From NCBI GenBank assembly GCA_904418845.1, contig CAJFQC010000007.1, positions 1-64,000 on the forward strand: 64,000 nucleotides of DNA. The letters run 5' to 3'. The number at the start of each line of letters is the position of its first letter. The stretch's first letter is position 1. The position numbers and the translations under genes were made by a program. The notes under the pieces are model-generated. The model made no database searches and was not told where the DNA came from. It worked only from the letters and a program-made list of their open reading frames with translations. Source of the stretch: an uncultured Ruminococcus sp. GTDB lineage: Bacteria > Bacillota > Clostridia > Lachnospirales > Lachnospiraceae. Positions 1-64,000 of this stretch are shown here, in pieces.

Positions 1-654
1 GTTGTCAATGACAGTGTGACAAGAGAAGCCCTTACCAGAAAGCAGGAACGGGCATTTCTGAAATTCGTAAAAGAGGATAAACACTTTTCCAGATACTATG
101 AAGGTATCTATATCCTTTTTAAGACAGGACTTCGGATTTCTGAATTTGTAGGGCTGACGATTGCGGATATTGACTTGAAAAACGGCGTTATCGACGTCAA
201 TCATCAGTTACAGAGGAAACGGAATATGGAGTATGTAATAGAGGAGACGAAAACCGAGTGCGGTACAAGGCTTGTACCCATGACAGACGAGGTGAAAAAG
301 TGTTTCCGCAAAATCATTGAGAACCGCAAAAAGCCAAAGACAGAACCCATGATAGACGGGAAAGTGGGCTTTTTGTATCTGGACAAAAATGATATGCCAA
401 TGGTTGCCCTGCACTGGGAAAAGTACTTCCAGCATATCTGTGAGAAATATAATAAAATATACAAAGCCGAAATGCCAAAGGTGACACCTCATGTCTGCCG
501 TCATACATTTTGCTCCAATATGGCAAAGTCGGGCATGAACCCTAAGACGTTGCAGAAGATTATGGGGCACTCGGATATCGGCGTGACGCTGAACACTTAT
601 ACGCATGTAGGCTTTGAAGACATTCAAAAAGAGATGAAAAAGATATGTAGTTAG
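1..654 (+). CDS. int: Tn916-family tyrosine integrase, C-terminal part (5' end outside window)
   Basis: The reading frame is open to the left edge, so this is the C-terminal part of a longer protein; a GTG at 16 is only an internal codon. The visible part is the catalytic domain of a tyrosine recombinase: TGLRISE carries the first catalytic Arg, HVCRHTF is the HxxR motif, GHS gives the second His and NTYTHV the nucleophilic Tyr. Sequence style and short C-terminus match Tn916-type integrases (about 400 residues), which cut and join element ends during integration and excision. In Tn916-like elements int is the last gene before one end, which fits the repeat-rich DNA that follows and the switch to chromosomal genes by 823. 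Confidence 0.9.
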   Translation, partial: VVNDSVTREALTRKQERAFLKFVKEDKHFSRYYEGIYILFKTGLRISEFVGLTIADIDLKNGVIDVNHQLQRKRNMEYVIEETKTECGTRLVPMTDEVKKCFRKIIENRKKPKTEPMIDGKVGFLYLDKNDMPMVALHWEKYFQHICEKYNKIYKAEMPKVTPHVCRHTFCSNMAKSGMNPKTLQKIMGHSDIGVTLNTYTHVGFEDIQKEMKKICS

Positions 655-658
655 GTGA

Positions 659-708
659 GTTGTAAAGTTGTAAAATAGGGGAAGTTTTACAACCTATTTT
701 ACAACTTT
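659..708. repeat. 16-bp inverted repeat with four GTTGTAAAA-type repeats at element end
   Basis: Arms 664-679 and 693-708 are perfect reverse complements (AAAGTTGTAAAATAGG) around a 13-bp spacer. Four copies of GTTGTAAA(A/G) or its complement TTTTACAAC lie at 659-667, 667-675, 685-693 and 697-705. A 10-bp direct repeat AGGAAAAACC occurs at 713-722 and 790-799. The position directly after int suggests recombinase or Xis binding sites near the end of the integrated element. The exact element-chromosome junction cannot be fixed from one side. Confidence 0.55.
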
Positions 709-822
709 TCAGAGGAAAAACCTGCTGACATATGCCAAAATACGCAAGTTCCCCTAAAATGGGAAAATGTGAGAAACCTCGTAAAATCAAGGAAAAACCA
801 ACATATAAGGAGAAATGCGAAC

Positions 823-1287
823 ATGATAAAAATACTATTTATCTGCCACGGCAATATCTGCCGTTCCACTATGGCTGAATACGTTATGAAAGACCTTGTC
901 AATAAGTCTGGTCTTTCTTCCTCATTTTACATTGACTCCGCCGCTACCAGCCGCGAGGAGATCGGCAACCCGGTTCACCATGGCACGCGTCGGAAGTTAA
1001 AGGAAGTCGGGATCCCCTGCGGAGACCACCGGGCCCGCCAGATGCGCGCATCGGAGTATGATGAGTTTGATTACATCATCGGGATGGATTCATGGAACAT
1101 CCGTAACATCAACCATATCATCCGAAATAATGATCCGGAGGCCAAAGTAGCAAAGCTTCTTGATTTTACGGAGAGAAAAGGAGCGGATATCGCTGATCCG
1201 TGGTACACGGGGAATTTTGATGTGACTTATGCAGATGTAAAAGAAGGCTGCGAAGCCCTCCTTAAGGACTGCCTCTTACACCTCTAG
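823..1287 (+). CDS. Low-molecular-weight protein tyrosine phosphatase
   Basis: A 154-residue cytosolic phosphatase, normal for the family. The P-loop CHGNICRS (C8, R14, S15) starts after the first beta strand, and the general-acid DPW motif is at residues 125-127. Start 823 is chosen because AAGGAG at 807-812 is well spaced and the family begins at MIKILFICHGN; the frame runs 18 codons further upstream to GTG 769, probably by chance. Such enzymes dephosphorylate protein Tyr or Arg residues. The gene is the first chromosomal gene after the integrated element, so its native promoter region may have been altered. It ends in a 12-bp convergent overlap with the J-domain gene. Confidence 0.9.
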   Translation: MIKILFICHGNICRSTMAEYVMKDLVNKSGLSSSFYIDSAATSREEIGNPVHHGTRRKLKEVGIPCGDHRARQMRASEYDEFDYIIGMDSWNIRNINHIIRNNDPEAKVAKLLDFTERKGADIADPWYTGNFDVTYADVKEGCEALLKDCLLHL

Positions 1288-1998
1288 GGCGTAGGAGAGC
1301 AGTTTTTTAAGATTATGATGAAACTGGCGGTTCTGGTTCTTGAGCCATAGTTTTTCGGTGACGGATTTTGTCTCTTCAATAAATGCGTCATAACGGGAAA
1401 ACAGGATATGATAGTCAGCCGTCTGCTTCTGTCCCCAGCGGATGAGCACCCAGTTCATTGCATCCGGCGTCCAGTATTCCATAGGAATCCCGGCCATATT
1501 AAGGATGGTTATATACCGGACGGCCTGCATGGAGAGCTGCGAGATCTGCTGTTTGCGGAAAGTCTCAGCCTCTTCCTGTTTTCTGTTTCGTCCGATCTTT
1601 TTGAAAATGAGCTGGGGAAGACTTTTCTTAGGGGTCTCCCGCTCCATCAGCTGGAGGCTCTGCTTGAGGACATCGTTTAATTGGTTAGCAGTGTTCCAAT
1701 AGGTCACAAAAGAGGAGGGATTCTCTTGTTCTCCATCTTCGGGTCCTACTTTGAACGTGCGGAACACACGCATTGTCTCTCCGAATGTATCATGATTATA
1801 TTGTTTGCGCTTTTCAGGATTCGATAAAGTCTGGTAGGCTTCAAGTATCTCCTGCATAAAAGCAGTAGAATCTATATCCTTATGTACGTTTGCGTCAGGA
1901 TGATATACTTTTGCCAAAGCATTTTTAGCGGCGGTGATCTCTTCTAATGTCGCATCTCTGGAAACCCCTAAAATATCATAATAAGTGCGAGATTCCAT
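1276..1998 (-). CDS. J-domain (DnaJ-like) protein
   Basis: Residues 4-70 form a J domain (YYDILGVSRDA, then the HPD tripeptide in YHPDANV), which stimulates Hsp70 (DnaK) ATPase activity. The rest, about 170 residues, has no Gly/Phe-rich region or zinc-finger Cys pairs, so this is not DnaJ itself but a stand-alone J protein of unknown client. The ATG at 1998 is preceded by GGGAGG on the minus strand. The 3' end overlaps the phosphatase gene tail by 12 bp, tail to tail. Confidence 0.85.
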   Translation of the reverse strand: MESRTYYDILGVSRDATLEEITAAKNALAKVYHPDANVHKDIDSTAFMQEILEAYQTLSNPEKRKQYNHDTFGETMRVFRTFKVGPEDGEQENPSSFVTYWNTANQLNDVLKQSLQLMERETPKKSLPQLIFKKIGRNRKQEEAETFRKQQISQLSMQAVRYITILNMAGIPMEYWTPDAMNWVLIRWGQKQTADYHILFSRYDAFIEETKSVTEKLWLKNQNRQFHHNLKKLLSYALEV

Positions 1999-2152
1999 GA
2001 ATGACCTCCCTATGAAATTGATTATTTACTCTCCCGTGATTAATATACGCCCGGATATAGGAAAAGTCAATCAGCACTCTTTACAAAAAGCGAATATTTG
2101 AGCTTATGGATGCTTATATTTTTAACAGACGAATTTTTAAAGAGGGATCGTG

Positions 2153-3418
2153 ATGAAACAAGTTCAGTCATTCGTTCTGAGCATCATTCTGCTTCTATCG
2201 TGCCTGTATATCCATGTAGATGTGCTGGCTGAGGAGGAACAAGATCAGATCACAGAACAGGAACAATCATCAGAGGAGCAGAGTCAGACCACGGTACACG
2301 AGCAGCCGGAGTCAGAAAATGCGGAACAGTTACAGTCTGGAGTAGAGGTTGCCGCGCCGTCGGTGATCCTTATGGAGGCCTCCACGGGTACGGTTATTTA
2401 TGAGAAAGACGCAGACACGGCGCGTCCGCCTGCGAGTGTTACAAAGGTGATGACCATGCTGCTCATATTCGATGCATTGGAAGAGGGCAGTATTAGCTTG
2501 GAGGATGAGGTGACGACTTCCGAATATGCGGCATCCATGGGTGGGTCTCAGGTATTTCTTGAACCGGGAGAGACGCAGACCGTTGATACGATGCTAAAAT
2601 GTATCGCTGTAGCCAGCGCCAATGACGCCTGTGTAGCTATGTCAGAGTACATATGCGGCAGCGAGGAGGAGTTTGTCCGCAGGATGAACGAAAGGGCAAA
2701 GGGCCTTGGCATGGAAAATACGAACTTTGTCAACTGTAATGGACTGGATGTGGAAGGGCATGTGACAAGTGCGCGCGATATTGCCCTTATGTCTCGGGAG
2801 CTTATTTCCCAATATCCTCAAGTACACGATTATTCAATGATCTGGATGGAGAATATCACACATACAACGAAAAAAGGAACATCGGAGTTTGGGCTGACAA
2901 ATACAAATAAATTGGTGCGCCAGTATGAGTATGCGACAGGACTTAAGACAGGGTCCACAGGCGATGCGAAGTTCTGTGTGTCCGCTACGGGAGAAAAGAA
3001 CGGGATCGAGTTGATAGCTGTCGTCATGGCAGCGGAGAATTCAAAGGAGCGGTTTGCGGATGCCGTAAAACTGCTGAATTATGGATTTGGAAGATGCCAG
3101 CTTTATACGGATGAAGAGACAGAGGGAATCAAGCCGGTAAAAGTAGAAGGCGGTGTGGAAGAAACTGTCAGCGTACAGCGTAAAGAAGCGTTTTCCTATC
3201 TGGACACAGAGGGAGCAGATTTAAACAATATTGAGAAAAAGATAGAGATGAAGAAAAAGATCAAAGCGCCGCTGAAAAAAGGGGATACGGTCGGGCATAT
3301 TATTTACAGCCTGGATGGGAATGAGATTGGAAGGAGCGAGCTGATAGCAGGGAAAAGCGTTAAAAAGGCAGGTTTTTTGGATTTCTTAAAAAAAGTTCTG
3401 GGGGAAACCGCTTTGTGA
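2153..3418 (+). CDS. dacF: D-alanyl-D-alanine carboxypeptidase (penicillin-binding protein 5 family)
   Basis: A secreted serine peptidase that trims the terminal D-Ala from peptidoglycan stem peptides. An N-terminal signal peptide (about 1-26, ending VLA) is followed by a Glu/Gln-rich linker (27-62). The S11 catalytic motifs are present: SVTK (Ser95, Lys98), SAN (155-157) and KTG near 262. The C-terminal domain ends in a basic, possibly amphipathic stretch. ATG 2153 is preferred to the adjacent GTG 2150 because AGAGGG at 2141 is too close to the latter. It is a separate transcription unit ended by the hairpin at 3425-3457. The symbol is by family; dacA or dacB type cannot be excluded. Confidence 0.85.
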   Translation: MKQVQSFVLSIILLLSCLYIHVDVLAEEEQDQITEQEQSSEEQSQTTVHEQPESENAEQLQSGVEVAAPSVILMEASTGTVIYEKDADTARPPASVTKVMTMLLIFDALEEGSISLEDEVTTSEYAASMGGSQVFLEPGETQTVDTMLKCIAVASANDACVAMSEYICGSEEEFVRRMNERAKGLGMENTNFVNCNGLDVEGHVTSARDIALMSRELISQYPQVHDYSMIWMENITHTTKKGTSEFGLTNTNKLVRQYEYATGLKTGSTGDAKFCVSATGEKNGIELIAVVMAAENSKERFADAVKLLNYGFGRCQLYTDEETEGIKPVKVEGGVEETVSVQRKEAFSYLDTEGADLNNIEKKIEMKKKIKAPLKKGDTVGHIIYSLDGNEIGRSELIAGKSVKKAGFLDFLKKVLGETAL

Positions 3419-3424
3419 TAACAG

Positions 3425-3457
3425 AAAAAAAGGGATGGGTGTCCATTCCTTTTTTTG
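3425..3457 (+). terminator. Rho-independent terminator after dac
   Basis: AAAAAAAGGGATGG pairs with CCATTCCTTTTTTT around a GTGT-type loop, one G-U pair, with the T run forming the 3' arm and tail. It sits 6 bases after the carboxypeptidase stop. Confidence 0.85.
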
Positions 3458-3554
3458 TGTATCGGGACTGTTTTTCTTTTTGTGCATACTATATAATAAA
3501 AGACAGATGCTGCCGATAAATCGTTTTTGCATGGCAGAAAAGGAGAGGTTTGGA

Positions 3555-4475
3555 ATGAATCCGTTTATAATTATTATTTTACTTATAGTTCTGGCCGTTA
3601 TATTGGCTGTGATTTTTGAGATACATAGAGAGCTGCATTGTTTTCGGATCACACGTTACAGCGTGCGGTCAAAGCAACTGAAAGAAATTCCCGGAGATAT
3701 GAAGATCTTATTTCTGAGTGATCTGCACAACTGGACATATGGAAAGAATAATGAGCGGCTGCTTGACAGTATCCGTTCCGAGAAACCGGATATGATACTT
3801 ATCGGCGGGGATATGCTGGTAGGAAAAGAAAACGCGTCCTTTGATAAGGCGCTTGATCTTCTCCGGGCATTGCCTGAAATCTGCCCGGTCATCTATGCAA
3901 ACGGCAATCACGAACAGAGGGTAAAAGAAGATACGGAAACATACGGGGATGTATATGCCGGCTATAAGAAAGCGTTAGAAGACAGCGGGGTACATTTTCT
4001 GGAAAATGAGAGTATCAGGGTAGAACTGGGATCAGGTGATCTGGTCATATACGGTCTCGAACTTCCGTATGCTTCTTATGAAAAGTTCAAAAAATCTCAT
4101 TTTACCCCACAGGAGATATCAAGATATTTCGGATCGCCGGAAGAAAAAGACGATAAATATGGAATCAATGCCGGGAAACAGGGAGAGAAGTGCTATAAGA
4201 TCCTGCTGGCGCATAATCCTGCGTACATGGAGACTTACTTAGACTGGGGTGCTGACATGGTGCTTTCAGGACATTTGCACGGCGGACTTGTACGTGTGCC
4301 CGGTCTTGGAGGGATTGTAACGCCGCAGGGATTTTTCTTTCCCAAATATTCCGGGGAGATGACGCAGGAGGGAGACCAGACCGTGATCGTAAGCAGAGGG
4401 CTGGGAACGCATACACTTAATGTCCGCCTCTTTAACACGCCCGAACTTATATCTGTCCGGCTTGGAGGAAAGTAA
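3555..4475 (+). CDS. Membrane-anchored metallophosphoesterase
   Basis: A 306-residue protein with one N-terminal membrane segment (residues 3-21) and a calcineurin-like phosphoesterase domain. Metal-binding motifs occur in order: SDLH (D56, H58), GGD (85-86), NGNHE, LLAHNP and SGHLHGG. The ATG at 3555 follows AGGAGAGG (3541-3548); longer upstream versions of the frame would start inside the preceding terminator. YkuE-type relatives are membrane-associated phosphodiesterases. The substrate is not evident. It is followed by the scpAB promoter. Confidence 0.85.
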   Translation: MNPFIIIILLIVLAVILAVIFEIHRELHCFRITRYSVRSKQLKEIPGDMKILFLSDLHNWTYGKNNERLLDSIRSEKPDMILIGGDMLVGKENASFDKALDLLRALPEICPVIYANGNHEQRVKEDTETYGDVYAGYKKALEDSGVHFLENESIRVELGSGDLVIYGLELPYASYEKFKKSHFTPQEISRYFGSPEEKDDKYGINAGKQGEKCYKILLAHNPAYMETYLDWGADMVLSGHLHGGLVRVPGLGGIVTPQGFFFPKYSGEMTQEGDQTVIVSRGLGTHTLNVRLFNTPELISVRLGGK

Positions 4476-4482
4476 AAAATCG

Positions 4483-4511
4483 TTGTAAAAATACCGGTGT
4501 TCCCTTATAAT
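4483..4511 (+). promoter_or_regulatory. Sigma-A promoter of scpAB
   Basis: TTGTAA at 4483-4488, 17-bp spacer, TATAAT at 4506-4511. It starts in the tail after the phosphoesterase stop and precedes scpA by about 40 bases. Confidence 0.8.
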
Positions 4512-4552
4512 ATATTATTGGTATATTATGAAATAACACTTAGGGAGTAAGT

Positions 4553-5311
4553 ATGGGAATACCGGTAAAGCTGGAAGTGTTTGAAGGTCCTTTGGATCTT
4601 CTTCTTCATCTGATCGATAAAAATAAAATAGACATCTATGATATCCCCATCGTTGAAATTACGAATCAGTACATGGAGTATATTCGTAATATGCAGAGAG
4701 AAGACTTAAATATCATGAGTGAGTTCCTGGTCATGGCGGCAACCCTGCTGGATATCAAGTGTCGGATGCTGCTTCCGAAAGAAGCGGCCGGAGACGGAGA
4801 CGAGGAAGACCCGAGACAGGAGCTTGTGGAACAGCTCCTTCAGTATAAGATGTATAAATATATGGCCTATGAATTAAAGGACCGTCAGACAGACGCTGAT
4901 TTTGTCCTCTACAAACAGCCTACGATCCCGGATGAAGTCCGGGGATATGCGGAGCCGGTGGATTTGGATCTTCTTTTGGGGGACCTTACGCTGGCTCGCC
5001 TCAACGTGATCTTTCAGGAAGTGATGAAGCGTCAGACGGACAAAATCGACCCGGTGAGGAGCAAGTTCGGAAAGATCGAAAAAGAGGAAGTGTCCCTTTC
5101 GGATAAATTTACATACATCCGCGGATATATGAAGTCACACGGGAAGTTCAGCTTCCGCCAGCTTCTCGAGGAACAGTACAGCAAGATGCATGTCGTTGTC
5201 GCCCTTCTTGCGATTCTTGAGATGATGAAGCTGGGGGAGATACGGGTAGAGCAGGAGGATACCTGCGGTGAGATCATGATTGAAAGGACTGGAGATACAG
5301 ATGGAGATTGA
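4553..5311 (+). CDS. scpA: Segregation and condensation protein A (kleisin)
   Basis: A 252-residue kleisin subunit that bridges SMC heads in the bacterial condensin complex. The N-terminus (VKLEVFEGPLDLLLHLI) is the diagnostic ScpA signature that binds the SMC neck, and the C-terminal winged helix (about 170-250) binds the SMC cap. The ATG follows AGGGAG. It overlaps scpB by 11 bp, so the two are translationally coupled, as expected for proteins that act as a complex. Confidence 0.95.
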   Translation: MGIPVKLEVFEGPLDLLLHLIDKNKIDIYDIPIVEITNQYMEYIRNMQREDLNIMSEFLVMAATLLDIKCRMLLPKEAAGDGDEEDPRQELVEQLLQYKMYKYMAYELKDRQTDADFVLYKQPTIPDEVRGYAEPVDLDLLLGDLTLARLNVIFQEVMKRQTDKIDPVRSKFGKIEKEEVSLSDKFTYIRGYMKSHGKFSFRQLLEEQYSKMHVVVALLAILEMMKLGEIRVEQEDTCGEIMIERTGDTDGD

Positions 5312-5870
5312 GAAGCTGCAAAGCGCGATCGAGGCGATCCTTTTTACAATGGGCGATTCTGTTGAGTTGGATAAACTGGCCGCTGCGATCGGACATGACG
5401 TGGAAACGACGAAGAAGCTCATTCGCTCTATGATGGACCGATATGAAGAAAACGACCGCGGGATTAAACTCATAGAGCTTGACAATGCGTACCAGCTCTG
5501 TACGAAGAAAGAAATGTACGAGTATCTGATCCGCGTGGCAAAGCAGCCCAAACGGTATGTGCTCACGGACGTTCTTTTAGAGACACTGTCTATCATTGCA
5601 TATAAGCAGCCGGTGACAAAGCTGGAGATTGAGAAGATCCGGGGTGTGAAGACAGATCACGCGGTAAACAAGCTGGTGGAATACGGGCTTGTGGAGGAAG
5701 CGGGACGTCTGGACGCGCCCGGCAGACCGCTGCTTTTTGGCACGACGGAGGAATTCCTGCGCCGGTTCAGTGTCCATTCACTTGATGAACTTCCGGTGCT
5801 CGACCAGGAGCAGATCGCGCATTTTAAAGAGGAAGCAGAGGACGAGGCTCAGTTAAAGCTGGATATTTGA
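5301..5870 (+). CDS. scpB: Segregation and condensation protein B
   Basis: A 189-residue double winged-helix protein that dimerises and binds ScpA in the SMC complex. Start ATG 5301 (MEIEKLQSAIEAILF) lies inside the end of scpA, with a GGACTGGAG ribosome site upstream; an in-frame TTG at 5280 is less likely. The conserved QPKRYVLTDVLLETLSIIAYKQP region and GRPLLFGTTEEFL are typical of the family. A D,D-carboxypeptidase gene follows, as dacB follows scpB in Bacillus subtilis. Confidence 0.95.
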   Translation: MEIEKLQSAIEAILFTMGDSVELDKLAAAIGHDVETTKKLIRSMMDRYEENDRGIKLIELDNAYQLCTKKEMYEYLIRVAKQPKRYVLTDVLLETLSIIAYKQPVTKLEIEKIRGVKTDHAVNKLVEYGLVEEAGRLDAPGRPLLFGTTEEFLRRFSVHSLDELPVLDQEQIAHFKEEAEDEAQLKLDI

Positions 5871-5945
5871 CGGAAACATCAGATTATAATTTCTGAGAAA
5901 AACGCATAAAGTGTAGATGAGACAGTACCGTCAGAGGTGTCCTCT

Positions 5946-7208
5946 ATGATCAATAAGATAAAACTGAAGAAATGGAAACAGACAGCAGTTGTTCTGCTTT
6001 GTACGGCAGCCGTCACATTGTTTTTTTATTCTGTATACTGCCCGGGTTTTCCGGTGCAGGCAGAAACTGTGGAGAACGATCAGATAAAGCCGTCTGAGTT
6101 ATACGCCCAGTCAGCGGTCCTTATGGATGCGGAAACAGGGCGTATTTTATTTACCAAAAATGGACAGGAAGAGATGCCCATGGCGAGTACGACAAAGATC
6201 ATGACCTGTATCTTAGCATTGGAAAAAGGAAATCTGTCCGACCGCGTAGCTGTGAGCAGTGAAGCGTCTGCACAGCCGGCGGTGAAGCTTGGGATGCGCT
6301 CCGGACAGGAATTTTATCTGCGGGATCTTCTGTATTCTCTGATGCTGGAGTCCCACAACGATTCTGCAGTAGCGATCGCAGAGCATATCGGCGGCAGTGT
6401 GGAAGAATTTGCTGATATAATGAATGCAAAAGCAGAAGAACTGGGCTGCGAGGGGACGTATTTCATCACGCCGAACGGCCTTGACGCACAGGATGAGGAG
6501 GGGATTCATCACACCACGGCAAGCGATCTCGCGCAGATCATGAAATACTGCATCATGGACTCTGATAAAAAAGAGGAATTCCTTGAGATTACAAGGACGG
6601 AGAGCTATTCCTTTTCTGACTGCGCGGGGAGCGGGAATTATTCCTGCGTCAATCACAATACATTTCTGAAAATGATGGAAGGAGCTCTTTCCGGAAAAAC
6701 AGGATTTACGGCAGACGCAGGCTACTGCTATGTGGGTTCTCTCCGGGATGACGGCAGGACTTTTATCGTTGCGCTTCTTGCCTGCGGCTGGCCCAACAAT
6801 AAAAGCTATAAATGGGCGGATACTAAAAAACTGATGACATATGGTATCGAAAATTATTTTTATCAGGAGATCAGCCCGGAGCTTCCGGAGGATACGATAC
6901 AAGCAGCAGACGGGTTTATAGGAGGTTTTCCACAGAAGCAACCGGTGGAGGTAAAACTTAGGACCGGGGGCGGAGTACGCCGTCTGTTATTGTCCCGATC
7001 TGAGCAGATTGAGACAGAGACAGATATTCCCTCTGAGATATCAGCTCCGGTAGAGGCAGGAGAGAGGCTGGGAAATATTACTTACACAGTGGATGGAAAG
7101 ATTGTCGCGTATTATCCTGTCTTTGCTGCTGAAAGCATTGAGAAGCGAAGTTTTATGACGTGTCTTGAGTATGTGGCCGGTACATTTATGTTTCAGCTGT
7201 TCGCCTGA
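5946..7208 (+). CDS. D-alanyl-D-alanine carboxypeptidase (second copy)
   Basis: A 420-residue exported S11 family carboxypeptidase. It has a signal peptide or anchor (12-39, ending VQA), catalytic STTK (Ser81, Lys84), SHN (136-138) and SGKTG near 243. ATG 5946 is preferred over GTG 5937 because CAGAGG at 5932-5937 is correctly spaced only for the ATG. Position after scpB mirrors the dacB neighbourhood of Bacillus, where the enzyme acts on spore cortex, so a sporulation role is possible but not shown. The C-terminal domain is about 110 residues, ending in a hydrophobic stretch. Confidence 0.85.
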   Translation: MINKIKLKKWKQTAVVLLCTAAVTLFFYSVYCPGFPVQAETVENDQIKPSELYAQSAVLMDAETGRILFTKNGQEEMPMASTTKIMTCILALEKGNLSDRVAVSSEASAQPAVKLGMRSGQEFYLRDLLYSLMLESHNDSAVAIAEHIGGSVEEFADIMNAKAEELGCEGTYFITPNGLDAQDEEGIHHTTASDLAQIMKYCIMDSDKKEEFLEITRTESYSFSDCAGSGNYSCVNHNTFLKMMEGALSGKTGFTADAGYCYVGSLRDDGRTFIVALLACGWPNNKSYKWADTKKLMTYGIENYFYQEISPELPEDTIQAADGFIGGFPQKQPVEVKLRTGGGVRRLLLSRSEQIETETDIPSEISAPVEAGERLGNITYTVDGKIVAYYPVFAAESIEKRSFMTCLEYVAGTFMFQLFA

Positions 7209-7382
7209 CGGAAGCCCGGACGGTAAACGGTCATTTCGTTTTGAGCCAGAATGGATCGAATATTAAAATAAATCAATAAAAATGATTAAAATCACCACTG
7301 GTTATCGGAAACAACCTGTGTTAGTATAAGTGAGTATAAAATAAAGCAACTAAATTGATCAAATATAAGGAGATGTACAGAT

Positions 7383-9371
7383 ATGGAAAACTGGAAGAAA
7401 TACGAGAAGACTTATTTTATGCCTCCGGAGCCTTGCTATGACTGGGTGAAGAAAGACGCAATCGATAAAGCGCCGATCTGGTGCAGCGTGGATCTGCGCG
7501 ACGGCAACCAGGCGCTTATAGAGCCTATGAGTTTGGATGAAAAACTGGAGTTCTTCCAGCTCCTTGTGGACGTAGGATTTAAAGTGATCGAAGTAGGATT
7601 TCCTGCCGCGTCCGAGACAGAGTATCAGTTTTTGAGAACACTTATCGAGCAGAACATGATTCCGGATGATGTGACTATTCAGGTATTGACACAGGCAAGA
7701 GAACATATTATCAAGAGGACATTTGAGGCAGTAAAAGGCGCGCCGCATGCAATTATACATGTATACAATTCTACATCGGTGGCTCAGAGAGAGCAGGTGT
7801 TCCGCAAAAATAAGGAAGAGATCAAGCAAATCGCTGTGGATGGTGCAAAGCTTTTGAAAAGTCTGGCAAAGGAAACGAACGGCAACTTTACGTTCCAGTA
7901 CAGCCCGGAGAGTTTTCAGGGCACAGAGGTAGATTACGCCCTTGAAGTGTGCAATGCTGTGCTGGATATTTGGAAACCGACCGGGAAAAATAAGGCGATC
8001 ATCAATCTTCCGACAACGGTGGAGAATGCGATGCCGCATGTGTTTGCAAGCCAGGTGGAGTATTTCAACAAGCACCTGCTTCACAGGGAAAATGTGATCC
8101 TTTCCCTGCATCCGCATAATGACCGCGGCTCCGGCATCAGCGACGCGGAACTGGGTATCCTTGCAGGCGCGGACAGGATCGAGGGAACTCTTTTCGGAAA
8201 CGGCGAGCGTACAGGGAATGTGGATATCGTTACACTGGCCATGAATATGTTTTCTCAAGGTGTGAACCCGGAACTGGATTTTTCAAATATGAGTGACATC
8301 TGCGAAGTGTACGAGCGCGTGACCCGCATGCATGTGTCGCCGCGTCAGCCTTACGCGGGCGAGCTTGTGTTCACGGCGTTTTCGGGCTCTCATCAAGACG
8401 CCATCGCAAAAGGAATGGCATGGAGAGAAGAGAAAAAGTGCGGGAAATGGAGCGTGCCTTACCTTCCGATCGATCCGCAGGACGTGGGCAGAAGATACGA
8501 TTCAGATGTTATCCGCATCAACAGCCAGTCAGGCAAGGGAGGCGTAAATTATATCCTGAAGCAGAGCTTCGGCATCAGCCTTCCGGAGAAGATGAAAGAG
8601 GAAGTAGGATATCTTGTCAAAGATGTTTCTGACAAGGCGCACAAAGAGCTTACGCCAGACTGGGTATATCATATCTTCGAGGATAATTACATTAATGCGA
8701 AGCCGGTATTTACGGTGGATGAGTGTCACTTTAAGCAGGAGGACGGCATCATGGCGGAGGCGGCCCTCCATCACAACGGCAGCAACCGCAAGATCATGGG
8801 TGTCGGAAACGGACGTCTGGACGCAGTCAGCAATGCCATCAAGCATTACTTTGACGTCAGTTATGAACTGTCATTCTACGAAGAGCACTCCCTGACAAAA
8901 GGTTCCTCTTCAAGAGCCGTTGCCTATGTGGGGGTGGTGTGTAACAAGAAGCGCTACTGGGGCGTAGGCATTGACGCCGACATTATAAAAGCCTCCATCG
9001 AGGCTCTGGTCGTTGCAGTGAACAAGATCAAAGAAATTGCTGAGTCACAGGCGGGCAAGGATGAACGGCTTTTAGAGATCACCAACTATATCTATGCGAA
9101 TTATAAGGAAGTGACGCTGGATTCCCTGTCAGAGAAATTCTTCCTCTCCAAACCATATTTGTCAAAATATATCAAGGAGAAGTCAGGGATGACGTTCGGA
9201 GATATTTTAAAGAAGATCCGCATGAGGAAAGCGCGGGCCATGCTCAAAGGCAGCAGCGCGACGGTGGAAAGCATAGCGGAGTCGGTAGGATATCAGAACG
9301 TAGAGCACTTTAACAGAGTGTTTAAAAAGATGTATAATATGACTCCGGTGCAGTACCGGAACCGGAAGTAG
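7383..9371 (+). CDS. leuA: 2-isopropylmalate synthase with fused C-terminal AraC-type DNA-binding domain
   Basis: Residues 1 to about 410 are a type 2 LeuA TIM barrel: [11 protein letters not shown] with R39 and D40, HPHND (H243, H245, D247) for the metal, and [10 protein letters not shown] (272-281). It condenses acetyl-CoA with 2-oxoisovalerate, the first step of leucine synthesis. Residues about 425-545 resemble the LeuA leucine-binding dimer domain. Residues 561-662 (DNA 9063-9371) are an AraC double helix-turn-helix ending in the family signature [21 protein letters not shown]. The frame is continuous with no stop or second start signal. No other leucine gene is near and no T-box leader is seen. 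It may regulate DNA according to leucine; that is inference. Confidence 0.9.
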
Positions 9372-9401
9372 GAATCAGGTTTTGTCGAAATGATAGAATA
9401 T

Positions 9402-9437
9402 AACAGGCGGAGGACATATATCCTTCGCCTGTTTTTT
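9402..9437 (+). terminator. Rho-independent terminator after leuA-AraC
   Basis: AACAGGCGGAGGA pairs with TCCTTCGCCTGTT (one G-U pair) around CATATA, followed by a T6 tail. Confidence 0.85.
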
Positions 9438-9505
9438 CGGCCTTTGACAATAAAAAACGGAAAGGTTTATATGTGAAAAAAATGTCAATTCTCCCCATTT
9501 TTGAA

Positions 9506-9534
9506 TTGAAATTTCCATTATGTTGATATATACT
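9506..9534 (+). promoter_or_regulatory. Sigma-A promoter of the decarboxylase/transcarboxylase operon
   Basis: TTGAAA at 9506-9511, 17-bp spacer, TATACT at 9529-9534, about 60 bases before the carboxyltransferase start. Confidence 0.75.
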
Positions 9535-9593
9535 AAAATAGGCAGAAATTTTGGTTCTATTTAAACAAATTTATCAATATGGAGGGCTAGGAT

Positions 9594-11033
9594 ATGAGCT
9601 ACAATGCAACAGAAAACTCAGCAAGCAGACGAATTGCCATATTGCTTGATGAGGGCAGTTTTGTTGAGATCGGCGGTGCTGTTACTGCCAGAAGTACGGA
9701 TTTCAACCTGCAGGAAAAAGAAACTCCGTCTGACGGTGTTATCACCGGATACGGAGTGATCGACGGCAATCTTGTCTATGTATACAGCCAGGATGCGTCT
9801 GTTCTCAATGGGGCGATCGGAGAGATGCATGCGAAGAAGATCGCGAACATCTATGACATGGCGATGAAGATGGGCGCGCCGGTGATCGGACTGATCGACT
9901 GCGCAGGATTAAGACTTCAGGAAGCCACAGACGCACTGGAGGCGTTCGGAAGCCTGTACTACAAACAGAGTATGGCTTCAGGAGTGGTTCCGCAGATCGC
10001 GGCGGTCTTCGGTATGTGCGGCGGAGGACTTGCAGTAGTTCCCGGCCTGGCCGACTTTACATTTATGGAGGAGAAAGAAGGAAGGCTTTTCGTGAATTCT
10101 CCGAATGCTCTGGAGGGCAATGAGATCTCCAAATGCGACACTTCAAGCGCGCGGTATCAGAGCTCGACGGCAGGACTTGTAGACGGCATCGGCACAGAAG
10201 CTGATATCCTTGGACAGATCCGTTCTCTCGTATGTATGATCCCTGCCAACTATGAGGATGATCTTTCTTATGAGGAATGCACAGATGATCTGAACCGTGT
10301 ATGCGCAGATATCGCGAATGCGGCGGCAGATACATCCATTGTTCTTTCTCAGATCGCGGATGATCAGATTTTCTTTGAGATAAAGAAAGACTATGCAAAA
10401 GAGATGGTGACAGGATTTATCCGTCTCAATGGCATGACAGTGGGGACTGTGGCGAACCGCACAAAAGTCTACGGCGCGGACGGCGCAGAGGAAGCGGCTT
10501 ATGACTGCGCGCTCACAGTAGACGGATGTAAAAAAGCAATTGATTTTGTGAATTTCTGCGACGCTTTCTCCATTCCGGTGCTCACACTGACAAACGTGGC
10601 CGGATTCGCGGCTACAGTTGAGTCGGAGAAAAACATGGCAAGAGCAGTCGCAAGGATGACTTATACATTTGCAAATGCCACAGTTCCGAAAGTGAATGTG
10701 ATCGTAGGCAAGGCTTACGGAAGCGCATACATCGCGATGAACAGCAAGTCCATCGGTGCGGATATGGTTTACGCGTGGCCTGAAGCAGAGATTGGCATGA
10801 TGGAAGCAGACCTTGCGGCAAAGATTATGTATGCGGACAAGGACGCTGATACTCTGAGAGAAAAAGCGGCAGAGTACAAAGAACTGCAGTCAAGCCCGAT
10901 GTCAGCGGCCAGAAGAGGATATGTGGATACCATTATCCAACCTGCTGACACAAGAAAATATGTGATCGGCGCTTTTGAGATGCTGTTCACAAAGAGAGAG
11001 GATCGGCCGGACAAGAAACACGGCACGGTTTAG
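9594..11033 (+). CDS. mmdA: Acyl-CoA carboxyltransferase subunit (MmdA / transcarboxylase 12S type)
   Basis: A 479-residue crotonase-fold carboxyltransferase. The N-half has a glycine-rich FGMCGGGLAVVPGLADF acyl-CoA pocket and the C-half a VNVIVGKAYGSAYIAMNSK carboxybiotin-side motif. The family moves CO2 between biotin and methylmalonyl-CoA/propionyl-CoA or related acyl-CoAs. It is slightly short for the family (usually 510-530). It heads an operon with gamma, biotin-carrier, beta and OadA-type subunits. The acyl-CoA substrate is not provable from sequence; methylmalonyl-CoA is the most likely. GGAGGG precedes the ATG. Confidence 0.85.
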   Translation: MSYNATENSASRRIAILLDEGSFVEIGGAVTARSTDFNLQEKETPSDGVITGYGVIDGNLVYVYSQDASVLNGAIGEMHAKKIANIYDMAMKMGAPVIGLIDCAGLRLQEATDALEAFGSLYYKQSMASGVVPQIAAVFGMCGGGLAVVPGLADFTFMEEKEGRLFVNSPNALEGNEISKCDTSSARYQSSTAGLVDGIGTEADILGQIRSLVCMIPANYEDDLSYEECTDDLNRVCADIANAAADTSIVLSQIADDQIFFEIKKDYAKEMVTGFIRLNGMTVGTVANRTKVYGADGAEEAAYDCALTVDGCKKAIDFVNFCDAFSIPVLTLTNVAGFAATVESEKNMARAVARMTYTFANATVPKVNVIVGKAYGSAYIAMNSKSIGADMVYAWPEAEIGMMEADLAAKIMYADKDADTLREKAAEYKELQSSPMSAARRGYVDTIIQPADTRKYVIGAFEMLFTKREDRPDKKHGTV

Positions 11034-11047
11034 TGAGGTGAGGCGAA

Positions 11048-11818
11048 GTGAAGAAAAAAATCAGTTTAATAGGACTTGCCTTCATCCTTGTTCTTGGTTT
11101 TACAGGGTGCAGCAAGTCCGACACGACAGAATATGATCAGGCGGCGATGGAACAGTACGCGGATTTTATTGTCCAGAACTTCAGCGCGATGTCTGAAACT
11201 GACTTTGAGAACTTTCCAGGTATGTCTGAGTTGGAGTTAGATCTGACTCTGCTCAATGCCGGCGTTCCGATTTCGGGAGAAAATTTCCTGACAATGATCG
11301 ACGCATGGAATGCGGGAGTAGACGAGTGCGGTGCGTTTGTCAGTATCGGGGAATACACGATGGAGACGTCAAATGACGGAGCGACGCTCAGCGCGGAAGC
11401 GGATTTTGAAGAAAAAGACGGCACGATCGAATTTGCTTTTGATGAAGGCATGAATATGGAGAGTATCACGATATCCGCTCATTATACAACGGGAGAGATC
11501 CTTGAGAAAGCGGCACTGAATACGATTCTCGGTATGGGAACCGTGTTTGTGGTACTGATCTTTATTTGCTTTATCATCTCGCTGTTTAAGCTGATTCCTG
11601 TTATTGAGAAGAAATTTAAGAAGAGTCCCAAGGCAGAAACAGCCGCAGCGTCTGCGCCCGCAGCACCGGTTCCGGCATCTGCCGCAGCAGTTGACGGGTC
11701 AGATGACGGCGAGCTTGCGGCAGTGATCGCAGCGGCGGTCGCAGCGGCAGAGGGCACGTCTGCAGATGGATTTATCGTACGTTCGATCAAGAGAAGAAAA
11801 TCAAATAAATGGAATTGA
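11048..11818 (+). CDS. Lipoprotein-type gamma subunit (OadG-like) of sodium-pumping decarboxylase
   Basis: GTG start at 11048 after GAGGTGAGG. Residues 1-21 form a lipoprotein signal with lipobox LGFTGC (Cys21). An extracytoplasmic domain of about 130 residues follows; it resembles small folded domains attached to clostridial lipoproteins. One membrane helix (159-183, GMGTVFVVLIFICFIISLFKL) matches OadG. It is followed by an Ala/Pro linker and the OadG-like tail LAAVIAAAVAAAEG...FIVRSIKRR. OadG normally has about 85-100 residues and no outer domain, so this is an enlarged form. It would anchor the carboxyltransferase and biotin carrier to the membrane beta subunit. Confidence 0.75.
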   Translation: MKKKISLIGLAFILVLGFTGCSKSDTTEYDQAAMEQYADFIVQNFSAMSETDFENFPGMSELELDLTLLNAGVPISGENFLTMIDAWNAGVDECGAFVSIGEYTMETSNDGATLSAEADFEEKDGTIEFAFDEGMNMESITISAHYTTGEILEKAALNTILGMGTVFVVLIFICFIISLFKLIPVIEKKFKKSPKAETAAASAPAAPVPASAAAVDGSDDGELAAVIAAAVAAAEGTSADGFIVRSIKRRKSNKWN

Positions 11819-11834
11819 TTAGGAGGATCATGAA

Positions 11835-12209
11835 ATGAAAAATTATACGATTACAGTAAACGGAAATGTGTATGATGTGACAGTAGAGGAGAAAGGAGCG
11901 GGCGCGGCGCCTGCGGCAGCGCCGAAAGCGACTCCGGCGGCAGCACCCAAAGCGGCTCCGGCACCGGCAGCAGCTCCGAAGGCTGCAGGCTCAGGCAAGA
12001 TCCAGGTGAAGGCAGGCGCGGCAGGAAAAGTATTCCAGATTCCGACCACCGTTGGACAGAGCGTTCAGCCGGGGGATGCGGTTGTCATCATCGAGGCCAT
12101 GAAGATGGAGATCCCGGTTGTGGCTCCTGAGGCAGGAACGATCGCCAGCATTGACGTGGCAGTAGGCGACGCTGTAGAGGCAGGAGCAGTGCTTGCCACA
12201 TTAAACTAG
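11835..12209 (+). CDS. Biotin carboxyl carrier protein
   Basis: A 124-residue carrier. The N-terminal 20 residues form a short beta segment, residues about 22-52 are an Ala/Pro/Lys hinge, and residues 55-124 are a biotinyl domain with EAMKMEI, where Lys90 takes biotin. It shuttles carboxyl groups between carboxyltransferase active sites and the beta-subunit pump. AGGAGG precedes the ATG. As the only biotin carrier in the operon it is presumably shared by both carboxyltransferases. Confidence 0.95.
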   Translation: MKNYTITVNGNVYDVTVEEKGAGAAPAAAPKATPAAAPKAAPAPAAAPKAAGSGKIQVKAGAAGKVFQIPTTVGQSVQPGDAVVIIEAMKMEIPVVAPEAGTIASIDVAVGDAVEAGAVLATLN

Positions 12210-12233
12210 TTACCAACCTAGGAGGTCTTACAA

Positions 12234-13385
12234 ATGGAATATATTTCAACAACATTGGGGAACCTCGTAGAACAGACCGCTTTCATGAACCTTACATGGG
12301 GAAACCTGATCATGATCGGTGTTGCCTGCGTATTCCTCTATCTGGCGATAAGACACGGCTTTGAGCCGCTTTTGCTCGTCCCCATTGCCTTCGGTATGCT
12401 TCTTGTCAATATCTATCCGGATATCATGATCCATCCTGAAGACGCATCCAACGGGACAGGCGGGCTTTTGTATTATTTCTATTTACTTGACGAATGGTCT
12501 ATCCTTCCGTCGCTGATCTTTCTCGGTGTCGGCGCGATGACAGACTTCGGGCCGCTGATCGCTAATCCGAAGAGCTTCCTTCTCGGAGCGGCGGCACAGT
12601 TTGGTATCTTTGCCGCTTATTTAGGCGCGATGGGAATGGGATTCTCAGACAAGGCTGCCGCGGCGATCTCTATCATCGGCGGAGCTGACGGCCCGACATC
12701 TATCTTCCTGGCCGGTAAGCTTCAGCAGACAGCGATCTTAGGTCCGATCGCGGTGGCGGCGTACTCGTATATGTCGCTCGTGCCGATTATCCAGCCGCCG
12801 ATCATGAAACTGCTCACGACAGAGAAAGAGCGTAAGATCAAGATGGAGCAGCTTCGTCCGGTGTCCAAGCTGGAGAGGATTCTCTTCCCGATCATTGTCA
12901 CAATCGTTGTCTGCGTGATTCTTCCGACGACAGCTCCGCTTGTCGGTATGCTCATGCTCGGAAATCTGTTCAAAGAGTCCGGCGTGGTAAGACAGCTTAC
13001 AGATACAGCATCTAACGCCCTGATGTATATCGTAGTTATTCTGCTTGGGACATCCGTAGGCGCTACGACAAGCGCAGAGGCGTTCCTGAATATGGATACA
13101 ATAAAGATTGTTATCCTCGGACTGATCGCATTTGCGTTCGGTACAGCCGCAGGCGTTCTCTTTGGAAAGCTTATGTGCTGGGCGACAAAGGGCAAGGTAA
13201 ATCCATTGATCGGTTCCGCAGGCGTATCCGCCGTGCCTATGGCGGCACGCGTATCCCAGAAGGTGGGAGCAGAGGCAGATCCAACCAACTTCCTGCTCAT
13301 GCATGCCATGGGCCCGAATGTGGCGGGAGTTATCGGTACGGCAGTAGTAGCGGGAACATTTATGGCTATCTTTGGTGTTAAGTAA
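12234..13385 (+). CDS. oadB: Sodium-transporting decarboxylase beta subunit (OadB/MmdB/GcdB)
   Basis: A 383-residue polytopic membrane protein with around nine to eleven hydrophobic segments. It contains the family signature IGGADGPTSIFLAGKL, the NPLIGSAGVSAVPMAARVSQ segment and the closing HAMGPNVAGVIGTA. The subunit decarboxylates carboxybiotin and pumps Na+ outward. The preceding ribosome site is AGGAGG. OadB, MmdB and GcdB cannot be told apart by sequence alone; the neighbours argue for a methylmalonyl-CoA and/or oxaloacetate system. Confidence 0.93.
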   Translation: MEYISTTLGNLVEQTAFMNLTWGNLIMIGVACVFLYLAIRHGFEPLLLVPIAFGMLLVNIYPDIMIHPEDASNGTGGLLYYFYLLDEWSILPSLIFLGVGAMTDFGPLIANPKSFLLGAAAQFGIFAAYLGAMGMGFSDKAAAAISIIGGADGPTSIFLAGKLQQTAILGPIAVAAYSYMSLVPIIQPPIMKLLTTEKERKIKMEQLRPVSKLERILFPIIVTIVVCVILPTTAPLVGMLMLGNLFKESGVVRQLTDTASNALMYIVVILLGTSVGATTSAEAFLNMDTIKIVILGLIAFAFGTAAGVLFGKLMCWATKGKVNPLIGSAGVSAVPMAARVSQKVGAEADPTNFLLMHAMGPNVAGVIGTAVVAGTFMAIFGVK

Positions 13386-13403
13386 TAAATGGAGGACAGA
13401 TAA

Positions 13404-14819
13404 ATGGCAGAAATTGAAAAAAAACCAGTTAAAATAGTTGAGACCATCCTGCGTGACGCGCATCAGTCCCTGATCGCCACCAGAATGACGACAGACCAGA
13501 TGATGCCGGTTGTTGAGAAGATGGACAAAGTCGGATATCACGCGGTAGAGTGCTGGGGCGGAGCTACATTCGACGCGTCCCTGCGCTTCCTCAAGGAAGA
13601 TCCGTGGGAGAGACTGAGAAAATTCCGCGACGGCTTTAAGAACACAAAGTTACAGATGCTTTTCCGCGGACAGAACATCCTCGGATACCGCCCGTATGCT
13701 GACGATGTGGTAGAGTATTTTGTGCAGAAATCCGTTGCAAACGGAATCGATATCATCCGTATCTTTGACTGTCTGAACGACATCCGTAACCTGCAGACAG
13801 CAGTTACGGCGGCAAACAAGGAGAAGGCTCACGCACAGGTCGCAATGTCCTACACGCTGGGCGATGCGTACACCATGGAGTATTGGGTAGATCTGGCGAA
13901 GAGAATTGAGGACATGGGCGCCAACTCCATCTGTGTAAAGGACATGGCAGGACTTCTCTGCCCGTACCAGGCCACAGAGCTTGTGACAGCATTAAAAGAA
14001 GCAGTGAATATCCCGATTGAAATGCATACACACTATACATCTGGCGTGGCTTCCATGACGTATATGAAATCTGTCGAGGCGGGCGCTGATATCATTGATA
14101 CGGCGATATCACCGTTTGCGCTGGGAACCTCCCAGCCGGCGACAGAGGTTATGGTAGAAACATTCAAGGGAACACCGTATGATACAGGACTGGATCAGGG
14201 AATCCTCTCAGAGATTGCGGATTATTTCCGTCCGATCCGTGACGAAGCTCTTGAGAGCGGCCTGCTAAATCCGAAGAACTTAGGCGTGAATATCAAGACG
14301 CTTCTGTATCAGGTTCCGGGAGGTATGCTCTCCAATCTGACATCTCAGCTCAAAGAGCAGGGCGCGGAAGATAAATTTTACGATGTGCTTGAGGAGGTTC
14401 CTCGCGTGCGTAAAGATCTCGGCGAGCCGCCGCTCGTTACACCGTCCTCACAGATCGTGGGAACACAGGCAGTATTCAACGTACTGATGGGTGAACGTTA
14501 CAAGATGGCAACAAAGGAGACAAAGGATATCCTTGCCGGGAGATACGGCGCGACTGTAAAACCGGTGAACGCAGATCTTCAGAAGAAGATTCTTGGAGAG
14601 GATGCGGATATTATCACTTGCCGTCCCGCTGACCTGATCCCCAATGAGCTCGATACACTCCGCAAAGAGTGCGAGCAGTGGATGCAGCAGGATGAAGATG
14701 TGCTGACATACGCGCTCTTCCCACAGGTAGCAGTGGATTTCTTCAAGTACAGGCAGGCACAGCAGACAAAAGTCGATGCAACAGTGGCTGACACAGAGAA
14801 CGGGGCCTATCCGGTATAA
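13404..14819 (+). CDS. oadA: Oxaloacetate decarboxylase alpha / transcarboxylase 5S-type carboxyltransferase
   Basis: A 471-residue TIM-barrel carboxyltransferase plus conserved PYC/OadA domain. Motifs include TILRDAHQSL near the N-terminus (metal and substrate Asp/Gln), SICVKDMAGLL with the carbamylatable Lys, and MHTHYTSG with the metal-binding His pair. It lacks the C-terminal biotinyl domain of classical OadA, so it must use the carrier encoded at 11835-12209. That makes it equivalent in layout to the 5S subunit of propionibacterial transcarboxylase. It acts on oxaloacetate/pyruvate. It is the last gene of the operon, before a strong terminator. Confidence 0.9.
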   Translation: MAEIEKKPVKIVETILRDAHQSLIATRMTTDQMMPVVEKMDKVGYHAVECWGGATFDASLRFLKEDPWERLRKFRDGFKNTKLQMLFRGQNILGYRPYADDVVEYFVQKSVANGIDIIRIFDCLNDIRNLQTAVTAANKEKAHAQVAMSYTLGDAYTMEYWVDLAKRIEDMGANSICVKDMAGLLCPYQATELVTALKEAVNIPIEMHTHYTSGVASMTYMKSVEAGADIIDTAISPFALGTSQPATEVMVETFKGTPYDTGLDQGILSEIADYFRPIRDEALESGLLNPKNLGVNIKTLLYQVPGGMLSNLTSQLKEQGAEDKFYDVLEEVPRVRKDLGEPPLVTPSSQIVGTQAVFNVLMGERYKMATKETKDILAGRYGATVKPVNADLQKKILGEDADIITCRPADLIPNELDTLRKECEQWMQQDEDVLTYALFPQVAVDFFKYRQAQQTKVDATVADTENGAYPV

Positions 14820-14839
14820 ATAGCTTTTGACAGTGCTTG

Positions 14840-14875
14840 AAAGAGTGCGGAGGTTTGTCTCCGCACTCTTTTTTC
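14840..14875 (+). terminator. Rho-independent terminator after the oad operon
   Basis: AAAGAGTGCGGAG pairs perfectly with CTCCGCACTCTTT around GTTTGT, followed by a T run. Confidence 0.92.
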
Positions 14876-14884
14876 TAAATTAAT

Positions 14885-14894
14885 CAAACGTTTG
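14885..14894. promoter_or_regulatory. LacI/CcpA-type operator candidate (CAAACGTTTG)
   Basis: A perfect 10-bp palindrome with the central CG typical of LacI-family sites. It lies about 48 bases before the -10 hexamer of the ECF/kinase operon. The same AAACGTTT core occurs at 17834-17841 in the lacI-pfk intergenic region. A catabolite-repression (cre) site is an equally valid reading. Confidence 0.45.
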
Positions 14895-14938
14895 CGGAAA
14901 AAATATCTGTTTTGTTGTGGATTTTGCACACTAAGATA

Positions 14939-14947
14939 TGGTATAAT
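14939..14947 (+). promoter_or_regulatory. Extended -10 promoter of the ECF/kinase operon
   Basis: TGGTATAAT (TATAAT at 14942-14947) forms an extended -10 element about 45 bases before the ATG; no convincing -35 hexamer is present. That is common for activator-dependent or extended -10 promoters. Confidence 0.6.
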
Positions 14948-14992
14948 CAGGCTGTCAAAATAAAATGGAACATAGAAAAGGAGACGGGAAAA

Positions 14993-15544
14993 ATGATCAC
15001 AAGAACAAAAGAAAATGTGCAGAGTAGAATAATTCAAAAAACTGTGCTGTGTGTACTTTTTATTGCGGCGGGTCTGTTCCTTCCCATGGGATTTCACAGA
15101 CTTGGACTCGGAACAGCGTTTCTGCCCATGCATATACCGGTATTCATAGGAGCGATGGTCTGCGGACCGTGGTTTGGTGTGATCGGAGCGCTTTGTATAG
15201 TTACATTGTCCTGTGTACTTACCGGAATGCCTCCGGTTTTTCCGGTAGGCGTGTGTATGATGGTTGAACTTGCGGTTTATGCAGGGGTAAGCGCGGGGAT
15301 CATGGAGCACAAAAGATACAGCATTCCTTCTTTATATATGGCTTTAGTGGCGGGAATCGCGGCAGGGCGCATTGCCAATGGTCTTGCTAATGTGGCTGCG
15401 GCAGCATTTAGCGGAGGGCATTACAGCTTTTCTTCATTCTGGGAAGGAACGATTGCGGCTACATTACCTGGAACTATTCTTTTACTCTGTGTTGTGCCGG
15501 GTATTGTTTACATGATCGAACGAGTTTTGAAATTTCATGATTGA
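14993..15544 (+). CDS. ECF transporter substrate-binding (S) component
   Basis: A 183-residue hydrophobic protein with about five to six membrane segments. LPMGFHRLGLG, FLPMHIPVFIGAMVCGPWFGVIGAL and LTGMPPVFPVG follow the pattern of ECF S components (vitamin and small-molecule importers that share an EcfAAT energising module). ATG 14993 is chosen for its AAAAGGAG site; the frame extends upstream but only into the promoter. No ATPase or T component is nearby, so it likely uses a shared module encoded elsewhere. The 8-bp overlap with a kinase gene suggests the imported compound is trapped by phosphorylation. The substrate is unknown. Confidence 0.8.
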   Translation: MITRTKENVQSRIIQKTVLCVLFIAAGLFLPMGFHRLGLGTAFLPMHIPVFIGAMVCGPWFGVIGALCIVTLSCVLTGMPPVFPVGVCMMVELAVYAGVSAGIMEHKRYSIPSLYMALVAGIAAGRIANGLANVAAAAFSGGHYSFSSFWEGTIAATLPGTILLLCVVPGIVYMIERVLKFHD

Positions 15545-16607
15545 GAAGTATATTCTGGAACATATAGAAAGATATCCTGAAATGGAGCTCTCCGATATTA
15601 TAAAACTTATCTATCAGAGCGAGTTTGGCGGAGGGCATATGATAAAGAATCCTAAGGCGAGTTTAGAGCGGCTGATCAAGGAATGCCGGGAGGCAGATAC
15701 GGATATTTCTGAAGAATATCCTCTCTATTGGGAAAAAATAGGCGGCCATATGGGAAGACTGTTCCTTAAAGGGATAGAGCGTCATCTTGAATTGAGTACA
15801 GTGAATCAGCTTTTTATAAACACTGCGCAGAAAGTTACTTCCAGTGTGCCTGCCTTTGAGGAAAAATTAAGTGAGCTTCGGCAGATGTGTCAAAACGGGA
15901 TGATTCCTTTTGAGTCCGAACTGTTAGATGAATGGATTCGGGTATACCGGGAAAAAGGATATCCGTTGTTCAGACATTCAGAATTGTTCAGGCGGCGTTA
16001 CCATCCCTCCTACAGGGTTATAAGCGAGGATTATCTTACATATATTGAGCTTTTTTCTGTTATAGACAGAAGATTTAAGTGTGAGGAAAATCTCATTATT
16101 TCTATAGACGGGCGGTGCGGCAGTGGAAAAAGCTGGCTTGCCCGTCTTCTGGCGGGCGTCTATCCGTGCAGTATAGTTCATATGGATGATTTTTTTCTTC
16201 GCCCTGAGCAAAGGACGGAGGAAAGGCTAAAGGAAGTCGGAGGAAATGTGGATCGGGAGAGGTTTCTTGAAGAGGTGGCCCGGCCGCTCACAAATAAAAA
16301 GAAAAGTTTCGAATATCAGCGCTATGACTGTGTCAGAAAGAAGCTTGCAGAGGGTGTGAAGATCCAGAGGAAAAAGCTTTTGATCGTAGAAGGTACATAT
16401 AGCTGTCATCCATCGTTTTCAGGTTTGTATGACCTGAAGATATTTTTAAATATAGAGAGCGGGGCACAGCGGGAGCGGATACTAAAGAGAAATGGCGCTT
16501 ATATGCTTCAGCGGTTTATTAGTGAATGGATACCTAAGGAAGAGGAGTACTTTCAAATGTTCAGGATAAAGGAGTCCTGCGATATGGTTTTTGAAGAGAC
16601 AACATAA
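15537..16607 (+). CDS. Two-domain P-loop kinase (uridine kinase-like C-terminal domain)
   Basis: A 356-residue cytosolic protein. Residues 185-340 resemble uridine/phosphoribulokinase-type kinases: Walker A GRCGSGKS (192-199), the HMDDFF motif after strand 2, and a lid region near AQRERILKRNG. Residues 1-180 are a mainly helical domain that I do not recognise (FGGGHMIKNP and IGGHMGRLFLKG look conserved). It overlaps the ECF S component gene by 8 bp. A nucleoside or vitamin precursor is a reasonable substrate class, but no residue identifies it. A hairpin terminator follows. Confidence 0.7.
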   Translation: MIEKYILEHIERYPEMELSDIIKLIYQSEFGGGHMIKNPKASLERLIKECREADTDISEEYPLYWEKIGGHMGRLFLKGIERHLELSTVNQLFINTAQKVTSSVPAFEEKLSELRQMCQNGMIPFESELLDEWIRVYREKGYPLFRHSELFRRRYHPSYRVISEDYLTYIELFSVIDRRFKCEENLIISIDGRCGSGKSWLARLLAGVYPCSIVHMDDFFLRPEQRTEERLKEVGGNVDRERFLEEVARPLTNKKKSFEYQRYDCVRKKLAEGVKIQRKKLLIVEGTYSCHPSFSGLYDLKIFLNIESGAQRERILKRNGAYMLQRFISEWIPKEEEYFQMFRIKESCDMVFEETT

Positions 16608-16611
16608 ACAT

Positions 16612-16653
16612 AAAAAAGAACTGGTCTTCTATTTAAGGAAGTCAGTTCTTTTT
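16612..16653. terminator. Bidirectional terminator between kinase and lacI
   Basis: AAAAAAGAACTG at the left pairs with CAGTTCTTTTT at the right, with an inner GTCTTC/GGAAG-type stem. A and T runs flank both sides, so it can serve the two convergent genes. Confidence 0.75.
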
Positions 16654-16697
16654 CTAACCATAAAAGCCGGTTTTAAACTTTGTCATTATCCTGTTTG

Positions 16698-17726
16698 TTA
16701 CGGCCGTCTTCTTGGCTCGGCGCAGCTTTCCCGCATTGCCAGTGAGAAGGGGAGAGAAATCTTCATTGGAATACGGTGTCCGCTTTCAATGCGGTCTATG
16801 AGTATCTTCGCGGCGGTCTGCCCCATCTCTGAGATCGGTATGTGGATTGTACTGAGCATAGGCGTGAGATATGGGGATACATCAATATCATCAATACTGA
16901 TAAGTGAGACATCTTTCGGGATCCTGAGATTTTTTTCCTGGAGAGCCCGCATCACTCCTATGGCAGTCATATCGTTTGATGCAAATACTGCTGTAAAATC
17001 AGAGGTTTTCTCTAAGAGCCTGGCAGCGCCGTTATATCCGCCCTCGGTAGTCATCGCGGCGTTGATGATAAACTCTTTACGGAGTGGAAAGTGATGGGCG
17101 CAAAGTGTGGCACAGTATCCTTCGTATCGGTTTTCGTTTTTGGTCTCCCCTATGTAGGCAATATTCGTATGTCCCATATCGATTAGTTTTTCGATGGCCG
17201 ATACAGCAGCCTGATAGCCGTCGCATATGACTTGGTCGTATTTGGCGTTGAGCATATTAAGGCCGCTGTAAACAACGTTGTTGAAATATTTCTTTAAAAA
17301 ACTGAGCATCTGCCGGTCGCATCGTCCAAGCACTGCCGCTCCGTCAACCGGTGTATCTGTGATGAGACGGAAGGTAGAGGGGTTGTTAATGTCAAGGAAG
17401 GTTATGATATGCTTCACAATGTAGTTGTGCTTGAAAGCCTCCTGCTCAACGCCTCTTGCCAGCGCTGAGAAAAACAGATCTTTCATGGGTTCCTCACTGC
17501 GTGCGAAAATACAGGCAATGGATCGGGTAGTCCTGTGGCTTGCGGAGTTATTTCCTGCTTTCAAGTCGCGCGCGGCAGTGTTTGGAGAATACCCGGTCCT
17601 GCGGACGATCTCCCAGATTTTATCTTGTACCTCTTTGCTGGCGGCAGAAGCTCCTTTCTGATTGATCACTCTTGAAACGGTTGATATAGAAACACCGGCT
17701 TCTTTTGCAATATCTTTTAGTGTCAT
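16698..17726 (-). CDS. LacI-family transcriptional regulator
   Basis: A 342-residue repressor-type protein. Residues 1-50 are the LacI helix-turn-helix (TLKDIAKEAGVSISTVSRVIN, hinge near 50-60), and residues about 66-335 a periplasmic-binding-protein-like sensor with VICDGYQAAV and VFASNDMTAIGVMRAL segments. It has GAGGAGG before its ATG. It is divergent from the phosphofructokinase operon and convergent with the ECF/kinase operon. Matching AAACGTTT sites lie upstream of both, so it may control both. The effector is probably a sugar or sugar phosphate, unproven. Confidence 0.9.
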   Translation of the reverse strand: MTLKDIAKEAGVSISTVSRVINQKGASAASKEVQDKIWEIVRRTGYSPNTAARDLKAGNNSASHRTTRSIACIFARSEEPMKDLFFSALARGVEQEAFKHNYIVKHIITFLDINNPSTFRLITDTPVDGAAVLGRCDRQMLSFLKKYFNNVVYSGLNMLNAKYDQVICDGYQAAVSAIEKLIDMGHTNIAYIGETKNENRYEGYCATLCAHHFPLRKEFIINAAMTTEGGYNGAARLLEKTSDFTAVFASNDMTAIGVMRALQEKNLRIPKDVSLISIDDIDVSPYLTPMLSTIHIPISEMGQTAAKILIDRIESGHRIPMKISLPFSLAMRESCAEPRRRP

Positions 17727-17833
17727 GACATCCTCCTCTTTTGTTCTTGTGATGTTCTTTTTCTAAGATTTCCGTAATATAGCTGTTTTTATTATAAAGT
17801 GAATGATATAAAATTGCCAGCAGTTATTGCTGA

Positions 17834-17841
17834 AAACGTTT
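17834..17841. promoter_or_regulatory. LacI/CcpA-type operator candidate (AAACGTTT)
   Basis: The 14-mer TGAAAACGTTTGTG at 17831-17844 agrees with the LacI/cre consensus TGnAAnCGnTTnCA except at its last two bases. It sits between the divergent lacI and phosphofructokinase genes, about 70 bases before the latter. Confidence 0.5.
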
Positions 17842-17910
17842 GTGTAAATTGTGAAGTCCTTTTATCTGCTTCTGTGTTATGATAAAAAAAATACAAAAAA
17901 GGAGGTGCAG

Positions 17911-19098
17911 ATGTTGAAAGATAATGTTTTGGTCATTCACGGCGGAGGCCCCACGCCTGTGATCAATGCTTCTTTGTACGGCGTTTTGAAAGAGGCTGGG
18001 GAAAATATAAATATAGGGAAAGTATACGGGGCGGTCGGCGGAACCCAGGGGGTTCTCAATGAGGAGTTCGTCGATCTTATGAAGATACCGGAAGAAGAGA
18101 AGCAGAGACTTCTTTCCACACCGGCGTCAGTTATCGGATCTTCCCGCTTTGCGCTTGAGAAAGAAGATTATGAAAAAATGCCCGGTATTTTCAAAAAATA
18201 TGGGATACGTTTCGTACTTCTTAACGGCGGGAACGGAACGATGGATACCTGTGGAAATATCAGCAGGGCGTGCGGTCAGGATATAAAAGTCGTGGGTATC
18301 CCCAAGACCATCGATAACGACATCGCAGTGACAGATCATACGCCGGGTTATGGCAGCGCGGCAAGGTATTTGGCGGGAACAGTAAGAGAAGTGGCTGAGG
18401 ATGTGAGATCTCTGCCGATCCACGTATGTGTTATTGAAGCTATGGGGCGAAATGCAGGATGGCTCACAGCTGCCTCTGTGCTGGCAAGGAGAGATAAAGA
18501 AGATGCTCCGCATTTGATCTATCTTCCTGAAAGGCCGTTTGTCGAGGAAGAATTTCTAGAAGATGTCAAGAAAGTGTATGACCGGCTTGGATATGCAATA
18601 GTAGTGGCAAGTGAAGGCCTGAAAGATAAAGACGGGGAGCCGGTCGTGGAACCTGTATTTAGGACAGAGCGGGCGGTGTACTACGGAGATGTCGGCTCTT
18701 ATCTGGCGACACTGGTCATCCGCAGGCTGGGTATCAAGGCGAGGAGTGAAAAACCGGGAATCTGCGGAAGGGCGTCAATCCCATGGCAGTCTGAGGTCGA
18801 CCGCAAGGAAGCGGTGCTGGCCGGCAGGGAAGCGCTCAGAGCCGCCGTGGAGGGCGAGAGCGGCATTATGATCGGATTTAGGCGTAAAGATACAGGGGAC
18901 GGAGTATATGAGACAGAAACGTTCCGTATCCCTGTTGGAGAGGTCATGATGTATGAAAAGAAACTTCCTGAAACTTACATAAACAGCAGAGGCAACGACA
19001 TCATGGATGAATTTGTGAAATGGTGCCGGCCGCTTATCGGAGGGGATCTTCCACAATATATCAGCCTGAAGGACTATGAGAAGGAGGAAAAGAGATGA
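17911..19098 (+). CDS. Phosphofructokinase-family enzyme with mixed ATP/PPi signature
   Basis: A 395-residue PFK-A superfamily enzyme. Motifs are GGGPTPVINAS at the N-terminus, GGNGT (106-110), PKTIDND (131-137, with catalytic D135) and EAMGRNAGW (MGR 178-180). At the donor-selectivity sites of Escherichia coli PfkA it carries Gly109 (as Gly104, ATP-like) and Lys132 (as Gly124, here Lys as in PPi enzymes); N108 replaces the Mg-binding D103. ATG 17911 follows GGAGG. It overlaps the next gene by 4 bp (ATGA). In this operon it probably phosphorylates fructose 6-phosphate or a related ketohexose 6-phosphate. Donor choice is uncertain. Confidence 0.85.
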   Translation: MLKDNVLVIHGGGPTPVINASLYGVLKEAGENINIGKVYGAVGGTQGVLNEEFVDLMKIPEEEKQRLLSTPASVIGSSRFALEKEDYEKMPGIFKKYGIRFVLLNGGNGTMDTCGNISRACGQDIKVVGIPKTIDNDIAVTDHTPGYGSAARYLAGTVREVAEDVRSLPIHVCVIEAMGRNAGWLTAASVLARRDKEDAPHLIYLPERPFVEEEFLEDVKKVYDRLGYAIVVASEGLKDKDGEPVVEPVFRTERAVYYGDVGSYLATLVIRRLGIKARSEKPGICGRASIPWQSEVDRKEAVLAGREALRAAVEGESGIMIGFRRKDTGDGVYETETFRIPVGEVMMYEKKLPETYINSRGNDIMDEFVKWCRPLIGGDLPQYISLKDYEKEEKR

Positions 19099-19953
19099 AA
19101 CACATCTGCCTGAATCTAAAACGTTTTGATGTGCCTGCAGAATCTGGAGGCGTCAACAGAATCGCGCCTCCCGGACAGTGGAGCAGCTATATCATTGACC
19201 ATACGCAGGAACAATTGAAGTGTTACGAAAGAAAAAAAGTCAGATTTTCAATGTATTTCCCAGAGGCCCATATCTTGGGAGCTGTCTCTGCAAGGTCTGA
19301 GGACAGCCCGGTTCGAATCGGATGCCAGGGAGTGTTCAGGGAGAATACATCTCCGGGGGGGGAACTTTGGGGCGTTTACTACAAACTGTCCGGCGAGTTC
19401 GGCAAGAGCCCTAGGATGTGAGACGGCGATCATCGGGCATTGCGAGGAGCGTAAAGACAAAACCGAGTTGATCAGCATGGGCGGGCAGGCTGATCCGGAA
19501 ACGGTGGATCGAATCCTGAACAGCGAGATACGGCGGGCCATAGAGACCGGAATGGACGTCCTGTACTGCATCGGCGAAAAGGCGGAGGAGCAGGCGGAGT
19601 GGCGGAAGGTTCTGAAGCGCCAGCTTGATGCCGGACTGGACGGTCTTGATAAGAATCATGTCGTAGCAGCGTATGAACCGGTCTGGGCTATAGGACCGGG
19701 GAAAATCCCACCGGACAGAGAGTATATCAGAAAGATAGCGGATTATGTGAAAGAAGTGACAGGAGGCATTGATGTGATCTACGGAGGAGGGCTGAAAGCG
19801 GAGAATGCGGCGATGCTTGCGTCTATCCCGGAGATCGACGGCGGTCTCATCGCTCTGACGAGATTTACGGGGGAGATCGGTTTTTACCCGGATGAATATC
19901 TGGATATCATACGGATCTATATGGAAAACTGTGACAAACAGGCCAAAGCTTAA
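19095..19953 (+). pseudogene. Triosephosphate isomerase-like gene with a +1 frame shift at a G8 run
   Basis: Frame 1 covers 19095-19421 and ends out of frame. The protein continues in the next frame from the G run at 19355-19362 (NFGAFTTN... onwards) to 19953. Removing one G gives a single 285-residue protein. Joined, it has all TIM catalytic features: N7-x-K9, GHCEER with the electrophilic His, AYEPVWAIG with the Glu base, and the YGGGLKAENA phosphate loop. It resembles the longer clostridial TIM paralogues. It is coupled to the phosphofructokinase gene by an ATGA overlap. A sequencing error, a recent mutation, slippage-based phase variation or programmed frameshifting all fit. Confidence 0.8.
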
Positions 19954-19976
19954 GAAGGCGGAAAGGAAGATTAAAG

Positions 19977-21464
19977 ATGAAACTGGATTTTGAATATGGA
20001 CATGGAACAATAAGCGCGGAACTGCCGGACAATACGGATGTTTTCATCCCGGGAGTCACTGTTCCTGATCCACCGTGCATCCCGGAGGATCAATTAGAAG
20101 CGGCGACGCTGGAATCCATACGTAATCCCATCGGGATGGAACCGCTCTCTGTTCTGGCTGAAAAGGGATCGAAAGTCACGATCGTATTTCCTGACAGGGT
20201 AAAAGGCGGGGAACAGCCGACATCTCACAGAAAGATATCGATCAGACTTATTTTAAAGGAACTGTATGCCGCCGGAGTGGAAAAGAAAGATATTCTTCTG
20301 ATCTGTTCCAACGGTCTGCACCGGAAGAATACGGAAAAAGAGATACGCAATGTACTCGGGGAAGAACTGTTTCGTGAATTCTGGTACACTCACCAGATCA
20401 TCAATCACGACAGCGAGGATTATGATCATCTGGTGGATCTTGGCGTGACAGACAGAGGAGACCCGGTGATCATGAACAAATATGTTTATGACAGCGATGT
20501 AGCGATTCTAATCGGACATACTCAGGGCAATCCGTACGGAGGGTATTCCGGCGGATATAAACACTGCGCGACAGGTATCACGCACTGGAGATCCATAGCG
20601 TCCCATCATGTTCCCGAAGTCATGCACAGAAAAGATTTCACTCCGGTCAGCGGAAAGTCGCTCATGCGCACGAAATTCGACGAGATCGGAATGCACATGG
20701 AAAAGTGCATGGGAAAAAAATTTTTCTGCTGCGATGCCGTGCTGGATACAAAATCCCGCCAGATCGAGATTAACAGCGGGTATGCCGCGGAAATGCAGCC
20801 GCGGTCCTGGAGGATGGCAGATAAAAGGACATATGTGCCATGGGCAAAACAGAAATATGACGTCATGGTGTTCGGGATGCCCCAGTTTTTCCACTATGGA
20901 GACGGCATGGGTACGAATCCGATCATGTTGATGCAGGCATTGTCCGCCCAGGTTATCCGCCACAAGAGGATTATGAAAGACAACTGTGTGATTATCTGTG
21001 CGTCTGTGTGCAATGGATATTTCCATGACGAGCTGTGGCCATATCTGCGCGAGTGCTATGAAATGTTCCAGAAAGACGGTATGAATACACTGACGGATAT
21101 GAACCGTTACGGAGAATACTTTGCTACAAACGAAGAGTATATCCGCAAGTACCGTTACTGTAATGCGTTCCATCCGTTCCATGGATTTTCCATGATGAGC
21201 TGCGGACAGATCGCAGAGATGAATACTTCTGCTATCTACATCTGCGGGGCAGAGCAGCCCGGTTATGCAAGAGGGATGGGATTAAAGACAAGAGCGACCA
21301 TAGAAGAGGCGCTGGAAGACGCGAAGAAAAAGTATATCGGAAAGAATCCGGCAATCCTTGCCCTGCCGCAGACATTTAAACTGAGTGCGGTGCACCTGAT
21401 GATGGAAGACGAAGTATACGGAAATGAAGACGAGTATACACATATGGTCTGCCACCATATGTAG
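19977..21464 (+). CDS. LarA-family nickel-dependent racemase/epimerase homologue
   Basis: A 495-residue homologue of lactate racemase LarA (about 425 residues), with extra sequence throughout. Recognisable sites are PDRVKGG (R74), SNGLHR (H115, matching catalytic His108), YSGGYK (K195, matching Lys184 that holds the nickel-pincer cofactor) and SHH (210-211, matching Ni ligand His200). The second catalytic His (174 in LarA, in PHFxAGxSGG) aligns with N185. The family racemises or epimerises 2-hydroxyacids. In this operon the substrate may be lactate or a sugar acid; the Asn change warns against assuming lactate. No larB/larC/larE maturation genes are in view. Alignment was by eye. Confidence 0.75.
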   Translation: MKLDFEYGHGTISAELPDNTDVFIPGVTVPDPPCIPEDQLEAATLESIRNPIGMEPLSVLAEKGSKVTIVFPDRVKGGEQPTSHRKISIRLILKELYAAGVEKKDILLICSNGLHRKNTEKEIRNVLGEELFREFWYTHQIINHDSEDYDHLVDLGVTDRGDPVIMNKYVYDSDVAILIGHTQGNPYGGYSGGYKHCATGITHWRSIASHHVPEVMHRKDFTPVSGKSLMRTKFDEIGMHMEKCMGKKFFCCDAVLDTKSRQIEINSGYAAEMQPRSWRMADKRTYVPWAKQKYDVMVFGMPQFFHYGDGMGTNPIMLMQALSAQVIRHKRIMKDNCVIICASVCNGYFHDELWPYLRECYEMFQKDGMNTLTDMNRYGEYFATNEEYIRKYRYCNAFHPFHGFSMMSCGQIAEMNTSAIYICGAEQPGYARGMGLKTRATIEEALEDAKKKYIGKNPAILALPQTFKLSAVHLMMEDEVYGNEDEYTHMVCHHM

Positions 21465-21563
21465 CTCTCCGCAAAGAAAAGTCTCTGTAGACAGACCATA
21501 AAATAAAATAATGATTTGCCGCATACATGCGGGGAATAGACAAAAAAAGCGAGGGAGTTATTT

Positions 21564-22385
21564 ATGAGACATGAATATTACGGCTATACAGAAGATGAAT
21601 TAAAACAGCATGCAAAGTTTCCGATGATCGTTATGAAAGATAATGACAGTGTTTTCTTTTCCATCGCAAAGGAGATGACCGATGAGATTGAGAAGAACAA
21701 CAAGGAAGGGAAAAAGACAGTCTTTATCTGCCCTGTGGGGCCAGTGGGTCAGTACCCGTACTTTGTCAAGAGAGTTAACGAAAAAGGGATCAGCCTTAAG
21801 GACGTATGGTTCATAAATATGGACGAATATCTGGATGAGAATAAAAAATGGATTGACAAAGACCATCCTCTTAGTTTTCGCGGATTTATGGATCGAACGG
21901 TATATACGAAGATCCGGCCGGATCTTCTGATGCCCGAAGAGCAGAGGGTATTCCCTGATCCGGATGATCTGCAGCGGATTCCCGCTTTGATCGAAGAACT
22001 TGGAGGGGTTGATATTGCATTCGGGGGCATTGGGATCAATGGTCATGTGGCTTTTAACGAGGCGGACGAGTCTATTGGCAATGAGGAATTCCTGGCCCAG
22101 AAGACCCGGGTGCTCACGATCACTCCAGAAACGAGGACTGCAAACGCTATAGGAGATCTGAACGGAGCTCTGGAGGATATGCCCCAGTACTGTGCTACGA
22201 TCGGGATTTTTGAGATCGCAGGTGCGAGAAAGATCCGTCTCGGCTGTTTTAGAGGCTGGCACCGGGCTGTGGTGAGAAGAGCATTGTGCGGAGAGCCTTC
22301 ATCAGCATTTCCGGTCAGCCTGCTTCAGGGACATCCTGACATTACACTTACATTTACAGAGTATGTGTCCCGTCTGAGCGACTGA
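21564..22385 (+). CDS. Glucosamine-6-phosphate deaminase/isomerase family protein (NagB-like)
   Basis: A 273-residue NagB-superfamily enzyme. VFICPVGPVGQYP is a phosphate-loop equivalent, FINMDEY carries the catalytic Asp, and GGIGINGHVAFNEA the His and Glu of the ring-opening site. The end (SLLQGHPDITLTFTEYVS) is family typical. It would convert an amino-sugar 6-phosphate to a ketohexose 6-phosphate and ammonia. It diverges from standard NagB in the N-terminus and in GCFRGWHRAVVRRALCGEP, so a substrate such as galactosamine 6-phosphate is possible. It is in an operon with NagA, aldolase and phosphofructokinase. Confidence 0.8.
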   Translation: MRHEYYGYTEDELKQHAKFPMIVMKDNDSVFFSIAKEMTDEIEKNNKEGKKTVFICPVGPVGQYPYFVKRVNEKGISLKDVWFINMDEYLDENKKWIDKDHPLSFRGFMDRTVYTKIRPDLLMPEEQRVFPDPDDLQRIPALIEELGGVDIAFGGIGINGHVAFNEADESIGNEEFLAQKTRVLTITPETRTANAIGDLNGALEDMPQYCATIGIFEIAGARKIRLGCFRGWHRAVVRRALCGEPSSAFPVSLLQGHPDITLTFTEYVSRLSD

Positions 22386-22428
22386 CGGTCAAGTTTGTAT
22401 TATCGACGACAGGTAAAGGAGAACACAG

Positions 22429-23589
22429 ATGGCATTAATATCATTGAGACCGGTTTTGGAAGCCGCAGTGGAACATGGATATGCACAGGGAGCATTTAAT
22501 GTAAATGCTGTGGCTCAGGCAAAGGCAGTTATCGAAGTACATGAAATGTTCCGTTCTGCTGCTGTCTTACAGGGCGCAGATCTGGCAAACGGATTTATGG
22601 GCGGAAGAGTGGATTTTCTCAACGCAGGAGCTGAGGATAAGATCATCGGAGCAAGAAATATTGCGGCAGCGGTCCGCAAATATGGGGAGGATTCAGAGAT
22701 TCCTGTCGTGCTGCATCTGGATCATGGGAAAGACATGGATTCCGTGAAAGCAGCTGTGGAAGGAGGCTATACCTCTGTCATGATCGACGGTTCTTCCCTG
22801 CCGTTTGAGGATAATGTGGAACTGACAAGGGAAGTGGTACATTATGCCCATGCCCGTGGCGTCAGCGTAGAGGGGGAGCTTGGAGTCCTTGCCGGAGTGG
22901 AAGATCACGTTTTTTCTCAGGATTCGACATATACAGATCCGCTGAAAGCAGTGGAATTTATCCGCAGGACGAATGTGGATGCACTGGCAATTTCTTATGG
23001 CACTATGCATGGAGCTTCAAAAGGGGAAAATGTAAAATTGAGGAAAGAGATACCTGCGGCGATCAGGGAGTGCCTGAATCACGCGGGGATTTTCTGCTCG
23101 CTGGTATCCCACGGATCTTCAACAGTGCCGCAGTATATTGTAGACGAGATCAATGCACTAGGAGGAGAGCTTGCCAATACCCACGGCATCTTTATCGAGG
23201 AATTAAAAGCGGCTATCCCGTGCGGCATCAGTAAGATCAACGTAGATACGGATATCCGGCTGGCAGTGACAAGAAATATGAAAGAATTTTTTGTAAAATA
23301 TCCAGAAAAACGCTCCAACCCGTCTGTGGGCAATATCTACGAACTGCTTGAGACGAAGAAAGACCAGTTTGACCCAAGGGTATTTCTTTCCCCGATTATG
23401 CCGTCTCTTATGTACGGAGATATCCCGGATGAGGATGTGGCGGCCATTCTGGACTGTGTGGAGAGAGGCGTAAAGGAAGTGGTGGGAACTCTGATCGTTC
23501 AGTTTGGCTCCTATGGAAACGCGCCTCTGGTAGAGCGCGTCAGTCTGGAAGAGATGGCGGAGCGCTATAAAAAAGAAGACCGATGGTAG
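22429..23589 (+). CDS. Class II fructose/tagatose-bisphosphate aldolase
   Basis: A 386-residue zinc-dependent aldolase. AYAQGAFN-type N-terminus, VLHLDHGK (zinc His and catalytic Asp region), GVSVEGELGVLAG (Glu metal ligand), ISYGTMHG and LVSHGSSTVP, then INVDTDIR for phosphate binding. It is longer than GatY/KbaY or Bacillus FbaA (about 285 residues), with a C-terminal extension. It would split a ketohexose 1,6-bisphosphate into dihydroxyacetone phosphate and glyceraldehyde 3-phosphate. Fructose versus tagatose specificity cannot be read from the sequence. It overlaps the extended frame of the NagA gene by 7 bp. Confidence 0.88.
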   Translation: MALISLRPVLEAAVEHGYAQGAFNVNAVAQAKAVIEVHEMFRSAAVLQGADLANGFMGGRVDFLNAGAEDKIIGARNIAAAVRKYGEDSEIPVVLHLDHGKDMDSVKAAVEGGYTSVMIDGSSLPFEDNVELTREVVHYAHARGVSVEGELGVLAGVEDHVFSQDSTYTDPLKAVEFIRRTNVDALAISYGTMHGASKGENVKLRKEIPAAIRECLNHAGIFCSLVSHGSSTVPQYIVDEINALGGELANTHGIFIEELKAAIPCGISKINVDTDIRLAVTRNMKEFFVKYPEKRSNPSVGNIYELLETKKDQFDPRVFLSPIMPSLMYGDIPDEDVAAILDCVERGVKEVVGTLIVQFGSYGNAPLVERVSLEEMAERYKKEDRW

Positions 23590-23600
23590 GAGGCGATGAG

Positions 23601-24755
23601 TTGAAGATTTTATTAAAAAACGCGCAGACATATCTGGACAATGTATTTCAACAAAAAGATATTTTGATCTCAGGCGGAAAGATCGGACAGATTGAAGAAT
23701 GCGGGACTCTGTTTTCTGGCGGCTGTGATAAGGTCATAGACTGTGAAGGGAAAAAGGCAGTGCCCGGATTCATAGATGTGCATACCCACGGCGCGGCAGG
23801 AATTGATGTAAACGCGGCAACGGCAGAAGGATTTGAAAAGATTGCCAGGTTCTTTGCCGCCCAGGGGACAACTTCCTGCCTTGTGTCTATATTGACGGAC
23901 ACACCGGAGAAGACACTTTGGTGCATTGAAGAATACAACAAGTGGAAAACACTGGAACACAAGGGCGCAGAGATCATCGGCATTCATCTGGAAGGACCGT
24001 TTCTTGCATCGGAGTATAAAGGCGCGATGCCGGAGCATCTGCTGAAAAAAGCTCCGGATCTGGAACTGGTGAAACGATATCAGGACGCGGCTTGTGGGGC
24101 TGTCAGATATATGACGATCTCACCCGAACTGGAGGGAATGCCGGAGTTTATCCGTGATGTGGGCCGGCTTGGCATCAAGGTCGCCATCGGCCATTCAGGA
24201 GCATCATACGAAAGATCCATGGAGGCGATTGCCAACGGAGCTGTGGCAGGCACTCATGTGGGAAATGCCATGAAACTGCTGCACCAGCATTTCCCGGCGA
24301 TCTTCGGAGCGGTGCTGGAGTCTGATGTATATTGTGAGATCATCTGCGACGGACTGCATCTGCATCCGGGTACGGTAAGGATACTGCTGAAGGCGAAAGG
24401 AATGGACAGAGCGGTTGCCATCACTGATTCGATCATGGCCGCGGGTCTTCCGGACGGAGAATATAAGCTGGGGGTCAATGATGTCGTCGTATCCGATGGA
24501 GACGCCAAACTGAAAGAAGGAGGCGTCAGGGCAGGAAGCACGCTGACTCTTGCGCGGGCTTACAGGAATCTTCTGAAATTCACCGGAAGTACGGAGGAAG
24601 AGATCCTGCCTCTGCTTACCAGGAATCCGGCAGAGATGCTGGGTGTCTGTGACGAGCTGGGAAGCATTGAAAAAGGAAAAGCCGCAGATATCCTGATCAT
24701 GGATGCGGACAGGCAGATATGCACGACCATTGTCAGAGGGCGGCTCTGCGGATAA
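23601..24755 (+). CDS. nagA: N-acetylglucosamine-6-phosphate deacetylase
   Basis: A 384-residue amidohydrolase. DVHTHGAAG (metal His pair), GIHLEGPF (Glu ligand), AIGHSGAS and GTHVGNAMK (His ligands), and AITDSIMAAG with the catalytic Asp. It removes the acetyl group from GlcNAc 6-phosphate (or GalNAc 6-phosphate), feeding the NagB-like enzyme upstream. TTG 23601 is chosen as start because TAGGAGG at 23587-23593 is ideally spaced; the in-frame ATG at 23583 precedes that site. It is the last gene of the presumed operon; the next gene has its own promoter. Confidence 0.88.
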   Translation: MKILLKNAQTYLDNVFQQKDILISGGKIGQIEECGTLFSGGCDKVIDCEGKKAVPGFIDVHTHGAAGIDVNAATAEGFEKIARFFAAQGTTSCLVSILTDTPEKTLWCIEEYNKWKTLEHKGAEIIGIHLEGPFLASEYKGAMPEHLLKKAPDLELVKRYQDAACGAVRYMTISPELEGMPEFIRDVGRLGIKVAIGHSGASYERSMEAIANGAVAGTHVGNAMKLLHQHFPAIFGAVLESDVYCEIICDGLHLHPGTVRILLKAKGMDRAVAITDSIMAAGLPDGEYKLGVNDVVVSDGDAKLKEGGVRAGSTLTLARAYRNLLKFTGSTEEEILPLLTRNPAEMLGVCDELGSIEKGKAADILIMDADRQICTTIVRGRLCG

Positions 24756-24845
24756 TGGCTGAAAAAGTTGTTTTACCGGGAAATCGGCAGGACAGCTTTC
24801 TTTTTTTGTTTTTTCTTTTTGGAACTGCCGGCTGAGATAAAAATT

Positions 24846-24875
24846 TTGCAATAAGACATGATTTAGTGGTATCAT
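24846..24875 (+). promoter_or_regulatory. Sigma-A promoter of the Xaa-Pro aminopeptidase gene
   Basis: TTGCAA at 24846-24851, 18-bp spacer, TATCAT at 24870-24875; the start codon follows about 35 bases later. Confidence 0.7.
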
Positions 24876-24910
24876 ATAGGATATGAGTCTAGAAAATAGG
24901 AGGATTCCTG

Positions 24911-26740
24911 ATGAAAGTTTATGATGAAATTCCAGAAAATATTTCTGACAGGATCACCTCTCTGCGCTCTGAGATGGAGCTGGAGGGAGTCGACGTCTAT
25001 ATCGTACCGTCAACCGACTATCACCACAGTGAGTATGTGGGGGAATATTTTAAAGCGCGGCAGTATATGACCGGATTTACCGGATCAGCCGGAACAGCGG
25101 TATTCACAAAGGACAAGGCGGGACTGTGGACAGACGGCAGATATTTTATACAGGCGGAAAAGGAACTCCAAGGAAGCGGCGTCTCCCTTTATAAAATGGG
25201 AGAACCGGGAGTGGATACGATCGAAGAATTTTTAGAAAAAGAACTTCCGCAAAACGGTGTGATCGGATTCGACGGCCGGTGTATCGGCGTTTCTGAAGGA
25301 ACCGCATATGAAAAGATCGCAGAGAAAAAGCAGGGAAGCCTCTGCTATAAATATGATCTTGTGGACCGTGTGTGGAAGGACCGGCCGCCGCTTCCCAGGG
25401 AGAAAGCTTTTCTCCTGGAGGAGAGATATGCAGGGGAGAGCGTGCAGTCGAAGCTTGGCCGTGTCCGGGAAAAGATGGAGAAGGAAAAAGCTGACATACA
25501 TCTGCTTTCCAGTCTGGACGATATCGCGTGGCTTTTAAATATCAGGGGAAACGACGTGGAATACTGCCCGCTTGTCCTGTCTCATCTGCTCTTATACAGG
25601 GACCGTGTGGAATTGTTCGCAGATCATAATAAATTTCCGCCGGAAATACAGGGGATGTTCGAGAAGAATAGTATTGTCGTCAGACCATATGAAATGATTG
25701 CGGAAGCGGTATCATCTTTCCAGGGAAAGTCCTGTATTCTGCTGGACACGGAACAGACGAGCTATGCTCTGTACCGGATGATCTCTCAGGGTGTCCGCGT
25801 GACTGACAGGGAGAATCCGGAAGTCCTGATGAAATGTGTGAAAAACGACATAGAGGTGGAGAACATTAAAAAAGCTCATATCAAGGACGCTGTTGCTCAT
25901 ACGAAGTTCATGTACTGGCTGAAAAAGGAAATGTCAGAACGTGATGCGCCGGAGAAGCCAGTGTTTACAGAGATCTCTGTGTCAGAGAAGCTGGAAGAAT
26001 TCCGGGCAGAACAGGAAGGATATCTGGGGGCAAGCTTTGCTCCCATCAGCGCCTTTGCGGAGCACGGCGCCATTGTCCATTACAGCGCGACAAAGGAGAG
26101 CGACGTTCCTCTTGAAAAAGGAAAGCTTCTTCTGACAGATACTGGCGGACATTACCTTGAAGGGTCCACGGACATCACGAGGACGGTTGCAATCGGGGAT
26201 GTGCCTTTAAAAGAGAAAGAGAACTTTACCCTTGTGGCGCGAGCTATGCTGCGTCTGATGAACGCCGTGTTTTTATACGGATGCAGCGGGGCGAATCTGG
26301 ACTGTATCGCGAGGGAAGTATTCTGGAAAGAAAGAGTGAACTTTAACCATGGTACAGGACATGGCGTGGGATATCTGACAAACATCCATGAAGCGCCCAT
26401 TAATTTCCGGTGGAAAGAAGGGAAAACGCCGGCGCCTGTATTGGAGAAAAATATGGTTATCACAGATGAGCCGGGGATCTATATCGAAGGATCGCATGGC
26501 ATCCGCATCGAAAATGAACTTCTGGTGTGCGAGGATGAGAAGAACGGATACGGACAGTTCATGAGGTTTGAGCCCCTGACCTTTGTGCCTGTAGATCTGG
26601 ACGCTTTGCTGCCGGAGAGGATGACAGAGGAAGAACGGGATATGCTCAATGTCTATCACAGGAGAGTGTTTGAAATCGTAGCGCCGTATCTGGATGAAAA
26701 AGAAAGGGTATGGCTTCAGACATACACCCGCCCCGTGTGA
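24911..26740 (+). CDS. pepP: Xaa-Pro aminopeptidase (M24B, long three-domain form)
   Basis: A 609-residue cytosolic metallopeptidase that releases the N-terminal residue before proline. The first two creatinase-like domains (about 1-310) are followed by a pita-bread M24 domain: TDTGGHYLEGSTDITRT with metal Asp residues, NHGTGHGVGYLTNIHEAP with metal His, and TDEPGIYIEGSHGIRIENE with metal Glu residues. Its length matches eukaryotic XPNPEP1-type enzymes rather than short PepQ. AGGAGG precedes the ATG. It is followed 33 bases later by an RpiR regulator. Confidence 0.93.
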   Translation: MKVYDEIPENISDRITSLRSEMELEGVDVYIVPSTDYHHSEYVGEYFKARQYMTGFTGSAGTAVFTKDKAGLWTDGRYFIQAEKELQGSGVSLYKMGEPGVDTIEEFLEKELPQNGVIGFDGRCIGVSEGTAYEKIAEKKQGSLCYKYDLVDRVWKDRPPLPREKAFLLEERYAGESVQSKLGRVREKMEKEKADIHLLSSLDDIAWLLNIRGNDVEYCPLVLSHLLLYRDRVELFADHNKFPPEIQGMFEKNSIVVRPYEMIAEAVSSFQGKSCILLDTEQTSYALYRMISQGVRVTDRENPEVLMKCVKNDIEVENIKKAHIKDAVAHTKFMYWLKKEMSERDAPEKPVFTEISVSEKLEEFRAEQEGYLGASFAPISAFAEHGAIVHYSATKESDVPLEKGKLLLTDTGGHYLEGSTDITRTVAIGDVPLKEKENFTLVARAMLRLMNAVFLYGCSGANLDCIAREVFWKERVNFNHGTGHGVGYLTNIHEAPINFRWKEGKTPAPVLEKNMVITDEPGIYIEGSHGIRIENELLVCEDEKNGYGQFMRFEPLTFVPVDLDALLPERMTEEERDMLNVYHRRVFEIVAPYLDEKERVWLQTYTRPV

Positions 26741-26773
26741 GATATGACGATTAAAATAAGGAATAAGGCCAAA

Positions 26774-27796
26774 ATGGAAACAACAGAAAATACAACTAAT
26801 GAACTGATCTTAAGGATCGAAGAAAAATATAATAAGATGAGTAAAGGGCAGCGCAGACTTGCCGACTATGTACGTGAAAACTATGATAAGGCAGTGTTTT
26901 TGACCGCGGCAAAGCTCGGAGAGACTGTTGGCGTCAGTGAATCCACAGTGGTGCGTTTTGCAATCCAGCTCGGATACAAAGGCTATCCGGGATTCCAGAA
27001 AGCGCTGGAGGAACTGGTGAGGAACAAGCTGAATTCCATCCAGAGGATGGAGGTCACATACGGAAGGATCAGCCAGAGCGAGATCCTTGAGACAGTGCTC
27101 CAGACAGATATTGAGAAGATCAAGCAGACGCTGGCTGTGATCGACCATAAAGCATTTGATCTTGCCATCGACACTATTCTCGAGGCGAAAAGGATCTATG
27201 TTATCGGTATCAGGAGCTGTGCGCCGCTGGCGTCCTTCTTTTCCTTTTATCTGAACCTGATCTGTGAAAATGTAACTGTGGTTGATACGAACAGCTCCAG
27301 CGAGATCTTCGAGCAGCTTATACGGATCAGCGGCGACGATGTGATTATCGGCATCAGCTTTCCGCGCTATTCCATGCGCACTTTAAAGGCGCTGGAATTT
27401 GCAAGCAACCGCAAGGCGAAAGTGATCACGCTGACGGACAGCGTCCATTCGCCGATGAATCTGTATTCATCCTGCAACCTTATCGCGCGCAGCGATATGG
27501 CGTCCATCGTGGATTCCCTTGTGGCGCCTTTAAGTGTGATCAATGCGCTGATAGTTGCCCTGTGTATGAAAAAACAGGAGGAGGTCGTGGATACACTGGA
27601 GACCCTGGAAGAGATATGGGGAGAATATCAGGTTTACAGCGGGGATGAATTAAATCCCGTGAGCGGCGCGTTTACGGTAGGGAAGGGAGAAGATCTGTCT
27701 GCAAAGAGTAAGAGAGAAGGAGTTTTCGGAGAAGATAAGGGAAGGACTGAATCCGACACAGATAAGGACAAAAGAAAGGCTGGGCTTGACGGATGA
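26774..27796 (+). CDS. RpiR/MurR-family transcriptional regulator
   Basis: A regulator of 340 residues with an N-terminal RpiR helix-turn-helix (about 5-80, including VSESTVVRFAIQLGYKGYPGFQKAL) and a SIS sugar-phosphate-binding domain (about 115-250, GIRSCAPLASFFSFYLN). Residues after 285 form a charged, probably disordered tail unusual for the family. Start ATG 26774 has AAGG sites upstream; in-frame ATG 26744 has none. Such regulators sense phosphosugars (MurR senses MurNAc 6-phosphate), which suits the amino-sugar genes upstream. It overlaps the flavoprotein gene by 4 bp. Confidence 0.85.
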   Translation: METTENTTNELILRIEEKYNKMSKGQRRLADYVRENYDKAVFLTAAKLGETVGVSESTVVRFAIQLGYKGYPGFQKALEELVRNKLNSIQRMEVTYGRISQSEILETVLQTDIEKIKQTLAVIDHKAFDLAIDTILEAKRIYVIGIRSCAPLASFFSFYLNLICENVTVVDTNSSSEIFEQLIRISGDDVIIGISFPRYSMRTLKALEFASNRKAKVITLTDSVHSPMNLYSSCNLIARSDMASIVDSLVAPLSVINALIVALCMKKQEEVVDTLETLEEIWGEYQVYSGDELNPVSGAFTVGKGEDLSAKSKREGVFGEDKGRTESDTDKDKRKAGLDG

Positions 27797-29025
27797 GGAA
27801 GGTGCTTGTGATAGGCGGGGGAGCCGCGGGGATGATGGCGGCGGTCACAGCCGCTAAAAACGGCGGACAGGTACTTCTTCTCGAGAAAAATGAAAAGCTT
27901 GGGAAGAAGATTTTTATCACAGGAAAAGGACGGTGCAACATTACAAATGCAGCGGATATAGAAGCTCTTTTCTCTGCCGTAGTCAGCAATCCGAAATTTT
28001 TATACAGCAGTTTTTACAGCTTTACCAATGATCAGGTCGTTGATTTTTTTGAGGAGCTCGGCGTGCAGACGAAAGTTGAGCGGGGCGGGAGAGTATTTCC
28101 GGTATCTGATCATTCTTCAGATGTGATCCGCGCTTTAGAGAGGGAGATGGAACGCCTTGGCGTGGAGATCCGGCTCCGGGCAGAGGTGAAGGAACTGATT
28201 CTTGAGGATGAGACTGTGAAAGGCGTGGTGCTTTCATCAGGAAAAAGACTGTATGCTGACGCTGTCATTGCCGCCACAGGCGGTATTTCTTATCCGTCCA
28301 CAGGCTCTACGGGAGACGGATATCGTTTTGCGGAGGAATGCGGACATAAGGTGACGGAACTCCTTCCCTCGCTTGTGCCCATGGAAGTGAAGGAATGGTA
28401 TGCTAAAGAACTGATGGGTCTGTCTCTTCGGAATATTGAGATCCGTGTGACAGACGGAAAGAAGACGCTGTACCGGGAGTTTGGCGAGATGCTGTTTACC
28501 CACTATGGAGTGACCGGACCGGTCATCTTAAGCGCCAGCAGCATCGTTGGGAAAAAGCTGAAAGATAAAGAACTCACACTGCATATCGATCTGAAGCCTG
28601 CGCTCACGGAAGAGCAGCTTGATAAACGAGTGCTGCGGGAATTCGGGACGAACCACAACCGCCAGTTTAAGAACGCGGTAGACAGTCTGTTTCCGTCAAA
28701 GCTGAGACCGGTCATTGTGGAATTGTCGGGCATACCGGAGGAGAAAAAAGTCCATGAGATCACGAAAGAAGAACGGCTTCGGTTCGCGCGGCTTATCAAA
28801 GACTTTACTATGACGCTTACCGGGCTGCGGGGCTATAAGGAGGCGATCATTACAAAGGGCGGAGTGTCCGTAAAAGAAATCGATCCCGGAACTATGGAAT
28901 CTAAGCTGGTGAAAGGACTTTATTTCGCCGGGGAAGTATTAGACCTTGACGCTGTTACAGGAGGATATAATCTGCAGATTGCGTGGAGCACGGGATATAT
29001 GGCCGGGATGAACGCCTGTTGTTGA
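27793..29025 (+). CDS. HI0933/BaiN-family FAD-dependent oxidoreductase
   Basis: A 410-residue flavoprotein. The N-terminal Rossmann motif VIGGGAAGMMAAV binds FAD, KIFITGKGRCNITN is the family signature, and the closing segment GLYFAGEVLDLDAVTGGYNLQIAWSTG completes the FAD site. The family includes BaiN of Clostridium scindens, reported to reduce bile-acid intermediates, but most members have unknown substrates. ATGA overlap with the RpiR gene indicates coupled translation. A small CCGGC/GCCGG hairpin lies between it and the convergent apbE. Confidence 0.85.
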   Translation: MRKVLVIGGGAAGMMAAVTAAKNGGQVLLLEKNEKLGKKIFITGKGRCNITNAADIEALFSAVVSNPKFLYSSFYSFTNDQVVDFFEELGVQTKVERGGRVFPVSDHSSDVIRALEREMERLGVEIRLRAEVKELILEDETVKGVVLSSGKRLYADAVIAATGGISYPSTGSTGDGYRFAEECGHKVTELLPSLVPMEVKEWYAKELMGLSLRNIEIRVTDGKKTLYREFGEMLFTHYGVTGPVILSASSIVGKKLKDKELTLHIDLKPALTEEQLDKRVLREFGTNHNRQFKNAVDSLFPSKLRPVIVELSGIPEEKKVHEITKEERLRFARLIKDFTMTLTGLRGYKEAIITKGGVSVKEIDPGTMESKLVKGLYFAGEVLDLDAVTGGYNLQIAWSTGYMAGMNACC

Positions 29026-29056
29026 AGAGCAGTCTCCGGCATTGCCGGGCAGTGGA

Positions 29057-30043
29057 TTAAAAAGTTTTGTGTATCTCAAGGTCGCTCGTGACAAACACAG
29101 CGTCCACATTGTCCATGTCTTGTATCAGCTTCATCCCTTCTTCCAGCCCGAGGGCATAACATGTTGTGCTCAGGGCGTCACCCTGAACAGAGCTGTCAGA
29201 GATGACTGTCACCTGGTACAGATCATTCTGGATGGGATACCCGGTGTCCGGGTCGAGGATGTGATGATAGATCACTCCGTCTTTTTCAAAATATCTCTCG
29301 TAGTTTCCGGAGGAGACTACCGACCGGTCTGACACGGACAGGCTTGTAAGTACAGTCCCGTCCGCGGCGAAGGGCTCCTGCAGTCCTATTTGAAAGTCTG
29401 ATCCGTCTGCACGTCCGCCGAGGGCCAGCATATTTCCGCCGAGATTGATCAGGGCATGTTCTACGCCCTGATCTTTTAAATATTCCTTGAGTTTATCCGC
29501 GATATATCCTTTTGCAATGCCGCCTAAGTCGATCTTTGCCTTCGGATCGGTAAGGGTGACGGTCGTGCCGTCGATCTGTATACAGTGATAATCGATATGG
29601 CTGACCGCCTCTGCAAGCTCATCGGGGCCGGGAAGCTCTTTTTCTTCGTTGTCGCGGAAATTCCAGAGATCTGTGGCGGAAGCCACTGTGATATCGAATT
29701 TCCCTTCTGAGAGTTCTCCGTATTCGATCCCAAGACGGATCAGTTCTGCCGTTTCATCGGACACTGTGACCGACGCTCCCTGCGCACGGTTGATCCGGGA
29801 TACTTCGCTTGTCTCGATGGTCGGACTTAAAAGCTGCTCGTAATGCCCGCAGATATTTTCACATTCATCTAACACTGCGCGGTCCGCGCCCCATACTTGA
29901 ATTTGGACGACCGTATCAAAATAGAGTCCCGTCATGGATAAGGATTCATTTTTAATGGGAGAGGAGCAGCCGCCGAGAACGGGGATGATCAGTATCAATA
30001 TGAGTGACAGAGCGGCAAAATGAGCTTTTTTTATTTTTATCAT
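29057..30043 (-). CDS. apbE: FAD:protein FMN transferase (ApbE), lipoprotein
   Basis: A 328-residue exported lipoprotein with lipobox VLGGC (Cys26). It transfers FMN from FAD to a Thr or Ser of extracytoplasmic redox proteins. Motifs are ETSEVSRIN, DLGGIAKGY near 175, SSGNYERY, and HHILDPDTGYP with the Mg-binding region DALSTTCYALG. It is divergent from a NusG-II/Gx transporter pair with back-to-back promoters. No flavin-accepting FMN-binding-domain protein is in the window, so the acceptor lies elsewhere. Confidence 0.93.
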   Translation of the reverse strand: MIKIKKAHFAALSLILILIIPVLGGCSSPIKNESLSMTGLYFDTVVQIQVWGADRAVLDECENICGHYEQLLSPTIETSEVSRINRAQGASVTVSDETAELIRLGIEYGELSEGKFDITVASATDLWNFRDNEEKELPGPDELAEAVSHIDYHCIQIDGTTVTLTDPKAKIDLGGIAKGYIADKLKEYLKDQGVEHALINLGGNMLALGGRADGSDFQIGLQEPFAADGTVLTSLSVSDRSVVSSGNYERYFEKDGVIYHHILDPDTGYPIQNDLYQVTVISDSSVQGDALSTTCYALGLEEGMKLIQDMDNVDAVFVTSDLEIHKTF

Positions 30044-30075
30044 TTTAAGATTCCTTTCAGGCTGTATTTCTGGAT

Positions 30076-30104
30076 ATTATATAATGTTTCCCCGGAAAGC
30101 ACAA
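30076..30104 (-). promoter_or_regulatory. Sigma-A promoter of apbE
   Basis: On the minus strand, TTGTGC (30104-30099), 17-bp spacer, TATAAT (30081-30076), about 32 bases before the apbE start. Confidence 0.75.
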
Positions 30105-30128
30105 CAGAACATGTAATCGAACACATGG

Positions 30129-30157
30129 TTGCATAATAAAAAGTGGTGTGCTATGAT
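30129..30157 (+). promoter_or_regulatory. Sigma-A promoter of the NusG-II/Gx transporter pair
   Basis: TTGCAT at 30129-30134, 17-bp spacer, TATGAT at 30152-30157, back to back with the apbE promoter. Confidence 0.75.
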
Positions 30158-30180
30158 ATTTGAGGTAAAGGGGTACGGAT

Positions 30181-30546
30181 ATGAAGAGAAATGACTGGAT
30201 TCTGGCGGCGGGGGTGATTGTCGCCGCGGTCTTGATTTTTTGTGTTCAACTGATGGTGAACCTGTCCTTTGATAAAGCACAGGCTGTCGTCCTGGTCACC
30301 GTAAAGGGCGAGGACTTCGGCGCTTACAGGCTTAACGAGGACCAGACAGTGGACATTGACGGAACGAATACGCTCGTGATCAAGGACGGAGCGGTGCGGA
30401 TAGAAAAGGCGGACTGTCCGGATCAGATCTGTGTGCATCACCGTGGGATCAGCAGGAACGGAGAGAGTATCATCTGCCTTCCAAACCGGGTGGTTGTTTC
30501 TGTGAGGAGCAGTGAGGACAGTGAATTGGATGGTGTTGCCCGATGA
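30181..30546 (+). CDS. Membrane-anchored NusG domain II protein
   Basis: A 121-residue protein with one N-terminal membrane helix (residues 7-26) and an extracytoplasmic NusG domain II (about 33-112). The typical motif ADCPDQICVHHRGIS...IICLPN is present, with three Cys. Related proteins appear beside Gx transporters and ApbE in loci linked to flavin-based extracellular electron transfer (EetA-like) and in quinone/prenyl clusters. The exact role is unknown. It overlaps the next gene by 4 bp. Confidence 0.8.
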   Translation: MKRNDWILAAGVIVAAVLIFCVQLMVNLSFDKAQAVVLVTVKGEDFGAYRLNEDQTVDIDGTNTLVIKDGAVRIEKADCPDQICVHHRGISRNGESIICLPNRVVVSVRSSEDSELDGVAR

Positions 30547-31037
30547 AACATAAAGCGGCATATTTCGGAGTATTTACAGCGTTGGCGCTTATATTCAGTT
30601 ATGTTGAGACGCTTATCCCCATCAATTTCGGTATCCCGGGGGCAAAGCTGGGGCTTGCGAATCTGGTCATTGTCATTGTTTTGTATAAGACGGGATGGAA
30701 AGAAGCGCTGCTTTTGTCTGTAACCCGTATCATTCTGGCGGGATTTCTCTTCGGGAATCTCTTCGGAATCCTGTATAGCCTTGCCGGCGGCCTTTCCAGT
30801 CTTGCCGTTATGACCATGGTGAAGAGAAGAGAAAGCTTCAGCATGATCGGGGTAAGTATGGCGGGAGGCGTGACCCACAATATCGGACAGCTCATTGCGG
30901 CGATGCTTGTCGTGGAAACCTATCAGGCAGGATATTATCTGCCGGTGCTGATGCTGGCAGGACTGGCGACGGGAACCCTGATCGGATTGGTCTGCAGGGA
31001 AGTTTTGAGACGTCTTAAGGATTTTCAAATGGTATAG
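30543..31037 (+). CDS. Gx transporter family protein (heptaprenyl diphosphate synthase component I-like)
   Basis: A 164-residue polytopic protein (about five membrane helices). The start (FGVFTALALIFSYVETLIP) and the segments PGAKLGLANLVIVIVLY and GGVTHNIGQLIAAM match the Gx transporter family. The family resembles ECF S components and was historically called heptaprenyl diphosphate synthase component I. It is translationally coupled to the NusG-II protein, a pairing similar to EetA/EetB. The substrate is unknown. ruvA follows 65 bases later. Confidence 0.82.
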   Translation: MKHKAAYFGVFTALALIFSYVETLIPINFGIPGAKLGLANLVIVIVLYKTGWKEALLLSVTRIILAGFLFGNLFGILYSLAGGLSSLAVMTMVKRRESFSMIGVSMAGGVTHNIGQLIAAMLVVETYQAGYYLPVLMLAGLATGTLIGLVCREVLRRLKDFQMV

Positions 31038-31102
31038 CCTGGCCGCTGCGGGAGAACAGACAGAATATTATTTATAAACAATAAGAAAAGGAAGAAAGAC
31101 TG

Positions 31103-31714
31103 ATGATCTCATATTTAAAAGGAGAACTGGCGGCAGTAGAAGAAGAAAAGGCAGTGATCGACGTAGGCGGCGTGGGCTATGGGGTGTTCATGCCGCAGCA
31201 GGCTCTGTCCCTTCTTCCTCAGCCGGGCAATGAAGTGAAGATCCACACTTACCTGAATGTAAGAGAGGATGCCATGCAGCTCTTCGGGTTCCTGACAAGG
31301 GACGATCTGGAGATATTCAAGCTGGTCATCGGCGTGAGCGGCATCGGACCTAAGGGAGGACTTAATATCTTATCCTGTATGAGCCCTGATGAACTGCGCT
31401 TCGCCATTATGTCAGGAGATGCAAAAGCGATCTCCGCGGCTCCGGGCATTGGGAAGAAGACAGCGGAGAAGATGATTGTGGAATTAAGGGATAAAGTAGA
31501 TATTGAAGAAATGCTCGATCATGCGGCGCACGGAGATGAGGCGGAAGCGCGCGGCTTGGAGGCATCAGACAGTGATATGCAGACAGAGGCGGTGCAGGCG
31601 CTTGTTGCCCTCGGCTATGGAAGTGCAGAGAGTATGCGGGCCGTGAAAAAGACTTCTGCGGATTGCATAACAGTGGAAGATATATTGAAAGAAGCGTTAA
31701 AATATCTTTTCTGA
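31103..31714 (+). CDS. ruvA: Holliday junction DNA helicase subunit RuvA
   Basis: A 203-residue protein that binds four-way junctions as a tetramer and loads RuvB. The OB-fold domain (MISYLKGELA..., 1-65), the tandem helix-hairpin-helix region (GVSGIGPKGGLNILS and APGIGKKTAEKMIVELRDK) and a C-terminal RuvB-binding domain (about 155-203) are all present. AAGGAAG precedes the ATG. It is followed by ruvB after 78 bases. No ruvC is present, as is usual in Firmicutes; RecU is encoded at 57021. Confidence 0.96.
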   Translation: MISYLKGELAAVEEEKAVIDVGGVGYGVFMPQQALSLLPQPGNEVKIHTYLNVREDAMQLFGFLTRDDLEIFKLVIGVSGIGPKGGLNILSCMSPDELRFAIMSGDAKAISAAPGIGKKTAEKMIVELRDKVDIEEMLDHAAHGDEAEARGLEASDSDMQTEAVQALVALGYGSAESMRAVKKTSADCITVEDILKEALKYLF

Positions 31715-31792
31715 CCGCAGACCGGAGCAGGGGAACAGGATTGTTGATATGGGGAGGAAGCCCTATTTACTATGAAGGGAAAATGACAGATC

Positions 31793-32800
31793 ATGGGAAA
31801 ACGTATCATCACGACAGAAAATCTGGAAGAGGATATCAAGATAGAGGGGGAGCTGCGGCCCCATCTTCTGACAGAATATATCGGACAGGAGAAGGCAAAA
31901 GCAACGCTTAAAGTATATATCGAGGCGGCAAAAGCGCGAAAGGAAGCGTTGGATCATGTGCTTTTTTACGGACCGCCCGGCCTGGGGAAGACGACACTCG
32001 CGGGCATTATTGCCAATGAGATGGGCGTCCATATGAAAGTGACCTCCGGCCCGGCTATAGAGAAGCCGGGGGAAATGGCCGCGATCCTGAACAGCCTTCA
32101 GGAGAATGATGTACTGTTTGTGGATGAGATCCATCGGCTGAACCGCCAGGTAGAGGAAGTGCTCTATCCGGCGATGGAGGATTATGCCATTGATATTATG
32201 ATCGGAAAAGGGTCCGGGGCCCGCTCGATCCGATTGAATCTTCCGAAATTCACCCTTGTGGGGGCAACCACAAGAGTTGGTATGCTGACCGCTCCGCTGA
32301 GAGACCGATTCGGCGTGGTGAACCGTCTGGAATTTTATACGGATGAGGAACTAAAGACGATCATCCTGCGCTCGGCGGAGGTTCTCGGTGTGGAGATTGA
32401 AGAGGGGGGAGCGCTTGAGCTTGCAAGACGGTCAAGAGGCACTCCCAGGCTTGCCAACCGTCTATTAAAAAGGGTGCGTGATTTTGCCCAGGTGAAATAC
32501 GATGGAAGGATCACAAAGAAGGTGGCGGATTACGCGCTGGACCTTCTGGATGTAGATAAATACGGACTGGACCACATTGACCGTAATATCCTGCTGACGA
32601 TGATTGAGAAGTTTCAGGGCGGCCCGGTGGGACTTGATACTTTGGCTGCGGCAACTTCTGAGGACGCGGGTACGCTGGAAGATGTGTACGAGCCGTATCT
32701 TTTGAAGAACGGCTTTATCCAGCGCACGCCGAGAGGAAGAGTAGTGACAGAACTGGCGTACAGACATATGGGAATACCGATGATAAGAGAAGAGTCATAG
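31793..32800 (+). CDS. ruvB: Holliday junction branch migration ATPase RuvB
   Basis: A 335-residue AAA+ motor. Walker [10 protein letters not shown] (about 59-67), Walker B FVDEIHRL, sensor [11 protein letters not shown] and arginine finger APLRDRFG are clear, followed by a winged-helix domain with [17 protein letters not shown]. It works with RuvA to drive branch migration of Holliday junctions in the cytoplasm. Confidence 0.97.
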
Positions 32801-32808
32801 TTCAGCGG

Positions 32809-32861
32809 GCGGCGTTCGTAAAACCGCGCTGCGTGCTGACTGCGGCATACGCCGCTGTTTT
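32809..32861 (+). terminator. Possible terminator after ruvB
   Basis: GCGGCGT (32809-32815) pairs with ACGCCGC (32849-32855), followed by TGTTTT. The long GC-rich loop can fold further. Weaker than the other terminators here. Confidence 0.45.
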
Positions 32862-32873
32862 AGCAAAAAACTA

Positions 32874-32902
32874 TTGGTTTTTCGTGGGAAATCGTTTATA
32901 AT
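32874..32902 (+). promoter_or_regulatory. Sigma-A promoter of zapA
   Basis: TTGGTT at 32874-32879, 17-bp spacer, TATAAT at 32897-32902, 30 bases before the ATG. Confidence 0.8.
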
Positions 32903-32931
32903 GAACTGGTAAGAAACGCGAGGAGGAAGCT

Positions 32932-33342
32932 ATGAGTTCAGCAAAGCATTTTACGGAAGTATTGATCGGGGGAAAGGTATATACTCTGAGTGGATTCGAG
33001 GGTGAGGAATATCTTCAGAAGGTATCTTCTTATCTGAATCATAAAATTACAGAGTGCGCGAACAGCGAGGGATACAGAAAACAGAGTGCTGACACAAGAA
33101 ATGTACTTCTCGCCTTGAACATCGCAGATGATTATTTTAAAGCGAAAAAGCAGGGAGATTCCCTTGAGAGTGATATCGAGCTGAAGGACAAAGAAATGTA
33201 CGATCTCAAGCACGAATTGATTTCCGCGCAGATTAAACTGGAGAATGCGGAAAAAGAGCTTGCCAAGATGAAGGAAGAGAACAACGATCTCCAGATGCAG
33301 ATTGTGAAGCTGGAAACAGAGATGAAAAACCGGAGAAGATAA
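32932..33342 (+). CDS. zapA: Cell division protein ZapA
   Basis: A 136-residue protein. Residues 5-60 are the ZapA head (TEVLIGGKVYTLSG...EEYLQKVSSYLNHKI), and residues 70-135 a long Glu/Lys-rich coiled coil. ZapA bundles FtsZ filaments at the division site. AGGAGG precedes the start. A short hairpin follows the stop. Position between ruvB and the U32 peptidase gene is common in Clostridia. Confidence 0.88.
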   Translation: MSSAKHFTEVLIGGKVYTLSGFEGEEYLQKVSSYLNHKITECANSEGYRKQSADTRNVLLALNIADDYFKAKKQGDSLESDIELKDKEMYDLKHELISAQIKLENAEKELAKMKEENNDLQMQIVKLETEMKNRRR

Positions 33343-33351
33343 CTATAAGAG

Positions 33352-33378
33352 GGCTGTCAGAAACGACAGCCTGTTTCA
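33352..33378 (+). terminator. Hairpin after zapA
   Basis: GGCTGTC pairs with GACAGCC around AGAAAC, followed by TGTTTC. The short T run makes it a moderate terminator. Confidence 0.55.
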
Positions 33379-33477
33379 TTATATGGGCAGTGAAAGTGTA
33401 TACTGACATTGCATGCAAATACGGCCGTGCAGTGCCTGAGGGCAGGCTGTGCATGACGGAAAGGTTTATAAACAGAT

Positions 33478-36030
33478 ATGACAGAAACACGTGATGAGAA
33501 AAAGAAATTGGCGGACAAGGCCGCGCCAGGCAGGGTGGAGATCCTTGCCCCGGCAGGATCTTACGCGTCCTTCCGGGCTGCCCTTGCGGCAGGCGCGGAC
33601 GCGGTCTATGCGGGCGGCGCTAAATTCGGAGCCCGCGCCTGTGCGGATAATTTTACAGAGGGAGAGCTTATCCGTGCAATCCGGGAAGCCCATTTGTCTG
33701 GACGAAAGCTCTATCTGACAGTGAATACCCTTTTAAAGGAGAAAGAGATTTCAGAACTCTATGATTATCTGTCGCCTCTGTATGTGGCGGGACTGGATGC
33801 AGTAATCGTGCAGGATGTGGGAGTTGTAGAGTATGTAAGGCAATATTTTCCCGGCCTGGATATTCACGCCAGCACCCAGATGACCATTACGGGAGCATAC
33901 GGGGCGGCATTTCTGGAAAAACAGGGTGTGACGAGGGTAGTTCCCGCAAGAGAACTGTCTCTGCGGGAGATACGAAAGATCCGAGGGGAGACCGGGCTTG
34001 AGATCGAGTGTTTTGTCCATGGGGCGCTCTGTTACTGTTATTCCGGGCAATGCCTGTTAAGCAGTATGATCGGCGGAAGGAGCGGCAACCGGGGTCAGTG
34101 TGCCCAGCCGTGCAGACTGCCGTATTCCACGGACGGGGAAAAACGGTATTATTTAAGCCCCAAAGACATCTGTACTCTTGAGATCATTCCAGATCTTGTG
34201 GAAGCAGGAATCGATTCTTTCAAGATCGAAGGAAGGATGAAAAAGCCGGAATATGTAGCTGCCGTTACGTCCATGTATCGGAAATATACAGATCTTTATC
34301 TGAGGGAAGGACGAAAGGGATACCATGTGCAACCCAGGGACAGAGAGATGCTCATGGATTTGTATAACAGAGGCGGTTCTTCCCAGGGTTATTATAAGAA
34401 GCATAACGGACAAGAAATGATGGCGCTTGACAGACCGAATCATACAGGAGTTCCTGCGCTGAAAGTATGTTTTCAGAAAGGAAGAGAACTGTACGGGAGA
34501 ACAGTGACAGAGTTACACCCCGGCGATGTACTGGAAATCACAGGTGGAAAAGGAAATCATACACTGGGAGAAGCAGCTGCAAAGGGCAAAGAGATTTCAT
34601 TTCTTGTGCAAAAAGGTGTACGCATAGCTCCAGGAACAGTATTAAACCGTGTTCGCAACGAATCTCTGATCCGTTCTATACAGGAGGAATATATTGGAAA
34701 AACACTCCGAACAGGGATCACAGGGACACTGACGCTCACTGTGGAAGCCCCGGCTTATCTGACCGTTGATTTTCGAAAAGAAAACGGCGATGTAGTCTCC
34801 TTTACGGCAGAGACAGAGGAGTGTGTCCGTCAGGCGGAAAACCGCCCCATGGACGAGACACGTGTAAGGGAACAGATACAAAAGACAGGAAATTCCGAGT
34901 TCTTTTTTGAAAAAATGGATATCTATATGGATGACAACATCTTCCTTCCGATCCGCCAGCTTAATCTTCTGAGAAGAGCCGCCCTGGAAGGATTGAAGGA
35001 GAAAGTGGATTCTTTATACAGGCGTTCTGTCCGTCCACATGCGGTTGAAGCGGGAGGACAAAGGGTGGATGAGGCATACATGCCGCTTGTGGAAAGAGAT
35101 GAGAAGATTCATCCACAGGCGCCGGAAGAGTGGCGCCCCCAGTTTTCAATCCTTGTGGAGACGGCCGGACAGCTTCGGGCAGTACGGGATCACGTAAGAC
35201 AGGGAAGGGATGAAATTCGGCGTGTCTATGTCGAGCTGCCGCTTGTGCAAAGTATCCTGCCTGATGGCGGGACTGCCGCCGGGTCCGGACAGGATGAGCC
35301 GGGTCCGGACAGAGACAGAGCAGACGGCATTGATCATATGATAAACGAGCTGTCAGAATCCGGTTTTGAGGTGTTTGCTGCCATGCCATATATTTTCAGG
35401 GGGACAGGACAGGCATATCAGACAGATATCCGCAGGATTTTTGAAGCGCTCCCCTTTAGCGGCGTGCTGATCCGGAACATGGAGGAATATTCGTTTTTAA
35501 CAGGACTCGGATTTGACAAAAAGATTATTCTGGACCATAATCTATATGTGTTTAACCGATACGGGAAAGCATTTTGGAAACGCATCGGGATATCAGATGT
35601 TACGGCGCCCTTTGAGTTAAACGCTCAGGAGCTGGCAGAACTGGGGATAGAGGGAGCAGAGCTTGCAGTATATGGATATCTTCCGGTCATGATCACCGCC
35701 CAGTGCGTTAAAAAGACAGAGGGTAAATGTACCGGCTGCACGGAAGTGACGATGCTGACCGACCGGCTGGGGAATCAATTTCCCGTAAAAAATGTGTGCC
35801 GGGAGTGCTTTAATGTGATCTACAATACAAGTCCGCTGTATTTAGGAATGCATCAGGAAGAGATCCGGCGCCTCAGGCCTTCTGTGCTCCGGCTTCAGTT
35901 CAGCATTGAGACGGAAGAAGAGGCGGCGGGCATGCTCCGGCGGATTATGAGAGCTTTTTCCGGGGAGACAGAGAAGGCGGTCCCGGAATTTTCATACACA
36001 CAGGGACATTTTAAACGCGGAGTATTATAA
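33478..36030 (+). CDS. U32 family peptidase-like protein with DUF3656 (RlhA-like)
   Basis: An 850-residue protein. The N-terminal U32 barrel has EILAPAGSYASFRAALAAGADAVYAGG, ECFVHGALCYCYSGQCL and GNRGQCAQPCRLPY with conserved Cys residues. The middle (about 390-510) resembles DUF3656, and the C-terminal part repeats a U32-like region with CVKKTEGKCTGC and NVCRECFNVIY. Despite the peptidase name, E. coli members RlhA and TrhP hydroxylate RNA bases using prephenate-derived chemistry; the U32 plus DUF3656 layout matches RlhA (23S rRNA). Cys clusters may hold an iron-sulfur centre. Confidence 0.82.
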   Translation: MTETRDEKKKLADKAAPGRVEILAPAGSYASFRAALAAGADAVYAGGAKFGARACADNFTEGELIRAIREAHLSGRKLYLTVNTLLKEKEISELYDYLSPLYVAGLDAVIVQDVGVVEYVRQYFPGLDIHASTQMTITGAYGAAFLEKQGVTRVVPARELSLREIRKIRGETGLEIECFVHGALCYCYSGQCLLSSMIGGRSGNRGQCAQPCRLPYSTDGEKRYYLSPKDICTLEIIPDLVEAGIDSFKIEGRMKKPEYVAAVTSMYRKYTDLYLREGRKGYHVQPRDREMLMDLYNRGGSSQGYYKKHNGQEMMALDRPNHTGVPALKVCFQKGRELYGRTVTELHPGDVLEITGGKGNHTLGEAAAKGKEISFLVQKGVRIAPGTVLNRVRNESLIRSIQEEYIGKTLRTGITGTLTLTVEAPAYLTVDFRKENGDVVSFTAETEECVRQAENRPMDETRVREQIQKTGNSEFFFEKMDIYMDDNIFLPIRQLNLLRRAALEGLKEKVDSLYRRSVRPHAVEAGGQRVDEAYMPLVERDEKIHPQAPEEWRPQFSILVETAGQLRAVRDHVRQGRDEIRRVYVELPLVQSILPDGGTAAGSGQDEPGPDRDRADGIDHMINELSESGFEVFAAMPYIFRGTGQAYQTDIRRIFEALPFSGVLIRNMEEYSFLTGLGFDKKIILDHNLYVFNRYGKAFWKRIGISDVTAPFELNAQELAELGIEGAELAVYGYLPVMITAQCVKKTEGKCTGCTEVTMLTDRLGNQFPVKNVCRECFNVIYNTSPLYLGMHQEEIRRLRPSVLRLQFSIETEEEAAGMLRRIMRAFSGETEKAVPEFSYTQGHFKRGVL

Positions 36031-36042
36031 TCAGGTGGAAAT

Positions 36043-37509
36043 ATGGCAAATATTATCGTACAACTATCAAAATATATCATCATCGTTTTAATAGCGGCTT
36101 ATACGTTCTCCTGTTTTTCGATCTTCACAAGAGAGTATGAAGATGAAGAAAAGCGCGTGCTCGTCCGTCAGGATGTGCTCATGTTCCTGCTCCAGTTCAC
36201 CGCATTTTTTGCGATGTTCTTCTACACGAAAGATATCCGCATCCTGTTCCTCTATGGAGCGCTTTTCGTGGTGCTCCTTGCGGTGATCCTTTTGTATAAC
36301 CTGATTTATCCGAATGTGTCACGGCTTGTTGTCAACAATATGTGCATGCTTATAACGGCGGGGATGATCATGATCACGAGACTGTCCGCTGACAATAAAT
36401 CACCGTACGGCACAGCGATAAGACAGCTTGTATTCGTGGTGCTCGGCATTGTGTTCGGGCTGATCGTGCCGGTGCTTATACGAAAGCTTACGTTTCTTGA
36501 GAAGTGGACGTATGTCTATGCAGGAGTAGGCGGAGCCGCTCTTCTTGCAGTGGCGGTCTTTGCGCAGACGTCAGGCGGAGCGAAGCTGGGGTTTGAATTG
36601 CTTGGCTTCAATGTGCAGCCTTCGGAGTTTGTGAAGATTTTATTTGTTTTTTTCGTGGCGGCGAGCCTGAATCATTCCAAAGAGTTCAAAAATGTGGTGG
36701 TGACTACGGCGATTGCCGCGACTCATGTGCTCATACTTGTGGTATCCACAGACCTGGGAGCGGCATTGATTTTATTTGTGGTATATCTGGTCATGCTGTA
36801 CGTGGCGACAAGACAGCCCCTGTATGCGGCAGCAGGACTGGGGGCGGGCGTGCTGGCAGCGGTGGCCGGATATCATCTATTCTCTCATATCCGGGTCAGA
36901 GTAGAAGCGTGGCAGGATCCCATCGGGACATATACCGGCAGCGGCTATCAGGTGGCGCAGTCACTTTTTGCCATCGGTATGGGAGGATGGTTCGGGTCCG
37001 GTCTCTTCCAGGGCCAGCCGGATTCGATACCGGTGGCGGAGACAGATTTTATTTTTTCGGCTATCACGGAAGAGATGGGAGTCATCTATGCGCTCTGTAT
37101 CATCCTGATCTGTGTGAGCTGTTATGTGATGTTTTTAAATATTGCGATGGAACTCCATAACAGTTTTTATAAACTGGTAGCTTTAGGCCTTGGAACATGT
37201 TATATCTTCCAGGTGTTTCTGCAGGTGGGAGGCGTGACGAAATTCATTCCTTCCACGGGAATGACGCTCCCCTTTGTCAGCTATGGGGGAAGTTCCATGC
37301 TGAGTACCATGATCATGTTCGGTATCATACAAGGTCTGTATATTCTGAGGGAGGACGAAGAGGAGAAGCTGGAGCGAGAAAAGCGTAAGAAAGAAAGGAA
37401 GTCAAGAAATGGCATGGGAAGAACAGCACCCCGAAAAACGGCAAAGAGTGGACCGAGATTCGAGGAAGTCCCCAAACAAAGGGCGCGCAAAAAAGAAAGA
37501 ACGCGTTAG
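36043..37509 (+). CDS. FtsW/RodA/SpoVE family peptidoglycan glycosyltransferase
   Basis: A 488-residue SEDS protein with about twelve membrane segments (some added at the N-terminus) and a basic cytoplasmic tail (about 445-488). LGFELLGFNVQPSEFVKILFV, STDLGAALILFVVYLVMLYVA and the closing STGMTLPFVSYGGSSMLSTMI are SEDS signatures. It polymerises lipid II during elongation or division. It is paired with a class B penicillin-binding protein, as in actinobacterial RodA-PbpA. Its last 101 bases overlap the start of that gene in another frame. Confidence 0.9.
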   Translation: MANIIVQLSKYIIIVLIAAYTFSCFSIFTREYEDEEKRVLVRQDVLMFLLQFTAFFAMFFYTKDIRILFLYGALFVVLLAVILLYNLIYPNVSRLVVNNMCMLITAGMIMITRLSADNKSPYGTAIRQLVFVVLGIVFGLIVPVLIRKLTFLEKWTYVYAGVGGAALLAVAVFAQTSGGAKLGFELLGFNVQPSEFVKILFVFFVAASLNHSKEFKNVVVTTAIAATHVLILVVSTDLGAALILFVVYLVMLYVATRQPLYAAAGLGAGVLAAVAGYHLFSHIRVRVEAWQDPIGTYTGSGYQVAQSLFAIGMGGWFGSGLFQGQPDSIPVAETDFIFSAITEEMGVIYALCIILICVSCYVMFLNIAMELHNSFYKLVALGLGTCYIFQVFLQVGGVTKFIPSTGMTLPFVSYGGSSMLSTMIMFGIIQGLYILREDEEEKLEREKRKKERKSRNGMGRTAPRKTAKSGPRFEEVPKQRARKKERTR

Positions 37510-38914
37510 AAATAGAGAATTCGCATGGATCACATATCTGTTCGTGATCCTGTTTATCGCGCTTATGGGCTATCTTGTGTACTTTACTATTGTGCGCGCG
37601 AAAACATTTGTCAACAGCCCTTACAATCAGAGGCAGAATGCCTTTGCCGAAAATGTGATCCGGGGAGACATCACGGACAGGAACGGCAATGTTCTTGCCC
37701 GGACGGATGTAGCGGAGGACGGAACGGAGACAAGAGTCTATCCTTACAGTTCAATCTTTTCCCATGTTATAGGGTACAGTGATCAGGAACTAGGGAAGAC
37801 AGGACTTGAATCTGTAGAGAACTTTGAACTTCTGACGTCGAACGCTTTCTTTGTAGAGCGGATACAGAATGAATTTAACGGAAACAAGGACCGCGGCGAT
37901 ACCGTGGTGACAACGCTGGATGCAGATCTTCAGCAGGCGGCATATGACGCCCTTGGCGATAATAAGGGAGCTGTGGTGGTCATGGAAGCGGATACAGGGA
38001 AAATCTTATCAATGGTATCCAAACCTGCCTTTGATCCGAATAATATATACGCTGACTGGAATGCACTGATCACAGATGAGGCGAACAGCCCCTTGCTAAA
38101 TCGCGCGATGTACGGCTCTTACGCGCCCGGATCTGTGTTCAAGATCATCACGGCGCTTGCGTATATGAGACAGAACGCAGATTATCAGTCTTACACCTAT
38201 GACTGTGCAGGGCAGATAGACGTGGGAGATACATCGATTTCGTGCTTTGGCGGGACAGTCCACGGATTCGAAGATTTAAGGAGTTCTTTTGCCAACTCCT
38301 GTAATTCGTCATTCTGTAATATCGGACTTCTGCTGGATATCTCTGAGTATCGCCAGACAGCGAAGGATCTTCTCTTTAATTCAGCTCTGCCGGGAGTTCT
38401 GGATTATAGAAAAAGCTCCTTTGCCTTAGATGAAAGTTCCAGTGAGGCAGAGATCATGATGACTGCAATGGGGCAGGGAGAGACAACGGTGAGCCCATAC
38501 CATATGGCTCTGATCACTCAGGCGATTGCCAACGGCGGGACATTGATGGAGCCATATCTGGTAGAGAAGGTGACAAATTATACAGGTTCAGAGGTAAGGA
38601 AAAATGTTCCCAAGAGTTATAAGAGACTTATGACCTCAGATGAGGCGGCGCAGCTTAAAGAATATATGACTGCGGTTGTCAATGAGGGGACTGGTTCCGT
38701 CTTAAGCGGAAAGTCCTACACCGCGGCAGGAAAGACGGGAACAGCAGAGTACAGCCTGTCTGATGGAGAAAAGACCCACTCATGGTTTGTCGGGTTTACA
38801 AACGTGGATAATCCGGAGCTGGTCATCAGCGTGATCACGGAGGGATCTGACGGAAGCGCCGGAGGAAAAGCGGTTTCCATAGCGGGCAGTATACTGGATT
38901 CTTATTATTATTGA
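37409..38914 (+). CDS. Class B penicillin-binding protein (PbpA-like transpeptidase)
   Basis: A 501-residue transpeptidase. A Lys/Arg-rich cytoplasmic tail (1-36) and one membrane helix (about 39-62) are followed by a short non-catalytic region (VIRGDITDRNGNVLA) and the transpeptidase domain: APGSVFKIIT (SxxK), SCN and AAGKTGTAEY (KTG). It cross-links peptidoglycan with its SEDS partner upstream. AAAGGAAG at 37393-37400 fits ATG 37409, which lies 101 bases inside the preceding gene. The compact size matches PbpA rather than PBP2/PBP3. Confidence 0.9.
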   Translation: MAWEEQHPEKRQRVDRDSRKSPNKGRAKKKERVRNREFAWITYLFVILFIALMGYLVYFTIVRAKTFVNSPYNQRQNAFAENVIRGDITDRNGNVLARTDVAEDGTETRVYPYSSIFSHVIGYSDQELGKTGLESVENFELLTSNAFFVERIQNEFNGNKDRGDTVVTTLDADLQQAAYDALGDNKGAVVVMEADTGKILSMVSKPAFDPNNIYADWNALITDEANSPLLNRAMYGSYAPGSVFKIITALAYMRQNADYQSYTYDCAGQIDVGDTSISCFGGTVHGFEDLRSSFANSCNSSFCNIGLLLDISEYRQTAKDLLFNSALPGVLDYRKSSFALDESSSEAEIMMTAMGQGETTVSPYHMALITQAIANGGTLMEPYLVEKVTNYTGSEVRKNVPKSYKRLMTSDEAAQLKEYMTAVVNEGTGSVLSGKSYTAAGKTGTAEYSLSDGEKTHSWFVGFTNVDNPELVISVITEGSDGSAGGKAVSIAGSILDSYYY

Positions 38915-38940
38915 CTTTAAAGCAGTGGAAGAGAGCGGTT

Positions 38941-39318
38941 ATGCGGATAAGATTATACTGTGATCTGTATGTCAGTGAATGCTGGCAGGAAAAAAAGGAA
39001 AAAATTATAAAAAGGCTTGTAGACAACAGGCTTCAGCCCCAGGTATATGTGATCACTCTGGCTCAGGGAGAACAAAATTACCTTGAGTTCTTTTCCAGCG
39101 TGCTCTTAAAGCAGCGCATTTATAAAGAGACAGAATTGTTTGTCGTAGGGATCGCCGCAGGTTATTGGGAGGCAGTCTCCATGATAAAAGATATGACGGA
39201 ACGGGTATATAAAGAGACGGGGGACGCCAATGTGCGGCAGTTTATCATGATGCGTCAGGAAGAATTTGAAAAGGCAGGACGGCAGAGCAGATGTTACATA
39301 TCATTCTCCTTATTTTAA
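38941..39318 (+). CDS. Conserved hypothetical cytosolic protein
   Basis: A 125-residue protein of unknown function, no signal or membrane segment. It looks alpha/beta: RIRLYCDLYVSE, QVYVITLAQGEQNYLEFF, ELFVVGIAAGYWEAVSMI. ATG 38941 is chosen for its GGAAGAG site; the frame opens at TTG 38911 overlapping the transpeptidase stop. The 3' end overlaps the next gene by 28 bp, suggesting coupling to the DUF2953 protein and GerW. Confidence 0.65.
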   Translation: MRIRLYCDLYVSECWQEKKEKIIKRLVDNRLQPQVYVITLAQGEQNYLEFFSSVLLKQRIYKETELFVVGIAAGYWEAVSMIKDMTERVYKETGDANVRQFIMMRQEEFEKAGRQSRCYISFSLF

Positions 39319-40166
39319 AAATATTAGGATTTCTTATATTAGGGATACTGGCGTTCCTGCTGCTCGTGCTCCTTATTGTCCTTTTTGATCCATTCGTATA
39401 CAGGCTGGAGGCTTCGGGGAAGGACACATTAGAAAGCATGAAGGGCGGGGTGAGGTTTTACTGGCTTTTTCGTCTGCTTTCAGGCAGGGTGTCCTATGAG
39501 AACGGGGAAGTGTTGTGGCGGATGAGGATTGCGTGGAAAAAGTTCGGAAGTAAGGACGGGGAAGAAGACACTGCGGCGGACCACGAGGGAAATGGCGCGC
39601 ACATCGAAACTGAAGATGAAACGGATACTCGAAAGGTGATTGCTGAAAAGAATCAGGATTCCGGAAAACAGACGGAAAAGAAAGAAACACCCCAGAGACA
39701 TAATAAAAAAAGCTCCTCTTTATCTGAAAGATTCCGAGAATTTTGGGGCAAGATAAAATATACATTTCGGAAGATCTGTGATAATATAAGGACATTAGAA
39801 AAGAAAAAAGACAAGATCGCCGCATTTATCGAGGACGATGCACACCACAGCGCTTTTTTGCGGGTGATAAAGGAGATACGCAGACTTTTGCGCGCACTCC
39901 GTCCTAAAAAGGCAGATGTATGGCTTGAGTTTGGGTTTGAAGATCCGGCACTGACCGGATACACGCTGGCTCTATTGAGCCTGATCTATCCGTCTGTGGG
40001 AGAATTCACCAGGCTGCAGCCGGATTTTGAAAATAAGGTGTTCAGAGGAAAAGTTTATATAAAAGGCAGCATACGTGCTGTTCATATACTGACAGCGGCA
40101 TTGAATATGCTTGTGGATAAGAATGTTCGGACAACATATCATCATATCCGCCGGTTCAAATTATAG
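39291..40166 (+). CDS. DUF2953 protein (YtfI-like)
   Basis: A 291-residue protein with one or two N-terminal membrane segments (2-35), a charged Glu/Lys/Asp-rich linker (85-150) and a C-terminal domain ending KTRTTYHHIRRFK-like. The LRPKKADVWLEFGFEDPALTGYTLALLSLIYP region is typical of DUF2953. Just upstream of gerW, it mirrors the ytfI-ytfJ pair in Bacillus, so it is probably a sporulation membrane protein. Function is unknown. Confidence 0.75.
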   Translation: MLHIILLILKILGFLILGILAFLLLVLLIVLFDPFVYRLEASGKDTLESMKGGVRFYWLFRLLSGRVSYENGEVLWRMRIAWKKFGSKDGEEDTAADHEGNGAHIETEDETDTRKVIAEKNQDSGKQTEKKETPQRHNKKSSSLSERFREFWGKIKYTFRKICDNIRTLEKKKDKIAAFIEDDAHHSAFLRVIKEIRRLLRALRPKKADVWLEFGFEDPALTGYTLALLSLIYPSVGEFTRLQPDFENKVFRGKVYIKGSIRAVHILTAALNMLVDKNVRTTYHHIRRFKL

Positions 40167-40226
40167 AAATGAAAAGGTCAGAGATCAAAATGAAATATCA
40201 CAAGGTCATATGAGGAGGATAAAGAA

Positions 40227-40622
40227 ATGGCTGATGCAAAAAACGATTTTAAAACAACACTGGAATCACTGTTCAGAGGCATGGACGGCGTTGTGTCATC
40301 CAAGACAGTGGTGGGAGATGCAATCCATATAGGAGGAACGATTATTCTTCCGCTGGTAGACGTATCTTTCGGTATCGGAGCCGGTGCGTTTTCAGGTGAC
40401 AAGAAGGAAAAAGGAATGGGCGGCATCGGTGGTAAGATGACGCCGAGCGCTGTCATCGTGATCCAGGATGGAAAGACAAAGCTCGTTAACATCAAGAATC
40501 AGGATACAGTTACGAAGCTCCTTGATCTTGTGCCGGATGTGGTGGACCGGTTTACTTCCCAAAAAGAAGAGCGCATGACAGAGGAGGATGTGATGGATAT
40601 CCTTGATTCAGGCGATGAATAA
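40227..40622 (+). CDS. gerW: Spore protein GerW/YtfJ family
   Basis: A 131-residue protein. LFRGMDGVVSSKTVVGDAIHIGGTIILPLVDVSFG, a Gly-rich GIGAGAFSGDKKEKGMGGIGGKMTPSAVIVI and IKNQDTVTKLLDLVPDVVDRF define the family. In Bacillus it is made in the forespore and needed for proper germination. A GAGGAGG site precedes the ATG. Confidence 0.92.
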   Translation: MADAKNDFKTTLESLFRGMDGVVSSKTVVGDAIHIGGTIILPLVDVSFGIGAGAFSGDKKEKGMGGIGGKMTPSAVIVIQDGKTKLVNIKNQDTVTKLLDLVPDVVDRFTSQKEERMTEEDVMDILDSGDE

Positions 40623-40674
40623 GATAAAGAAACAGGGCATATAATGTACCAACAGACTTTTCGGAAGTGGGAGT

Positions 40675-40812
40675 ATGAAAAAAGTTTGCGGGTTTGCGAT
40701 GTTTTGGATGGCGATCGGTATGTTTATTATGATGCTGCTTCCGAATCTGGTGTGGGGCGTGATACTTACGATCCTGTTTCTTGTAGTGGGATATAAATTA
40801 TTCTGCTGTTGA
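40675..40812 (+). CDS. Small membrane protein, 45 residues
   Basis: ATG at 40675 follows GGAAGTGGGAG with good spacing; the frame ends at TGA 40810-40812. The product has a short MKKVCG start, two closely spaced hydrophobic helices (7-23 and 26-41) with a PNLVWG turn, and ends KLFCC. A strong terminator starts 13 bases after the stop, so it is the last gene of the gerW transcript. Function is unknown; a spore-membrane role would be a guess from position. Confidence 0.65.
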   Translation: MKKVCGFAMFWMAIGMFIMMLLPNLVWGVILTILFLVVGYKLFCC

Positions 40813-40825
40813 GAGAATAAAAAAC

Positions 40826-40858
40826 GTCCGCGGCTGGTTTCAGCCGCGGACATTTTTC
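40826..40858. terminator. Terminator after the gerW operon
   Basis: GTCCGCGGCTG pairs perfectly with CAGCCGCGGAC around GTTT, with ATTTTT after and an A run before. It can also end the convergent rpmB transcript. Confidence 0.9.
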
Positions 40859-40890
40859 CGTGTCATTTTATTCCGATAATGCTCGTCTGA

Positions 40891-41076
40891 TTAAGCGCGC
40901 TCAACGCGTCCGGATCTTAAGCATGATGTACATACATACATCTTCTTGGAACCGCCTTCTGTCTTAACTTTGACAGATTTTACATTTGATTTCCACATTT
41001 TCGGTGTTTTTCTATGAGAGTGGCTTACACTGTTACCAAAATGAGCACCCTTTTCACAAATAGCACATTTAGCCAT
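40891..41076 (-). CDS. rpmB: 50S ribosomal protein L28
   Basis: A 61-residue zinc-ribbon form of L28: CAIC near the N-terminus and CTSC near the C-terminus provide four Cys ligands, with HSHRKTPKMWKSNVK in between. The start (MAKCAICEK) has GGAGGTG upstream on the minus strand; the frame extends 14 codons further but without a site. It is divergent from yloU-fakA-recG, as in Bacillus. Confidence 0.96.
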   Translation of the reverse strand: MAKCAICEKGAHFGNSVSHSHRKTPKMWKSNVKSVKVKTEGGSKKMYVCTSCLRSGRVERA

Positions 41077-41127
41077 GACTGCACCTCCTAACAATCTGAA
41101 CTGGTCATATAGACTCATAACACTGAC

Positions 41128-41156
41128 ATTCTAGCAGAAAGAGTTTTGTATTGCAA
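41128..41156 (-). promoter_or_regulatory. Sigma-A promoter of rpmB
   Basis: On the minus strand, TTGCAA (41156-41151), 17-bp spacer, TAGAAT (41133-41128), about 50 bases before the start. Confidence 0.75.
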
Positions 41157-41183
41157 GTATTTTTTAAAAAAATTGAATGTATA

Positions 41184-41212
41184 TTGTAAAATCAAGGAAG
41201 TAATAGTATAAT
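41184..41212 (+). promoter_or_regulatory. Sigma-A promoter of yloU-fakA-recG
   Basis: TTGTAA at 41184-41189, 17-bp spacer, TATAAT at 41207-41212, 47 bases before the ATG. Confidence 0.8.
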
Positions 41213-41259
41213 AACTGTATTATTTATGGCAAAAATCCATTAAAGAACTGGAGGTAAGC

Positions 41260-41622
41260 ATGATGAAGGGAAGTATGAGCACAGATCTTGGTATCATCAC
41301 GGTCAATCCTGAGGTGATCGCCAAATATGCCGGTTCCGTCGCTGTCGGATGTTTCGGGATCGTGGGCATGGCAGCCGTGAACATGAAGGATGGACTGGTG
41401 CGCCTGTTAAAAAAAGACAGCCTGACGCACGGGATCAAGGTTGAGATCTCGGATGAGAATGCCCTCACCCTGAATTTTCATGTCATTGTCTCTTATGGCG
41501 TGAATATCCTTTCTGTTTCTGATAACCTTATGAACAATGTAAAATATAAGGTAGAAGAATTCACCGGTATGACGGTAGAAAAGATCAACATCTTCGTTGA
41601 AGGTGTGAGAGTGATAGATTAA
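41260..41622 (+). CDS. yloU: Asp23/Gls24 family protein (YloU-like)
   Basis: A 120-residue protein of the Asp23/Gls24 envelope-stress family. The conserved pattern GIITVNPEVIAKYAGSVAVGCFGIVGM is followed by LTLNFHVIVSYGVNI and VEEFTGMTVEKINIFVEGVRV. In Bacillus and Staphylococcus it is found next to the fatty acid kinase gene, as here. GGAGG precedes the double ATG at 41260/41263. Molecular role unclear. Confidence 0.88.
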   Translation: MMKGSMSTDLGIITVNPEVIAKYAGSVAVGCFGIVGMAAVNMKDGLVRLLKKDSLTHGIKVEISDENALTLNFHVIVSYGVNILSVSDNLMNNVKYKVEEFTGMTVEKINIFVEGVRVID

Positions 41623-41635
41623 GGAGGATTTTGTC

Positions 41636-43306
41636 GTGTCTGTGAAAACGATAAATACGGAGATGCTTCAGAAGATGTTCCTTGCGGGGGCTGCGAATCT
41701 GGAGGCAAAAAAAGAGTTCATCAATGAATTGAATGTGTTTCCCGTACCGGACGGAGACACCGGTACAAATATGACATTGACGATTATGTCAGCGGCAAAA
41801 GAGGTTCAGGCGCTGGAACATCCAGATATGGTATCTGTGGCAAAAGCGATCTCATCCGGCTCTCTCAGAGGGGCAAGAGGTAACTCGGGGGTTATCCTGT
41901 CACAGCTTCTCCGTGGATTTACAAAAGAGATCAGGGAATATGACGAGATCGATGTCATCACTCTGGCAAAGGCGTGCGACCGCGCCACAGCGACTGCGTA
42001 TAAGGCGGTCATGAAACCGAAGGAAGGCACAATCCTTACCGTGGCGAAGGGAATTTCCCAGAAAGCCGCGGAACTGGCAGAGACAACAGAGGATCTGGAA
42101 GTATTTATACCGGAAGTCATCAAACACGCGGAGGAAGTGCTCGCGCAGACACCGGAACTGCTCCCTGTACTGAAAGAGGCGGGAGTGGTCGATTCCGGAG
42201 GACAGGGACTTCTGGAAGTGATCCATGGCGCGTATGACGCTTTCCTTGGAAAAGAGATTGATTATACTGCGATTGAGGCAAGCTCCGGCACAAAGATGGT
42301 AAAACCGGGACAGCAGGCTGAGGCGGACATCAAGTTCGGCTACTGCACGGAATTTATCATTATGACGGAGAAAGAATTTACTGAGAAGGATGAGATGGAG
42401 TTCAAAGGCTATCTTGAGTCCATCGGTGATTCTATCGTGTGCGTGGCTGATGATGATATCGTGAAGATCCACGTGCATACGAATGATCCGGGCCTTGCGA
42501 TCCAGAAGGCGCTTACCTACGGACAGCTCTCGCGGATGAAGATTGACAATATGCGTGAGGAGCATCAGGAGAAACTGATCCGTGACGCAGAGAAAGTTGC
42601 TGCGCAGCAGGCAGCGGAGACGGCGCAGAAGAAAAGAGAACCGAGAAAGCCTGTTGGATTCATAGCGGTATCCATCGGTGAAGGAATGAACGAAATATTC
42701 CGGGAACTGGGTGTGGATTATATCATTGAGGGCGGCCAGACGATGAATCCGAGCACAGATGATATGCTGACAGCCATTGACGGGGTGAACGCAGATCATA
42801 TATTTATCCTTCCGAACAATAAGAACATCATCCTTGCGGCAAATCAGGCACAGTCACTCACAAAAGACAAGGACATCATCGTTATTCCTACAAAGACCGT
42901 ACCGCAGGGCATCACAGCCGTGATCAGCTACATGCCGGAGGCGGATGTAGACGCAAACATTGAGACCATGCAGGAAGCGATCAAGAATGTAAAGACAGGG
43001 CAGGTCACTTACGCGGTGCGCGATACACATATTGATGACAAGGAGATCCACGAGGGAGATATCATGGGCATCGGAGATCAGGGAATCCTTTCTGTAGGAC
43101 AATCTGTTGAAGATACGACCAGGGAACTGCTGGCGCAGCTTATGGATGAAGATTCTGAGCTGATCAGCCTGTATTTCGGGCAGGATATTCAGGAGGCGGA
43201 CGCGGAAGAGTTCGCTAAAAACGTGGAAGCGCTCTATCCGGAGGTTGATGTGGATGTTCATATGGGCGGACAGCCGATCTACTACTATGTGCTTTCCGTC
43301 GAGTAA
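41636..43306 (+). CDS. fakA: Fatty acid kinase catalytic subunit (DAK2/YloV family)
   Basis: A 556-residue protein. Residues 1-200 are a DhaL/DAK2 kinase domain (VFPVPDGDTGTNMTLTI with Mg-binding Asp residues, SGSLRGARGNSGVILSQ). A middle domain follows, and a C-terminal region (about 340-556) is related to FakB/DegV-type folds. With a FakB partner it phosphorylates exogenous fatty acids for incorporation into phospholipid; no fakB is in the window. GTG start after AGGAGG. Confidence 0.9.
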   Translation: MSVKTINTEMLQKMFLAGAANLEAKKEFINELNVFPVPDGDTGTNMTLTIMSAAKEVQALEHPDMVSVAKAISSGSLRGARGNSGVILSQLLRGFTKEIREYDEIDVITLAKACDRATATAYKAVMKPKEGTILTVAKGISQKAAELAETTEDLEVFIPEVIKHAEEVLAQTPELLPVLKEAGVVDSGGQGLLEVIHGAYDAFLGKEIDYTAIEASSGTKMVKPGQQAEADIKFGYCTEFIIMTEKEFTEKDEMEFKGYLESIGDSIVCVADDDIVKIHVHTNDPGLAIQKALTYGQLSRMKIDNMREEHQEKLIRDAEKVAAQQAAETAQKKREPRKPVGFIAVSIGEGMNEIFRELGVDYIIEGGQTMNPSTDDMLTAIDGVNADHIFILPNNKNIILAANQAQSLTKDKDIIVIPTKTVPQGITAVISYMPEADVDANIETMQEAIKNVKTGQVTYAVRDTHIDDKEIHEGDIMGIGDQGILSVGQSVEDTTRELLAQLMDEDSELISLYFGQDIQEADAEEFAKNVEALYPEVDVDVHMGGQPIYYYVLSVE

Positions 43307-43381
43307 GACGATCGAGAACCAGGGCGTTCTCCCGACAGGGAGGACGCCTTATCTTCATAAAGACGAGGAGTAAAGGCGGTA

Positions 43382-45442
43382 ATGAGAGAGACAGAACGTA
43401 TCGGTTCCCTGAAAGGCATCGGAGAAAAAACGGAAAACCTGTTCCGGAAAGTAGGAGTGGACACCGTTGGAGATATTCTTCGCTATTATCCGAGAGGATT
43501 TGAGATCTTTGAGGATCCTGTGCCCATCGGCAGCGTGGAGGAAGGAAAGATCAGCACTGTGGCGGGCAGTGTGTTCGGGCGCATCCAGGTGTCCGGGAAC
43601 CAGAGAATGCAGGTGACAACACTCTGTCTGAAAGATCTGACCGGCACGATAAAAGTGATCTGGTTTCGGATGCCTTTTTTGAGAAATACGCTGGGAAAGG
43701 GCGGGGTGCTCTTCCTGCGCGGCCGTGTGGTGAGGAAGAAAGACGGGCTTATGATGGAACATCCCGAGATCTATTATCCTGCCGCAAAATATGAAGAGAA
43801 AATTCACACCATGCAGCCAGTCTATCCTCTCACAGCAGGGCTGACGAACAATGCAGTCATCAAAGCGGTCCGCCAGGCGCTTTCCTGCGCAAATGCGAAG
43901 ACAGATATCCTGCCGGAAGAACTAAGCGAAAAGTATCATTTCATGGCTTATGAAGAAGCAGTCAGAAATATGCATTTTCCGAAAGATAAGGAACATTTTG
44001 CGGCGGCAAGGGAACGGTTTGTGTTCGAGGAGTTTCTTGTGTTCATTCTGTCCCTGCGGCAGATGAAAGAGGCAGAAAACCGCGCAAAGAACCGGTTCGT
44101 TCTTGCAGATCAGGAGAAGATCAATGGATTTCTTGAAGCGCTTCCCTATCGGCTCACGGACGCGCAGCTGAAAGTGTGGGGTGAGATCAAAGAAGATATG
44201 CAGGGAGAACATGTCATGTCTCGGCTCGTTCAGGGAGATGTGGGTTCGGGAAAAACTGTAGTTGCATTTCTCGCGCTTTTGCTTGCAGGGCTGAACGGAT
44301 ATCAGGGAGCACTTATGGCTCCCACAGAAGTGCTGGCCCGGCAGCATTATGAGAATATCTCCGGAATGTTAAAAGACTATGATCTGCCCATGGAAGCCCA
44401 GCTTCTCACAGGTTCTATGACGGCAGCACAGAAGCGGGGCGCGTATGAGCGCATCCAGAGCGGGGAAGCTTCTATTATTATTGGAACGCATGCGCTTATA
44501 CAGGAGAAAGCGGTCTATCAGGAACTGGCCCTTGTGGTAACAGACGAGCAGCACCGTTTTGGCGTGCGCCAGAGAGAGGCACTTGCAGGAAAAGGCGCGA
44601 TGCCCCATATCCTTGTCATGAGCGCCACGCCCATTCCAAGGACATTAGCGATCATCCTGTACGGAGATCTTGATATTTCAGTGATCGACGAGATGCCCAA
44701 GAACAGGCTGCCCATCAAAAATTGTGTGGTAGACACCGGCTACCGTGAGAAAGCATATGACTTTATGAAAAAACAGATAGCGCAGGGGCGGCAGTGTTAT
44801 GTAATCTGTCCTATGGTAGAGGAAAGCGAAAGTCTGGACGCAGAGAATGTCATGGATTATTCGCAGACGCTTCAGGATGAGATGGGAGGCGCGGTCCGTG
44901 TGGGATGTCTGCACGGGAAAATGAAGCAGCAGGAAAAGGATGCGGTCATGGACGCTTTCGGGAGAAATGAGATCCAGATCCTTGTGTCCACGACGGTCGT
45001 GGAGGTGGGGATCGATGTGCCAAACGCCACGGTGATCATGATCGAGAATGCGGAACGGTTCGGACTGGCGCAGCTTCATCAGCTCAGAGGGCGCGTTGGC
45101 AGAGGAAAGCACCAGTCCTATTGCATCTTCATGTCTGCGTCGAAGTCAGATGAGACGAAGGAGCGTCTGGATATCCTGAACCACTCAAACGATGGATTCT
45201 TCATCGCAGGTGAGGATCTTCGGCTGCGCGGCCCGGGAGATCTCTTTGGCATCCGCCAGAGCGGTATACTGGATTTTAAAGTGGCGGATGTATTCCAGGA
45301 TGCAAAAATATTAAAGAACGCATCTGAAGAGGCGGAACTGATACTTAAAGACGACCCGGAACTGGGACAGCCGCGTTACATGAGATTGAAAAAACATATC
45401 GGCAGCAAGATACAAAAGATCATGCTTGAGACCACGCTTTAG
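43382..45442 (+). CDS. recG: ATP-dependent DNA helicase RecG
   Basis: A 686-residue superfamily 2 helicase that remodels stalled forks and branched DNA. An N-terminal wedge OB domain (about 50-150) precedes the motor: GDVGSGKT (Walker A), APTEVLARQH, DEQHRFGVRQR (motif II), SATPIPRTLA, and the C-terminal QLRGRVGRG (motif VI) and RGPGDLFGIRQSG. A hairpin at 43321-43350 lies between fakA and recG, but a shared transcript is likely. Confidence 0.97.
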   Translation: MRETERIGSLKGIGEKTENLFRKVGVDTVGDILRYYPRGFEIFEDPVPIGSVEEGKISTVAGSVFGRIQVSGNQRMQVTTLCLKDLTGTIKVIWFRMPFLRNTLGKGGVLFLRGRVVRKKDGLMMEHPEIYYPAAKYEEKIHTMQPVYPLTAGLTNNAVIKAVRQALSCANAKTDILPEELSEKYHFMAYEEAVRNMHFPKDKEHFAAARERFVFEEFLVFILSLRQMKEAENRAKNRFVLADQEKINGFLEALPYRLTDAQLKVWGEIKEDMQGEHVMSRLVQGDVGSGKTVVAFLALLLAGLNGYQGALMAPTEVLARQHYENISGMLKDYDLPMEAQLLTGSMTAAQKRGAYERIQSGEASIIIGTHALIQEKAVYQELALVVTDEQHRFGVRQREALAGKGAMPHILVMSATPIPRTLAIILYGDLDISVIDEMPKNRLPIKNCVVDTGYREKAYDFMKKQIAQGRQCYVICPMVEESESLDAENVMDYSQTLQDEMGGAVRVGCLHGKMKQQEKDAVMDAFGRNEIQILVSTTVVEVGIDVPNATVIMIENAERFGLAQLHQLRGRVGRGKHQSYCIFMSASKSDETKERLDILNHSNDGFFIAGEDLRLRGPGDLFGIRQSGILDFKVADVFQDAKILKNASEEAELILKDDPELGQPRYMRLKKHIGSKIQKIMLETTL

Positions 45443-45596
45443 TGCGGAAAAACATGAATTTTTCAGAGAAAGGTTTCTAAATATCTGCACATGTTTCACA
45501 ACGGACATTATAAAAAAATAAAAAATCTGCCTGCTATGTATTTCCAGTTTAAAAGTCTGCATCCTCCATATACTAACAGCGTAACATGAACGAACG

Positions 45597-45656
45597 GACA
45601 GCGGATGTATCGTAACCGGCTGCATCAGACAGCGGATTACATACAGATGCAGCCGG
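45597..45656 (+). repeat. Inverted and direct repeats in the spore-protein leader
   Basis: Arms 45616-45626 (CCGGCTGCATC) and 45646-45656 are perfect reverse complements with a 19-base loop. The 10-mer GACAGCGGAT occurs at 45597-45606 and again at 45628-45637 inside the loop. No T run follows. The 281-base gap 45443-45723 otherwise holds no gene; AT-rich DNA upstream probably contains a forespore promoter I could not place with confidence. Confidence 0.55.
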
Positions 45657-45723
45657 ACGGAACTGTTACAGACACAAGAGGTAACTGAAAAAGTTACGAA
45701 AATGCAAAAGGAGGAAATTGATC

Positions 45724-45930
45724 ATGGCAAGTCGTTCATCTAACAGAGCAGCAGTGCCGGAGGCAAAGAGCGCTCTGGACAAATTCAAGTACGAAGTGGC
45801 CAACGAGCTGGGAGTACCGTTATCTGACGGATACAACGGTGACCTTACTTCCAAGCAGAACGGATCTGTGGGCGGATATATGGTCAAGAAAATGATCGAG
45901 CAGCAGGAAAAACAGATGGCTGGCAAATAA
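45724..45930 (+). CDS. Alpha/beta-type small acid-soluble spore protein
   Basis: A 68-residue DNA-coating protein made in the forespore. The germination-protease cleavage region (KYEVANELGV) and the DNA-binding GSVGGYMVKKMIEQ segment are both present. AGGAGG at 45710-45715 fits ATG 45724. It protects spore DNA from UV and heat and shows the host forms endospores. A terminator follows. Confidence 0.95.
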   Translation: MASRSSNRAAVPEAKSALDKFKYEVANELGVPLSDGYNGDLTSKQNGSVGGYMVKKMIEQQEKQMAGK

Positions 45931-45956
45931 GCACTGTATTTCCAAGAGCTTAGAAG

Positions 45957-45980
45957 AAAGCGTCCGGGATTGACCTGGGC
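45957..45980 (+). terminator. Terminator after the spore protein gene
   Basis: AAAGCGTCCGGG pairs with CCTGGGCGCTTTTTT around ATTGA, with two G-U pairs. Confidence 0.82.
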
Positions 45981-46045
45981 GCTTTTTTCTGATAAAGTAT
46001 GGATAAAAGTTCAGCCATATATCGGGAACAAGGGGGCATGGTCAT

Positions 46046-46615
46046 ATGAGAGTCATTGCCGGAAGTGCGAGAAGCTTAAAACTAAAGACATTGGACGGTA
46101 TGGACACTCGACCCACTACTGACCGGATCAAAGAGACGCTTTTTAATATCATTAATCCGTCCGTATACGGGAGCATTTTCCTTGATCTGTTCAGCGGCAG
46201 CGGAGGCATCGGGATCGAAGCCTTAAGCAGAGGCGCTAAAGAAGCGGTCTTTGTGGAGAATAATCCGAAAGCCATGGCATGCGTTAAGGACAATCTGAAG
46301 TTCACCCGGCTGGAGCAAAGAGCTGCCACCATGACAACGGATGTGATGGATGCTCTCTGCCGCCTGGAGGGGGAGAACGTGTTTGATATTATTTTTATGG
46401 ACCCGCCTTATGACCGGGGATTTGAGCGCAGAGCGCTTGAATACCTGTCCGGTTCAGAACTTGTATATGAGGATACACTTATCATTGTGGAAGCGTCAAA
46501 GGACACTGATTTTTCTTATGCGGAGGAACTGGGTTTTGATGTGATACGGGAGAAAGTATATAAAACGAACAAACATGTATTTATCGAGAGGGCGGGAAGG
46601 GAAGAAATATGTTAA
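46046..46615 (+). CDS. rsmD: 16S rRNA (guanine966-N2)-methyltransferase
   Basis: A 189-residue SAM-dependent enzyme. [15 protein letters not shown] start, [18 protein letters not shown]-binding [20 protein letters not shown] and catalytic MDPPYD are all family signatures. It overlaps coaD by 7 bp, matching ylbH-coaD-ylbJ order in Bacillus. Confidence 0.96.
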
Positions 46616-47106
46616 GAGCAATTTATCCTGGCAGTTTTGATCCGGTTACATACGGACATATTGATATCATTAAAAGGTCAAGCAAGATCGTAAATGAGTT
46701 AATTGTCGGAGTATTGTGTAATAAAGCGAAAATGCCGTTGTTTTCTGTAGAAGAACGTGTTAAAATGTTAAAGGAAGTGACGAAAGATCTCGAACATGTC
46801 AGGATCGTTCCGTTTCATGGGCTTTTGGCTGAATTTGCGGCCGATATGGAAGCCAGGCTAATCATAAGGGGATTGCGGGCGATCACAGATTTTGAGTACG
46901 AGCTTCAGATGTCGCAGACGAATCACAAACTGGAACCAAATGTGGAGACCATGTTTTTGACAACCAGCATCGAATATTCTTATTTGAGTTCTACCACAGT
47001 GAAAGAGATTGCTGCTTTTGGGGGAGAACTGTCACAATTTGTGCCGGAAGCAGTTGCTGTGGAGCTTATGAAAAAGATGAGTACAAAAGGAGAGTGTAAC
47101 AAATGA
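46609..47106 (+). CDS. coaD: Phosphopantetheine adenylyltransferase
   Basis: A 165-residue nucleotidyltransferase for the fourth step of coenzyme A synthesis. [16 protein letters not shown] holds the T/HxGH motif, [14 protein letters not shown] and the ISSTxxK-like [14 protein letters not shown] are present. It overlaps rsmD upstream and the next gene by 4 bp. Confidence 0.97.
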
Positions 47107-47684
47107 GCAGCCGTATTGAGCAGATCATTGAAGAAATTGAAGAGTACATTGACCGTGACTGTAAATTCCAGCCGCTGTCAACGACAAAGATCATCGTAAA
47201 TAAAGAGCATCTGGATGAGCTATTAAAAGAGCTTCGCATGAAGACGCCGGATGAGATCAAGCGCTACCAGAAGATCATTGCCAACAGAGACGCGATCCTT
47301 GCAGATGCACAGGCAAAGGCGGACGCTATGATCGAGGAGGCACAGGTGCAGACAACAGAGCTTGTCAGTGAACATGAGATCATGCAGCAGGCATATGCGC
47401 AGGCAAATGAGATCGTTACTCAGGCGACCGCACAGGCGCAGGAGATCATAGATAATGCAACCAGAGACGCTAATGAGATCCGCATCGGAGCGATTCAGTA
47501 TACAGACGATCTGCTTGCAAACGCGGAGAGTATCATCGGACATACGCTTGACAGTTATACGACAAAATATGACGGCCTTATCAACTCCCTTCAAGAGTGT
47601 TATGATACAGTCCGCTCTAACCGTGCAGAACTGAGTATCCCGGAGGAGGATCCAGGGTACGGTCCAATGGACGGAACTATTTGA
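47103..47684 (+). CDS. Coiled-coil protein (ATP synthase b-subunit-like), coupled to coaD
   Basis: A 193-residue soluble protein. Residues about 65-140 are a long Ala/Gln/Glu helix ([37 protein letters not shown]) resembling F- or V-ATPase stalk subunits. The N-terminal [32 protein letters not shown] is conserved-looking and reminiscent of DivIVA-adjacent proteins. No membrane helix. ATGA overlap couples it to coaD. The function is not known; naming it an ATPase subunit would be misleading because no ATPase genes are near. Confidence 0.7.
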
Positions 47685-47706
47685 GCAAGGAGCTTTTGTA
47701 TCAAAG

Positions 47707-48690
47707 TTATAAGATTATATAGAGATATGCCAACAGACTGGCTGCCCCTGCGGCAGTCAGTTTTTGCATGAAATAAGCAGAAACGGGCAGGCCTGTTCCT
47801 TCGATCATGCACTGGGTCTGGGCGAGAGAACAGAACCCTCCGAAAGTAGTGAGCCCCAATATGAGAGGGTAACCTTCGCTAAGCCCTGGGAAAGCCTGAT
47901 GGATCCGCAGGATGCCGTTTGTGATTTCCAATGACGGGAGGAGGACAGCAAGCAGGCGATTGGAACCAGCCCCGTCAAAGAGGGCGATCAGAATAGAGAA
48001 AAAGATGATATATCCTCCTACTTTTACAATTCCTTCGAAACTGTTCATCATACACCGGTCAAACACAGAAAAATTAAGCCGGCCGTGTGTTCGGTCCATG
48101 TCCTCTTCAGGGGAAAAGAAAGCTTTTTTTCCTTTTAGGTAATATCTCCGAAACAGAAAACTCGTCAACATAGGAACACTCATTAAAATTGCAATGGTAG
48201 GGAGCATGAGATCCTCTCTCCCCAGTGTTTTCCAGACGATGAAATTCATAATGAATACCGGGCTTGTATTATTACAGAAGGAGAGAAGATATCCGCCTTC
48301 CTCTTTTGTGATCCTGCCGGACCTTACAAGGTCAGCCGTTACCCTGGCGCCCATAGGATAGCCGCATAGAAAACCGCAGAGTACAGCGAAGGCGCCGTTT
48401 CGTGAGGTGGCAAAGATTTTTCCAAGGGCTTTTCCGAAAATCCCTGCGATGATACGCAGCCCGCCTCCTTCCAGCATAAGAGATGAAATCAGCATGAAGG
48501 GGAAGAGGGTGGGAAAGATGATCTGAAACCAGAGCAAAAGCCCTTCTTCCGCACCGGAAAAAACAGCATGGGGAGAGAAGAGCATGGCGGCAAAGAGGAC
48601 GACTGCCATGATCCCCGTGGTATACTGAACGGAACCAGACCGCTTCAGCGGGGGTGTCTGCGCGTGGAGCTGCTTTTGAAAAAGCTTCAT
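47707..48690 (-). CDS. ylbJ: Sporulation integral membrane protein YlbJ-like
   Basis: A 327-residue polytopic membrane protein (about eight segments) of the nucleoside-recognition (Gate) family. LLLWFQIIFPTLFPFMLISSLML, CGFLCGYPMGARVTADLVRSG and FCNNTSPVFIMNFIV are typical. In Bacillus it is needed for spore cortex formation. It lies beside rsmD-coaD as in Bacillus but on the opposite strand. The last codons contain a terminator hairpin for the convergent operon. Confidence 0.85.
   Translation of the reverse strand: MKLFQKQLHAQTPPLKRSGSVQYTTGIMAVVLFAAMLFSPHAVFSGAEEGLLLWFQIIFPTLFPFMLISSLMLEGGGLRIIAGIFGKALGKIFATSRNGAFAVLCGFLCGYPMGARVTADLVRSGRITKEEGGYLLSFCNNTSPVFIMNFIVWKTLGREDLMLPTIAILMSVPMLTSFLFRRYYLKGKKAFFSPEEDMDRTHGRLNFSVFDRCMMNSFEGIVKVGGYIIFFSILIALFDGAGSNRLLAVLLPSLEITNGILRIHQAFPGLSEGYPLILGLTTFGGFCSLAQTQCMIEGTGLPVSAYFMQKLTAAGAASLLAYLYIIL
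47737..47765 (+). terminator. Terminator of rsmD-coaD operon, inside the ylbJ 3' end
   Basis: ACTGGCTGCC pairs with GGCAGTCAGT (one G-U) around CCTGC, followed by TTTTT on the plus strand. It lies 53 bases past the coiled-coil gene stop and within ylbJ coding sequence. Confidence 0.8.
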
Positions 48691-48788
48691 GAGGATACTT
48701 CTCCTGATATGATCGTCGTTTTACATATATGATGACAGAAAGGGATTTATTCTTTTTTTGAGCAGTCTCTCGCAGATAAAATGTACCT

Positions 48789-48817
48789 TTGTCTCTGCAT
48801 GGCCACACTGATATATT
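48789..48817 (+). promoter_or_regulatory. Sigma-A promoter of the M23 peptidase gene
   Basis: TTGTCT at 48789-48794, 17-bp spacer, TATATT at 48812-48817, 36 bases before ATG 48854. Confidence 0.6.
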
Positions 48818-48853
48818 CATATATTTGTCGTGTGATTGATATTTAGAAAGGAA

Positions 48854-49696
48854 ATGACAGGTCTTTTGAAAAAACAGGGAAAGTATATCGTACTCCTTTT
48901 TTTATGTGTCTTTTTTACATCTCTTTGGATCGGTCAGCTTCGCTATCGAAGTGAAGAGAGCAGGTTGTCTTTGGATATCCTTTCCTCTGACTATTTCCGG
49001 CGTCAGAGCATTTCTGAGGAGGCTATGGATGCGGTCAGCGGCATGGATCAGCCAGGCTCAATGCTCGCTGTGTACTGGCTGGAGAGTGATTTCGGACAGG
49101 AAGGAGGGGCTCTGTCAGAGACAGAGATGCTGTCCGCAAGGAAGCGCTGGGAAAGAGCGAAGGGGTGGGGAACGTATCTATCTGGCTGTCAGGCGATCTG
49201 GGATGACCTTCAATATTTTCCTGTGGCGGAAAGCACAGATAACAGCCGCTTATCTGTTTCCTTTGAGGATTCATGGATGTTTGACCGCTCATACGGCGGG
49301 GAACGGGGTCACGAGGGGACAGATATCATGCCGTCTGTTAATAAGCGGGGTATTTTTCCGGTGGTCAGTATGACAGACGGCGTTGTGGAAAACAAAGGGT
49401 GGCTGGAGCTGGGGGGATACCGCCTGGGCATACGGGGACCTCACGGCGCGTATTTTTATTATGCCCATCTGGATTCTTACGCGGATATCAAAGAGGGGGA
49501 CGAAGTGAAAGCAGGACAGCTGTTAGGCTTCATGGGAGATACCGGGTATGGGACAAAAGAAGGGACAAAGGGGAAATTCCCGGTCCATCTGCATATGGGA
49601 ATTTATCTTTATGAGAATAACGAAGAGATCAGCATTAATCCATATCCTGCCCTGCGCTATGTGGAGAAGCGGAAGATCAGAGGAGACTTTGGATAA
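48854..49696 (+). CDS. Membrane-anchored M23 family (LytM) metallopeptidase
   Basis: A protein of about 280 residues with an N-terminal membrane anchor (about 10-27), an outer region, and a C-terminal LytM domain: GHEGTDIM (metal His and Asp), YYAHLDSY and HLHMGI (HxH metal ligands). It should cut peptidoglycan cross-bridges outside the membrane. The start is uncertain: ATG 48854 follows AAAGG at short distance, and TTG 48866 (LKKQGKYIVLL) is an alternative; TTG 48836 lacks a ribosome site. The SpoIIQ-like layout is possible but not established. Confidence 0.82.
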   Translation: MTGLLKKQGKYIVLLFLCVFFTSLWIGQLRYRSEESRLSLDILSSDYFRRQSISEEAMDAVSGMDQPGSMLAVYWLESDFGQEGGALSETEMLSARKRWERAKGWGTYLSGCQAIWDDLQYFPVAESTDNSRLSVSFEDSWMFDRSYGGERGHEGTDIMPSVNKRGIFPVVSMTDGVVENKGWLELGGYRLGIRGPHGAYFYYAHLDSYADIKEGDEVKAGQLLGFMGDTGYGTKEGTKGKFPVHLHMGIYLYENNEEISINPYPALRYVEKRKIRGDFG

Positions 49697-49706
49697 AGAG
49701 AAAGGG

Positions 49707-49735
49707 TTTCAAGCAGAGAAAAAATGTGGTACAAT
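49707..49735 (+). promoter_or_regulatory. Promoter of the rRNA methyltransferase operon
   Basis: TTTCAA at 49707-49712, 17-bp spacer, TACAAT at 49730-49735 with an upstream TGG extended -10. Confidence 0.6.
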
Positions 49736-49844
49736 GATTGCGCAGAGTGCAGTCCTGAGCGGAAGATCCGCCCTCCCCTGCCGCGCGGGGATTGCGGAGT
49801 TCACAGATTTTTTAAAGAGATAAAAAATAACGAGAGGAGATACT

Positions 49845-51254
49845 ATGTATCTGCCCAGAGAATTTGAAGAAAATATGAGAGACTTGCTGGGCGCGGAATA
49901 TGAAGACTACTTGAATTGTTTTGATGAGCCGCGCCACTATGGTCTTCGTGTAAATACAGACAAGATATCAGTGGAAGAGTTTTTAAAGATCGCTCCGTGG
50001 GAGCTTGAGCCTGTGCCATGGATCAGCAACGGGTTTTATTATGATGGGGAGAAGGACCAGCCTGCCAGGCATCCCTATTATTTCGCGGGGCTTTATTACC
50101 TTCAGGAGCCGAGTGCCATGACGCCGGCAGACCGTCTTCCGGTGGAGCCGGGGGACCGTGTGCTGGATGTGTGCGCGGCGCCGGGAGGCAAGGCGACGGA
50201 GCTGGGAGCAAGGCTGGCAGGGACAGGTGTTCTGACGGCGAACGACCTGAGCAGTTCGAGGGCGAAGGGACTTCTTAAAAATCTGGAGCTTTTCGGCATT
50301 GGAAATGTACTCATCCTAAGCGAAGAACCGGGAAAGCTGGTTCCGTATTTCAAAGGATATTTTGACAAAATCCTTATAGACGCTCCTTGTTCGGGAGAGG
50401 GAATGTTCCGTAAGGACAGAAAGATGATCCGGGCGTGGGAGGAACACGGACCGGAGTTTTTCTCGAAGATCCAGAGGAGCATCGTCACACAGGCGGCGGA
50501 AATGCTGCGCACAGGGGGGATGCTTTTATACTCCACCTGCACATTTTCCCCGGAAGAGAATGAGCGGACCATTGAATATCTGCTGAAAGAATACCCGGAG
50601 TTTGCCATCTGTGAGATGGAAGGATACGAGGGGTTTTCCTGCGGAATGCCGGAAGCATCAGAGACGGGAAATGAAGAACTTAAAAAAACGGTTCGCATCT
50701 TTCCTCACAGGATGGAGGGGGAGGGACACTTCCTTGCTCTGCTGAAAAAAGGCGGAGAAGCCGGCGGGGCGCCTGAAAGAAGTGTTTTAGGGGAAGAAGG
50801 GCCGGGCAGAAGGACATTTCCTGAGAAGCTTCCTGAGGAATTGAAAGAATTTTTATTCTCTGTGAAAAGAGATCTGGATCCGGCACGTATCGACATCCGG
50901 GGAGACAAGGTATATTATATGCCAAAAGACGTACCGCCCCTTAAAGGAATACGTTTTCTGCGGACAGGACTTCTTCTGGGTGAGCTGAAGAAGAAGCGCT
51001 TTGAGCCGAGCCAGGCATTGGCGATGAACTTGAAAAAAGAAGAATATGCGCGTATCATAGACCTTCCTGTGTCAGATGAACGCGTGGTCAAATATTTAAA
51101 AGGAGAGACGCTTGATGTGGAAGATCTGACCGGGGCAAAGGATAAGGGCTGGTATCTTGTGTGTGTGGACGGTTATCCCCTTGGATTCGGAAAGCTGGGG
51201 AATCAGACGCTTAAGAATAAATATCTCCCGGGATGGCGGTGGCAGTCATCATGA
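49845..51254 (+). CDS. rsmF: RsmF-like rRNA (cytosine-C5)-methyltransferase
   Basis: A 469-residue NOL1/NOP2/Sun-type enzyme. YYLQEPSAMTPADRLPVEPGDRVLDVCAAPGGKATELG-type SAM site, DAPCSGEGMFRKD with the catalytic-release Cys, and YSTCTFSPEENE with the nucleophilic Cys. The C-terminal 170 residues match the RsmF/PUA-like extension (GHFLALLKK...; RTGLLLGELKKKRFEPSQALAMNL). It methylates a cytosine in 16S rRNA or tRNA. GAGAGGAG precedes the start. Confidence 0.92.
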   Translation: MYLPREFEENMRDLLGAEYEDYLNCFDEPRHYGLRVNTDKISVEEFLKIAPWELEPVPWISNGFYYDGEKDQPARHPYYFAGLYYLQEPSAMTPADRLPVEPGDRVLDVCAAPGGKATELGARLAGTGVLTANDLSSSRAKGLLKNLELFGIGNVLILSEEPGKLVPYFKGYFDKILIDAPCSGEGMFRKDRKMIRAWEEHGPEFFSKIQRSIVTQAAEMLRTGGMLLYSTCTFSPEENERTIEYLLKEYPEFAICEMEGYEGFSCGMPEASETGNEELKKTVRIFPHRMEGEGHFLALLKKGGEAGGAPERSVLGEEGPGRRTFPEKLPEELKEFLFSVKRDLDPARIDIRGDKVYYMPKDVPPLKGIRFLRTGLLLGELKKKRFEPSQALAMNLKKEEYARIIDLPVSDERVVKYLKGETLDVEDLTGAKDKGWYLVCVDGYPLGFGKLGNQTLKNKYLPGWRWQSS

Positions 51255-51958
51255 AGCTCCGACTGGACAAGTTCCTCGCGGACATGGGATATGGAACAAG
51301 GAGCGGGATAAAAAAAGAAATTGCAAAAGGCAGTGTGGCCGTAAACGGAACAGTCCTAAAAAGGCCCGAGACAAAGATCGATACAGAGCAGGATACTGTC
51401 TGTTTCAAAGGAGAGACAGCGGCTTACGCCCGGTATGAATATTTTATGCTGAACAAGCCGGCGGGCGTTGTCTGTGCAACATCAGACAGGCAGGAAAAGA
51501 CAGTGGTCGATCTGATACAGGATAAGAAAAGAGATGATCTTTTTCCCGTGGGAAGACTGGACAAGGATACAGAGGGGCTGCTTCTGGTCACAAACAACGG
51601 GGAACTGGCGCATCAGCTTCTCTCGCCGAAAAAGCATGTGGACAAAGTCTACTTTGCAAGAGTGAGAGGAACAGTGACAGATGAAGATATAAAAATGTTT
51701 TCTGAAGGCCTGGATATCGGAGATGAAAAAAAGACACTTCCCGCAAAACTTCGTATCATAAGCTCAGGGGAGATATCCGAGACAGAGATCACTATCCAGG
51801 AGGGGCGGTTTCATCAGATCAAGCGTATGTTCGCCGCAGTCGGGAAAGAGGTAATCTATCTGAAACGACTCAGCATGGGAACACTTACACTGGATGAAAG
51901 CCTTGCGCCGGGAGAATACCGCAGGCTGACAGAAGAAGAGGTGGAAGGATTATGTTAG
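51251..51958 (+). CDS. RsuA/RluB-family 16S/23S rRNA pseudouridine synthase
   Basis: A 235-residue enzyme. An S4 RNA-binding domain (MKLRLDKFLADMGYGTRSG, 1-60) precedes the synthase domain with FPVGRLDKDTEGLLLVTNNG (catalytic Asp) and EGRFHQIKRMFAAVG. ATG 51251 overlaps the preceding stop (ATGA); an in-frame ATG at 51233 would be six codons longer. RsuA-type enzymes modify 16S position 516. It is coupled to the HAD phosphatase gene by a 7-bp overlap. Confidence 0.92.
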   Translation: MKLRLDKFLADMGYGTRSGIKKEIAKGSVAVNGTVLKRPETKIDTEQDTVCFKGETAAYARYEYFMLNKPAGVVCATSDRQEKTVVDLIQDKKRDDLFPVGRLDKDTEGLLLVTNNGELAHQLLSPKKHVDKVYFARVRGTVTDEDIKMFSEGLDIGDEKKTLPAKLRIISSGEISETEITIQEGRFHQIKRMFAAVGKEVIYLKRLSMGTLTLDESLAPGEYRRLTEEEVEGLC

Positions 51959-52632
51959 TCGGTAAAAAAGCAGTAATATTTGACATGGACGGTTCGCTGG
52001 TGGACTCAATGTGGATCTGGCCGGAGGTGGACCGTATCTATATGGAGAAATATGAGCTCACGGCGCCCGAAACATTTTACAAGGATATAGAGGGCATGAG
52101 CTATACAGAGACAGCACAGTATTTTGTAGATACTTTTCGGACGCCGGGGCAGACGCGGGAACGTGTAATGCAGGAGTGGCGTGACATGACGGTGGAGCTC
52201 TACGCGACAAAGGTATTTCCAAAGACCGGCGCAGTGGAGTTTTTAGAAGAGGTAAAACGGCGCGGCATTCTTCTGGGGATTGCCACGAGCAATGACCGCA
52301 GGATTGCGGAAACAGCCTTAAAAGCGAGGGGGCTGAGCGCTTACTTTGATTCTGTGCGTACCTCCTGCGAAGTGGCGGCAGGAAAACCTGCGCCGGATGT
52401 CTATCTGAAAGTGGCGGAGGACTTAGGGGTTGCCCCGGATGAATGTCTTGTGTTCGAGGATGTTCCCAACGGAATATTAGCGGGGAAGAACGCAGGCATG
52501 GAAGTGTGTGCCGTGTACGATGAGTTTTCGGAAAAGGACGACCCGGAGAAGCGTCGTCTTGCGGATTATTTTATCCGAGATTTTTTCGAGATCATGGACC
52601 ACACCTATGAAAAATGCGGGGCTGCGGAATGA
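51952..52632 (+). CDS. HAD-family phosphatase (beta-phosphoglucomutase-like)
   Basis: A 226-residue HAD hydrolase with cap type 1. FDMDGSLVDSM (nucleophile DxD), IATSNDRR (motif II Ser/Thr), GKPAPDVYLK (motif III Lys) and VFEDVPNGILAGKNAGM (motif IV acidic pair) are all present. Substrate is unknown; sugar phosphates or nucleotide metabolites are usual. Overlaps both neighbours, so it is part of the RNA-modification operon. Confidence 0.88.
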   Translation: MLVGKKAVIFDMDGSLVDSMWIWPEVDRIYMEKYELTAPETFYKDIEGMSYTETAQYFVDTFRTPGQTRERVMQEWRDMTVELYATKVFPKTGAVEFLEEVKRRGILLGIATSNDRRIAETALKARGLSAYFDSVRTSCEVAAGKPAPDVYLKVAEDLGVAPDECLVFEDVPNGILAGKNAGMEVCAVYDEFSEKDDPEKRRLADYFIRDFFEIMDHTYEKCGAAE

Positions 52633-54581
52633 GTCAGGGATTTTTGCCTGTCAGCAGGGCAGACATGGAAGAGAGAGGTTGGGATCAGGTAGATTTTGCC
52701 TATGTGATCGGGGATGCTTATGTAGATCATCCGTCTTTCGGACATGCCATCATCAGCCGTCTCCTTGAGGCAAGGGGATACCGAGTGGGGATCATCTCAC
52801 AGCCCGACTGGAGAGATCCGGAGAGCATCGACGTCTTTGGCAGACCAAGGCTGGGGTTCCTTGTATCCGCGGGAAATATGGATTCCATGGTGAATCATTA
52901 TTCTGTTTCCAGGAAACGCAGGAGAAGCGACGCTTATACACCGGGCGGGGAGGTGGGAAGACGCCCGGATTACGCCTGTGTGGTGTACGGCAATCTGATC
53001 CGCCGGACATACAAGGACACACCGGTCATCTTAGGAGGGATCGAGGCAAGTCTTCGAAGGATGGCTCATTACGACTACTGGTCGGACCGTATCAAAAGAT
53101 CGGTCCTTCTTGATTCCGGGGCGGACATCATTTCCTACGGGATGGGAGAGCGTTCTGTCATAGAGATCGCGGAGGCTTTGGATGCCGGCATCCCGGCAGA
53201 AGAGCTGACATACATTGACGGTACAGTAGTCAAGGTAAAGGATAAGGCGAGGATCAGCGGCGCCGAGTTTCTCCCCTCCTATGAAGATCTGAAAGCGGAA
53301 AAGAAGAACTACGCCAGGAGCTTCTATACACAGTATATCAACACAGATGCTTTCAATGGGAAGCGTCTGGCGGAGCCATATTCCGATCATCTTTATGTAG
53401 TGCAGAATCCGCCGTCAAAACCGCTGTCCGTGATAGAGATGGATGATGTGTATGATCTTCCTTATATGAGGGCATATCACCCTTCTTATGAGGAAAAAGG
53501 CGGCATTCCCGCTGTGTCTGAGATCCGGTTCAGCCTCATCAGCAACAGGGGATGCTTCGGCGGATGCAGCTTCTGCGCACTGACCTTTCATCAGGGGCGG
53601 ATCGTTCAGGTCAGAAGCCATGAATCTCTTCTGAAAGAGGCGCAGCTTATTACAAAAGAGAAGGATTTTAAAGGGTATATCCATGACGTGGGCGGACCGA
53701 CGGCAAACTTCCGCCATCCGTCCTGTCAGAAGCAGACAGAACATGGTGTGTGCAGAAACAAACAGTGCTTATGGCCCCGGCCGTGCAGAAATCTGGACGC
53801 GGACCACAGCGACTATGTAGGTCTCTTAAAGAAACTGCGCAGCATCCCGGGAGTGAAGAAGGTGTTCATCCGTTCCGGCATACGGTTTGACTATCTGCTC
53901 GCGGATAAGAGAAATGAGTTTTTGCAGGAACTTTGCGAACACCATGTAAGCGGTCAGTTAAAAGTCGCCCCGGAGCATGTGTCAGATCAGGTGCTTTCTC
54001 TGATGGGAAAACCTGAAAACAGTGTCTATGAGGAGTTCATCCGGCAGTATAGGAAGATGAATGAGCGGCTCGGCAAGAAGCAGTATGTGGTGCCGTATCT
54101 GATGTCGTCTCATCCGGGTTCAACGTTAAAAGAAGCGGTGGAGCTTGCCGAATACTGCCGGGATCTGGGTTATATGCCGGAGCAGGTGCAGGACTTTTAT
54201 CCCACGCCGTCCACCCTCTCTACGTGTATGTATTATACAGGACTTGATCCAAGGAACATGAAACCGGTCTATGTGCCAAAGAGTCCCCGCGAGAAGGCGA
54301 TGCAGAGAGCATTGATCCAGTACCGGGATCCGAAGCTTTACGATCTGGTTGAAGAGGCTCTTAAGAAGGCGGGAAGGACAGACCTGATCGGGTACGGGCA
54401 GAAGTGTCTCATCCGACCGAGGAAGGGCAGAGCATATGAGAGTGCAAAGAACCGTACAGGATCTGCTGACAGGAGAACAGGAAAGGCAAAAGGACACACA
54501 GAGTCAGGAGTGCACAGGAAAAACGGAAATACTGTAAGAAAGAAGAAAAAGACAATACGCAATATCCATAAAAAGAGATAG
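52629..54581 (+). CDS. YgiQ-family radical SAM protein
   Basis: A 650-residue radical SAM protein. An N-terminal B12-binding-like region (VIGDAYVDHPSFGHAIISRLLEARG) precedes the radical SAM core with the CxxxCxxC cluster motif CFGGCSFC, then a DUF3362-type C-terminal region and a very basic tail (about 600-650). ATG 52629 overlaps the upstream stop (ATGA) and gives MSQGFLPVSRADM; the ATG at 52614 is less likely. The reaction of the family is unknown. Confidence 0.9.
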   Translation: MSQGFLPVSRADMEERGWDQVDFAYVIGDAYVDHPSFGHAIISRLLEARGYRVGIISQPDWRDPESIDVFGRPRLGFLVSAGNMDSMVNHYSVSRKRRRSDAYTPGGEVGRRPDYACVVYGNLIRRTYKDTPVILGGIEASLRRMAHYDYWSDRIKRSVLLDSGADIISYGMGERSVIEIAEALDAGIPAEELTYIDGTVVKVKDKARISGAEFLPSYEDLKAEKKNYARSFYTQYINTDAFNGKRLAEPYSDHLYVVQNPPSKPLSVIEMDDVYDLPYMRAYHPSYEEKGGIPAVSEIRFSLISNRGCFGGCSFCALTFHQGRIVQVRSHESLLKEAQLITKEKDFKGYIHDVGGPTANFRHPSCQKQTEHGVCRNKQCLWPRPCRNLDADHSDYVGLLKKLRSIPGVKKVFIRSGIRFDYLLADKRNEFLQELCEHHVSGQLKVAPEHVSDQVLSLMGKPENSVYEEFIRQYRKMNERLGKKQYVVPYLMSSHPGSTLKEAVELAEYCRDLGYMPEQVQDFYPTPSTLSTCMYYTGLDPRNMKPVYVPKSPREKAMQRALIQYRDPKLYDLVEEALKKAGRTDLIGYGQKCLIRPRKGRAYESAKNRTGSADRRTGKAKGHTESGVHRKNGNTVRKKKKTIRNIHKKR

Positions 54582-54627
54582 GAATAAAGAAAGACAGGCA
54601 AAGCCAGGAAAGGATCGGAGGTCAGGC

Positions 54628-55407
54628 ATGGAAAGACAGAAAAAGATCGCAGTCGTGACAGGAGCTTCATCGGGAATAGGGAGGGAGTTCGTCCGGCAGA
54701 TAGGCTATTTTTACCGGGATTTAGATGAGATATGGGTCATCGCCAGGAGAAGGGGGCGGCTGGAGCAGCTTAGAGAAGAGAGCAGGCTTCCTCTTCGGAT
54801 CTTTGAGGGCGATCTGATGAAAAAGCAGGTGTATAAGGAGTATCATAACGCCCTGCGGGAACTGTCGCCGGATGTGCGTATGCTGGTCAACGGCGCAGGA
54901 TTTGGGAAAAGCGGAACATTTACGGACATTGCCGGAAAAGGAAAGAAACTCCAGACAGATATGGTGGACTTAAACTGCCGCGCTCTGACGCGCATGACGC
55001 AGATGACACTGCCTTGGATGGGAAGAGGAAGCCGCATTCTCAATCTTGCCTCCGCCGCGGCGTTCTGTCCGCAGCCGGGATTTGCAGTGTACGCTGCTAC
55101 AAAATCCTATGTGCTTAGCTTTTCCAGAGCGCTGGGAGCAGAGTTAAAAAGCAGCGGCATCTATGTGACCGCTGTCTGCCCGGGACCGGTGGATACAGAG
55201 TTTTTCATTGTCAGCGGAGAGCTGGCCGGCCCGCTTAAGAAGCTGTCGCTTGCAAAGGCTCCCAATGTGGTGCATAAGGCGTTGAAAGACAGCAGGAAAA
55301 AGCGTCCGCTGTCTGTATACGGGGCGGCGATGAAAGCGGCAAGAGCAGGGGCGAAGCTTGTTCCACACGGACTGATACTGAATGTGGAGGAGTTATTTAC
55401 AAGATGA
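54628..55407 (+). CDS. Short-chain dehydrogenase/reductase
   Basis: A 259-residue classical SDR. The cofactor motif TGASSGIG (residues about 11-18), LVNGAGFG (NAG-like), catalytic Ser in LNLASAAAF, YAATK (YxxxK, here Tyr and Lys) and PGPVDTEFF are in order. The Arg pair after strand 2 (ARRRGRLEQL) suggests NADPH. The substrate is unknown; DltE/YqjQ-like ketoreductases are similar. It is coupled to the next gene by ATGA. Confidence 0.9.
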   Translation: MERQKKIAVVTGASSGIGREFVRQIGYFYRDLDEIWVIARRRGRLEQLREESRLPLRIFEGDLMKKQVYKEYHNALRELSPDVRMLVNGAGFGKSGTFTDIAGKGKKLQTDMVDLNCRALTRMTQMTLPWMGRGSRILNLASAAAFCPQPGFAVYAATKSYVLSFSRALGAELKSSGIYVTAVCPGPVDTEFFIVSGELAGPLKKLSLAKAPNVVHKALKDSRKKRPLSVYGAAMKAARAGAKLVPHGLILNVEELFTR

Positions 55408-55982
55408 GAAAAGCGCAGAAGGGTTCGCCCGGTTATCTGGACTATAAGAAAAAAATTGAGATCATAAGAACGGTTGTTTACTTTGGCATTGTGACTGCGG
55501 TTTTTCTGCTGGGATATTTTCAGACAGGGACAAGACTGAACCTGCTTACCGTAGTGGCGGTTCTCGGATGTCTTCCCGCCTCAAAGGCGCTGGTAGGGGT
55601 TATCGCAAGGCTTCCCCATTCTTCTGTCGAGAGGGGCACAGCAGAGGAGATTACTGCAAAAACAGGACATCTTACAGTCTGTTATGATATGGTGATCACC
55701 AGCAAAAATGACATCATGCCTGTGGACTGTATCGTGATCTCCGGTCACAATGTATTCGGGTATACCCGCTCAAAAAAGGTGGACCTGAAAACTTTAAGCA
55801 GCTATATCCGGACAATGCTCACGGCAAATGGCTTCGACGGGCTGTCAGTGAAGGTGCTCAATGAATACAAACCCTTCCTTACAAGAGCGGAGGGGCTTGA
55901 CAATATCGCGGCAGTGGAGAAGGAAGACACAAAGGAAGCAGAAGAAGCAATAAGGAATGTGATCCTGAGTATTTCACTGTAA
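55404..55982 (+). CDS. Conserved two-helix membrane protein of unknown function
   Basis: A 192-residue protein. Residues 22-41 and 46-65 form two close membrane helices; the remaining 125 residues form a soluble alpha/beta domain (VCYDMVITSKNDIMPVDCIVISG, YTRSKKVDLKTLSSYIRTML, FDGLSVKVLNEYKPFLTR). I do not recognise the family. The domain pattern suggests a compact nuclease- or ligand-binding-like fold, but no catalytic motif stands out. Translational coupling to the SDR gene. Confidence 0.65.
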   Translation: MRKAQKGSPGYLDYKKKIEIIRTVVYFGIVTAVFLLGYFQTGTRLNLLTVVAVLGCLPASKALVGVIARLPHSSVERGTAEEITAKTGHLTVCYDMVITSKNDIMPVDCIVISGHNVFGYTRSKKVDLKTLSSYIRTMLTANGFDGLSVKVLNEYKPFLTRAEGLDNIAAVEKEDTKEAEEAIRNVILSISL

Positions 55983-56032
55983 GCTCTGCATGGGCAGAAT
56001 CAATAGAAACTAAGACAGAAACGAGGCGGCAC

Positions 56033-57019
56033 ATGAAAGAACTTTGTATCCGCGCGAACGAAGCCGGACAGCGTCTGGACAAATTCCTGGGGAAATACAT
56101 GGATCAGGCGCCGAAAAGCTTCTTATACAAAATGATGAGAAAGAAAAATATCGTCCTCAACGGGAAAAAAGCGTCAGGAAATGAGATGCTTTCCGAGGGA
56201 GATGTGGTGAAGCTTTTTCTTGCGGAGGAGACGATTCGGAAATTTTCATGCTTGCGGAAAACTCCCATTCAAAAGAATGTCGGGCGGCAAAATATAAGGC
56301 TTGATATCATATATGAGGATGAGCATACGCTTTTCATCAATAAGCCTGTGGGAATGCTCTCCCAGAAGGCGAAACCAGAGGATGTCTCTCTTGTAGAACA
56401 TCTGACGGCATATCTGCTTGCAAGCGGGCAGATCACAGAAGAGGAACTGCAGACCTTTCGCCCGTCGGTCTGCAACAGGCTGGACCGCAACACAAGCGGT
56501 ATCGTGGCAGCGGGAAAATCCCTAGCGGCTCTTCAGGAATTGACGGAGATGTTCCGGGAGCGCACGGTGAAGAAGTATTATCTGTGTCTCGTAAAGGGAA
56601 TTGTGACAGAAAAGAAGCGGATCGGCGGATATCTTTTAAAGAATGAAAAAACAAACACCGTATCCATACAGAGCCAAAAAAGCGGCGGGGCCTCTTTGAT
56701 CGAGACGGAGTACTGTCCGGCTGCTTCAGGCGGCGGGTTTACTTTATTGGAAGTTCATCTGATCACAGGAAAGACACATCAGATCCGGGCCCATCTTGCC
56801 TCGCAGGGACATCCCATCGCGGGGGATCCGAAGTACGGCGACCGTTCGGTTAATGAACGGCTTAAGAAAGAGTATGGGCTTAAAAGCCAGCTTCTGCATT
56901 CCGCCAGGTTATGTATGCCGGAATGTAAAGGAGCGCTTGCGGCGTTGTCCCGCAAAGAGATTACAGCGCCGGTTCCCGCGCTGTTCCGGACAATATGCAC
57001 AGACAAAGGAGTAATGTGA
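56033..57019 (+). CDS. RluD/RluC-family pseudouridine synthase
   Basis: A 328-residue enzyme. An N-terminal S4 domain (NEAGQRLDKFLGKYM..., about 1-65) is followed by the synthase domain with IYEDEHTLFINKPVGML, VCNRLDRNTSGIVAAGKS (catalytic Asp in RLDRxTSG) and GKTHQIRAHLASQGHPIAGDPKYGD. It makes pseudouridine in 23S rRNA or a related target; the precise site is unknown. recU follows one base after the stop. Confidence 0.93.
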   Translation: MKELCIRANEAGQRLDKFLGKYMDQAPKSFLYKMMRKKNIVLNGKKASGNEMLSEGDVVKLFLAEETIRKFSCLRKTPIQKNVGRQNIRLDIIYEDEHTLFINKPVGMLSQKAKPEDVSLVEHLTAYLLASGQITEEELQTFRPSVCNRLDRNTSGIVAAGKSLAALQELTEMFRERTVKKYYLCLVKGIVTEKKRIGGYLLKNEKTNTVSIQSQKSGGASLIETEYCPAASGGGFTLLEVHLITGKTHQIRAHLASQGHPIAGDPKYGDRSVNERLKKEYGLKSQLLHSARLCMPECKGALAALSRKEITAPVPALFRTICTDKGVM

Positions 57020-57020
57020 T

Positions 57021-57554
57021 ATGGCCACATGGAACTCAAGAGGTCTAAGAGGTTCCACGCTGGAGGAATTTATCAATCATACAAATGAGCGCTATATGGA
57101 GATGGGACTTGCCCTGATCCAGAAGATCCCCACCCCAATCACTCCGGTGAATATCGATCAGGCAAGCCGGCATATTACGCTGGCCTATTTTGACAAGATC
57201 AGTACCGTGGATTATATAGGAGCTGTTCAGGGGATTCCTGTATGTTTTGACGCCAAGGAGTGCAGTGTAGACACATTCCCGCTTCAGAATGTGCACGGGC
57301 ATCAGATCGACTTTATGGAGAAGTTTGAAGGCCAGGGCGGGATTTCATTTCTGCTGATTTACTATACCGGCAGAGAAGAACTCTACTATATGAGATACCG
57401 GCAGATACGTAAGTTCTGGGAACGGGCGCAGCAGGGCGGGCGCAAAAGCATCCGCTTTGAAGAACTGGAGCCGGACTGGTTCTTTGCACTTAAGCAGGGG
57501 TACCTGGTCCCCTACCTGGATATGATACAAAAAGACCTGGATATGAGGGATTGA
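57021..57554 (+). CDS. recU: Holliday junction resolvase RecU
   Basis: A 177-residue endonuclease. RGLRGSTLEEFINHTNERYMEMGLALIQKIPTPI-type start, TVDYIGAVQGIPVCFDAKEC (metal-binding Asp, Glu and Lys of the nuclease fold), SVDTFPLQNVHGHQIDFM and GGISFLLIYY are diagnostic. It takes the RuvC role in Firmicutes, complementing RuvAB at 31103-32800. It is slightly short for the family (about 200). Its stop codon overlaps the -35 element of the his promoter. Confidence 0.92.
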   Translation: MATWNSRGLRGSTLEEFINHTNERYMEMGLALIQKIPTPITPVNIDQASRHITLAYFDKISTVDYIGAVQGIPVCFDAKECSVDTFPLQNVHGHQIDFMEKFEGQGGISFLLIYYTGREELYYMRYRQIRKFWERAQQGGRKSIRFEELEPDWFFALKQGYLVPYLDMIQKDLDMRD

Positions 57555-57579
57555 CAGAGAGGAGGAAACTCCGTATAAT
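57551..57579 (+). promoter_or_regulatory. Perfect consensus sigma-A promoter of the his operon
   Basis: TTGACA at 57551-57556, exactly 17-bp spacer, TATAAT at 57574-57579. The -35 hexamer contains the recU stop codon. The leader is only about 43 bases and shows no T-box or His-codon leader peptide. Confidence 0.93.
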
Positions 57580-57628
57580 TACAAGGGCAATTTAATGTGT
57601 TAGCATGATAAAGTGAAAGGAGAGCCGC

Positions 57629-58879
57629 ATGGAACAAAAACTTCATACACCGGAAGGCGTAAGGGATATTTACAACAAAGAATGCGAGACGAAACTGGCG
57701 CTCCAGAAGAAGCTGAGCAAAGTATTGCATCTGTATGGATATCAGGATATACAGACGCCTACATTTGAATATTACGAGGTGTTCCGAAAAGAAATCGGTT
57801 CCACCTCGACACAGGAACTTTATAAGTTCTTTGACAGAGAAGGAAATATCCTGGCGCTTCGCCCGGATATCACTCCGTCTGTCGCTAGGGCGGCAGCAAC
57901 TCTGTTCGAGGGCGAGGAGAAGCCGATTCGTCTCTGCTATGCCGGAAATACATTTATCAACCATTCCAGCTATCAGGGAAGATTAAAGGAGAACACCCAG
58001 CTCGGCGCGGAGCTGATCGGACTGGACGCCGTGGAGGCGGATGCAGAGATGATCGCCATGGTCGCAGACGGGTTAAAGCAGGTAGGCCTTAAAGAGTTTC
58101 AGGTGAGCCTCGGACATGTGGATTTTGTCAGGAGCCTGATGGAAGCGGCAGGACTTGAAGAGGAAGAAAGCTGTGAGATCCGTACCCTTATTACGAACCG
58201 GAATTTTTTCGGTGTGGAGGAGATATTGGACGGGCGAAAAGTGAAATCAGAGATCAAAGAAGCTTTCCGTATTCTTCCGGAACTGACCGGGGGAGAAGAG
58301 GTATTGGGACAGGCGATGAAAGTGGCGCCGGACATCAAGGCCAAACATGCCGTCTTAAGGCTTGAGCATATTTTACGTCTGCTTAAATTATACGGGGCGG
58401 ATGATCACATCACTTTTGATCTGAGTATGAGCGGAAATTACGGATATTATACAGGCATTATTTTCCGCGTTTACACATATGGCACGGGAGATGCTGTTGT
58501 CAGAGGCGGACGCTATGACCATCTGCTGGGAAAATTCGGGAAAGACACCCCATCCATCGGATTCGCGATCATCGTAGATGAGCTGATGAGCGCTCTGGGA
58601 CGCCAGAAGATCCCTGTAGAGACGCTTCGGCGCAATCTCATTGTCTACACAGAAGCAACAGAGGAGCAGGCAGTATCCATGGCCTGTGATTTCCGAAAGA
58701 AAGGCCGGAATATCGAACTTCTGAAAAGAGAACCTGGGGAAGAGAGGGACGTGTATGAAAGCTATGGAAAGCGGACTTCTGCCGCGGCGATGCTGTATCT
58801 GCGGCACGATCAGAAGATCGAGATGGTAAATCTGGTCACGGGAGAGGAAAGGATTGTAGACACGAAGAACGGACATTAA
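57629..58879 (+). CDS. hisZ: ATP phosphoribosyltransferase regulatory subunit HisZ
   Basis: A 416-residue HisRS-like paralogue required with short HisG. The class II core is present ([49 protein letters not shown]-like [24 protein letters not shown]), but it lacks the anticodon-binding domain of true HisRS. It forms a hetero-octamer with HisG and mediates histidine feedback. AAAGGAG precedes the ATG. First gene of the operon. Confidence 0.93.
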
Positions 58880-58892
58880 AGGAGCATCGTCT

Positions 58893-59537
58893 ATGAGATA
58901 TTTGACATTTGCCCTCACAAAAGGGCGGCTGGCGGACAAGACGCTGGATATGCTGGAAAAATCAGGCATTACCTGTGAGGAAATGAAGGATAAAGATTCC
59001 CGGAAGCTGATCTTTACCAACGAGAAATTGAAATTAAAGTTCTTTCTCGCCAAAGGGCCGGACGTGCCTACCTATGTAGAGTACGGCGCAGCGGATATCG
59101 GAGTGGCCGGCAGGGACACCATTATCGAAGAAGGCCGCAAGGTTCACGAGGTACTGGATCTGGGCTTTGGGAAATGCAGTATGTGCGTATGCGGATATGC
59201 TGAAACGGCAGAGCTTTTGCAGCACAGAGAGATGATCCGTGTCGCGACGAAATATCCGAAGATCGCGAAGGATTATTTTTATAATAAAAAGCATCAGACT
59301 GTGGAGATCATCAAGATGAACGGGTCCATCGAGCTCGCGCCTATCGTGGGGCTGTCAGAAGTGATTGTGGATATCGTGGAGACCGGTTCTACATTAAAAG
59401 AAAACGGACTTGTAGTGCTTGAGGAAGTATGTCCTCTGTCTGCCCGCATGATCGTCAATCCGGTGAGCATGCGGATGGAGAACGAGCGGATCAGACAGCT
59501 TATCACAGACTTACGGGAACTGCTCAGAGAAGAGTAG
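58893..59537 (+). CDS. hisG: ATP phosphoribosyltransferase, short form
   Basis: A 214-residue short HisG lacking the C-terminal regulatory domain, consistent with hisZ next to it. It joins ATP and PRPP in the first step of histidine synthesis. [28 protein letters not shown], and the PRPP loop [16 protein letters not shown] are present. Confidence 0.96.
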
Positions 59538-59556
59538 ACAGACGCAGGAGGAGAAC

Positions 59557-60852
59557 ATGAGGATCGAGAAACTGGATCAGGATACAAAGAAAAATCTGTT
59601 GGAAGACCTGTTAAAGCGCAGTCCAAACAGCTATGGAAAATACGAAGAGAGTGTCAAAGAGATACTGGACGCAGTCAGAGAACGCCGTGATGAAGCTCTG
59701 TTTGAATATACAAAGAAATTCGACGGAGCCGACATCAGCGCAGACAATATCCTTGTGACGGAAGAGGAGGTCAGAGAGGCATATGAGGCAGTGGATCAGG
59801 GGCTGTTAGAGGTGATCCGCAAAGCTCTTGTCAATATCCGCGTCTACCACGAGAAGCAGATGCAGTACAGTTGGTTTGACAGTAAGCCGGACGGCACGGT
59901 GCTCGGTCAGAAAGTAACTGCTCTGCAGAGAGTGGGCGTCTATGTGCCGGGCGGGAAAGCGGCTTATCCGTCGTCCGTTCTCATGAATGTCATGCCTGCC
60001 AAAGTAGCCGGGGTAGAGGAGATCATCATGGTGACCCCGCCGGGAAAGGACAGCAGGGTCACGCCGACGACTCTTGTGGCGGCGAAAGAAGCCGGAGTGG
60101 ACAAAGTATACAAAGCCGGCGGCGCTCAGGCTATCGGCGCTCTGGCTTACGGTACAGAGAGCATACCCAAAGTGGATAAAATCGTAGGGCCGGGCAACAT
60201 CTATGTGGCGCTGGCCAAAAAGGCAGTATACGGACATGTAAGCATTGATTCCATCGCCGGACCAAGCGAGATCCTTGTTCTTGCCGATGAGACAGCGAAC
60301 CCGCGCTATGCGGCGGCGGATCTTCTCTCACAGGCAGAGCATGACGAACTGGCAAGCGCGATCCTTGTGACGACAAGCATGGAGCTTGCCGGGAAGGTAT
60401 CCGAGTGGACAGAGCGTTTCACAAAAGAGCTTTCCAGAGGAGAGATCATACAGAAGTCTCTGGATAATTATGGACATATCCTCGTGGCGGACAGTATGGA
60501 AGATGCCATTGAGGCGGCGAATGAGATTGCTTCCGAGCATCTGGAGATCATGACAGCCAATCCCTTTGAAGTCATGACAAAGATCCGCAACGCAGGCGCG
60601 ATCTTCATTGGAGAATACTCCAGCGAGCCGCTGGGAGATTATTTTGCGGGACCGAACCATGTGCTGCCGACAAACGGCACGGCGAAGTTCTTCTCCCCGC
60701 TGTCAGTGGATGACTTTATCAAGAAATCAAGCATCATCTCTTATTCAAGAGAGGCGTTGGAAAAGATACACACCGATATCGAGCGGTTTGCCGAGGCAGA
60801 ACACCTGACAGCCCACGCTAATTCTGTCAGGGTTCGGTTTGACGGGAAGTAG
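59557..60852 (+). CDS. hisD: Histidinol dehydrogenase
   Basis: A 431-residue zinc enzyme for the last two oxidations of histidine synthesis. GVYVPGGKAAYPSSVLMNVMPA-type start, KIVGPGNIYVALAKK, SIAGPSEILVLAD, LLSQAEHD (zinc ligands) and the catalytic His region FAGPNHVLPT are present. GGAGGAG precedes the ATG. Confidence 0.97.
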   Translation: MRIEKLDQDTKKNLLEDLLKRSPNSYGKYEESVKEILDAVRERRDEALFEYTKKFDGADISADNILVTEEEVREAYEAVDQGLLEVIRKALVNIRVYHEKQMQYSWFDSKPDGTVLGQKVTALQRVGVYVPGGKAAYPSSVLMNVMPAKVAGVEEIIMVTPPGKDSRVTPTTLVAAKEAGVDKVYKAGGAQAIGALAYGTESIPKVDKIVGPGNIYVALAKKAVYGHVSIDSIAGPSEILVLADETANPRYAAADLLSQAEHDELASAILVTTSMELAGKVSEWTERFTKELSRGEIIQKSLDNYGHILVADSMEDAIEAANEIASEHLEIMTANPFEVMTKIRNAGAIFIGEYSSEPLGDYFAGPNHVLPTNGTAKFFSPLSVDDFIKKSSIISYSREALEKIHTDIERFAEAEHLTAHANSVRVRFDGK

Positions 60853-60866
60853 GGAGGTGCAGGGAA

Positions 60867-61457
60867 ATGGACAGAAGGATCGGAAGCTGTACGAGAACAA
60901 CAAAGGAAACGGATATCAGCCTGACTATCAATCTTGACGGACAGGGAAAAAACCGAATCGACACAGGGATACAGTTCTTTGACCATATGCTGGACGGTTT
61001 TGCCCGACACGGGCTCTTTGACCTTGAGATAAAGGTAAATGGAGATATCGAGGTGGACAGCCATCACACCATAGAGGATGTGGGCATCGTTCTCGGGCAG
61101 GCGATCGCGAAGGCTCTTGGAGAGAAAGCCGGGATCAGAAGATACGGATACTTTATTCTGCCCATGGACGAGACACTGGCGCTGTGCGCTGTGGATCTCT
61201 CCGGGCGTCCATATTTAAAATACAGCGCGGACTTTACCGTGCCCAGGATGGGAACGATGGATACGGAGATGGTGAGAGAATTCTTCTATGCTGTCTCTTA
61301 CGGCGCGGCGATGAATCTCCATGTGAAGATCATGGAGGAGGGCAACAACCATCACATGGCAGAGGCGATGTTCAAGGCATTTGGAAAGGCTCTTGACATG
61401 GCTGTCTCCATGGAGCCCAGGATAAAAGAAGTATGGTCTACAAAAGGAACACTCTGA
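60867..61457 (+). CDS. hisB: Imidazoleglycerol-phosphate dehydratase
   Basis: A 196-residue monofunctional HisB. FFDHMLDGFARHG, DSHHTIEDVGIVLGQA and GNNHHMAEAMFKAFGKAL carry the metal-binding His/Glu sets of the duplicated half-domains. No histidinol-phosphatase domain is attached, as usual in Firmicutes. Confidence 0.97.
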   Translation: MDRRIGSCTRTTKETDISLTINLDGQGKNRIDTGIQFFDHMLDGFARHGLFDLEIKVNGDIEVDSHHTIEDVGIVLGQAIAKALGEKAGIRRYGYFILPMDETLALCAVDLSGRPYLKYSADFTVPRMGTMDTEMVREFFYAVSYGAAMNLHVKIMEEGNNHHMAEAMFKAFGKALDMAVSMEPRIKEVWSTKGTL

Positions 61458-61471
61458 AAGGAGACAGATAC

Positions 61472-62755
61472 ATGAGTTATAAAAGACTGACCCCGTGTAT
61501 ATTTATCGACGGCGGGAAAGCGGTGAAATGGTTCGACGACCCGACGCTGGTATCAGACGATGTGGTGGGACTGGCAGAACATTACAGTGAAAAAGGCGCG
61601 GACGAGCTGATCGTATTTGACATCTCAGATTCGGATGAGGGGCATGATGAATCCATTGATCTGATCCGAAAGATCAACCGCGTCATCAGTATCCCCATGG
61701 TCGCAGGGGGAAACATACGAAGGACTGAGGATGTAAAAAAACTTCTCTATGCGGGAGCAAAGCGGGCGATCCTTAATTTTTCCAAGCCGCTCTCCATTGA
61801 TCTGATCGGGGAAGTTTCCAAGCGATTCGGCAAGGAGAGGATCGCGGTATCCCTAAATGACTTTGACACCCTGTTTAAACAGCAGCATCTGATCGAAGAG
61901 TGCAGCACGGAAATCGTATTTATGCACAGACTGGACTTAAATTCTGTCATGAATGTGACAGAGATCCCCTGTGTTGTCCTGACGGATACCATGGAGCAGA
62001 GCGAGATCCTGCGCATCCTAGGATCAGACGGCGTGCGCGGCGTGTCCGGCATGTTCGTCAGCAGCCTGAATATGGATTTTAATGAGTTTAAGGAAATCTG
62101 CGCGGACGCGGGCATTCAGATGACTTCCTTTGAGAGTATACTGGAGTTTTCTGAACTGAAATTAAACGATAACGGACTCATTCCGGTTGTCGTTCAGGAT
62201 TATAAGACAAATGAAGTGCTTATGGCAGCGTATATGAATGAAGAGGCATTCGACAATACGGTTAAGACCGGACGGATGACCTATTACAGCCGCAGCAGGA
62301 AATGCCAGTGGGTAAAAGGAGAGACTTCCGGGCATTACCAGTATGTGCGTGCGCTCTGTGTGGACTGTGACAAAGATACGATCTTAGCCAAAGTGGAACA
62401 GGTGGGAGAGGCATGCCATACAGGAAACCGCACCTGCTTCTATACGACGATCGTGGGGACAGAACGGGATGCCAAGAATCCGCTTCAGATATTTGAATCT
62501 GTCTACGATACGATCCTCGACCGCAGGGCGCATCCGAAGGAAGGCTCTTATACAAATTATCTCTTTGACAAAGGTCTGGATAAGATTCTCAAAAAGGTGG
62601 GAGAAGAGGCGACAGAGATCATCATCGCGGCGAAGAATCCAAATCCCGAAGAGATCAAGTACGAGATCGCGGACTTTCTCTATCACGCCATGGTGCTTAT
62701 GGCAGAGCGCGGTGTGACATGGGAGGACATAACCAAAGAGCTGGCGGACAGATAA
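61472..62755 (+). CDS. hisIE: HisIE with fused degenerate HisF-like N-terminal domain
   Basis: Residues 1-212 resemble the HisF/HisA barrel (SYKRLTPCIFIDGGKAVKW, ADELIVFDISDS, IPMVAGGNIRR), but the two catalytic Asp of HisF align with Phe11 and Asn129, and the phosphate loop region is eroded. Residues about 215-320 are phosphoribosyl-AMP cyclohydrolase (YYSRSRKCQWVKGE, CVDCDKDTILAKV, GEACHTGNRTCFY with zinc Cys). The rest is phosphoribosyl-ATP pyrophosphatase (KKVGEEATEIIIAAKN, YEIADFLYHAMVLMAERG). ATG 61472 follows AAAGGAGAC. The N-domain is probably structural or regulatory. Confidence 0.9.
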   Translation: MSYKRLTPCIFIDGGKAVKWFDDPTLVSDDVVGLAEHYSEKGADELIVFDISDSDEGHDESIDLIRKINRVISIPMVAGGNIRRTEDVKKLLYAGAKRAILNFSKPLSIDLIGEVSKRFGKERIAVSLNDFDTLFKQQHLIEECSTEIVFMHRLDLNSVMNVTEIPCVVLTDTMEQSEILRILGSDGVRGVSGMFVSSLNMDFNEFKEICADAGIQMTSFESILEFSELKLNDNGLIPVVVQDYKTNEVLMAAYMNEEAFDNTVKTGRMTYYSRSRKCQWVKGETSGHYQYVRALCVDCDKDTILAKVEQVGEACHTGNRTCFYTTIVGTERDAKNPLQIFESVYDTILDRRAHPKEGSYTNYLFDKGLDKILKKVGEEATEIIIAAKNPNPEEIKYEIADFLYHAMVLMAERGVTWEDITKELADR

Positions 62756-62777
62756 AGGAAAGACATATAAAATCCGG

Positions 62778-62826
62778 TAAGGACATAGGATATTGTAAGT
62801 GATGATATCTTATGTCCTTATTTTTA
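62778..62826 (+). terminator. Terminator of the his operon
   Basis: TAAGGACATAGGATAT pairs with ATATCTTATGTCCTTA (G-U pairs) around TGTAAGTGATG, followed by TTTTTAT. Confidence 0.88.
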
Positions 62827-62843
62827 TGAAAGAAGAGGCCCTT

Positions 62844-63164
62844 ATGAACGATTCTGAAATGCGCCGCAGGGAGCTGCTACGGCAGACGAGAAAACTATAT
62901 AATGAGCGTCAGGATATTCCTGCCGTCCATCCCCGGTACGGAAGAATCTATCATGATCTGTACGGGCCTGGAGAGGATGAGACAGAACAGATAAAGGGCA
63001 GCTTTTATCTGCGGCTGGTTATAGGGATACTGTGCTTTATCTGCTTTGTGTATATGGACCAGAGCAAAGCAGAGGTGGCGCAGGTAAACAGCGCCACCAT
63101 TGTAAATCAGATCGAGAAAGATCTTGATGTGGAGACTGTAAAAGAAGTGTGGAAGAATCTGTGA
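62844..63164 (+). CDS. Small single-helix membrane protein, unknown function
   Basis: A 106-residue protein. Residues 1-55 are charged and cytoplasmic-looking (MRRRELLRQTRKLYNERQDIPAVHPRYGRIYHDLY), residues about 68-84 form one membrane helix, and the last 20 residues are acidic. ATG 62844 follows AGAAGAGG. It starts just after the his terminator, so it either has its own weak promoter or relies on read-through. I do not recognise the family. Confidence 0.6.
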   Translation: MNDSEMRRRELLRQTRKLYNERQDIPAVHPRYGRIYHDLYGPGEDETEQIKGSFYLRLVIGILCFICFVYMDQSKAEVAQVNSATIVNQIEKDLDVETVKEVWKNL

Positions 63165-63192
63165 AATATAATGTCGGTTTCGCTTTGTCCGG

Positions 63193-64000
63193 TCAGTCTG
63201 TTGTAATACAAAAGCCTTCAGCGTAGAAAGCGCCGCCCAGTGGGATATTCTCAGGGAAAATGGCGACAGTGTCCCCGTTCTGCCGGAAACGGACCTGCAT
63301 GCCAGTGCGCATGCAGGTTACTTTGCGGACAGTATTCCTGACGGAAAGAGTGATTCGATCAGGAAGAAAGGGAATTTCATCATATGTAAAAAATGCATAT
63401 ATGCTGTCCTTTTTGCAAGTGTAAAACAGTCTGTCTGAAAAATACGGAGCACAGATTCGTGTACCATAGAGTCCGTCTCCGAAAATTTTAAGCCAGGAAC
63501 CGAGATCGCGGAGGGAACGCACAGCAGGGGCTGGAAGCGCGCCGTCGGGCTGCGGAGCGACATTGAGCGCAAGATTGCCGCCTTTGCTGACTACATCAAG
63601 AAGGAGCAGTACGAGCTGGTGTCCGCTTTTGAAGGTGTCTGTATAATGAAAAGAAAACGTCTTGCCTACAGTAGTACATGTTTCCCATGGAACTGTGAGA
63701 GCCTGATCCGGAACAGTCTTTTCCGGAGTGATAAAGTTCTCGTATTCTCCGCCGCAGGTACGATCGGAGACGATCAGATGGGGCTGGGAGGATGAGCGGA
63801 TCTCTTCGACGATCTCTCCCAGGCGAATATCCTGTCCGAGATTGTCGGGGCGCACCCAGCCGCCGTCCAGCCAGAGAACGTCGATCTTTCCATAATCGGT
63901 GCAGAGTTCCCGTATCTGCCGGTGGGTGAATTGCACGAATTTTTCCCACAGATCAGGATGTTCACTTATATTATAACTTACATTGCGGTCGGGCGCGGTG
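63193..64000 (-). CDS. Alpha-L-fucosidase (GH29), C-terminal part (5' end outside window)
   Basis: The frame is open to the right edge, so about 268 C-terminal residues are visible. The segment DRNVSYNISEHPDLWEKFVQF then TDYGKIDVLWLDGGW carries the GH29 catalytic nucleophile Asp, and NLALNVAPQPDGALP is the family-typical end of the barrel. A C-terminal beta domain of about 80 residues follows. It removes alpha-linked L-fucose from glycans; no export signal can be judged. Fucose release fits a gut lifestyle using host glycans. The internal GTG at 63936 is not the real start. Confidence 0.88.
   Translation of the reverse strand, partial: TAPDRNVSYNISEHPDLWEKFVQFTHRQIRELCTDYGKIDVLWLDGGWVRPDNLGQDIRLGEIVEEIRSSSQPHLIVSDRTCGGEYENFITPEKTVPDQALTVPWETCTTVGKTFSFHYTDTFKSGHQLVLLLLDVVSKGGNLALNVAPQPDGALPAPAVRSLRDLGSWLKIFGDGLYGTRICAPYFSDRLFYTCKKDSIYAFFTYDEIPFLPDRITLSVRNTVRKVTCMRTGMQVRFRQNGDTVAIFPENIPLGGAFYAEGFCITTD

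Follow-up and report, generated by a model that had tools for sequence, protein, structure and literature searches.

We identified a 2-isopropylmalate synthase (LeuA) that continues in one chain into an AraC-type double helix-turn-helix (HTH) domain, encoded in a 64,000-nucleotide stretch of DNA that we analysed as a whole and call the window. Comparison across genomes argues, at a probability of roughly 70%, that this LeuA-HTH protein is both the enzyme and a dedicated transcription factor of its own gene, most likely an activating one and probably switched by leucine. The original prediction that a single chain could join enzyme, sensor and regulator fits the comparative evidence on the spread of the fusion, the conservation of the HTH and the way that an upstream DNA element follows the HTH. 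If true, LeuA-HTH would form a single-protein, single-gene feedback circuit in which one leucine site sets both the amount and the activity of LeuA, and would allow the replacement of RNA-based by protein-based regulation to be traced, with intermediates that carry both the element and a T-box persisting in living genomes. Split and decayed versions of the protein would provide natural controls, the carriers are common gut bacteria of which some are known from isolates, and LeuA-HTH is a candidate leucine sensor for bioengineering.

An intact LeuA fused to an AraC-type domain

The leuA-HTH gene is a single open frame with no frameshift (Table 1). All three LeuA domains score above their family cut-offs, and the NCBIfam LeuA model NF002991 covers residues 5–548 with 806 bits against a cut-off of 455. 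Residues R39, D40, H243, H245 and N279 are invariant across 60 aligned LeuA proteins, and we take these R-D, H-x-H and N positions to be the catalytic and metal residues; G475, N476, G477 and E501 of the LeuA_dimer domain are invariant in the LeuA alignment as well, and from family knowledge this domain is presumably the leucine site. The complete type 2 LeuA claimed from the letters alone is borne out by these intact domains and invariant residues. LeuA-HTH is the sole LeuA_dimer match in its own 2.4-Mb genome, which also encodes leuB, leuC, leuD, ilvC and ilvD, and LeuA-HTH should therefore be a working enzyme with predicted 2-isopropylmalate synthase activity.

The C-terminal part matches HTH_18 at residues 582–661 (76.3 bits, cut-off 33.6) and HTH_AraC at residues 624–660, in the same frame as LeuA, and the proposed unbroken passage from LeuA into a full AraC double HTH holds. 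Structure prediction, suggested as a check of the fusion, places a short linker at residues 550–560 ahead of a seven-helix AraC-type domain at residues 561–660 with block pLDDT values of 79–90 (mean pLDDT 81.9, pTM 0.61). The LeuA part matches Mycobacterium tuberculosis LeuA by sequence (1sr9, E = 5.8e-155) and 3hps/1sr9 by fold, and the HTH part matches chains of YesN (3lsg), SoxS (7w5w), MarA (1bl0) and AraC (2k9s).

Table 1. Features of the leuA-HTH locus in the window
Feature	Position	Strand	Basis or detail
Conserved upstream element (box 1)	7264–7301	+	conserved block, scans; core ATCAATAAAAATGATTAA at 7272–7289, plus CCACTGG at 7295–7301
Extended -10 TGTGTTAGTATA	7317–7328	+	hexamer 7322–7327
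Box 2 CAACTAAATTGAT	7347–7359	+	73 bp (~7 helical turns) past the corresponding point in box 1
Ribosome-binding site AAGGAG	7367–7372	+	sequence
leuA-HTH gene	7383–9371	+	one open frame, ATG start, 662 aa
Catalytic HMGL-like domain, residues 31–307	7473–8303	+	Pfam, 239 bits
IPMS_D2 post-catalytic domain, residues 327–393	8361–8561	+	Pfam
LeuA_dimer regulatory domain, residues 422–549	8646–9029	+	Pfam, 87 bits
Linker, ~residues 550–560	9030–9062	+	predicted structure, HTH-less relatives, split relatives
AraC-type double HTH, residues 561–662	9063–9368	+	Pfam, structure model, chain matches
Predicted recognition helices of the AraC-type HTH, residues 590–601 and 640–651			

Of the 299 genomes of the window's family covered by the domain search proposed for Lachnospiraceae, at least 68 carry the fusion uninterrupted to residues 659–662, with identities as low as 63%; a further row (G163), where the family match ends at residue 583, was not counted as fused. 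A class-level search returned the fusion in 13 of 391 genomes, of which six had also come up at family level and three belong to two other families, where the proteins read through to 660 and 661 residues (L284 and L285, family f14) and 665 residues (L289, family f73). Carriers include single-contig assemblies and isolate genomes, the isolates including [Ruminococcus] torques ATCC 27756, Faecalicatena orotica, Muricomes intestini, Hespellia stercorisuis and Schaedlerella arabinosiphila, and the window's protein is 97% identical to its match in a Candidatus Mediterraneibacter pullicola MAG, a relationship that places the window in Mediterraneibacter or close to it, within Lachnospiraceae. The fusion is no local accident. 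Orthologues with a stop near position 9063 had been named as evidence against a regulator, and such proteins do exist, since other relatives end at about residue 550 without the HTH, but the 28 that could be assessed also lack the upstream element described below.

Comparison of the window's leuA-HTH with 46 relatives of at least 85% identity gives a median dN of 0.047 for the HTH versus 0.045 and 0.046 for two parts of the enzyme, and 0.059 for the linker; dN alone was used because dS is saturated at about 2. By this measure HTH and enzyme change at the same slow pace. On a tree of the LeuA part only, the HTH-bearing rows need nine state changes, and a single clade of HTH-bearing rows remains compatible with the data (AU p = 0.106).

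A conserved upstream element that accompanies the HTH

A conserved block with non-conserved flanks lies upstream of most fused leuA genes among 66 loci from named genomes. It takes the form ATCAA-N6-TGATTAA followed by CACT, 45 nt ahead of an extended -10 (consensus TRTGnTAnnAT at these 66 loci), with ATCAA-N6-TGATTAA typically at -111 and a second box, consensus CAAnnnnnTTGAT, at -36. ATCA recurs 22 bp on in the element consensus (ATCAA...ATCAC), and direct repeats are the kind of site that AraC proteins bind. The TGATT/AATCA inverted repeat at 7283–7294 that was put forward as an operator exists, but it is just a fragment of the longer element in Table 1; conservation among close relatives does not extend to its right half, 7290–7294, where most of them carry TTTTG or similar.

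We measured spacings at 94 loci, a set weighted to the window's genus. The distance from box 1 to the extended -10 is exactly 45 nt at 88 of them, and the window has this spacing too, counted from the first base of the box 1 core. Box 2 sits between the presumed transcription start and the ribosome-binding site, and its distance from box 1 is 73 bp at 59 loci, 74 at 14, 72 at two, 70 at one and 63 at two, which places 75 of the 78 loci having both boxes at 72–74 bp; the 63-bp spacing (L064 and L117) is one helical turn shorter. Box 1 is present and box 2 absent at the remaining 16 loci, and box 2 at near-fixed spacing belongs to the window's subclade. We found no good -35 hexamer at 16–18 nt from the -10 in the window and none better than 4 of 6 at that distance at any of the 94 loci, 18 of which reach 4 of 6; the best match averages 2.96 of 6 versus a background of 2.52, and because this is slightly above background a weak -35 may be present. 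The lack of a clear -35 suggests dependence on an activator. A sigma-70 scan gave 12 matches against 3.6 expected, none at the conserved -10.

Scanning 1 kb upstream of leuA at a threshold of 15.8, which none of 970 shuffles approached (maximum 9.7), we detected the element at 55 of 69 HTH-bearing loci and at 0 of 28 HTH-less loci (Fisher p = 2.9e-14, computed over rows that share ancestry and are not independent). The HTH-bearing loci are 67 fused and two split genes; the scan drew on 67 of the 68 fused family rows (G042 left out) plus L289, and on 29 HTH-less loci from the upper part of the HTH-less family rows, some of which were skipped, with L124 and L187 dropped before counting because they lie at a contig edge. 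The matrix was trained on HTH-bearing loci, and a jackknife and a separate training set agree with it: a matrix built from 39 loci within the set L002–L040 alone recovers the element at 49 of 68 further HTH-bearing loci and at none of the 28 without an HTH, although this training set overlaps the test set by at least one row because L038 and L109 are probably the same contig. When ties are broken at random, 42 of the 49 loci have an extended -10 exactly 45 nt further on, compared with 5 of 340 controls. Among the named genomes, 65 of 66 fused loci carry the element within 350 bp, and at the sixty-sixth (L060) it lies at -403 and precedes a T-box; this set comprises 66 of 68 fused loci, L053 and L062 having been left out for short upstream sequence, although L062 later entered the trees.

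Exceptional loci are informative in both directions. The element is kept at L158 and L161, where the HTH lies in a separate frame just behind leuA. L303 retains the fused length but departs from the conserved HTH at 12 of 35 positions, including eight within the recognition helices, and no element was found in its 1 kb upstream. L159 has no HTH and no element was found upstream of it; it nests inside the fused clade on a long branch, in a tree that contains two mistranslated rows (L284 and L285). Many recognition-helix positions are kept in 90% or more of the element-bearing rows. Fourteen of the 69 HTH-bearing loci fall below the element threshold, eight of them scoring 5.6–11.5 and only L152 and L306 exceeding every shuffle, and several of the fourteen keep the HTH well (L143, L151 and L295). 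The tree offers four supported independent contrasts, of which on average 2.5 agree with the association and none oppose it, and with only four the phylogenetic test cannot reach significance. Taken across genera, the element appears to track the HTH. As a separate observation, L151, L135, L149, L154 and L295 have a largely kept HTH and no recognisable element, and may show how the site sequence diverged.

Whole-genome scans of 17 of the 23 HTH-bearing genomes found the exact element at 22 places, 17 of them at leuA, which holds the only exact copy in 13 of the 17; 16 HTH-less genomes gave 13 places, none at leuA. The scan also took in G006, a genome without a leuA match. The other exact site in the window's own genome, between rpsO-like and pnp-like genes whose identities were read from translations, is a palindrome behind a terminator-like hairpin. 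The original prediction expected effects on ilv and leu genes, and in the loci scanned we found no element near them: the best score near ilvD, LeuC/aconitase and ilvC was 6.8 (89 loci among the matches listed, from 26 genomes of which 23 are HTH-bearing, part of the LeuC/aconitase matches being aconitases), and no element lies near the genome's own leuCD or near leuB in five genomes. This target scan covers ilvC, ilvD, leuB and leuC/leuD and reaches about 1.5 kb beside each match, so that an operon promoter lying further away could have escaped it. The element appears to be specific to leuA, and a conserved site in front of the enzyme's own gene suggests that the enzyme controls its own production.

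T-box leaders, proposed mechanism and alternatives

HTH-less relatives commonly carry a different leuA control. T-box leaders precede 22 of 28 assessed HTH-less leuA genes (21 by Rfam, L168 by core motif only) and 11 of 67 assessed fused genes (L303 by core motif only). All six leaders displayed, two from HTH-less and four from fused genes, have a leucine specifier, either CUC or CUG. An Rfam search of window positions 5500–12500 found no T-box and nothing near gathering score. T-boxes before leuA are reported in Geobacter and Pelobacter in the available text of PMC2494555. The element lies upstream of the T-box at 9 of the 11 fused T-box loci, 415–823 nt before the start codon, with the extended -10 at 45 nt in eight of the nine; the two without it are L303, with its decayed HTH, and L306 (score 11.5). 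An apparent mutual exclusivity of element and T-box, with no co-occurrences, arose because an element scan had covered only 350 bp upstream, and the whole-upstream scan that finds both together rules it out. The likely order of events is a T-box, then element plus T-box, then the element alone.

Within the LeuA family, leucine binding in the regulatory domain inhibits catalysis, and LeuA dimerises through the same domain. We propose that the C-terminal AraC-type domain would bind box 1, about 53 bp before the presumed transcription start, and that the leucine-free form bound there would activate leuA when leucine is scarce; because box 1 adjoins a good extended -10 without a clear -35, binding would most likely activate. 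Leucine in the regulatory domain would alter the arrangement of the dimer and end activation, and in the window's subclade a repressing loop or a roadblock could form through box 2, which lies seven turns downstream. The fused clade probably acquired this system upstream of a T-box leader, and that leader would then have been mostly lost. The full scheme, in which one allosteric leucine site is used twice, activating and looped states alternate and the T-box is overlaid and then displaced, is more tentative than the core reading, and we put it slightly below even odds.

The arrangement of sites could also be read as that of a plain autorepressor acting at box 1 and box 2 with leucine as co-repressor and no need for activation, which we consider unlikely. 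Box 1 is the general part of the arrangement and, by the position rule for class II activators, is placed as their sites are; no -35 of 5 of 6 or better occurs among the 94 loci, and box 1 stands without box 2 at 16 of them. The placement of box 2 between presumed start and ribosome-binding site at a near-fixed 73 bp in the window's subclade would suit repression, as would the precedents of PutA, an autogenous repressor (available text of PMC5293562), and BirA, a repressor (available text of PMC4016012 and PMC6391492). Somewhat less likely again is an HTH domain that senses a signal other than leucine, such as the substrates 2-ketoisovalerate and acetyl-CoA or the product at the catalytic site: in its favour, fused proteins have an intact catalytic domain that is no less conserved, but the HTH follows directly on the regulatory domain, and the T-box it seemingly replaced reads leucine charging through CUC or CUG in the six leaders displayed.

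We regard as quite improbable that an unrelated regulator binds the element and that the HTH is an inert or structural tail sharing its ancestry. Shared descent could produce the co-occurrence, since a single HTH clade is compatible with the LeuA tree (AU p = 0.106), and the small number of supported contrasts, four, and the genes with a well-kept HTH and no recognisable element leave room for it; against this, the HTH is conserved like the enzyme with many of its recognition-helix positions kept, the element is missing from L159, which lost its HTH, and from L303, whose HTH has decayed, and leuA holds the only exact copy in 13 of 17 genomes. Linker breaks at L055, L158 and L161 could hint that two genes were read as one through a sequencing or gene-calling artefact, a reading ruled out by the unbroken frame that at least 68 of 299 genomes share, single-contig assemblies among them, and that isolates show as well.

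Relation to known systems and neighbouring loci

M. tuberculosis LeuA (1sr9/3fig) shares the domains, catalytic residues and regulatory domain of LeuA-HTH (46% identity in the fold match) but has no C-terminal AraC double HTH, and the best LeuA chain aligns to the LeuA part only. AraC/XylS proteins likewise carry a complete seven-helix DNA-binding domain at the C-terminus, and AraC, as here, uses a site beside the -10 plus a second distant site, a comparison based on its sites I1, I2 and O2; whereas that family has a small sensor domain, the effector and dimer part here is a complete biosynthetic enzyme. PutA (trifunctional; PMC5293562) and BirA (group II biotin protein ligase; PMC4016012, PMC6391492) are, in the available text of these sources, enzymes with a fused DNA-binding domain controlling genes of their own pathway and resemble LeuA-HTH in joining an enzyme and a DNA-binding domain in one chain. 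LeuA-HTH differs in its enzyme, in its DNA-binding domain and in the C-terminal rather than N-terminal position of that domain, and its target is apparently its own gene alone, where it is probably an activator. The leuA T-box leader controls the same gene in HTH-less relatives, but it is an RNA that reads tRNA charging, and here a protein element precedes or replaces it. Searches of the open literature, judged by titles and abstracts and with subscription journals mostly outside, gave no description of a LeuA-HTH or LeuA-AraC fusion.

Several loci depart from the standard gene. L161 changes frame between LeuA and HTH near residue 558, directly after a run of eight A; either slippage that yields both forms or a split gene could account for this. 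LeuA stops near residue 553 at L158 and the HTH resumes at once in another frame, with the element kept. L055, a Mediterraneibacter MAG, has a linker break at about residue 560 in an otherwise fused gene, either an assembly error or a real split. Both recognition helices are changed in L303 (genome G240, residues ~579–659), where a T-box core is present below the Rfam cut-off, in apparent decay of the regulator part.

Upstream of leuA-HTH in the window lie scpA, scpB and a D-Ala-D-Ala carboxypeptidase gene, names read from translations as for the other neighbours. Positions 9594–13385 hold a sodium-pump decarboxylase-like operon (carboxyltransferase, small OadG-like subunit, biotin carrier and membrane beta subunit) with its own spacer. 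At G000:C18 (L287), a second LeuC/LeuD-like pair has CoA-transferase-like, HMGL-like and PrpF-like neighbours; judging from names read from translations, this may be a catabolic pathway for branched acids.
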